This document shows positions 1 to 21,771 of a DNA stretch of 21,771 bases, piece by piece. Where the stretch lies: positions 1 through 21,771 of the IMG/VR virus record IMGVR_UViG_3300022220_000027; one strand, given 5' to 3'. Every line of letters starts with the position of its first letter. Within the stretch, counting starts at the first letter, position 1. Source of the stretch: a virus. The notes under the pieces are model-generated. The model did not search any database. It was not told the origin of the DNA and saw only the letters and a list, made by a program, of their open reading frames with translations. The position numbers and the translations under genes are program-made.

Positions 1-2
1 TG

Positions 3-1316
3 ATTCCGTTGCTTATTCAAATGCGCTTGCGTGGTGTGCGTGTGGACGTGACCGGTGCTGAGCAGGTACGTGACCGGCTGCTTGAGAAGGGCCAAGCCCT
101 ACAGCATGAACTTGACCGGCACGCTGGCTTCGATGTGAACATGTACAACGCCGGCAACACACTGGCACGGTTGTTTGATGACGTCGGGATTCCTTACCCA
201 AGAACGAACAAAGGCGCGCCCAGCTTCCGTGCTCCCTGGCTGAAGGCTCAACCCCACCCGGTGGCGCGACTGGTCAATGAACTGCGCCGTGTCGAAAAGA
301 TGCGCGTCACGTTCGTCGAAGGCTACGTGCTGGACTCACACATCAACGGACGGTTGTTCTGCCAGTTCCACCCACTACGTACCGACGACAGTGGCGCCGT
401 GTCCGGACGGTTCTCATCCAGCACACCGAACTTGCAGAACATCCCGGCTCGAGACCCGGAGTTCGGTCCGCTGATACGTGGCCTGTTCTTACCGGACGAG
501 GGATACAACACGTGGCGCAAGCTGGACTATTCGCAAATTGAATACCGACTCTTTGCCCACTACAGCGGAGATGCCGACCTTGTCCGGGCTTACCAAGAAC
601 CGACGACGGACTTCCATGACGTAGCCGGTGCGATGCTCGGCGGCAGTCTGCCTCGCGCCGTCGTGAAGACGTTCAACTTCATGACGCTGTATGGCGGAGG
701 ACCGTACCGCCTGGCGGAGATGCTCAAGGAACTCATGAACACCACGGAGGCCACCAAGCTTCTGGACAGTCTGCCGGAGTTGGCGAACACAGAAGACGAG
801 ACGTTGTACTTCCGGCTCGCGCTCACGGTGCAGCGTGTATACGCCGACCGGTTCCCGGCAGCACGACGCCTGGCGAGTAGTTCGATGCAGGAAGCTACAC
901 GCACCGGAGAGGTTCGTACCGTGCTCGGGCGCGTGAACCGGTTTCCATTGTTCGTGCCTCGCTACAGTCGTGTGTCAGCCACACCGTTACCACTGGACGC
1001 GGCGCGCCTGGCGTACGGTTCAAACCTGGAACGCGCAGGCACACACAAGGCGTTGAACCGTAGGCTACAAGGCTCAGCGGCAGACCTCATGAAGCTAGCC
1101 ATGCTGCGGTGCTACGAAGCGGGGCTCTATGACCACCTCGGATTCCCGCATCTCACGGTGCACGATGAAACGGACCACAGTGACCCGGACCCCGGTGACC
1201 CGGCCTGGCGAGAGTTGGTGCACATCATGGAAAACAGTTTGCCACTTCGTGTTCCCGTCCGAGTCACACAAGCCGCAGGCCCGAACTGGGGCCACTTAAA
1301 GGAAGCAACACCATGA
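3..1316 (+). CDS. Family A DNA polymerase, C-terminal polymerase domain (5' end cut by window)
   Basis: This is the polymerase domain of a replicative family A (Pol I/T7-like) DNA polymerase. The frame is open to the left edge and begins inside the conserved stretch before GVRVD, so the N-terminal part, including any 3'-5' exonuclease, lies outside the window. Numbering from the TTG at 9, motif A is DYSQIEYRL with catalytic Asp173 and the sugar-gate Glu178. Motif B is RAVVKTFNFMTLYG with Lys220 and Phe224, the equivalent of E. coli Phe762. Motif C is TVHDE with Asp386 and Glu387. SGRFSSSTPNLQNIP and RLQGSAADLMKLAM are also family signatures. All catalytic residues are present. The spacing from motif B to motif C (about 165 residues) is longer than in Pol I or T7 (about 125-130, from memory), so there is an insertion in the fingers/palm region. 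It probably copies the phage genome. Confidence 0.96.
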   Translation: MPLLIQMRLRGVRVDVTGAEQVRDRLLEKGQALQHELDRHAGFDVNMYNAGNTLARLFDDVGIPYPRTNKGAPSFRAPWLKAQPHPVARLVNELRRVEKMRVTFVEGYVLDSHINGRLFCQFHPLRTDDSGAVSGRFSSSTPNLQNIPARDPEFGPLIRGLFLPDEGYNTWRKLDYSQIEYRLFAHYSGDADLVRAYQEPTTDFHDVAGAMLGGSLPRAVVKTFNFMTLYGGGPYRLAEMLKELMNTTEATKLLDSLPELANTEDETLYFRLALTVQRVYADRFPAARRLASSSMQEATRTGEVRTVLGRVNRFPLFVPRYSRVSATPLPLDAARLAYGSNLERAGTHKALNRRLQGSAADLMKLAMLRCYEAGLYDHLGFPHLTVHDETDHSDPDPGDPAWRELVHIMENSLPLRVPVRVTQAAGPNWGHLKEATP

Positions 1317-1507
1317 CCACCCACGTGTCAGATATTCAGAACCTACTTGCCGACAGAACGCTATACAGCGAGGACCTTGCGGTGGTCGCTGTCATCAACA
1401 GCAGGGTTGTACCCGTGACGGAGTGCAAGGTTGATGTGATGTTCGGGCAGTTGGTTCTTTCCGTGGACTACGCCGACAACATGGAGAACAACGACGATGA
1501 TAGTTGA
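1313..1507 (+). CDS. Small acidic protein of unknown function (64 aa)
   Basis: The ATG overlaps the polymerase stop in an ATGA junction and follows an AAGGAAG Shine-Dalgarno sequence by about 7 bases, so it is probably translationally coupled to the polymerase. The protein is acidic, with an Asp/Asn-rich C-terminus (MENNDDDS). The middle, from VAVINSRVVPV to QLVLSVDYADN, alternates hydrophobic and polar residues and looks like a small beta-rich fold. No motif, signal peptide or membrane segment is visible and I do not recognise the family. Its position next to the polymerase suggests an accessory early function, but this is only inference. Confidence 0.72.
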   Translation: MTTHVSDIQNLLADRTLYSEDLAVVAVINSRVVPVTECKVDVMFGQLVLSVDYADNMENNDDDS

Positions 1508-1742
1508 CTATGGCTACCGCGACCGCCAGCGCCTGATACATCCTGGCTGGTTGGACAAGCTGCCAACGCCCGACGTCATACAGCGAAGACTGCCACAAGC
1601 ACGCTTCGAGGTATGCCGCTGCCTAGCCTACGGGTGGCCGCATGCCGCCAGGCTCACCACCCGGTGTGCACAGCGTCGAGACAAGGACGGGTTCCCGCGA
1701 TACCGAGGGCAAGAAGGGAAGGAACGATGCTCGCGCAGTTGA
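1497..1742 (+). CDS. Small basic protein of unknown function (81 aa)
   Basis: The ATG lies 10 bases downstream of a GGAG and overlaps the end of the preceding gene by 11 bases. The protein is basic, rich in Arg, and contains three cysteines (CRCLAYGW, then RCAQRR, with another near the C-terminus). The spacing is not a clear zinc finger. A competing frame starts at 1613, but only its distal part, from 1727, has its own ribosome binding site. The C-terminal part overlaps that next gene by 16 bases. The family is not recognised. The main support is the tight, same-strand overlapping arrangement. Confidence 0.55.
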   Translation: MIVDYGYRDRQRLIHPGWLDKLPTPDVIQRRLPQARFEVCRCLAYGWPHAARLTTRCAQRRDKDGFPRYRGQEGKERCSRS

Positions 1743-1915
1743 TATTCACCGTGGTGCTTCTTGCGGACCCCACCAACACCCCGATCCTAATCCGTGGTCC
1801 TGTCGTACCGATAGAGACTTGCTTCAGCCAGCTGCAGGCATCGATTGGAATCTACTTGCCCGGAGCTAACAAGAAGTATGGGACCGGACTACATTGCCTG
1901 CCCGTTCCTGAGTAG
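1727..1915 (+). CDS. Small protein with hydrophobic N-terminus, possibly exported (62 aa)
   Basis: I chose the ATG at 1727 over the in-frame ATG at 1613. It is preceded by GGGAAGGAA at good spacing, and from here the protein reads like a real one. The N-terminus MLAQLIFTVVLLADP is a short hydrophobic stretch resembling a signal peptide or membrane anchor. It has no clear preceding positive charge, so export is uncertain. Two cysteines (ETCFSQ and GLHCLP) could form a disulfide if it is secreted. It lies between two other small genes with overlap or a 7-base gap. The function is not recognised. It holds the only GATC site in the left 2.7 kb, which may be chance. Confidence 0.62.
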   Translation: MLAQLIFTVVLLADPTNTPILIRGPVVPIETCFSQLQASIGIYLPGANKKYGTGLHCLPVPE

Positions 1916-1922
1916 GTTGCTG

Positions 1923-2153
1923 ATGAACGAACAGACGTACACACACGAAGACATCAACCGGGCAATGGACGAAGGCCGCGACGCTGAGCTTGCCCGCGTG
2001 GCTCCTCGCATCCTGGAACTGAAACGGGCACTGACGACGGCACTCGCCGAACGTGACGCAGCACTAGCACGTGCCGAGATGCTCCAAGCATCGTTGCGAG
2101 AGACCAAGGAACACCTCGACAGCCTCAAGGCATTGCTACGTCACAACAAGTAA
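1923..2153 (+). CDS. Small coiled-coil protein (76 aa)
   Basis: The ATG at 1923 is preferred over the upstream in-frame ATG at 1845. It follows the previous stop by 7 bases, and the extra residues from 1845 lie in the neighbouring gene's coding region. Residues 25-73 are almost wholly helical with heptad-like Leu/Ala spacing (LKRALTTALAERDAAL and SLRETKEHLDSLKALL), so a coiled coil is likely. There is no membrane segment. The last 18 bases overlap the 3' end of a minus-strand gene at 2136. The family is not recognised; short coiled-coil proteins of this kind are common in phage early regions. Confidence 0.7.
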   Translation: MNEQTYTHEDINRAMDEGRDAELARVAPRILELKRALTTALAERDAALARAEMLQASLRETKEHLDSLKALLRHNK

Positions 2154-2315
2154 CACGGTCAGCAACGTTCCGGTGACGATGGTCTGTACCAGTGACAGCA
2201 GCATGTAGATACGAGCGATTCGCCACTGGTGCTCTGTGACGCGCTCGAGCCGGGCTAACGCAACCGAGACCACGCCCAGCACTCGGGACAATGTCGTGCT
2301 TTTGCTTTCTGCCAC
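2136..2315 (-). CDS. Small membrane protein, holin- or envelope-like candidate (59 aa)
   Basis: This frame begins with GTG one base after the stop of the 106-residue gene (TGATGTG junction), so translation is probably coupled. It runs 59 codons to TAG. Residues 1-33 are amphipathic and charged (SRVLGV, LARLERVTEHQWRIAR). Residues 36-58 form one long hydrophobic segment (IYMLLSLVQTIV, then LLTVLLVV), a clear C-terminal membrane helix. Its end overlaps the opposing gene by 18 bases. A tail-anchored protein at the end of a late operon, after another membrane protein, fits a holin or other lysis/envelope role. No family signature supports that, so function is inference. Confidence 0.58.
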   Translation of the reverse strand: MAESKSTTLSRVLGVVSVALARLERVTEHQWRIARIYMLLSLVQTIVTGTLLTVLLVVT

Positions 2316-2316
2316 A

Positions 2317-2637
2317 TCACTCGTCGTGCCACAGGCTTGACGGTGGGCGATAGCCTGGCTGTATCACGCGGACAGCTTCCTCCAGAGCCAGGATGCGGCG
2401 CCGTGTGGCAAACGGTGGCAGCTTGACGCGCATCTCCAGACGCAGCCTATCTAGCGCGTCCTTGCGACGTGCCTCGATGCGCATCTCCAGTGCCTTCGCC
2501 TGTTCTCCGAAGAAAGGGTCCGGCCTCACAATAGGCGGTGCCAGGACGGGAATGCTCCCACCACCCACGAGGCCCATAAGCAGGGCCAGTACAATGCTGC
2601 GCCAGTCTGTCACGCGCTTGCCGTTCGTGTCGTTCAT
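2317..2637 (-). CDS. N-terminally anchored membrane protein with helical, charged tail (106 aa)
   Basis: Residues 1-13 are charged. Residues 14-38 (SIVLALLMGLVGGGSIPVLA followed by PPIV) form one membrane segment. The rest is a charged helix rich in Arg/Glu (ALEMRIEARRKDALDRL) that could be a coiled coil. The layout of a short cytoplasmic tip, one membrane helix and a helical soluble domain resembles inner-membrane lysis proteins such as i-spanins, but the Gly-rich break in the membrane helix is also holin-like. It is preceded by a 104-base gap after the tail genes and followed directly by a second small membrane protein. There is no cysteine, and no lipobox partner was found. Confidence 0.75.
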   Translation of the reverse strand: MNDTNGKRVTDWRSIVLALLMGLVGGGSIPVLAPPIVRPDPFFGEQAKALEMRIEARRKDALDRLRLEMRVKLPPFATRRRILALEEAVRVIQPGYRPPSSLWHDE

Positions 2638-2741
2638 GCGAACATACCTAACACATTCAGCACAGCCAGTGTGTAAAGAAGTGTGAGCTACTCCGGCACA
2701 ACGGCAGGCGTAAAGGAACAGTCTTCGTCATTAAGCATGGC

Positions 2742-3911
2742 TTAGAAATTCGTGAACGTCGTTTGCCATGATTCCGTATCGGACCCCTCGCTGTTCGTGG
2801 CCTGAATGTCGAACGTCACGGTTTCCTCTACCACTGCGGTGTAGTCAACTTTGCCGGAGCTCCCGACGATCGTCGCCCCGGCCGGTGCCGAAACAAAAGA
2901 CCACACCACGACGGGATCGCCCACGTCGAGCGACGGCGTGCGCGTGTAGGGCACGAACACGGTGCCGGCATCATCACCGAGCGCGTCGATCACCGGCGCC
3001 ACAACGCCGCCGGTGTCAACAATCGTCAACGCTTGCAGATTGCCAGCCATCGCCGCCGAGGTGTCCTCCACGGCCGCAGTGAATAGATTGCGGCGATCAA
3101 TCTGCTTCAGGTTCGAGTCGTTCTTCAGGTAAGCGTTGTTGTCGTCGTCGACCGCGAGCCCCTCCCGGAATCCGATATCCGCGTCGAAGTCAGCCGACGG
3201 AACGGCAACAAGCGCGGCGGTGTACGCAGCATGATAGGGATAGGTTGTGCCGTCGCGACGCGTGACATAGAGATAGGTCAGGCCACGCGCGAGCTTGTCA
3301 GGCCGTTCTTCGCTGGTCGTAAAATTGCCGAGCGCCAGGCTATCGAGAACCGTCAGCGTTGCCGGGTTGATTTTATGCAGCGTGATATCCCGCGTCGCGT
3401 CGCCCGGGTCGATACTGGTCAGCGCGAACAGACTGCCGGCGAGCGTCGTCAAGCCCAGCATATCCGTAAACACACCACCGGGCACCCCATCCTCTAATTG
3501 CAGCGAGTCCAGCAGGTCCCCATTGTTCGGATCACGCGCCTCAATCCATGTTTCCTTATTCAGGTTGATGCTCGTGCCAATGAACACCCGCTCGCCGACG
3601 TAGGCGCACGCGCGCGTGATTCCGGTGATGTTCTTATCCCACAGCAGATTAGCGCCGGTGTCCCACGCGGTGAGATCGTTGCCCGCCGTGCATATGAAAA
3701 ACGTGCCACTGGTAGACACCGCGTCAATGTCACCGGCCGCTGCCTTGCCCGTAGCAATCGGGCCGCGGCCGGTGTCGAGCGTATCGAGGTCAAACGTGTA
3801 GATGTTGCCGGCGTTGTCCATCGCCAGGAGCGAGCCCACGAAAAAGTCAGCAGGGAAACTGACGCCGACCCAGTTCCGGAACGGCCCCTCGTCGTAGATG
3901 ACGGTACTCAT
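2742..3911 (-). CDS. Probable tail-tip/receptor-binding protein: propeller-like repeats plus C-terminal Ig-like domain (389 aa)
   Basis: This is probably a virion adhesin at the distal end of the tail. Residues about 25-300 carry repeated beta strands of the PQQ/WD-like kind (LTAWDTGANLLWDKN, EARDPNNGDLLDSL, LHKINPATLTVLDSL), suggesting a beta-propeller. From about residue 305, PVIDALGDDAGT through ATNSEGSDTESWQ reads as an Ig-like or cadherin-like domain. The ATG shares a base with the preceding TAA. It is the last large gene of the structural operon, where host-specificity genes often lie. It has six GATC sites in 1.17 kb while its neighbours have almost none, suggesting recent acquisition. 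Receptor binding is inferred from position and fold. Confidence 0.75.
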   Translation of the reverse strand: MSTVIYDEGPFRNWVGVSFPADFFVGSLLAMDNAGNIYTFDLDTLDTGRGPIATGKAAAGDIDAVSTSGTFFICTAGNDLTAWDTGANLLWDKNITGITRACAYVGERVFIGTSINLNKETWIEARDPNNGDLLDSLQLEDGVPGGVFTDMLGLTTLAGSLFALTSIDPGDATRDITLHKINPATLTVLDSLALGNFTTSEERPDKLARGLTYLYVTRRDGTTYPYHAAYTAALVAVPSADFDADIGFREGLAVDDDNNAYLKNDSNLKQIDRRNLFTAAVEDTSAAMAGNLQALTIVDTGGVVAPVIDALGDDAGTVFVPYTRTPSLDVGDPVVVWSFVSAPAGATIVGSSGKVDYTAVVEETVTFDIQATNSEGSDTESWQTTFTNF

Positions 3912-5164
3912 TAGCCGATTGTTTCAGTGATACGGCCGCTGCGGTTGTCGTTGGTGATGGTGACGTAGTCATCAATGCGGCGCTGGCCGCCGTTGTAGTT
4001 CCACGTGGTGACCGTGCGCGCACGACCCGACTGGTGGAAGTCCACCACGGACCCGTCCGCTTGAGTCAACGTGCTAATCGTACCGGTGGTGTTACAAATG
4101 ACCGTCCCACCGTTCACGGTCAACGACGTCACGGCCTGTGTGCCACGGACGGAGCACGTCCCGTTGTCGATAGTTATCGCCGGCATGGTAGCTGCCGCAT
4201 CCAAGTCCACCGTGCCACCGCTTTGCTGCACCGTGGAATGGGTGACACCCTTGCCCAGGAACACGCGCGACACGTTGGTGTCATCGTCCACCACGAGGTC
4301 GCCGAAGGTCGCCGTCTCACCGGGGTTGCCCACACCCACGCCCGCACCGCCTCGCCCGTCCGTGACATACAGGTCCGCGTCCGCATCGTCGAACAACAGA
4401 CACACAGCCGGGTGGGTCGTGTCCGCTGCCGCCGAGGCTGAGGCGGCGATGGTTGTGATGCTGGCAGCTACGGCCGTGTTGTGGATGTGTAGACGCCCGC
4501 TGCCTGTGATAACGGCTACCGTCGGGTCGTACTCCGCATCTACCGTTGTGATAGCAGCCTTGAGGTACTGCGATCTGTACTCGGGCTGTTCGCTTGAGAC
4601 GGTGTCACCGTCGGCACTGGTAGCCACACCAGAGAACGACAGGCCAACACGGGCATCGCCGCGTAGGGATAGCCTGGTCCACAGTTCTGCCGGTGAGTCG
4701 CCGCTCCGGTCAATCTCCCAACACAGCCGCGCACCGGTTAGCGCAATGAATATGTTGTCGGCGTTACCAGGCACGGACCCTGTGCTCCAGTTGTCGGCGT
4801 TGTTCCAGTGGTACGGCCCAGTAGCCACGGCGTCGTCGGTAACGCTGCTGATAGTTCCAGAGCCACCGTTCACCGATGACGTGACCGTGAACGGGAACCC
4901 GGCCTCGTCCGCAGTCAACAGGACGTCCACCGCCGGGCTGCTGTCAGTCGATGCCGTCACGGGCGAGAAGTACGGTTGCGTGCTCGCGTTCCAAGCCGCC
5001 GCCAGGGCTGTCGCTGTAGCCGCCGCAGAGCCAGCAGCGATAGCGGTGATGCTGATGCCGTTGACCGTGAGCGAATACGTGGTGGCCGCATCGTAGGCAC
5101 TGACCGTCACGCGCGATATCTGGACGATCGCCTTGGCCTTGCCGGTGTAATAGTTGTCTGCCAT
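3911..5164 (-). CDS. Probable tail fibre/spike protein with beta-solenoid repeats (417 aa)
   Basis: The N-terminus (MADNYYTGKAKAIVQ) leads into a small domain at about residues 15-100, with SLTVNGISITAIA and LAAAWNAST, of a type I recall from tail proteins of environmental phages. Residues about 115-140 hold an HWNNADNWSTGSVPG motif like that in autotransporter-type beta-strand proteins. From about residue 150 to the end, short strands with regular polar turns (VTSLTVNGGTVICNT, ISTLTQADGSVVDF) suggest a right-handed beta-helix. No enzyme residues are evident. It lies 3 bases after the previous stop and overlaps the next gene by one base. A structural fibre or spike subunit is likely; the exact role is inferred. 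Confidence 0.72.
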   Translation of the reverse strand: MADNYYTGKAKAIVQISRVTVSAYDAATTYSLTVNGISITAIAAGSAAATATALAAAWNASTQPYFSPVTASTDSSPAVDVLLTADEAGFPFTVTSSVNGGSGTISSVTDDAVATGPYHWNNADNWSTGSVPGNADNIFIALTGARLCWEIDRSGDSPAELWTRLSLRGDARVGLSFSGVATSADGDTVSSEQPEYRSQYLKAAITTVDAEYDPTVAVITGSGRLHIHNTAVAASITTIAASASAAADTTHPAVCLLFDDADADLYVTDGRGGAGVGVGNPGETATFGDLVVDDDTNVSRVFLGKGVTHSTVQQSGGTVDLDAAATMPAITIDNGTCSVRGTQAVTSLTVNGGTVICNTTGTISTLTQADGSVVDFHQSGRARTVTTWNYNGGQRRIDDYVTITNDNRSGRITETIG

Positions 5165-5167
5165 TGC

Positions 5168-5563
5168 TTACTCGCTCGTGTTCGTGAATTCAAGCGTGAT
5201 GATGTGTCCTTCCAGGGACACAAGAAGCACCTCATCGATTCGCGCCACGTCGACCCACTGCGTGGCATCCTCCGGATTCTCGACCCGTACCGTGGAAGTC
5301 TTCCTCGACGCTTCGATAAACCGTTCAACTGAGAAGAAGTTATCGGCAGGTACCGGTACGTCCGTCTCCGTCCCCGTTTCACCAAGAGCTTGTTGCCGAA
5401 CAATCTCATCAGTGACGGGAGAGCCGGCGCTACGTGGCGGACCGATGGCCAGCGTGTTCTTGTTGACCGCCCGGACTAGTTGCTTCACATAACGCGAGCG
5501 TAGCAAGGTCGGCTCTGTGTCGCCGCTAATCTCCGCGATTAAGTTCTGTGTCAATGTCGTCAT
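5168..5563 (-). CDS. Minor tail-associated protein of unknown function (131 aa)
   Basis: The start is set at the ATG at 5563, which overlaps the preceding stop in an ATGA junction. The longer in-frame extension to 5662 lies entirely inside the upstream gene. The N-terminal half (LIAEISGDTEPTLLRSRYVK, then LVRAVNKNTLAIG) is helical and the C-terminal half is beta-rich (VDVARIDEVLLVSLEGHIITLEF). No known motif is seen. Its place between a tail protein and the fibre genes suggests a small tail-tip or fibre-attachment component. Confidence 0.72.
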   Translation of the reverse strand: MTTLTQNLIAEISGDTEPTLLRSRYVKQLVRAVNKNTLAIGPPRSAGSPVTDEIVRQQALGETGTETDVPVPADNFFSVERFIEASRKTSTVRVENPEDATQWVDVARIDEVLLVSLEGHIITLEFTNTSE

Positions 5564-6396
5564 GCTGGCAGCTCGAAGCCGAATGCGGACCGGAAGTTCA
5601 CTGGCTTGTAAACGTTGAACAAGGCTATGCCGTTGCCGAGTGAGGCATCCTGACGGACCCATGAACTATTACGGATAGTCTCGGACCGGAACTGCCACGT
5701 GTCGATGCCTGGGATGCGTGGTGCCACGGCAAAGATGTATCGCCAGTCGTAGCCGCCGGACTGGTTCGTACTGGAGTCGATACCCATACACAGCCACTTG
5801 TGTGTACCGAGGCCGGACCACTTCGAGTCGTTGGTGGTACCAGCAACGTCGCGGGATATAACGTGCGACGGGCGATTCCTGGAACGGGTAACCGTCACCA
5901 CCGATGTCGGCACATCAATTTGTGCTGGCTCGGCGTTGATGGATTCAACAAAGCGGCTCGTCGTTGGCGGCTCGAGCGAGTTGAACTGGAGCAGGAACTC
6001 CGGCCCCACGTACTTGAACGACATAATGTTGCCCTTCCAGTCGCGCAGCGTCTCGATGGTGACAGTGGAGGTGTTGACCTCGATGCCCTTGATACCTGAG
6101 TTCTCGGAACCCGGCACAGTCCCGGCCGTGTCGCCGCCATAATCCACGCTGATAGCAAACTGCAGCGGGTCCAGGCGTTCGTCATGGGCTACGTTGATGG
6201 ACGAGACGGTGATGCTAGGGACCGCCGGATGAGGGTCACCGAACGAGGGCACACCGGATGCCGTCATCGCTCGATGCTGTGCGGTTACCGGATTACCTCC
6301 GGGGCTCAACTCCACCACGAAGACACGTGTCGCAGACCAGCCATCGATATCACGACGCAGCGTGCCTTCAACGACATCCTTGATGACCTGTGTCAT
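5560..6396 (-). CDS. Probable minor tail/distal tail protein (278 aa)
   Basis: This gene directly follows the tape measure gene (ATGA overlap), the usual place of the distal tail or first tail-tip protein in siphoviruses. The protein is beta-rich throughout (ISVDYGGDTAG, IETLRDWKGNIMSFKYVG, RIPGIDTWQFRSETI), with Trp/Tyr-rich strands and no membrane segment or catalytic motif. The length is near that of known Dit proteins (about 250-315 aa), but I cannot see a definite Dit signature. Assignment rests on position. It may instead be an environmental-phage tail family without a named function. Confidence 0.68.
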   Translation of the reverse strand: MTQVIKDVVEGTLRRDIDGWSATRVFVVELSPGGNPVTAQHRAMTASGVPSFGDPHPAVPSITVSSINVAHDERLDPLQFAISVDYGGDTAGTVPGSENSGIKGIEVNTSTVTIETLRDWKGNIMSFKYVGPEFLLQFNSLEPPTTSRFVESINAEPAQIDVPTSVVTVTRSRNRPSHVISRDVAGTTNDSKWSGLGTHKWLCMGIDSSTNQSGGYDWRYIFAVAPRIPGIDTWQFRSETIRNSSWVRQDASLGNGIALFNVYKPVNFRSAFGFELPA

Positions 6397-7730
6397 CCCT
6401 GTACCTTGATAATCATTGTGCCCGGTGGCAGCGCGGAGGGATTCGTTCCGAACCCGACGCCGCGCTTCAGTGTGTCATTAATTTGCCGCAGCTGGTTCAC
6501 AGCCTCGGGGTTGCCGAGCGTTGTGACACCGCCATCGCTTGACCGTCGGATTGTACCGCCTCCCGGTGCACGGCCTGTCAAGTCGTCCATGACACCTTGC
6601 ACACTTCGCCGAAGTTCGCGCCCCCATTCCAGAGCCCCGTCCATGAGCTCGCCGGCCGTGGCCTTGATGCGATCGGGTATATCGCCCAGCTGTTGTGTGG
6701 CGTCATCAAGTGCTTGCTCGAAGACGCCGCGCCCTGGTGTGCCAGCAATGTTGCCGCCGGAAAAGTTCTCCCTTACAGATGCCGCTATCCCTCCAGCCAT
6801 TGTCCCGATAGCACTTGTGACCTTCGATACATCAGAGCCAAACGTTTTGACGCCGGCTGCTTTCTCTTCGATAAACTTGAAGAAAGAACGCAGAGTCTCG
6901 TCAGCCTTGTTTATCTCAGCCGCCAGGTCCCTGAACGCGTCCTGTATCTTCTGGATGTTCTTGGGGTCCTGTGTAAACCGTTCCAGCTTCTCAAGCATAC
7001 GGTCAAGCGACGGCGTGACCGCCTTTGCCAGGCGAACAAACAACCCGGTAATGTTGTCGGTTAGCCGCTTGATTCGGTCCTCGACACTTTCCGCCGGGTC
7101 AAGCTGCGCACGCGATACCTCGCGACCGGACCTGCGTACGCCATCGATAAAGCTGTCCAAGCCCTTCTCATTTATCAGGCGCAAGGTGTTGATGACCTTC
7201 ACGCCCTCGGAGTCGAACAGCTTCATGGCACGAGACAAGTCCAAGCCGTCTTCCGATGCCTGGTCCATCGCCTTGGCTATGGCAACGAATTGTTCTTCTG
7301 GCTTCTGCTTTGCCAACAGCCGCGCGTTCAGTCCCAGGTCTTTCAGCGTGTCCTTAGCTTCACCCGTTCCCCGACTCGCTTCCTGTACACGCCGCAGCAT
7401 ACGCTGCATAGCCATATCGAATACACGGACCTGGACCCCAGACTCCTGGGCTGCATCACGCAACGCAATCAGCGGCGTTGGTTCAATCGACAGCTTGTCA
7501 CTGGTCTTGGCAAGGTCGGACAGGCTCTTGATGGTCCGTGCCAAACCGAAGCCGACAGCGCCGGCGCCTATCGTGGCCAGTCCTGTGCCCAGCTTGGCTA
7601 ACCGGGTACCCAGCCGCACAACGTCGGAACGGAACTTGCCGACTATCTGGCTAGCACCACGCAGCCCCCGCATCAGCCCTCGGGTGCTGGCTGTGATGCT
7701 AACCGACAATGACGCTACCGTGCGTGCCAT
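6393..7730 (-). CDS. Tail tape measure protein (445 aa)
   Basis: This protein sets tail length and fills the tail tube until DNA ejection. It begins immediately after the chaperone stop. The N-terminus (ASLSVSITASTRGLMRGL, then ASQIVGKF) is the typical tape measure start. A Gly/Ala-rich hydrophobic segment follows at about 43-68 (LAKLGTGLATIGAGAVGFGL), then long helices (about 70-310), a second Gly/Ala hydrophobic patch (AIGTMAGGIAASV), and a Gly/Pro-rich C-terminus. At about 0.15 nm per residue the tail would be roughly 65-70 nm, short for a siphovirus. The antisense strand also carries a long open frame, which is a codon-bias shadow. Confidence 0.93.
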   Translation of the reverse strand: MARTVASLSVSITASTRGLMRGLRGASQIVGKFRSDVVRLGTRLAKLGTGLATIGAGAVGFGLARTIKSLSDLAKTSDKLSIEPTPLIALRDAAQESGVQVRVFDMAMQRMLRRVQEASRGTGEAKDTLKDLGLNARLLAKQKPEEQFVAIAKAMDQASEDGLDLSRAMKLFDSEGVKVINTLRLINEKGLDSFIDGVRRSGREVSRAQLDPAESVEDRIKRLTDNITGLFVRLAKAVTPSLDRMLEKLERFTQDPKNIQKIQDAFRDLAAEINKADETLRSFFKFIEEKAAGVKTFGSDVSKVTSAIGTMAGGIAASVRENFSGGNIAGTPGRGVFEQALDDATQQLGDIPDRIKATAGELMDGALEWGRELRRSVQGVMDDLTGRAPGGGTIRRSSDGGVTTLGNPEAVNQLRQINDTLKRGVGFGTNPSALPPGTMIIKVQG

Positions 7731-7940
7731 CTACTTCTGCCCGTAAGCCGTGCGGAAGAACTCTAACGCTGACGAAGGATTCATCTGCCCCTTGTCACCG
7801 TCGTCGTTCCTTGCGCTTATGTATGCCTGCCAGTCCATCAGTACGTCCATTGGAAGGGACGCCAGCTTGTCGGTATCCGCCTCGCCCACCATCGCGCCGA
7901 GGTGGTGCAAGAACATGCGGAACGGGCGCCCCCTTAACCG
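7731..7940 (-). CDS. Tail assembly chaperone C-terminal extension, expressed by -1 frameshift
   Basis: This is the second half of a G/GT-type chaperone pair. It has no good start of its own at its beginning. Entered by a -1 slip at the GGGAAAC site, the reading continues as RLRGRPFRMFLHHLGAMVGE to a TAG just before the tape measure ATG, adding 69 residues to 102 for a fusion of 171. A weak internal ATG at 7916 exists without a Shine-Dalgarno sequence. By analogy with lambda gpG/gpGT, the long form recruits the tail tube protein to the tape measure through this extension. The helix-rich sequence and the position between tail tube and tape measure fit. Confidence 0.85.
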   Translation of the reverse strand, partial: RLRGRPFRMFLHHLGAMVGEADTDKLASLPMDVLMDWQAYISARNDDGDKGQMNPSSALEFFRTAYGQK

Positions 7941-8245
7941 TTTCCCACCGAGTCCCCGAGTCCCGATACCTCCAGTGCCTTCTCGGCTACAACCTTGACC
8001 ACGTCGAAGTCCACCTCGCGGCGAATCAGTTCGACGTCACTATCATCCCACAGCCGCGTGCCGTGTTGGTCGCACGCACAGTAGCAGCAGACTCGGGACA
8101 AGGCGTTCACGCCATCAAGTTCCTCGTCACGTTCCGTGCCTAGAAAGGTCTCAAGCTGTAGCCCAGTGAGCGGCCGCACGTGATACGTCTTGTCCTGGTG
8201 TGACAAAGACACCACGCGCCGCTCCAGGAAGGCGGCCTTGCTCAT
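7934..8245 (-). CDS. Tail assembly chaperone, short product (103 aa)
   Basis: This is the zero-frame product of the chaperone pair. Its ATG overlaps the tail tube gene stop by 4 bases. The sequence opens with FLERRVVSLSHQDKTYHVRPLTG and continues with helical segments (LIRREVDFDVVKVVAEKALEV), as expected for this family, which coats the tape measure before tail tube polymerisation. A small Cys cluster (SRVCCYCACDQHG, about residues 50-62) is unusual for the family and might bind metal or simply be lineage-specific. The frame ends in GNG-TAA right after the slippery site, so most ribosomes should make this short form. Confidence 0.87.
   Translation of the reverse strand: MSKAAFLERRVVSLSHQDKTYHVRPLTGLQLETFLGTERDEELDGVNALSRVCCYCACDQHGTRLWDDSDVELIRREVDFDVVKVVAEKALEVSGLGDSVGNG
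7940..7946 (-). promoter_or_regulatory. Programmed -1 ribosomal frameshift site GGGAAAC
   Basis: On the minus strand the zero frame reads GTG GGA AAC GGT TAA, so the heptamer G-GGA-AAC sits exactly in the X-XXY-YYZ register needed for a -1 slip. Six bases after the heptamer begins a GGGGGCGCCC element with a self-complementary GGGCGCCC core that could form a stimulatory structure. The -1 frame stays open to the tape measure gene. This is the same type of site as lambda G/T (GGGAAAG). Efficiency cannot be judged from sequence. Confidence 0.88.
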
Positions 8246-8646
8246 GCGAACGCGGGCGCTGTGTCACCGTCCCAACGGATAGTGAGCTCGGCAGTGGTCT
8301 CGTCCTCATCACCACCCGAGGCGTCCACGCTGAACCCCTCCACAAAGCCTGTCCCGATGATGGTCGGGTTCGGGCTGTTGCCGTCGTTGAACGTGATCGT
8401 GATGGTCTCAGCGACGCCCATGACCGGCCGCACGCCATCGAACAAGACGGTCATGGACATCGTCTCGTAATTGATGAGAGTGCCTGGCTTGAACTGTCGC
8501 GCTCCCGTGGTAGCGAGGTTCGTCACGTCCTTTGCCGGCAACGTAGCACCGGCGAGCGGCGCGAACGTTAGTACCTCCGCCGTGTACGTCTGCGTGCCGA
8601 AGCCAATCGTTGCACCTTGGGAACTGATAGTTGTAGGTAGTGCCAT
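8242..8646 (-). CDS. Major tail (tail tube) protein (134 aa)
   Basis: A small beta-rich protein upstream of the chaperone pair and downstream of the tail terminator, the fixed place of the tail tube subunit. The N-terminal half (ISSQGATIGFGTQTYTAEVL, VTNLATTGARQFKPGTL) and the C-terminal FVEGFSVDASGGDEDETTAEL followed by a TIRWDG strand are typical of siphovirus tube proteins. It is shorter than lambda gpV because it lacks an added C-terminal Ig domain. The start is supported by GGAGAT about 8 bases upstream. The 60-base leader upstream separates it from the terminator gene and is one of the few real gaps in the operon. Confidence 0.88.
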   Translation of the reverse strand: MALPTTISSQGATIGFGTQTYTAEVLTFAPLAGATLPAKDVTNLATTGARQFKPGTLINYETMSMTVLFDGVRPVMGVAETITITFNDGNSPNPTIIGTGFVEGFSVDASGGDEDETTAELTIRWDGDTAPAFA

Positions 8647-8706
8647 CGTTCAAATCTCCAGAAGCGGACCCGCTGCGACGGGCGTATTGAGTAAAGAAGC
8701 CAAACG

Positions 8707-9129
8707 CTAGACAGCCGTGCCAGTCTCGCCGAACAGGAAAATGTAGTCTGCCGATATACGATACACACCAGGGTCACCGCCATCGCTCGGCGGCGTAAAG
8801 CCTACATCCTCGTCATCGAGATTGACACTGACAACATACTCCGCGCCCATCGTGGCGCCACGCCACCCGTCCAAGTTATCACGCAGAACGTCGGCCACAG
8901 CCTGGGCGCCATCCGGTGTGGCAGCGTAGGCATCTAGCTGCATCCGTGCCCGGACCATACCGCTCGGGCGTGAGATGCCCGGCGAACGCCTAGTGCTGAC
9001 ACGTGTCTGTATGACGTACGGCAGCACGGACCCTTGCGGAGCCTGGACAGGATAGATACGCGACGACACCAACGCCGTCACAGCCCCGATGCCTCCGAGG
9101 TATGTATAGATGGCGGTCTCGATACTCAT
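8707..9129 (-). CDS. Tail terminator/tail completion protein, DUF3168-like (140 aa)
   Basis: The family caps the finished tail tube and joins the tail to the head. Recognisable features are the N-terminal IETAIYTYLGGIGAVTALV, the SSRIYPVQAPQGSVLPYVIQ strand pair (usual form RIYP...AP....P.I), the ARMQLDAYA strand followed by an AVADVLRDNLDGW helix, and a C-terminal RISADYIFLF strand. Its length is normal for the family. It overlaps the gp10-like gene by ATGA and precedes the tail tube gene, matching the standard siphovirus order. Confidence 0.88.
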   Translation of the reverse strand: MSIETAIYTYLGGIGAVTALVSSRIYPVQAPQGSVLPYVIQTRVSTRRSPGISRPSGMVRARMQLDAYAATPDGAQAVADVLRDNLDGWRGATMGAEYVVSVNLDDEDVGFTPPSDGGDPGVYRISADYIFLFGETGTAV

Positions 9130-9572
9130 CGCCCCGCCTTCTTTTCAATGGCCCTGCCAATGTCGCGACCGATGAGAAGCACCTCAAGGCTGCGGTGCTC
9201 ATCCACGGCCGGCCGCATGTAGGGATAGGCCCGGACCTCACCGTGGCCATACTCCACCGCCGTCGGGTAGTAGTACTTATCAAACGGCCCGATGCCTAAC
9301 GCTTCACGTTCCGGAAAGGCAATACCGAGACGGATAAAGCCTCGGCGCGAAGACCCACGGATAGACGTCTCTTGAAACGCCTGGCGTAGCCTTCCGGTTC
9401 GCACGTTTACCTTGTCATTAGACAGGTTCTCGACAACGTAGCCACGCACACGCTTGGCACTCTTGCGTAAGGCTGACCGGACAATAGTCCGCTGGACTCG
9501 AGCCTCTAGCCGCTTTAATTCCTTCTCCAGTTCCGGCACGCCCAGGACTTTGATATCTACGGCTAGCGTCAT
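9126..9572 (-). CDS. HK97 gp10-like head-tail/neck protein (148 aa)
   Basis: Hallmarks of the HK97 gp10 family are present: an N-terminal VDIKVLGVPELEKELKRL helix, an ALRKSAKRVRGYV helix, VRTGRLRQAF (the R-TG-L-R/K motif) and a C-terminal stretch with EYGHGEVRAYPYMRPA (usual form E.G......PFMRPA). Such proteins act at the head-tail interface or in tail completion. Start and stop both overlap neighbours by 4 bases (ATGA), and the neighbours are the adaptor and the terminator, as expected. Confidence 0.9.
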   Translation of the reverse strand: MTLAVDIKVLGVPELEKELKRLEARVQRTIVRSALRKSAKRVRGYVVENLSNDKVNVRTGRLRQAFQETSIRGSSRRGFIRLGIAFPEREALGIGPFDKYYYPTAVEYGHGEVRAYPYMRPAVDEHRSLEVLLIGRDIGRAIEKKAGR

Positions 9573-9904
9573 GTGTCTTGTTCCTTGACCATGAGTTCGA
9601 GCAGCACGTTGCGATCGTTCGGGTTGATGGGTCCGCCCACTATGTTGAACACGCGGCTGTCACAGGCATCCACCACACGATAGCTGGAATCAACAGACGA
9701 TTGATACCGGATAACGATACGATGCGTGGTCTGCCCTTGCACCTGGGCGTTCTCGAAGTACTCACGGCCACGCAAGGGCTCGATGGAACCCCACACCGTG
9801 GCCGTTGTCGTCCACACATCCGTATAGCCACCGGACGCTGTGCGTGTTTGGTTTGTTTGCTGGAGATGCAAACGGCGCCGCAGTCTGCCTGCTCGAATCC
9901 TCAT
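9569..9904 (-). CDS. Head-tail adaptor/head closure protein, SPP1 gp16-like (111 aa)
   Basis: The sequence begins RIRAGRLRRRLHLQQ and continues with ASGGYTDVW, ATVWGSIEPLRGREYFENAQ and THRIVIRYQSSVDSSYRVV, the classic pattern of the phage head-tail joining family. The family forms a ring that closes the connector channel after DNA packaging. The length is normal. The gene overlaps both neighbours by 4 bases and sits directly after the connector gene. Confidence 0.92.
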   Translation of the reverse strand: MRIRAGRLRRRLHLQQTNQTRTASGGYTDVWTTTATVWGSIEPLRGREYFENAQVQGQTTHRIVIRYQSSVDSSYRVVDACDSRVFNIVGGPINPNDRNVLLELMVKEQDT

Positions 9905-10500
9905 GAAAGCTCGATGACCCGATACGGTGACAGCAACGCGTTCACACCCATAGGCAGCTCACTGACGATGGTACCGATGACGGTATGCTCTCGGTTCTCG
10001 TACCAGTTGCCAATAAGCAGCAGCATTGCCTGGCGTAGTGGAGCCGGCACGGCAGCTTGTAATCCGTACCCGGCAACGAACCGAATAGTCACGGCGTCGC
10101 GTATGTCACGGGTTCCAGGCCAAGACGAGTTATAGGCAAGGTCCACCCGAGGGCGCCACGTCTTGTCCGCGCTTAACGCATAGTTGCTCGCGTCGAACGT
10201 CTGCGTGTTGCCGTCCACATCCACGTAGCTAATCGAGGTAATGGACTGAATCGGAGGCAGTGGCAACCGGATGAAATCCACCACCGGGAACTCGTCTAGA
10301 AACAGGTCCCACGTGGCCGTTATCATCTGCCGCCCGAGATAACCGTCCCGCCCGTCCAGCACTTCCCGAGCTGCCGCAATAAGACCCTCGATGGCCGCGT
10401 CCTCGATGCCGTCGGTGCATTCGGACGCGCGGATGTGGTCTCGAGCCTCCACGAGGGACAGCGGCTCGACAGCTGGTGCAGTTACAAGCTCAAGTGACAT
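9901..10500 (-). CDS. Head-tail connector protein, phiE125 gp8/HK97 gp6-like (199 aa)
   Basis: The N-terminus (VTAPAVEPLSLVEARDHIRA) and the helix IEGLIAAAREVLDG, followed by GRQMITATWDLFLDEFP, are diagnostic of the phiE125 gp8 family of head-tail connectors that bind under the portal. The middle is a beta domain (IQSITSISYVDVDGNTQTF, VTIRFVAGYG) and the C-terminus a helix (PAPLRQAMLLLIGNWYENRE). It overlaps the preceding small gene by 11 bases. The connector module is normally close to the capsid gene; here about 6 kb of other genes separates them. Confidence 0.92.
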   Translation of the reverse strand: MSLELVTAPAVEPLSLVEARDHIRASECTDGIEDAAIEGLIAAAREVLDGRDGYLGRQMITATWDLFLDEFPVVDFIRLPLPPIQSITSISYVDVDGNTQTFDASNYALSADKTWRPRVDLAYNSSWPGTRDIRDAVTIRFVAGYGLQAAVPAPLRQAMLLLIGNWYENREHTVIGTIVSELPMGVNALLSPYRVIELS

Positions 10501-10792
10501 TAGACCGCCTCACCCATCGTTCGGAAGAAACCGCAGCCACTAAGGCGCCGCCGCCGGACCACTCGATGAAGTGGCGCCCTTCTTGGCTGTACGTGTAGTC
10601 GTAGTAGTAGACGCCTACACCGGAGTTGGTGACAAGCACGGGGCTGTCCGTGTTCACAGCCGTTACCGTGGCACCGTCCGGTGGGCGTACCTTGATTGTC
10701 ACCGTCGTCGGGTCAGCCGCCGCCCCGTTGATATCGGTAAACGTCACCGTGAACCGTTCCCGGTCATCAATGTCGCGTGCAATGGTGGGCAT
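10490..10792 (-). CDS. Small beta-sandwich virion-associated protein of unknown function (100 aa)
   Basis: A well placed AGGAG precedes the ATG by 5 bases and overlaps the stop of the fibre gene. The protein is beta-rich (RFTVTFTDINGAAADPTTV, TIKVRPPDGATV, GVYYYDYTYSQEGRHFIEWSG), looking like one Ig-like or carbohydrate-binding-like sandwich. Proteins of this type often lie just before the gp6-like connector in siphovirus operons. The exact role, connector accessory or capsid decoration, cannot be told. Confidence 0.75.
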   Translation of the reverse strand: MPTIARDIDDRERFTVTFTDINGAAADPTTVTIKVRPPDGATVTAVNTDSPVLVTNSGVGVYYYDYTYSQEGRHFIEWSGGGALVAAVSSERWVRRSNVT

Positions 10793-10800
10793 GGCTACTC

Positions 10801-12792
10801 CTAACTCATGACGGCGCCGCGAACGGCACAGGTTTCCACAGCGCCGCTTATGGTACCCGCGAAAGCGGCTTCGCCTGGCTGCAGCAATCCGGGGTTAAAC
10901 ACCACCACGGGTGACGCCGTGTCCGTCTCCGTGGCGCCAGTGACGGCCACGGTGAGAGTACCGAGGCTGATAGTGACGGCGAAGGCGGTGTCCGTCTCGG
11001 TCGCGCCAGTGACAACGACGACGTCACCTTGACCCACCGTGACAGCGGAGGCCGTGTCCGTCTCCGTCGCCCCGGTGACAGCGACCGTGAGGGCACCAAG
11101 AGAGACCGTGACAGCCGAGGCGGTGTCCGTCTCGGTAACTCCACCGGCGGAGACGGTGAGCGTACCGAGGGAGACGGTGACAGCAGCAGCGGTGTCCGTC
11201 TCGGTGACGGCACCAACAGCAACGAACTGCCCGCCCTGGTCCACCGTGACCGCCGAGGCGGTGTCCGTCTCCGTGGCACCAGTGACGGCGACGGTGAGAG
11301 TACCAAGACCCACCGTGACGCTGGCTGCCGTGTCGGTCTCGGTAACGGCACCAACAGCAACGAACTGCCCGCCCTGGTCCACCGTGACGCTGGCTGCGGT
11401 ATCGGTCTCGGTCGCCCCGGTGACGGAGACGGTAAGAGCCCCGAGACCTACCGTGACAGCCGACGCCGTGTCCGTCTCGGTCGCGCCAGTGACGGCCACG
11501 GTGAGGGTACCGAGGGAGACGGTGGCGCCGAAGGCCGTGTCCGTCTCCGTGGCGCCAGTGACGGCCACGGTGAGAGTACCGAGACCTACCGTGACAGCCG
11601 ACGCGGTGTCCGTTTCGGTAACGGCGCCGACGGAGACCGTGAGCGTACCGAGGGAGACGGTGGCGCCGAAGGCGGTATCGGTCTCACTCGCGCCAGTGAC
11701 GGCGATGTTCTGCCCGCCCTGGTCCACCGTGACAGCCGACGCGGTGTCCGTCTCACTGGCGCCGGTGACGGCGACGGTGAGCGTGCCGAGGGAGACGGTG
11801 GCAGCGAAGGCGGTGTCCGTCTCGGTGGCTACACCGGGGACCACATCGAGAGTGCCGAGACTAACCGTGACAGCCGACGCAGTGTCCGTCTCGGTAACGG
11901 CGCCGACGGAGACGGTGAGCGTACCGAGGGAGACCGTGACAGCAGCAGCCGTGTCCGTTTCCGTGGCGCCGGTGACGGCTATTGACTGGCCACCGCCGGC
12001 CACAGGCAACGAGTAAAGCGGTGGCCGCACACCGTAAACAAAGCCGAAAGGATTATCCCTCAGATAAGCACTCTCGCGGGCGTCGAGCACCCGATCCGCC
12101 CACATGCCTACATAAGCGATCCCACCGTCCCAGGTTTTTTCCTGCGCAGCCCACGACGGCGCGGCGAGACCGATCGCCAGATCCGCCGTCGTGGTCGGGA
12201 ATGTGGCAACGTCCGTTACCGAATCGGAAGTCTGATCAACGCCGTCGACGTAAATCGTGCCGGTGGTCCCGGATCTGGTGACGACGTAATCGCGCCATTC
12301 CTCCGCGAACTGGTTATCGGCATCGAACTGGTTGGCGTCGCCGTCAAACCGGCACACCACGCGATTAGCCGTCTCATAGACCGTATACCCGCCGCCGCCA
12401 CTGCCGGCGGTTGACTTGTCCAGGATGCGGATAAAATTCTCATTGTGTCCCGTCTCATCAAAATACGCCCGGAACGCCCATGTCGCACTGGACAAGCCCG
12501 ACAGGGACCAGGGGTCGCTCGCGGTGACGCTAGGCCAGTACCAGCCGCCGGTATCCACCGCGCCCGGCGACCAGTAAACAAAGGAATCTGTGTGCTTGTG
12601 CCGTTTCGGCTGGTTCTGAACGACCCCGGCGCGCGCGAGCATCGACCGCCCGGTAACAGCGTCGATGCAGTAGTTACCACCGAACAACCAGAAGCCAACC
12701 AGCCCTTCGGCCAGCGGATGCTGACGATCGACCGCGTACGGCCAGGCAGGCGCGAGGTTGGAATTATTGCTTCGCGTGCGAGAGGGGCGCAT
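10801..12792 (-). CDS. LamG-domain fibre protein with 16 tandem 23-residue repeats (663 aa)
   Basis: Residues about 22-255 form a LamG/concanavalin A-like domain: HPLAEGLVGFWLF at the start, ATWAFRAYFDE, WRDYVVTRSGTTGTIYVDGV, and the closing IAYVGMWADRVLDARESAYL helix typical of LamG_3 fibres. From about residue 268 to 645 there are 16 copies of a unit like TGATETDTASAVTVGLGTLTVAV, all with the ETDTA core. A short tail (LLQPGEAAF, ETCAVRGAVMS) ends it. It is likely a glycan-binding fibre or decoration protein. Because it lies between capsid and connector genes rather than after the tape measure, a head fibre is possible. The LamG half is rich in GATC sites and the repeat half has none, suggesting a fusion of two sources. 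Confidence 0.85.
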   Translation of the reverse strand: MRPSRTRSNNSNLAPAWPYAVDRQHPLAEGLVGFWLFGGNYCIDAVTGRSMLARAGVVQNQPKRHKHTDSFVYWSPGAVDTGGWYWPSVTASDPWSLSGLSSATWAFRAYFDETGHNENFIRILDKSTAGSGGGGYTVYETANRVVCRFDGDANQFDADNQFAEEWRDYVVTRSGTTGTIYVDGVDQTSDSVTDVATFPTTTADLAIGLAAPSWAAQEKTWDGGIAYVGMWADRVLDARESAYLRDNPFGFVYGVRPPLYSLPVAGGGQSIAVTGATETDTAAAVTVSLGTLTVSVGAVTETDTASAVTVSLGTLDVVPGVATETDTAFAATVSLGTLTVAVTGASETDTASAVTVDQGGQNIAVTGASETDTAFGATVSLGTLTVSVGAVTETDTASAVTVGLGTLTVAVTGATETDTAFGATVSLGTLTVAVTGATETDTASAVTVGLGALTVSVTGATETDTAASVTVDQGGQFVAVGAVTETDTAASVTVGLGTLTVAVTGATETDTASAVTVDQGGQFVAVGAVTETDTAAAVTVSLGTLTVSAGGVTETDTASAVTVSLGALTVAVTGATETDTASAVTVGQGDVVVVTGATETDTAFAVTISLGTLTVAVTGATETDTASPVVVFNPGLLQPGEAAFAGTISGAVETCAVRGAVMS
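10895..11979 (-). repeat. Tandem 69-bp direct repeats (about 16 copies) within the fibre gene
   Basis: The core (on the plus strand GTGTCCGTCTC and variants) recurs every 69 bases, with one 66-base interval near 11056. Each unit encodes 23 residues. Two flavours of linker alternate irregularly: LGTLTVAV/SVG and DQGGQFVAVG/NIAV. Copies are highly similar in DNA as well as protein, implying recent expansion or gene conversion. The repeats also create long open frames on the opposite strand, which I do not consider genes. Confidence 0.95.
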
Positions 12793-12801
12793 CAGGCGCG
12801 C

Positions 12802-13308
12802 TCACACCGAATCCAACTCTATGCCGGTGTACTCCAGGTGATTGTTTGTCCCCGTGCCATGAAACGCCGCGCCTGTGTTGTTGTGGATTACCACGCACCA
12901 CTCGAGAGGCATCTGCCCGCTAAACGCCGCCGCGACCGAAAACGGACCAAACAATATATCGGTGTTGTCGTCGGTCGCGGCAGTATTCGCAATGCCCAGC
13001 AGGCGCAACTGACGATATCCATCGACATGGGTGCTGCCGGTGGTCCCCCATGTAATGTCCGCGTCCCCCGCGTCGACGCCAGCCGTGAAGTCAACGCCGT
13101 CCCATGAACCCGCCACGTAAATGTCGATCTGCCCCGCCGCGGCGAGGGTTCCCGCCTGAATCGATCCGCCCACCAGCGCATCGATATAAAGGTTTACCTG
13201 ATTATCCACCAGTGCGCTACTGCACCATGTGTCGTCGTTATTCCCATCCGCCGACGTGATCGCGATCGCGGTAGCAATCGCTTGGTAACTGGTATTCAGT
13301 GTCGCCAT
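12802..13308 (-). CDS. Probable virion structural protein, beta-rich (168 aa)
   Basis: The ATG shares a base with the upstream TGA and has GAGGGAT 6-8 bases before it. The protein is beta-rich with many small residues (NQVNLYIDALVGGSIQAG, GQIDIYVAGSWDG, PLEWCVVIHNNTGAAFHG) and has no charged enzyme motif or membrane segment. It is a jelly-roll or sandwich-like candidate for capsid decoration or fibre attachment. It directly precedes the LamG gene. The DNA has many GATC sites, unlike the genes on either side of the island. I do not recognise a named family. Confidence 0.7.
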   Translation of the reverse strand: MATLNTSYQAIATAIAITSADGNNDDTWCSSALVDNQVNLYIDALVGGSIQAGTLAAAGQIDIYVAGSWDGVDFTAGVDAGDADITWGTTGSTHVDGYRQLRLLGIANTAATDDNTDILFGPFSVAAAFSGQMPLEWCVVIHNNTGAAFHGTGTNNHLEYTGIELDSV

Positions 13309-13757
13309 CAGCTATCCCTCGCCGCCGTCCAGTCCTCGCGGCTGATCACAGTTCCCTGACCGAAAAGCACCTCGGCACGCGATAACGCCACCGTTTGCGC
13401 GTCAAGTGCCGACACAGTAGTGGAATTAGGGATCAGGGCGAACAGTGCCCGGAATTGCGCCTTGTACTGCGCGATCTCAATCCCAGAGCCGAACACCTCG
13501 ACCAGAGTATGAACATAGTTGGCAAGCCCGGGCGGTGCCTGCTGGGCGTCGAGGTCCTGCGGATCATACGCGTCCATCATCGACTCCACGTCAAACAGCC
13601 GTCCGGCAGTATCACCGCCGACGTTTAATGCGGCGTCATTCAAGAGCTTCAATAGCGGTTGCGTCGGTCCCGACGCGTCATAGCCCATAGCGATCGGATC
13701 AGTCGTCACCTCGGTCTGCAACGACAAGAGATCAGCCGGATCCCCGCGATCGAACAT
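13308..13757 (-). CDS. Conserved-type siphovirus protein of unknown function (149 aa)
   Basis: The ATG follows a GGGAG Shine-Dalgarno sequence by 6 bases. The sequence (DRGDPADLLSLQTEVTTDP, LLKLLND, then ALSRAEVLFGQGTVISREDW) matches my recollection of a helical protein common in siphovirus structural operons next to tail fibre or LamG genes; no function is known to me. It is mostly helical and soluble. It has the densest GATC content of the window (nine sites in 450 bases), so with its two downstream neighbours it looks like an imported set. Confidence 0.75.
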   Translation of the reverse strand: MFDRGDPADLLSLQTEVTTDPIAMGYDASGPTQPLLKLLNDAALNVGGDTAGRLFDVESMMDAYDPQDLDAQQAPPGLANYVHTLVEVFGSGIEIAQYKAQFRALFALIPNSTTVSALDAQTVALSRAEVLFGQGTVISREDWTAARDS

Positions 13758-13768
13758 AAGAGACTCCC

Positions 13769-13786
13769 AGGCGCGAGGGGGCGCCT
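13769..13786 (-). other. Short stem-loop between two structural genes
   Basis: A perfect 6-bp stem AGGCGC/GCGCCT encloses the loop CCCCTC and begins at the stop of the 154-residue gene, just upstream of the GGGAG ribosome binding site of the next gene. No T-tract follows, so it is not a classic terminator. It could stabilise the mRNA end or limit read-through translation. It lies exactly at the edge of the GATC-rich island. Confidence 0.35.
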
Positions 13787-14249
13787 ATGCTGCGGTGAAT
13801 ACGTCCGCTCCGAACTGCGCTGTCACGTCGCTGCCGTTCGACGTCAGCACGAAGTCGTGGAACGTCAACGGAATCAGCGCCGCGTCCGCACTGGCGCCAG
13901 TGTCATCGTAGCAGACCACCATGCGTGTAATGCTCTCGCCGCCAGCCAGCGCCGTCCACGTGGTGTTCGGCAGCGTGTACGAATTGTCGTCCGCGCTGTC
14001 ATCCGGCGCCGGTGTGGCCGCAAGGTCTACGTCAGTGAGGTCCTTGTCCACGTAGCTGCCATCCGTCGGCCGCGCAAGCGTCCCAGCCAACAACGCGGCG
14101 ATGTCGTCGAACGCCTCGATGTCGTCATCGGCTTCCGTACCAGTGAAAAGAATCAGCGTAAGAACGCTGCCGGTTGGGTCGTTGGACTTCACGCGATCGT
14201 AGTATTCTTTCGCGCGGCCTTTGGCAATGTTGCATACTCCGTCAGCCAT
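13785..14249 (-). CDS. Probable virion structural protein (154 aa)
   Basis: The ATG has a strong GAGGAG about 8 bases upstream and overlaps the glycosyltransferase gene end by 8 bases. The N-terminus (VCNIAKGRAKEYYDRVKSN) is helical. The rest is beta-rich (SVLTLILFTGTEADDDI, ITRMVVCYDDTGASADAALI, FHDFVLTSNGSDVT). I recall similar proteins in siphovirus operons as structural or tail-fibre-associated proteins. No catalytic motif is seen. Unlike the next two genes it has only one GATC and belongs to the phage backbone in composition. Confidence 0.72.
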   Translation of the reverse strand: MADGVCNIAKGRAKEYYDRVKSNDPTGSVLTLILFTGTEADDDIEAFDDIAALLAGTLARPTDGSYVDKDLTDVDLAATPAPDDSADDNSYTLPNTTWTALAGGESITRMVVCYDDTGASADAALIPLTFHDFVLTSNGSDVTAQFGADVFTAA

Positions 14250-15084
14250 AATTCATGCTCCTCAATTCGGTCCCGTTGCTTGTAGGCATCGCGTGCCAGA
14301 TGTTATCCCACGCTGCCCCACTTTCCACCTCGTTCTCCGTGAACTGAGACCACGCAAGGTCTGTGCACCAAGCGGCTCGGTCTGGGTACTCAACCGGGAA
14401 GGCCACGTCATGAGTCGACACCGGCCACGCCATAGCACCCTCGTCCAGGGTAACAGTCGGCACACCGTAAAGAACAGCCTCAACGGCTGCCGTGGAATTG
14501 TGTGTCACAGCCATGCCCGCTCCAGACAAATCGCTCACCAGGGAATGTACACCGGCACGTTCGGCCTTGCCGGGGCAGAACGAACCCCGTGCCAAGGGAT
14601 GAGGCCGAAACATCACCCGATGACCAAGGGCCACCAACTCCTCAACCAGCGCCTCAAGCCACAGGTTGTACGGGAGACGCAAGCCAGCTAGGGCGGCGTC
14701 CCCTACACACTGCCCCAGTACCAGCGTATAGCCCCCAGATACGCGCCAGGGCTTCACACAATGGCCCCAGTGACGTTCCCACCGTTCGCCCCTGTCCTGA
14801 GCCCTCGGATACGTTCCGTGGCGTCCCAGGCCATTCCAGCCACACGAGGCCCATTCCAGCCGGTTAGGTAGGTGCCCGGCCTCCATGACCAGGACCGGTA
14901 GCCCGGCACGGCGTAGTTCAGCCCCAGCACGCCACCCCCAGCACACGGCAAAGTCACCCCCAGAGCCGGGCGCGCTTGTACGTAGTTCTACGTCTATGCC
15001 GTGCCGCTCGAGCCCGGCGGCCATCGCACCACACCAACGCTTGTGATGAGCCATACCCGGCGACATGACCACAGCGGCTCGCAT
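14242..15084 (-). CDS. GT-B-like glycosyltransferase, capsule-synthesis/glycerophosphotransferase-like (280 aa)
   Basis: The ATG at 15084 overlaps the methyltransferase stop (TGATG); a GTG one codon upstream is an alternative. The N-terminal half is a Rossmann-like domain (RAAVVMSPGMAHHKRWCGAM, FAVCWGW, LPVLVMEAGHLP). The C-terminal half has the signature VMFRPHPLA, then GAGMAVTHNSTAAVEAVLYG followed by VPTVTLDEG, seen in capsular polysaccharide and glycerophosphate-type transferases, where the His and the NST loop bind the nucleotide-sugar phosphates. It probably transfers a sugar or sugar-phosphate, with an unknown acceptor. With the neighbouring methyltransferase it may modify a virion surface protein or a host glycan. 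Family assignment is fair; the substrate is unknown. Confidence 0.78.
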   Translation of the reverse strand: MRAAVVMSPGMAHHKRWCGAMAAGLERHGIDVELRTSAPGSGGDFAVCWGWRAGAELRRAGLPVLVMEAGHLPNRLEWASCGWNGLGRHGTYPRAQDRGERWERHWGHCVKPWRVSGGYTLVLGQCVGDAALAGLRLPYNLWLEALVEELVALGHRVMFRPHPLARGSFCPGKAERAGVHSLVSDLSGAGMAVTHNSTAAVEAVLYGVPTVTLDEGAMAWPVSTHDVAFPVEYPDRAAWCTDLAWSQFTENEVESGAAWDNIWHAMPTSNGTELRSMNYG

Positions 15085-15656
15085 CACACATCCACCCGCC
15101 AGCCCTCGGACACATACTGACGCTGCTCACTGAGCCACGTAATCAAGGCCCCATCAAACCACCGGCGGAACATCCGGTCCCATTCGTCATACGCCCGAAT
15201 GTTGATATGGAGGTCTTCGCCAGACGGCAGACGCGAGGGACGATTGTTCGCTGTCAGCACAACATGGCGCCGCGCGACGCGGTGTAACTCACGGCACACA
15301 AGCTCATCATCTCCCGGTGGCAAATGTTCGATGACGTCAAACAGGCTAACGACGTCGAACGCATCATCCGGGAACGGCAAGTCATGGCCTTGGGCTTCGA
15401 CCACGGTGCTGCCGTCAATGAGGTCCGCCACCACCTCCGTACCCTTGTAACTTGTGAAGCCAAGCTCGCGAGCATGTATCAGCATCTCACCCCGGCCGCA
15501 CCCGACATCGAGATAGGTGCCCCGGCATGGAAGGTCGCGAAGGTCCTTGATGGCATCCACCATGCGACGGTCGCCCATTCTGTAGTTAGGCAGCTTGTAC
15601 GCTACGTCGTACTTGGCCTGCTCGGCAGCTCGCACCGTGTCCATGATGGTTGTCAC
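15084..15656 (-). CDS. Class I SAM-dependent methyltransferase (190 aa)
   Basis: I set the start at GTG 15656: GAGGG lies 6 bases upstream and the codon overlaps the previous TGA (GTGA). The longer frame to 15689 lacks such a site. Motif I is YLDVGCGRGEML, with the acidic residue of motif II in YKGTEVVADLI, and FDVVSLFDVIEHLPPGDDEL is the typical post-motif of small-molecule or sugar methyltransferases of the Methyltransf_11 type. There is no DNA-recognition domain and no NPPY or cytosine-methylase PC motif, so DNA modification is unlikely. Within this cassette it may methylate a glycan made or attached by its neighbours. Confidence 0.88.
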   Translation of the reverse strand: MTTIMDTVRAAEQAKYDVAYKLPNYRMGDRRMVDAIKDLRDLPCRGTYLDVGCGRGEMLIHARELGFTSYKGTEVVADLIDGSTVVEAQGHDLPFPDDAFDVVSLFDVIEHLPPGDDELVCRELHRVARRHVVLTANNRPSRLPSGEDLHINIRAYDEWDRMFRRWFDGALITWLSEQRQYVSEGWRVDV

Positions 15657-16060
15657 AAGATGCCCTCTAGTTGGTGCTTGGGGAAACAATGAAGCGCGCT
15701 GGTAGGCGTGCAGTTGATTACCTCCACGTCGGCGTCCGCGAGGTCTTCGACAGCACCCGCGAACGCCGCCACCCAGTTGTCGAAGTTACGTTGCTGCGGA
15801 TTGTTCAGCCCCTTGGGATGGTCACCGTGCCAATGGACGCGCCCCTCGGGCGAGGCCCCCATATCACAGCCCAACAACACAACACGGGAAGCACCCATCA
15901 GCATGACAAGGTTCAAAGCCTGAAACGTACTGTTGCAGCCCTGGTGTATGTACATCGGGTCAAAGGACAACCCCGGCCGGTCCCGGCTCTCGATGTGTTG
16001 CACACCGTTGCCGACATCATCCTGTGACACCTTGAGACCGGCAAACGTGGGACGTTCCAC
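15653..16060 (-). CDS. Rossmann-type protein, DUF115/MptE-like or sialyltransferase-like, lacking a proper start (135 aa from first GTG)
   Basis: The first canonical start in this frame is GTG 16060, but it cuts the domain: the nucleotide-binding loop lies upstream (see 16061-16336). The visible part has HQGCNSTFQALNLVMLMGAS, VVLLGCDMGASPEG and VHWHGDHPKGLNN, then a C-terminal DVEVINCTPTSALHCFPK. This is the pattern of phage proteins related to DUF115/MptE-like and Cst-type glycosyltransferase folds (G-PSL loop, LLG-D strand, N-SAL-CFP end). These are predicted nucleotide-sugar or nucleotide-diphosphate enzymes. The stop overlaps the methyltransferase GTG. As written the gene would be inactive unless reached by frameshifting from the preceding gene or the window has a one-base error. 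Confidence 0.72.
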   Translation of the reverse strand: MERPTFAGLKVSQDDVGNGVQHIESRDRPGLSFDPMYIHQGCNSTFQALNLVMLMGASRVVLLGCDMGASPEGRVHWHGDHPKGLNNPQQRNFDNWVAAFAGAVEDLADADVEVINCTPTSALHCFPKHQLEGIL

Positions 16061-16336
16061 TTCCCACCACGTGGCGTCGCAGCCATACAGAAGGTCAGCC
16101 CACGGGGCGAGCCGGTAGGTGGTGTTAATTACGGCCGTTCGCGCTTTGCCTTTGACGTACTCGACCTGCTCGCCGGTGAGCGACGGCCCGCTAGCGATGA
16201 TTGCGACGGTTTCCCCTGGCCAGATTCTCGGGACTGGAGGCCAGGGGCTGGCGAAGGGTCGACCTGGATTACCTTCTTCTCGATACGCGGGCCGACCTTG
16301 ATAGCCAACTCGTTCAGCAGAAGGTCCTGTGCCAGG
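16061..16336 (-). other. In-frame coding extension of the Rossmann-type gene without a start codon (overlap with preceding gene)
   Basis: After a TGA at 16337-16339 the frame of the downstream gene is open but contains no ATG, GTG or TTG before 16060. It encodes PFASPWPPVPRIWPGETVA, then IIASGPSLTGEQVEYVKGK and AVINTTYRLAPWADLLYGCD. This is a convincing N-terminus for the domain, with the Gly-Pro-Ser-Leu nucleotide loop at about 16178-16200. In the same DNA the preceding gene's frame reads low-complexity Ser/Arg-rich sequence. The coding signal therefore changes frame (-1 direction) near 16255-16285. A programmed frameshift, a natural indel or a sequence error would each explain it. Confidence 0.8.
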
Positions 16337-16431
16337 TCATCGCTCATATCTTCCGGAATCCGGTAGACGCCGGGGTACCAAATACGCCGCACGTCGCGGA
16401 ACACAGAAAGCAATTCAATTCGATGCTTCAT
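16129..16431 (-). CDS. Small post-capsid protein; C-terminal third probably out of frame (100 aa as read)
   Basis: The first 55 or so residues (MKHRIELLSVFRDVRRIWYP, then GVYRIPEDMSDDLAQDLL and AIKVGPRIEKKVIQV) read as a genuine small protein. It resembles those that commonly follow the major capsid gene, with the pattern PGVY.IP.DMS..LA. After about residue 57 the sequence becomes PSPAPGLQSRESGQGKPSQ and a Ser/Arg-rich tail, which is the shifted shadow of the downstream enzyme's N-terminus. The true protein may end near 16260 or be fused to the downstream domain. The start codon is separated from the only good Shine-Dalgarno sequence by a strong hairpin (16437-16466). Role unknown; a capsid-associated function is possible. 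Confidence 0.68.
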   Translation of the reverse strand: MKHRIELLSVFRDVRRIWYPGVYRIPEDMSDDLAQDLLLNELAIKVGPRIEKKVIQVDPSPAPGLQSRESGQGKPSQSSLAGRRSPASRSSTSKAKRERP

Positions 16432-16436
16432 GCCGT

Positions 16437-16473
16437 ACCGGGGCCAGCCCGTGAGCCGGCCCCGGTTCCTCCC
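16437..16473 (-). promoter_or_regulatory. Hairpin splitting a Shine-Dalgarno sequence from its start codon
   Basis: Reading the minus strand after the capsid stop: AAGGGAGGAA (GGGAGG at 16473-16468), then a perfect 9-bp inverted repeat ACCGGGGCC/GGCCCCGGT (16466-16458 and 16445-16437). Its inner GGC/GCT bases add three more pairs, one of them G-U, around the loop TCACGG. Then come ACGGC and ATG at 16431. Unfolded, the Shine-Dalgarno sequence is about 36 bases from the ATG. Folded, the effective gap is about 6 bases. Phage T4 gene 25 is the precedent I recall for such a split site. It may also protect the capsid mRNA 3' end. No T-tract follows, so it is not a normal terminator. Confidence 0.7.
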
Positions 16474-16485
16474 TTCAGATTGTGA

Positions 16486-17784
16486 CTACGCGATGGTGGT
16501 CTTGATCCACTTGATGGCGTCGTTGTTCAACACGGTGCCACCCTCGCGGCGGCGAATGTAGAACCGAACAAAGCCGACGTTGGTGACGTTGTCGCGCGTG
16601 ATACGCAGGCCTACCCGGTCTGCGAGCACGTAGCCCTTGCGGAAGTCACCGAACGCGATCGGGAGGTTGTTGGTCCCGATGTCGTCCAGCTGTTCCCAGG
16701 TGCGATGGTCGTACCCGAGCAACCGGTCAGGCTCACCACCGGCAAGCCCAGGCTGCCACAGGTACTGGTTCTGCGTGTCCTTGAGCTTGCGTACCGCCGC
16801 CGTGGTGTTTGAGTTCATCACGAACGTGCCGTTTGCCCGGTACATGCTGTTCAGCTTGTAGACAAGCGAGATGAGCGAATCGGCCTGGACCTCGGCCACC
16901 ACCGGGGAGTCGTCCCCGAGGCTCGCAATGAACTCGTACACTGCGGCAGCACGTAGCGGAGAGTTGAAGTCCGCCACCTCCGTCGGTGCACTGTTGACCA
17001 TGCCGGTGGGCTTGGACGTCCCGTCGCCACTGATGACCGCGCTGCCTTCCTGAAGTGCAAACTCCTGCGCCACTTCCTCGGCAAGCCACTGTTCGACGTT
17101 GAAGAACACATCGTCCAGAGACCATTCCGACGCTTGCGGGTAAGCGTAGAGCTCGCCGAACGTCGGGGCTGCCTCGCGCAGCTGCGGTGTGTTCGTCTCC
17201 GACCGGGTACCGGCTTCACCGACCCACCCGGAACTGCCGCCGCGAATGTTCACCAGTTCCTTGTAGTCCGACGTCCCGACTGCGACCACCTTGACCAAGT
17301 CACGCACCGGGGAGAACTTTTTCTCGAGCCGCGCAATCTCGGTGCCAATCTGTTCCGGCACCGCGAAGCCACCGGCTGCACCGGTAGCAATCGACACGGC
17401 TTTCATCTCGATGGCCTTGCGGCTCAAGTCTTGAAGCCGCTGCTCATCGTTCGGGCTCTGTCCCTTGTTCCGAATCCAGTTCTCGAACGCGTCGTTGTAC
17501 TCGTCCTTGAGCTTGTCCTCAGCCGTCTTGCCTGGGCTCTTGCTTCTGGACTCCAGCTCCTCGATGCGATCGCGCTGGTATTCCATCTCCGTGCCGAGTT
17601 CCATCTTCAGTTCGGCGAACTTCTTCAGGTCGACCTCGATACGGCCAAGCTTCTCGTTAAGCTCGCCCGCCTTGACCGTGTCACCCTTCTCGATAGCCTC
17701 GATGCGGGCATCGTTGGTGTTCTTGAACTCCTCGAACGCCGTTGCCTGGGCGTCAATCGATTCTGCAATTTTCTGCCAACTCAT
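16486..17784 (-). CDS. Major capsid protein, HK97 fold (432 aa)
   Basis: The start is ATG 17784 with GAGGT 7-8 bases upstream; the longer frame to 17874 runs back into the protease gene. Residues 1-110 form a charged coiled-coil delta (scaffold) domain (IEVDLKKFAELKMEL, YQRDRIEELESRS) that the adjacent protease should remove. The mature shell starts near ALSIATGAAGGFAVPEQ-type sequence (SIATGAAGGFAVPEQ at about 131-145). It continues with classic HK97-family landmarks: VGEAGTRSETNTP, EVAQEFALQEGSAVISGDG followed by TSKPTG, GYDHRTWEQLDDI and NNLPIAFGDFRKGYVLADR, then RFYIRRREGG. It assembles the icosahedral head with the portal and protease encoded just upstream. Confidence 0.95.
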   Translation of the reverse strand: MSWQKIAESIDAQATAFEEFKNTNDARIEAIEKGDTVKAGELNEKLGRIEVDLKKFAELKMELGTEMEYQRDRIEELESRSKSPGKTAEDKLKDEYNDAFENWIRNKGQSPNDEQRLQDLSRKAIEMKAVSIATGAAGGFAVPEQIGTEIARLEKKFSPVRDLVKVVAVGTSDYKELVNIRGGSSGWVGEAGTRSETNTPQLREAAPTFGELYAYPQASEWSLDDVFFNVEQWLAEEVAQEFALQEGSAVISGDGTSKPTGMVNSAPTEVADFNSPLRAAAVYEFIASLGDDSPVVAEVQADSLISLVYKLNSMYRANGTFVMNSNTTAAVRKLKDTQNQYLWQPGLAGGEPDRLLGYDHRTWEQLDDIGTNNLPIAFGDFRKGYVLADRVGLRITRDNVTNVGFVRFYIRRREGGTVLNNDAIKWIKTTIA

Positions 17785-17815
17785 TTGAGTTACCTCGGTT
17801 CTGTGATGTGCTGTA

Positions 17816-18535
17816 TTAGAGACGGAAGATTCCGGACACCATGACGTCAACATGACGTGACAGTGCATCCGCAACCGCCTTCATTTGCTCCTCATCGACA
17901 GCACCGGCATCCCGCAGGGAGTTGGGCGTCCCGCTCAACTCGTGGTCGATATCGTCTTCAGCGTCGGCAACAGCCGACACAATCTGCATCGCTACTTTGC
18001 GACTGCATCCGGCGTCCCGCAAGATGCGTTCAAACTCGCGATGCGTGGGTATGTACTCTCCGTGCACGGAGAGCCGTGACTTAGCCGCTGTTACTTGTGC
18101 CAGCGGGTTCATTGCAAGGCTGACAATCGAGACCTCCCACAGGTCCAGGTCCTTCAACAGACGGTTGCCATCCTCATCGAAGTCGATGTCATTGGCCTTG
18201 TAGCCAATGCTCATGCCTCGGACGGCCTTGTGCTGAAGCAGCGTCCGCATCTCGTTGCCAAGTGGCGTATCCACAAGCTCACCCTTGACGAACAGGCCGT
18301 CATTTTCTTCGCGCATTTCTTTCCACACGCCGGGCACCTGTGCCGGGTTGTGCATCCAGAACATGGGCGGCAAGCTGCCGCTGGACTTGTGCTCGGCTAA
18401 TGACCGTTTGAACGCGCCAGGCACGACGATGTCGCCGCCAAGGTCCACGTTGCGGAACACGGAACCGAGGCCGGAGAACTCACGCGACGCCAAGTTCTTC
18501 ACGTCCAGAGATATGCTGATGTGGTTTGTCTGCAT
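17816..18535 (-). CDS. Prohead protease, HK97 gp4-like (239 aa)
   Basis: This serine protease of the herpesvirus-assemblin fold cleaves the capsid delta domain during head maturation. Visible features are FSGLGSVFRNVDLGGDIVVPG with AFKRSL, the catalytic His62 in MFWMHNP, Ser109 in VRGMSIGY and Glu134 in DLWEVSIV. The spacing matches the HK97 gp4 triad (about His65, Ser114, Glu138 from memory). The C-terminal 90 residues are helical and acidic, probably the assembly-targeting tail that is removed by self-cleavage. It sits between portal and capsid genes as usual, with a GAGAG ribosome binding site upstream. Confidence 0.94.
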   Translation of the reverse strand: MQTNHISISLDVKNLASREFSGLGSVFRNVDLGGDIVVPGAFKRSLAEHKSSGSLPPMFWMHNPAQVPGVWKEMREENDGLFVKGELVDTPLGNEMRTLLQHKAVRGMSIGYKANDIDFDEDGNRLLKDLDLWEVSIVSLAMNPLAQVTAAKSRLSVHGEYIPTHREFERILRDAGCSRKVAMQIVSAVADAEDDIDHELSGTPNSLRDAGAVDEEQMKAVADALSRHVDVMVSGIFRL

Positions 18536-18546
18536 CGTAGTGTCTC

Positions 18547-19797
18547 TCAGTTCTCGGAGCCGTCGGAGCCGTCATCGTCCGAGGTTAAACCTTGCCCCGA
18601 TGGGCCTTCCCGCCAGTACGTCTCGCCGCCGTCGTCGTCATCAATGGGGTTCATGTTCTCCGCCTCGCGCCATTCGTTCGGATTGATGACCCCAGCCTCA
18701 CGCTGAATCTTCAACCCTTCTTGCCGCGTCTTGAAGTCACCGCGCAAGGCACCGTCCAGGTTGAACCGTATCTTGATGCCCGCACGTCGGTCCTGTTCGG
18801 ACAGCAGGTCACGTTCCATAGCTGCCTCGAACATCCTAACGTAGGGAAGGACCACCCCCAGGACAAACTCTATACTCTGCTGCTCGACGTTGTTGAACGT
18901 GCCACGTTCCAGGTCACCGACCAAATGCGGCGGAACACCGAACGCGCCGGCAATCACCGTGCGCTGATACTTCCGTGTCTCAAGGAACTGTGCCTTGTCA
19001 TTCTCCACCGGGACGGAATCTTCAATCTTCATGCCCTTGGGAAGGACCAGAGAACGAAAGCGCCGGCTGCGTCCGAACTTCTCGTGGAAGTCCTCGGCAA
19101 ACTGGTTGCGCTCGGCGTCACTGCGAAAGCCCGCGAAGCCATCGGCGAAGGCGAACACAATGCCAGGCATCGCACCGTTGCCAAACAGGGAACCGCCGAA
19201 CCGTTCGGCAGCTATCTCTAACGCGATGGACTCACGGACGTCCGTTACCGGGGAATCCCCGGCGATGCCGTTGCGAGCCGGGCCACGCACGTGGTGTATC
19301 TCTTGCGGTGTCATATCCTGTGTAGCACCACCGGCTAGCTGCACACGATATAGCACGTTCAATTCATCGTCTTGTAACGGCTGCACGTGACCGGCGGGGA
19401 TGGATTCGAGACGCCGCACCGGCCCAGTACCACCCTGTGCCATGAACGCGTAATGGTTACCGTGACGCAGCAGCCAGGACACGGCGTCGAGCCAATACGT
19501 GACCCGGTTCTGCCAGCTGTTCGGATTGTTGAGCAGGGCTTCGACAGGATGGTTCGGCTGCTTTTCTTTAACCGTCCGGCCATCCGATGTACGCTGCCTG
19601 ATTACATGCACCGGAAGCGTCGCAATGCGTCTGGAGACCGCCGTCACTACAGCATGAACGGTTGGCGACTCCATGCAGTTCTCGGGAGTCACCGCGATGC
19701 CGGACGTAGTCTCGTGAAGCGCAGCCAGCCGATTGATTATTTGGTCAATCGTCAGCGTGCGCGCCTTGCGACTAATCTCCAGGCCAAAGAAATTCAC
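18547..19797 (-). CDS. Portal protein, HK97 family (416 aa)
   Basis: The dodecameric portal forms the DNA entry channel at one capsid vertex and docks the terminase and connector. The GTG start overlaps the terminase stop (GTGA). Family landmarks in order are AVTPENCMESPTVHAVVTAV and SRRIATLPVHV, PNSWQNRVTYWLDAVSWLLRHGNHYAF (split here for length) and RLESIPAGHVQPLQDD, MTPQEIHHVRGPARNGIAG, LVLPKGMKIEDS, and ERGTFNNVEQQSIEFVLGVV followed by LPYVRMFEAAME, which is diagnostic. The Asp/Glu-rich C-terminus (IDDDDGGE, DDDGSDGSEN) is usual. Length is normal. Confidence 0.95.
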   Translation of the reverse strand: MNFFGLEISRKARTLTIDQIINRLAALHETTSGIAVTPENCMESPTVHAVVTAVSRRIATLPVHVIRQRTSDGRTVKEKQPNHPVEALLNNPNSWQNRVTYWLDAVSWLLRHGNHYAFMAQGGTGPVRRLESIPAGHVQPLQDDELNVLYRVQLAGGATQDMTPQEIHHVRGPARNGIAGDSPVTDVRESIALEIAAERFGGSLFGNGAMPGIVFAFADGFAGFRSDAERNQFAEDFHEKFGRSRRFRSLVLPKGMKIEDSVPVENDKAQFLETRKYQRTVIAGAFGVPPHLVGDLERGTFNNVEQQSIEFVLGVVLPYVRMFEAAMERDLLSEQDRRAGIKIRFNLDGALRGDFKTRQEGLKIQREAGVINPNEWREAENMNPIDDDDGGETYWREGPSGQGLTSDDDGSDGSEN

Positions 19798-21314
19798 AGT
19801 GCTAATATCCTTTCTTCCACGTAGACCTCGGTCTGGTTCATATCGGCAGCTGCCAGGGACGCGGCCATTGCGAGCGAAACCATGCCGTCGATACGTCCGG
19901 TGGATTTCTTCTTGTCCAGCTTACGGTTGCCCGCCGCATCTCGGGTTATAACAGAATTCGCCGCACACATCGTCAGCACTGGGTGGGCACCGTGGCACAC
20001 GCGACGGTCAAGTAGCACCGTCTCAAGCTCACGCAGCGCCGGACTCATGCTCTGGAACCCTTGGCCGAACTCCTCGAAGTGGTCATCAATGAAGCCCTCG
20101 GACAGCCCGGACTTCATGAGCCACGGCTTGAGGTGCCGAATGTTCCACCGGTCGAAGGCCACCCGGCGAAGGTTCGTTACTTCAAATTGATGGGCGATGC
20201 TGGCAGCGACGAACTCGTACTGGATGGACCGCCCTGGCGTGGTCTCGATGTAGCCTTCCTCGACCCACTGGTCATACGGCACACGGTCACGTCGACCCCG
20301 TGCAGCCAGGCCTTCCTCGGGCAGCCAGAACGTCGGACGAACGTGTAAGTCGCCATCGATAACAGCGACCAACACAAACGCCGTCAAGTCACTGGCCTCG
20401 GACAAGTCCAACCCGGCATAGACCACAGCGGATGCCCAGTCCTCCGCCGGCTGCATGGCGTTCTCGCCCCAGATAGTTTGCGAGATGAACGGGTTACTAG
20501 CTTCGACGCGCTGGTTCAAAATGAGGTTTCTGTATTCGGCCTCCCTTGCCGGCATGCGCCGGGCATCGTCCGCCATCGATAGAACTTCCTCAGCGTTTTG
20601 AAAGTCCCCGAACGCCGGGTTTGCCTTGGCAATCGTGTCGGCCTCGAACGGGTCGTCATCCATTGGCGCCTCGTAGAGGCTGAGTACCACCCGGTCATCG
20701 TGTCCGGCTTTGGCGTCGTCAATGAGAATGGACAACAAGTCGTTGTCATTCGGCGCCTGCGTGGAGATGACGAGGGACAGCGGACGGTCCTGGGCGCCGG
20801 TGGCGGTCTCCAGTGCTTCGTATAACTCCGAGCGCGGACCACGCACCTGCCCGAGCTCATCGTGGACGATGAACACAGGCGACAGGCCATGCGCCGTGGA
20901 TGCCTCGGCGGACAGCGCCCGGTAGACCGTGCCCAGTTCATGACACACAAGCTGCTTAGCCGTGTCACGTACCGTGATGTGGTCGACCAACGAATCAGAC
21001 ATCCGCACGGACTTCGCCGCCAGGCTAAACAAGACGGCAGCTTGGTCACGGGACTTGGCTGTGCTGTACAGCTGACTGTTCGCTCGAGCCTCGGGACCAC
21101 ACAAGTGGAGCAGCAACAGGAACGCTGACAAGGCCGTCTTCGCGTTCTTGCGGCCAAAGGACAGTATTGCGCGACGTGTTCCTGCCGGGTTGTCGTAGAT
21201 GCGGCGGAGGTCTCGACGCTGCCACCCACGGAGCACCACACGCTTGCCGACGTCCGGCCCCTCCGGAATCCGGCAGTGCTCCTCTATCCACGCGATGTTC
21301 CGGTCAGCCCTCAA
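19794..21314 (-). CDS. terL: Terminase large subunit (506 aa)
   Basis: This is the ATPase-nuclease motor that packages and cuts the genome. The N-terminus (AWIEEHCRIPEGPDVGKRVV, then LRGWQRRDLRRIY) is typical of the Terminase_1/HK97-like group. The ATPase has a Walker A-type loop GRKNAKT at 54-60, Walker B VFIVHDE with Asp152/Glu153 and coupling motif STQ at 184-186. The RNase H-like nuclease has Asp303 in AGLDLSEASD, Asp388 in AFDRWN and Asp476 in RIDGMVS. The most likely start is TTG 21314, which overlaps the small subunit by 11 bases; no ATG or GTG fits the expected N-terminus. All key residues are intact. Confidence 0.96.
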   Translation of the reverse strand: MRADRNIAWIEEHCRIPEGPDVGKRVVLRGWQRRDLRRIYDNPAGTRRAILSFGRKNAKTALSAFLLLLHLCGPEARANSQLYSTAKSRDQAAVLFSLAAKSVRMSDSLVDHITVRDTAKQLVCHELGTVYRALSAEASTAHGLSPVFIVHDELGQVRGPRSELYEALETATGAQDRPLSLVISTQAPNDNDLLSILIDDAKAGHDDRVVLSLYEAPMDDDPFEADTIAKANPAFGDFQNAEEVLSMADDARRMPAREAEYRNLILNQRVEASNPFISQTIWGENAMQPAEDWASAVVYAGLDLSEASDLTAFVLVAVIDGDLHVRPTFWLPEEGLAARGRRDRVPYDQWVEEGYIETTPGRSIQYEFVAASIAHQFEVTNLRRVAFDRWNIRHLKPWLMKSGLSEGFIDDHFEEFGQGFQSMSPALRELETVLLDRRVCHGAHPVLTMCAANSVITRDAAGNRKLDKKKSTGRIDGMVSLAMAASLAAADMNQTEVYVEERILAL

Positions 21315-21726
21315 GTTCCCACGGCTTCCGTGTTTGGACTGGTTTCTTCTTCGACTTGTCGTAGGTTGTGGACTGAGATAGGCGCATCTTCACACTCAGC
21401 GTAGCCAAGGCCCTTGACTCACGTTCCTGCATCTTGAGCAGCTTGTCGTATTCGTGAATGTCAAACTCGTCCGATGTCTCGGCAGCCTGTATCAGACTCG
21501 CGACCCGGCGTGCCTGGACGATGTGCCGGCAGTAGGCTGCCAACAACGGGAGGGTCTCTACCTGGAACCAGTCGGCTGGCAACCGGTTGATGATAAGCAG
21601 CCATTCAGCTGCCTGCTCTTTCGTCAAATCAGCTGGCGGCTTGGCTCGTGGAGCACTTGCCATACCGCCGGCGTTGATGGCTGCTATCTCAAGCGACGCG
21701 GCTGACCGTCTTCCTCGCTTGTTCAT
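21304..21726 (-). CDS. terS: Terminase small subunit, P27-like (140 aa)
   Basis: The small subunit recognises phage DNA and loads the motor. The basic N-terminus MNKRGRRSAASLEIAA, the segment APRAKPPADLTKEQAAEWLL and the helix LPLLAAYCRHIVQARRVASL fit the P27-type terminase small subunit family. So do YDKLLKMQERESRALATLSVKMRLSQST (two pieces of one helical region) and the position directly before terL. The length is normal for the family. AGGA lies 8 bases before the ATG in an AT-rich leader, so this may be the first gene of the late transcript, although the window ends 45 bases upstream. Confidence 0.88.
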   Translation of the reverse strand: MNKRGRRSAASLEIAAINAGGMASAPRAKPPADLTKEQAAEWLLIINRLPADWFQVETLPLLAAYCRHIVQARRVASLIQAAETSDEFDIHEYDKLLKMQERESRALATLSVKMRLSQSTTYDKSKKKPVQTRKPWELEG

Positions 21727-21771
21727 AAATTAAATCCTGCCTAAGAATCAGGGCGTTTATAAAAGAAAAGG
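21727..21771 (-). promoter_or_regulatory. AT-rich leader of the structural operon, possible promoter
   Basis: The 45 bases before the terminase small subunit gene are much richer in A and T than the rest of the window. On the minus strand they contain TTTTATAAA, which could serve as a -10 element, and the AGGATTTAATTT ribosome binding region. Any -35 element would lie outside the window, so a promoter is only suggested. Confidence 0.35.

Follow-up and report, generated by a model that had tools for sequence, protein, structure and literature searches.

A probable gene for a small tail-anchored membrane protein at the late-operon end of a phage contig

The window analyzed here, positions 1 to 21,771 of the IMG/VR virus record IMGVR_UViG_3300022220_000027, belongs to a phage from an environmental sample. 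IMGVR_UViG_3300022413_000026 (G001, also called locus L013; 35,686 bases) is a longer contig of the same phage, and the two differ by one mismatch, at position 11812, over two compared stretches that jointly cover the window. The minus strand carries the structural genes, which run from the small terminase (start at 21726) through the large terminase, portal, protease, capsid, connectors and tape measure to the genes of a 106-aa and a 59-aa protein. The plus strand, as found in G001, carries the replication genes and a 7-deazaguanine set: QueE (an assignment that rests on a radical-SAM match and the place of the gene), QueD, QueC, GTP cyclohydrolase, a queuine-transferase-like DpdA, the clamp and DNA polymerase A. 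The late (structural) and early (replication) blocks converge tail to tail at the 59-aa gene and a 76-aa ORF. Table 1 lists the features of this junction.

Other parts of the two contigs showed further features. The 7-deazaguanine set adjoins the clamp and DNA polymerase A on the plus strand of G001 (8538-12124), where the N-terminal part of the GTP cyclohydrolase is weakly phosphoribosyltransferase-like, and the contig joins a Queuovirinae-like replication block to an HK97-type head module. The minus strand of the window encodes a 663-aa protein (10801-12792) with a Laminin_G_3 domain and, after it, numerous TVAVTGATETDTASAVTV-like repeats. Between the capsid and the downstream structural genes of the same strand (14242-16060) stand a putative glycosyltransferase gene (weak DUF6716 match, below cut-off) and methyltransferase and alpha-2,3-sialyltransferase-like genes, which could take part in sugar decoration of the virion or the envelope.

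Table 1. Features at the convergence of the late and early blocks (positions in the window).
Feature	Position	Strand	Description and basis
76-aa ORF, last of the early (replication) block	1923..2153	+	Coiled-coil appearance; convergent to the 59-aa gene; codon score 0.296; weak match to phrog_5050 (E 0.012)
Tail-to-tail overlap (18 bases) between the 59-aa gene and the 76-aa ORF	2136..2153		ORF coordinates
59-aa tail-anchored membrane protein, probable gene	2136..2315	-	GTG start; last gene of the late operon; ORF and translation, codon statistics, hydrophobicity with control, helix model
One-base spacer from the 106-aa stop to the 59-aa GTG	2316..2316	-	TGA-T-GTG; would fit translational coupling
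106-aa membrane protein	2317..2637	-	N-terminal hydrophobic segment (about residues 15-33), then a charged, probably helical domain; no family match, no cysteine
389-aa protein	2742..3911	-	Upstream of the 106-aa/59-aa pair (104-base gap); putative tail-end role from position; no family at E 1 or better

A preliminary description of this DNA had proposed a GTG-started frame of 59 residues that begins one base past the gene of the 106-residue protein. The frame was confirmed on the minus strand from 2315 to 2136, with a TAG stop at 2138-2136 and no internal stop. The 106-aa gene ends at 2317 and the context of the two genes reads ...GAG TGA T GTG GCA...; judged by eye, the start context of the GTG is weak. 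The charged N-terminus and the single C-terminal hydrophobic helix that had been ascribed to the protein were also found. Residues 1-37 have a net charge of +3, residues 40-58 form one strong hydrophobic segment (mean Kyte-Doolittle value of 2.15) and AlphaFold2, run on the single sequence, modeled one helix from residue 4 to residue 58 (mean pLDDT 87.8, pTM 0.47). A fold search of BFVD with this model gave no match, as expected of a single helix. The predicted model of the 106-aa protein had low confidence (pLDDT 62.8).

The window has 151 ORFs of at least 50 aa and, therefore, the length of the 59-aa frame is no evidence that it is a gene. Its codon score, +0.134 per codon, was reached by 4.6% of 216 spurious open stretches, while 15% of 136 real 59-codon pieces from the same phage scored at or below it. 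The codon usage is coding-like, though not strongly. The G+C content by codon position was 0.58/0.42/0.72, compared to 0.63/0.46/0.72 in 33 training genes. The score of the neighboring 106-aa gene, 0.287, was reached by 0.5% of the 216 spurious stretches. As a control for hydrophobicity we used ORFs of 50-75 aa nested in ORFs of at least 250 aa at other loci, which are presumed to be spurious, and 12 of these 3038 had a C-terminal hydrophobic segment with a value of at least 2.1. Among the 104 ORFs of 50-75 aa from the same phage, two had any segment reaching at least 2.0: one would be the 59-aa frame, and the other is an ORF on the minus strand of L013 (5846-6070). A scan of positions 1250-2800 showed no promoters or terminators.

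Homologue searches returned little beyond the phage itself. The sole other copy of the 59-aa sequence found was that of G001, which is identical. Searches with this protein identified only the same phage among viral contigs, nothing among genome contigs and, by tblastn of annotated phages, in which the BLAST low-complexity filter may mask the hydrophobic half, nothing at E 10. A match with an E of 0.004 in a set of 50 whole records overlaps an M15 endolysin gene in another frame and was rejected as chance; that an out-of-frame stretch can reach such a value shows the weakness of matches of this kind. Nothing below E 1 was obtained with phmmer among 24,283 ORFs of other loci, where the top match was a tail-anchored protein of Alteromonas phage PB15 (E 1.5). 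Searches for diverged copies of the 106-aa protein also returned nothing except the same phage, and its profile searches gave no family with an E value of 1 or lower. As single queries, the 389-aa, 278-aa and polymerase proteins likewise returned only the same phage, and the tape measure as a single query found eight loci, one of them the same phage. Alignments of the polymerase and of the tape measure, when used as queries, identified at least 80 loci each.

Comparison of the 59-aa protein to the profiles of holins, XhlA and phrog_6420 gave no match and no family was assigned. The only Pfam line was HD_3 (E 0.11, below cut-off). The best profile match was to phrog_30209, a family of unknown function with 102 positions, which aligned to residues 6-58 over 53 of the 102 positions (E 0.0014); a second, weaker one was to phrog_30902 (E 0.063). 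When ten natural hydrophobic decoys were compared to PHROG, three had matches and none was below E 0.24. The match to phrog_30209 may be real. This family, compared as a profile alone, differs from the 59-aa protein in that it extends about 45 positions further at the C-terminus, and its only match over 50 other records was the coiled coil of the PB15 protein.

These data bear on whether the 59-aa frame could be open by chance and untranslated. Such an explanation is in agreement with a codon score in the lower 15% of the real pieces, with the weak start context and with the finding of no diverged relative in the databases searched. However, the codon score is above that of 95% of the spurious stretches, a comparable C-terminal anchor is rare among the presumed-spurious ORFs, the frame is joined to the 106-aa gene by the TGA-T-GTG junction and the E value of its best PHROG match was not approached by any decoy. 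We consider a chance frame quite improbable. The codon usage, the hydrophobic C-terminus and the stop-start junction with a strongly coding neighbor indicate that the 59-aa frame is probably a real, coupled gene. The proposal that two consecutive small membrane proteins are encoded at the end of the operon, here the late one, is supported, and the 59-aa protein, the second of the two, probably exists.

The polymerase block shows synteny with those of Microcystis phage Me-ZS1, Stenotrophomonas phage ytsc_ply2008005c (ytsc) and Pseudomonas phage Baskent_P4_1 (Baskent), none of which has an annotated minus-strand gene of the 59-aa sort at the junction. On the plus strand of the window there is a 62-aa ORF (1727-1915) with a hydrophobic N-terminus and two cysteines; by eye, a small plus-strand two-cysteine membrane protein occupies the matching position in these three phages and in VPv64 and VpKK5. 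Among the best 80 polymerase loci listed, 76 had a downstream ORF of at least 170 aa and, by a mechanical count, 46 had the first of these ORFs on the opposite strand. Small junction genes with family support were found in at least four of these 46 loci: L033 and L044 (phrog_6420), L039 (spanin) and L032 (holin). The family searches were run on the junction ORFs of L033, L039, L044, L046 and L108 and on one of L032, a locus that was missed by the hydrophobicity sieve and added from separate searches; further cases may exist. Small anchored junction ORFs were also seen by eye at L041, L046 and L108.

The genes found at this place in other phages are of several kinds. At L039 the junction encodes an o-spanin lipoprotein (PF23793 over cut-off, phrog_456) that overlaps an N-anchored partner with a weak match to phrog_214 (E 0.016). 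At L032 a 109-aa protein whose N-terminal part has a moderately hydrophobic segment precedes a GTA-type holin (PF11351 over cut-off, phrog_3427). A 157-aa protein beside this holin resembles M15 peptidases in a motif; as neither Pfam nor PHROG gave a match at E 0.01, it was not counted as one. In phage PB15, which has a related tape measure, the late operon ends with a phrog_937 'hemolysin' (1.8e-16), an annotated response regulator, an M15 peptidase and a GTA-type holin. The phrog_6420 proteins, tail-anchored and of unknown function, were found repeatedly next to the polymerase block, in tail-to-tail orientation, in Shewanella phage S0112, L033 and L044.

Three of these families were compared to the 59-aa protein. 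The XhlA-like 'hemolysin' of PB15 (30928-31233), which stands near the endolysin and the holin, is likewise small, tail-anchored and encoded at the end of the late operon, but it has 101 residues with a long coiled coil, and the 59-aa protein showed no match to phrog_937 or phrog_1193 at E 1. The score of the alignment between both proteins was reached by 1 of 158 hydrophobic decoys; it was the best of nine targets tried, and after nine comparisons the resemblance is not significant. The phrog_6420 proteins, such as that of S0112 (L028 8016-8282), share with the 59-aa protein the C-terminal anchor and the place, tail to tail with DNA polymerase A. Membership was rejected: these proteins have 84-88 residues, and 151 of 158 decoys aligned as well or better. 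The GTA_holin_3TM proteins (PF11351/phrog_3427) of PB15 and L032 are encoded at the end of the late operon, as is the 59-aa protein, but they are longer and include an N-terminal helical part, and the 59-aa protein gave no match to the profile; membership in this family was rejected too. By analogy, the junction suits a lysis gene without proving one.

The preliminary description had stated that the window includes no endolysin, which was borne out by the profiles used, and had suggested a search for one elsewhere in the genome. The same profiles detected none in the 35.7 kb of G001 by hmmscan and whole-record scans (the latter with Peptidase_M15_3 and M15_4 only, while other endolysin families were covered by hmmscan of most G001 genes). 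A whole-record scan with phrog_3427 detected no GTA-type holin in the 35.7-kb contig, nor did hmmscan identify any other holin family. In Me-ZS1, ytsc and Baskent, an annotated endolysin and holin are located just upstream of the small terminase with one hypothetical gene between, and profiles confirmed an M15 domain in all three phages. Past the start of the small terminase gene, the window continues for 45 bases and G001 for 47, and at its other end G001 starts 259 bases past the 3' end of the primase gene. The lysis pair of the three relatives stands where both contigs end, and the lack of an endolysin is probably owed to the contig ends. Given the same gene order, precisely the segment that encodes the lysis pair would be missing from the contigs, and this probably explains the absent endolysin better than an unusual mode of lysis.

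The 59-aa protein has features expected of a holin, such as at least one transmembrane segment, a small size and a gene that is late as judged from its strand and neighbors. It could then be the main holin, with a single N-in/C-out anchor and the 106-aa protein as partner or antiholin. This possibility is consistent with the one strong anchor, the finding of no GTA-type or other holin in the 35.7-kb contig and the GTA-type holin at the same junction in L032. On the other hand, holins are usually, not universally, adjoined by an endolysin, as they are in PB15, Me-ZS1, ytsc and Baskent, and none was detected next to the 59-aa gene in the window or G001. In addition, the scores of the 59-aa protein against the holins of PB15, L032, ytsc and Me-ZS1 were reached by as many as 38, 13, 8 and 7 of 158 decoys, respectively. 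We regard a role as main holin as unlikely.

The pair had also been proposed to be spanin-like. The N-terminal anchor and probably helical domain of the 106-aa protein have the layout of an inner-membrane spanin, and a spanin pair is found at the same junction in L039. In two-component spanins, the gene of an outer-membrane lipoprotein with a lipobox overlaps the i-spanin gene, lies within it or stands close by. PMC6139136 calls a periplasmic cysteine ubiquitous in two-component spanins and describes unimolecular spanins as a lipoprotein signal and a C-terminal TMD in one protein. There is no cysteine in the 106-aa or the 59-aa sequence. The scan for lipoprotein ORFs, which covered the window and the left 13.95 kb of the longer contig, gave four raw matches, none of them credible: each lay antisense to a clear gene or in another frame of one. 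In its relaxed form the filter recovered all three junction controls (L039, L028 and L046); a stricter one showed no match in the known sequence and recovered only one of two control loci. A unimolecular spanin was rejected as well: the 59-aa protein has a C-terminal anchor only, with no signal peptide and no lipobox, and the 106-aa protein an N-terminal anchor only. These results did not uphold the spanin-like reading, and we consider it highly unlikely that the 59-aa protein is a spanin or forms a spanin pair together with the 106-aa protein. It is also very unlikely that the two belong to a new family of two-part devices for envelope disruption, neither holin nor spanin as known, in which a helical periplasmic protein with an N-terminal anchor and a coupled tail anchor made of a single helix would act without a lipoprotein.

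The reading that we tentatively prefer, at somewhat less than an even chance, is that the 59-aa protein is an accessory lysis or envelope factor, XhlA/holin-like. XhlA is a tail-anchored partner of a holin. The 59-aa protein would be translated late, probably by ribosomes that complete the 106-aa gene and then reinitiate at the GTG, a single base later. It would form one long helix with an amphipathic, basic N-terminal half in the cytoplasm and a C-terminal anchor of about 20 residues; this N-in/C-out topology is expected from the positive-inside rule. Late in infection, it would act on the inner membrane together with the N-anchored 106-aa protein. The genes of the true endolysin and perhaps of the main holin would stand just outside the contig, upstream of the small terminase. 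The earlier proposal that the pair are lysis candidates stands in part: it gains from the analogy to the lysis genes at the same junction in L039, L032 and PB15, while its spanin-like version does not hold. Me-ZS1, ytsc and Baskent have the endolysin-holin pair at the opposite end of the late block and, therefore, this phage may well keep its holin there, which weakens the lysis reading. The fact that profile searches with the 59-aa and 106-aa proteins matched none of the lysis families also counts against it. So do the failure to detect an endolysin or a known holin next to the gene or in G001 and the occurrence at this place, in three relatives, of phrog_6420 proteins rather than known lysis proteins.

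The 59-aa protein could instead be a late envelope protein with no part in lysis, which would block superinfection or otherwise remodel the inner membrane (exclusion or immunity). The small anchored phrog_6420 proteins at the same place in S0112, L033 and L044 point in this direction, as does the position of the annotated lysis pair in the three relatives, at the far end of the late block. However, no family match to any exclusion protein was obtained, and exclusion genes are usually expressed early, whereas the 59-aa gene is in the late block. We consider this role rather unlikely, though a serious alternative to an accessory lysis or envelope factor. The likelihoods given for the roles of the 59-aa protein are judgements and were not computed.

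The 59-aa protein is a probably real tail-anchored late phage protein, as yet an orphan, of an ordinary, common kind. At this locus, the pair is probably real, it lacks the features of spanins that were looked for, and the absence of an endolysin is probably an effect of the contig ends rather than a biological oddity. Gene callers easily overlook small anchored proteins encoded at phage operon ends, some of which act in lysis or exclusion.

Follow-up and report, generated by a model that had tools for sequence, protein, structure and literature searches.

The junction between the major capsid gene and the gene following it in this viral genome most probably carries a hairpin-bridged (split) ribosome-binding site (RBS) for the post-capsid gene, a function assigned from sequence and given a probability of about 0.77. 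The window, meaning the whole stretch of DNA analyzed, comprises 21,771 nucleotides (positions 1 to 21,771 of IMG/VR record IMGVR_UViG_3300022220_000027), and all coordinates refer to it. On the minus strand, the capsid stop codon is followed by a Shine-Dalgarno (SD) sequence, a hairpin, and the ATG of the post-capsid gene, in that order. The best reading is a split RBS that works like those of T4 genes 25 and 38, is unrelated to them by descent, and recurs in a clade of phages. Support for this reading comes from the geometry of the junction, the lack of another SD or start codon, the predicted stability of the stem, and the recurrence of the layout with different stems and a similar effective spacing.

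Architecture of the Post-Capsid Junction

The HK97-like major capsid protein is encoded by an ORF on the minus strand (16486..17874; PHROG phrog_10, major head protein, E 1.2e-63; start codon provisional), which ends with a TAG codon read at 16488-16486. From this codon the minus strand continues through TCACAATCTG to the SD AAGGGAGG (16475-16468), a single A, the 5' arm of the hairpin ACCGGGGCCGGC (16466-16455), the loop TCACGG (16454-16449), the 3' arm GCTGGCCCCGGT (16448-16437), the pentanucleotide ACGGC without a T-run, and the ATG (16431-16429). The latter codon lies 5 nt past the stem and opens a gene of 100 aa (16129..16431, minus strand), whose N-terminal domain is homologous to the small post-capsid protein of relatives. 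The gap between the capsid stop and the ATG is 54 nt, and the SD lies only 10 nt past the stop. AGGGAGG pairs with the anti-SD at -9.2 kcal/mol, more strongly than any other sequence in a survey of gene starts in the window, the capsid ORF reaching -7.6 kcal/mol. In the same survey, the 20 nt preceding the ATG at 16431 contained no SD, and no ATG, GTG, or TTG was present in any frame between the SD and this ATG. Direct reading and an inverted-repeat search thereby bear out the first-pass annotation, which had described a strong SD, a perfect 9-bp inverted repeat extendable to 12 pairs with a 6-base loop, and an ATG, with no other start codon within reach of the SD.

The distance from the SD to the ATG is 36 nt in the linear sequence and 6 nt once the hairpin is folded and excised from the count. 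In the proposed mechanism, the SD on the capsid side would pair with the 16S anti-SD while the GC-rich hairpin would remain folded, looped out of the spacer. The folded hairpin would set the SD and the AUG 6 nt apart, allowing the 30S subunit to initiate the 100-aa post-capsid gene with the stem unmelted. We infer that ribosomes use AAGGGAGG and tolerate the stem. The split site with an effective spacing of about 6 nt, as originally put forward in the first-pass annotation, is thus supported at the sequence level by both the geometry and the recurrence in relatives described below.

Predicted Fold and Stability of the Hairpin

The inverted repeat (I9) has nine Watson-Crick pairs inward from its base and extends to 12 nt per arm, with 92% complementarity, one G.U pair, and a 6-nt loop, which formation of the inner U.G pair would reduce to CACG. 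Folding of the RNA, proposed by the first-pass annotation as a check, predicts 13 pairs, a 4-nt loop, and an energy of -27.6 kcal/mol for the hairpin at 16466-16437. The 71-nt junction segment folds better than its shuffled versions (z -2.4), 4 of 200 being equally good. The predicted probability of the stem is near 1 in three sequence contexts, and predicted accessibility of the SD is partial and varies with context, the SD being only partly unpaired in the longer ones. A scan of both strands of the window for an SD, hairpin, and AUG in succession returned one site, the junction at 16475-16429. Among 2000 dinucleotide-shuffled strands, none matched with a hairpin of at most -25 kcal/mol and an SD of at most -8.5 kcal/mol, 13 matches appeared at looser limits (-20 and -5 kcal/mol), and 619 at the loosest (-12 and -3.7 kcal/mol). 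No Rfam family was found in the window at gathering score.

Two other roles for the stem were considered and found unlikely. The suggestion of the first-pass annotation that the device might be temperature-sensitive is not supported, as folding of the window stem is predicted to persist even at 90 C (-8.2 kcal/mol) and the SD lies outside it. Temperature sensing by an RNA thermometer is therefore unlikely, since melting would turn translation off instead of on. As for an intrinsic terminator in the window, the stem is followed by ACGGCATG, with no U-tract, and is absent from the list of terminator-like structures. Putative tuning of the post-capsid gene against capsid output, also raised in the first-pass annotation, is possible.

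Conservation of the Hairpin among Relatives

Capsid homologues were collected from IMG/VR and bacterial genomes, and the sequence past the capsid stop was extracted, giving 172 distinct regions, in 109 of which the next gene was located by a family HMM. Hairpins were identified by a core-stem search and starts were chosen by homology; three doubtful start picks (L151, L166, and L217) were excluded, and L048 was adjusted manually for the own-clade SD count only. A hairpin of -10 kcal/mol or better was present between stop and start in 74 of 78 non-redundant loci of the family, and the hairpin was better than all 30 shuffles in 65 of 75 testable regions (median z -4.7). The four loci without such a call were L005, L011, L115, and L185; in L005 the automatic pick was an upstream ATG, and a strong hairpin precedes the likely ATG. 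Relatives that keep the gene and lose the stem, which the first-pass annotation had named as evidence against its reading, are thus mostly absent.

A DNA-level search of phage records near the junction returned only short capsid-coding matches of ~70-77% identity, and a search of IMG/VR with the 100-aa protein returned only a contig identical across the gene. Since this sole protein match is identical, there are no close relatives in which covariation of the window's own stem could be followed. The 35.7-kb contig IMGVR_UViG_3300022413_000026 (L002) has a capsid gene and a post-capsid gene identical to those of the window; it is probably the same phage and therefore provides no independent evidence. 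The exact pattern of SD and stem was found in IMG/VR in two other contigs (L042 and L044), in addition to the identical contig.

Position of the SD in Two Layouts

Layouts were compared in 74 non-redundant relatives in which a post-capsid hairpin accompanies a homologous next gene. The layout was split-like (compact) in 24 of them, the hairpin lying at most 12 nt from the ATG and not being followed by an SD; in most of the remaining 50, an ordinary SD stands between the hairpin and the ATG. When the strongest SD-like site within 45 nt upstream was taken, it fell at the stem's 5' foot (from -4 to +6 nt) in 16/24 split-like loci versus 5/50 of the rest; the other eight split-like loci, which have no downstream SD, also lack a clear SD at this position. 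In the split loci, the effective SD-ATG spacing had a median of 7 nt (IQR 5-9, range 3-14 nt) versus a linear median of about 31 nt, and ordinary SDs in relatives had a median spacing of 5 nt. Examples of the effective spacing include AGGAGG at 5 nt (L010), AAGGAG at 9 nt (L083), UGAGGG at 7 nt (L110), AAGGGGG at 8 nt (L125), GGGAG at 8 nt (L107), and GGAG at 7 nt (L109) or 5 nt (L168), and the stem sequences differ among most of the split loci. Compared with composition-matched shuffles, the SD-like sites of compact loci were stronger (mean -3.25 versus -2.25 kcal/mol, a value reached by 0/300 shuffles), an excess that is only moderate because the segments of these loci are purine-rich. Among relatives, the SD is the variable part of the junction, shifting to the 3' side of the hairpin where room allows. 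The sense hairpin was more stable than the antisense one in 21 split-like loci versus 1 with the opposite order, which suggests a role at the RNA level, but the mRNA strand was also favored in the other class and this bias does not separate the two layouts.

Pseudomonas phage PARCL1pr (L281), whose record is annotated and names the host, also has a split-like junction, in which the capsid gene is followed by CAGGAGG, a hairpin with a GUAA loop, a T-run, and GTGC ATG, the downstream gene encoding a gp6-like connector. This junction possibly combines a terminator and a split RBS.

Distribution within the Clade and Covariation

The smallest well supported clade including the window contains 32 capsids, of which 16 have the split layout, 10 the conventional one, and 6 another. 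The split label requires 11 changes on the tree, at least 6 of them being forced by supported branches, and the nearest capsid neighbor of the window (L048) has the conventional order. Within this clade, and with two near-copies dropped from the SD counts, an SD before the hairpin was present in 16 and absent from 3 compact loci versus 3 and 8 loose ones (Fisher p 0.0045), and an SD after the hairpin was present in 1 and absent from 18 compact loci versus 9 and 2 loose ones. Phylogenetically independent pairs pointed in the expected direction (5.2 versus 0.8), with a median p of 0.125 and too few pairs for significance.

Compensatory changes, a further check proposed by the first-pass annotation, were seen in one small group of relatives. 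None was seen for the stem of the window itself, since the search returned no close relative in which this stem is altered. The group consists of four homologous split loci (L098, L101, L108, and L110) that keep all 8 aligned pairs, of which one has both bases replaced (G-C to A-U) and another a single base; compared with L098 and L101, L108 and L110 have an extra inner C-G pair and retain the GNRA loop. The covariation score of this small sample was equaled by 128 of 500 shuffles, so that these substitutions are consistent with a maintained stem and are not proof of it.

Loop Types

The two layouts differ in the loops of their hairpins, a comparison made post hoc after the lists had been seen and not predicted beforehand. 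GNRA tetraloops occurred in 12/24 split-like loci versus 2/50 of the rest (p 7.5e-6), and UUCG tetraloops in 0/24 versus 15/50, such as L147, L155, L163, L176, and L179, which belong to the conventional class with the SD after the hairpin. Within the window's own clade, the GNRA contrast was 10/8 versus 1/11 (p 0.018); the window's own loop is not GNRA. A tentative idea, to which we give considerably less credence than to the split site itself, is that the post-capsid hairpin of this HK97-like clade has repeatedly switched between a terminator-like form (often UUCG, SD after) and an RBS-bridging form (often GNRA, SD before). The preference for GNRA might then reflect a specific contact of the looped-out hairpin with the 30S subunit or a protein, the hairpin being something other than a passive spacer.

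Alternative Explanations

The hairpin could instead be a post-capsid terminator or a stabilizer of the mRNA 3' end, with its location between the SD and the ATG incidental and the downstream gene read at a low level without an SD. Such a role would fit the near-universal presence of a post-capsid hairpin in relatives, many of which have a U-tract and then a separate SD; in 21/46 loose loci, five or more U lie around the end of the stem. However, the window stem has no T-run and was not classed as a terminator, compact loci less often have a U-rich tail (at least 5 U in 4/28, although mean U counts do not differ significantly, p 0.09), and the loop types differ between the two layouts. In addition, this explanation leaves unaccounted for the SD at the stem foot, which is preferred where none follows the hairpin, and we regard it as improbable, albeit the most credible of the alternatives. 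Somewhat less probable still is translational coupling, in which ribosomes terminating on the capsid gene would be captured by the SD and re-initiate at the ATG, the hairpin being of secondary importance. The short distances from the stop codon (10 nt to the SD and 54 nt to the ATG) would permit it, but the distance from stop to SD varies among split loci, from about 1 nt in L083 and L108 to >30 nt in L010 and L110, whereas their effective SD-ATG spacing varies little, mostly within 3-9 nt. Coupling could act in addition to the split site.

Readthrough of the capsid TAG, producing a fusion of the capsid protein with the next gene product, was considered because in the window the capsid reading frame stays open beyond its TAG and meets the ATG in register, at a distance of 57 nt (16488 minus 16431). 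Relatives do not keep this register, with distances of 62 nt (L005) and 70 nt (L017) from the first base of the stop to the ATG, and they differ in stop codon (TAA, TGA, or TAG), which makes readthrough very unlikely. Even smaller is the chance that a G-rich SD-like stretch happens to lie beside a fortuitous inverted repeat: loose matches of this kind did arise in the shuffled strands, but none of the 2000 shuffles reached the observed strength, and many relatives share the arrangement.

Genes around the Junction

The protease, portal, and terminase genes are located upstream of the HK97-like capsid gene in the standard order. No credible Pfam or PHROG match was obtained for the post-capsid protein of the window, and the family alignment relates its first ~45 residues (PG-Y-R-V-P-D pattern) to the small post-capsid protein of relatives. 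Its position is that of Sb7 in Salmonella phage ST64B. In most relatives, the post-capsid protein continues with a basic linker and terminates in one or two short APENK motifs (L010, L017, L066, L071, L083, L098, L107, L108, L109, L110, L125, and others), and in some phages (L012, L016, L018, L104, L113, and L195-L197) the capsid gene is followed by the gene of a mini-protein, a few dozen residues long, that consists of hardly more than the APENK tail. APENK is likely a conserved short linear motif; the protein of the window has no clear copy of it. The next ORF (15653-16060, minus strand) matches PHROG 4603, annotated as alpha-2,3-sialyltransferase (E 3.9e-29), an unusual enzyme-like gene within a head module that is also found in L004, L094, L103, and L119. 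In L004 and L094, sequence resembling this ORF is fused to the post-capsid domain, and in some relatives the sialyltransferase-like ORF seems to follow the capsid gene directly.

Comparison with Known Systems and Significance

The precedent cited by the first-pass annotation, T4 gene 25, is a genuine one: RNA structure reduces its SD-AUG spacing from 27 to 11 nt, and that of gene 38 from 22 to 5 nt (PMC3014915). The gene 25 site has been confirmed by reporters and DMS probing, and mutations that destabilize the structure reduce initiation at the T4 split sites (PMC3014915). Like the window site, that of gene 25 (at the gene 26-25 junction) has its SD and AUG split by RNA structure, is intercistronic, and is found in only part of its phage group (PMC3014915). 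The two differ in the genes and phage lineage involved, the window site being post-capsid with a 12-13 bp GC-rich hairpin, and in their conservation, as stems differ between the relatives of the window, whereas about 30 T-even phages share one conserved gene 25 stem (PMC3014915). In terms of spacing, gene 38 (22 to 5 nt) is close to the window (36 to 6 nt) (PMC3014915). It is another gene in another lineage, and homology is not expected.

E. coli thrS, an autoregulated gene, differs from the window in having a multi-domain leader. Its long hairpin is accommodated by the ribosome and not unfolded, as proposed here for the window stem (PMC3936740). Closer to the window, ST64B-like phages and Pseudomonas relatives have a hairpin at the equivalent intergenic site, ahead of a small gene that shares the family or the position of the window's, but their SD lies between the hairpin and the ATG, their loops are often UUCG, and U-tracts are common. 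No description of the same arrangement after capsid genes was found in the open-access literature, subscription papers being outside the search.

The junction is most likely functional, as a new instance of an established mechanism. The finding reaches further than one phage in that the layout recurs at the same gene junction throughout a clade, interchanges with a conventional layout, and differs from it in loop type. Split RBSs have so far been known as a few individual cases, and here they form a natural series at one conserved junction, with different stems, a similar effective spacing, and sister phages having the ordinary layout. This series opens the questions of which hairpins the ribosome tolerates between SD and AUG, what role the loop type has, and how a terminator-like hairpin becomes a translation element. 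It also carries a warning for gene finding: where a start codon has no SD close by, the SD may be located 30-40 nt upstream, on the far side of a hairpin.
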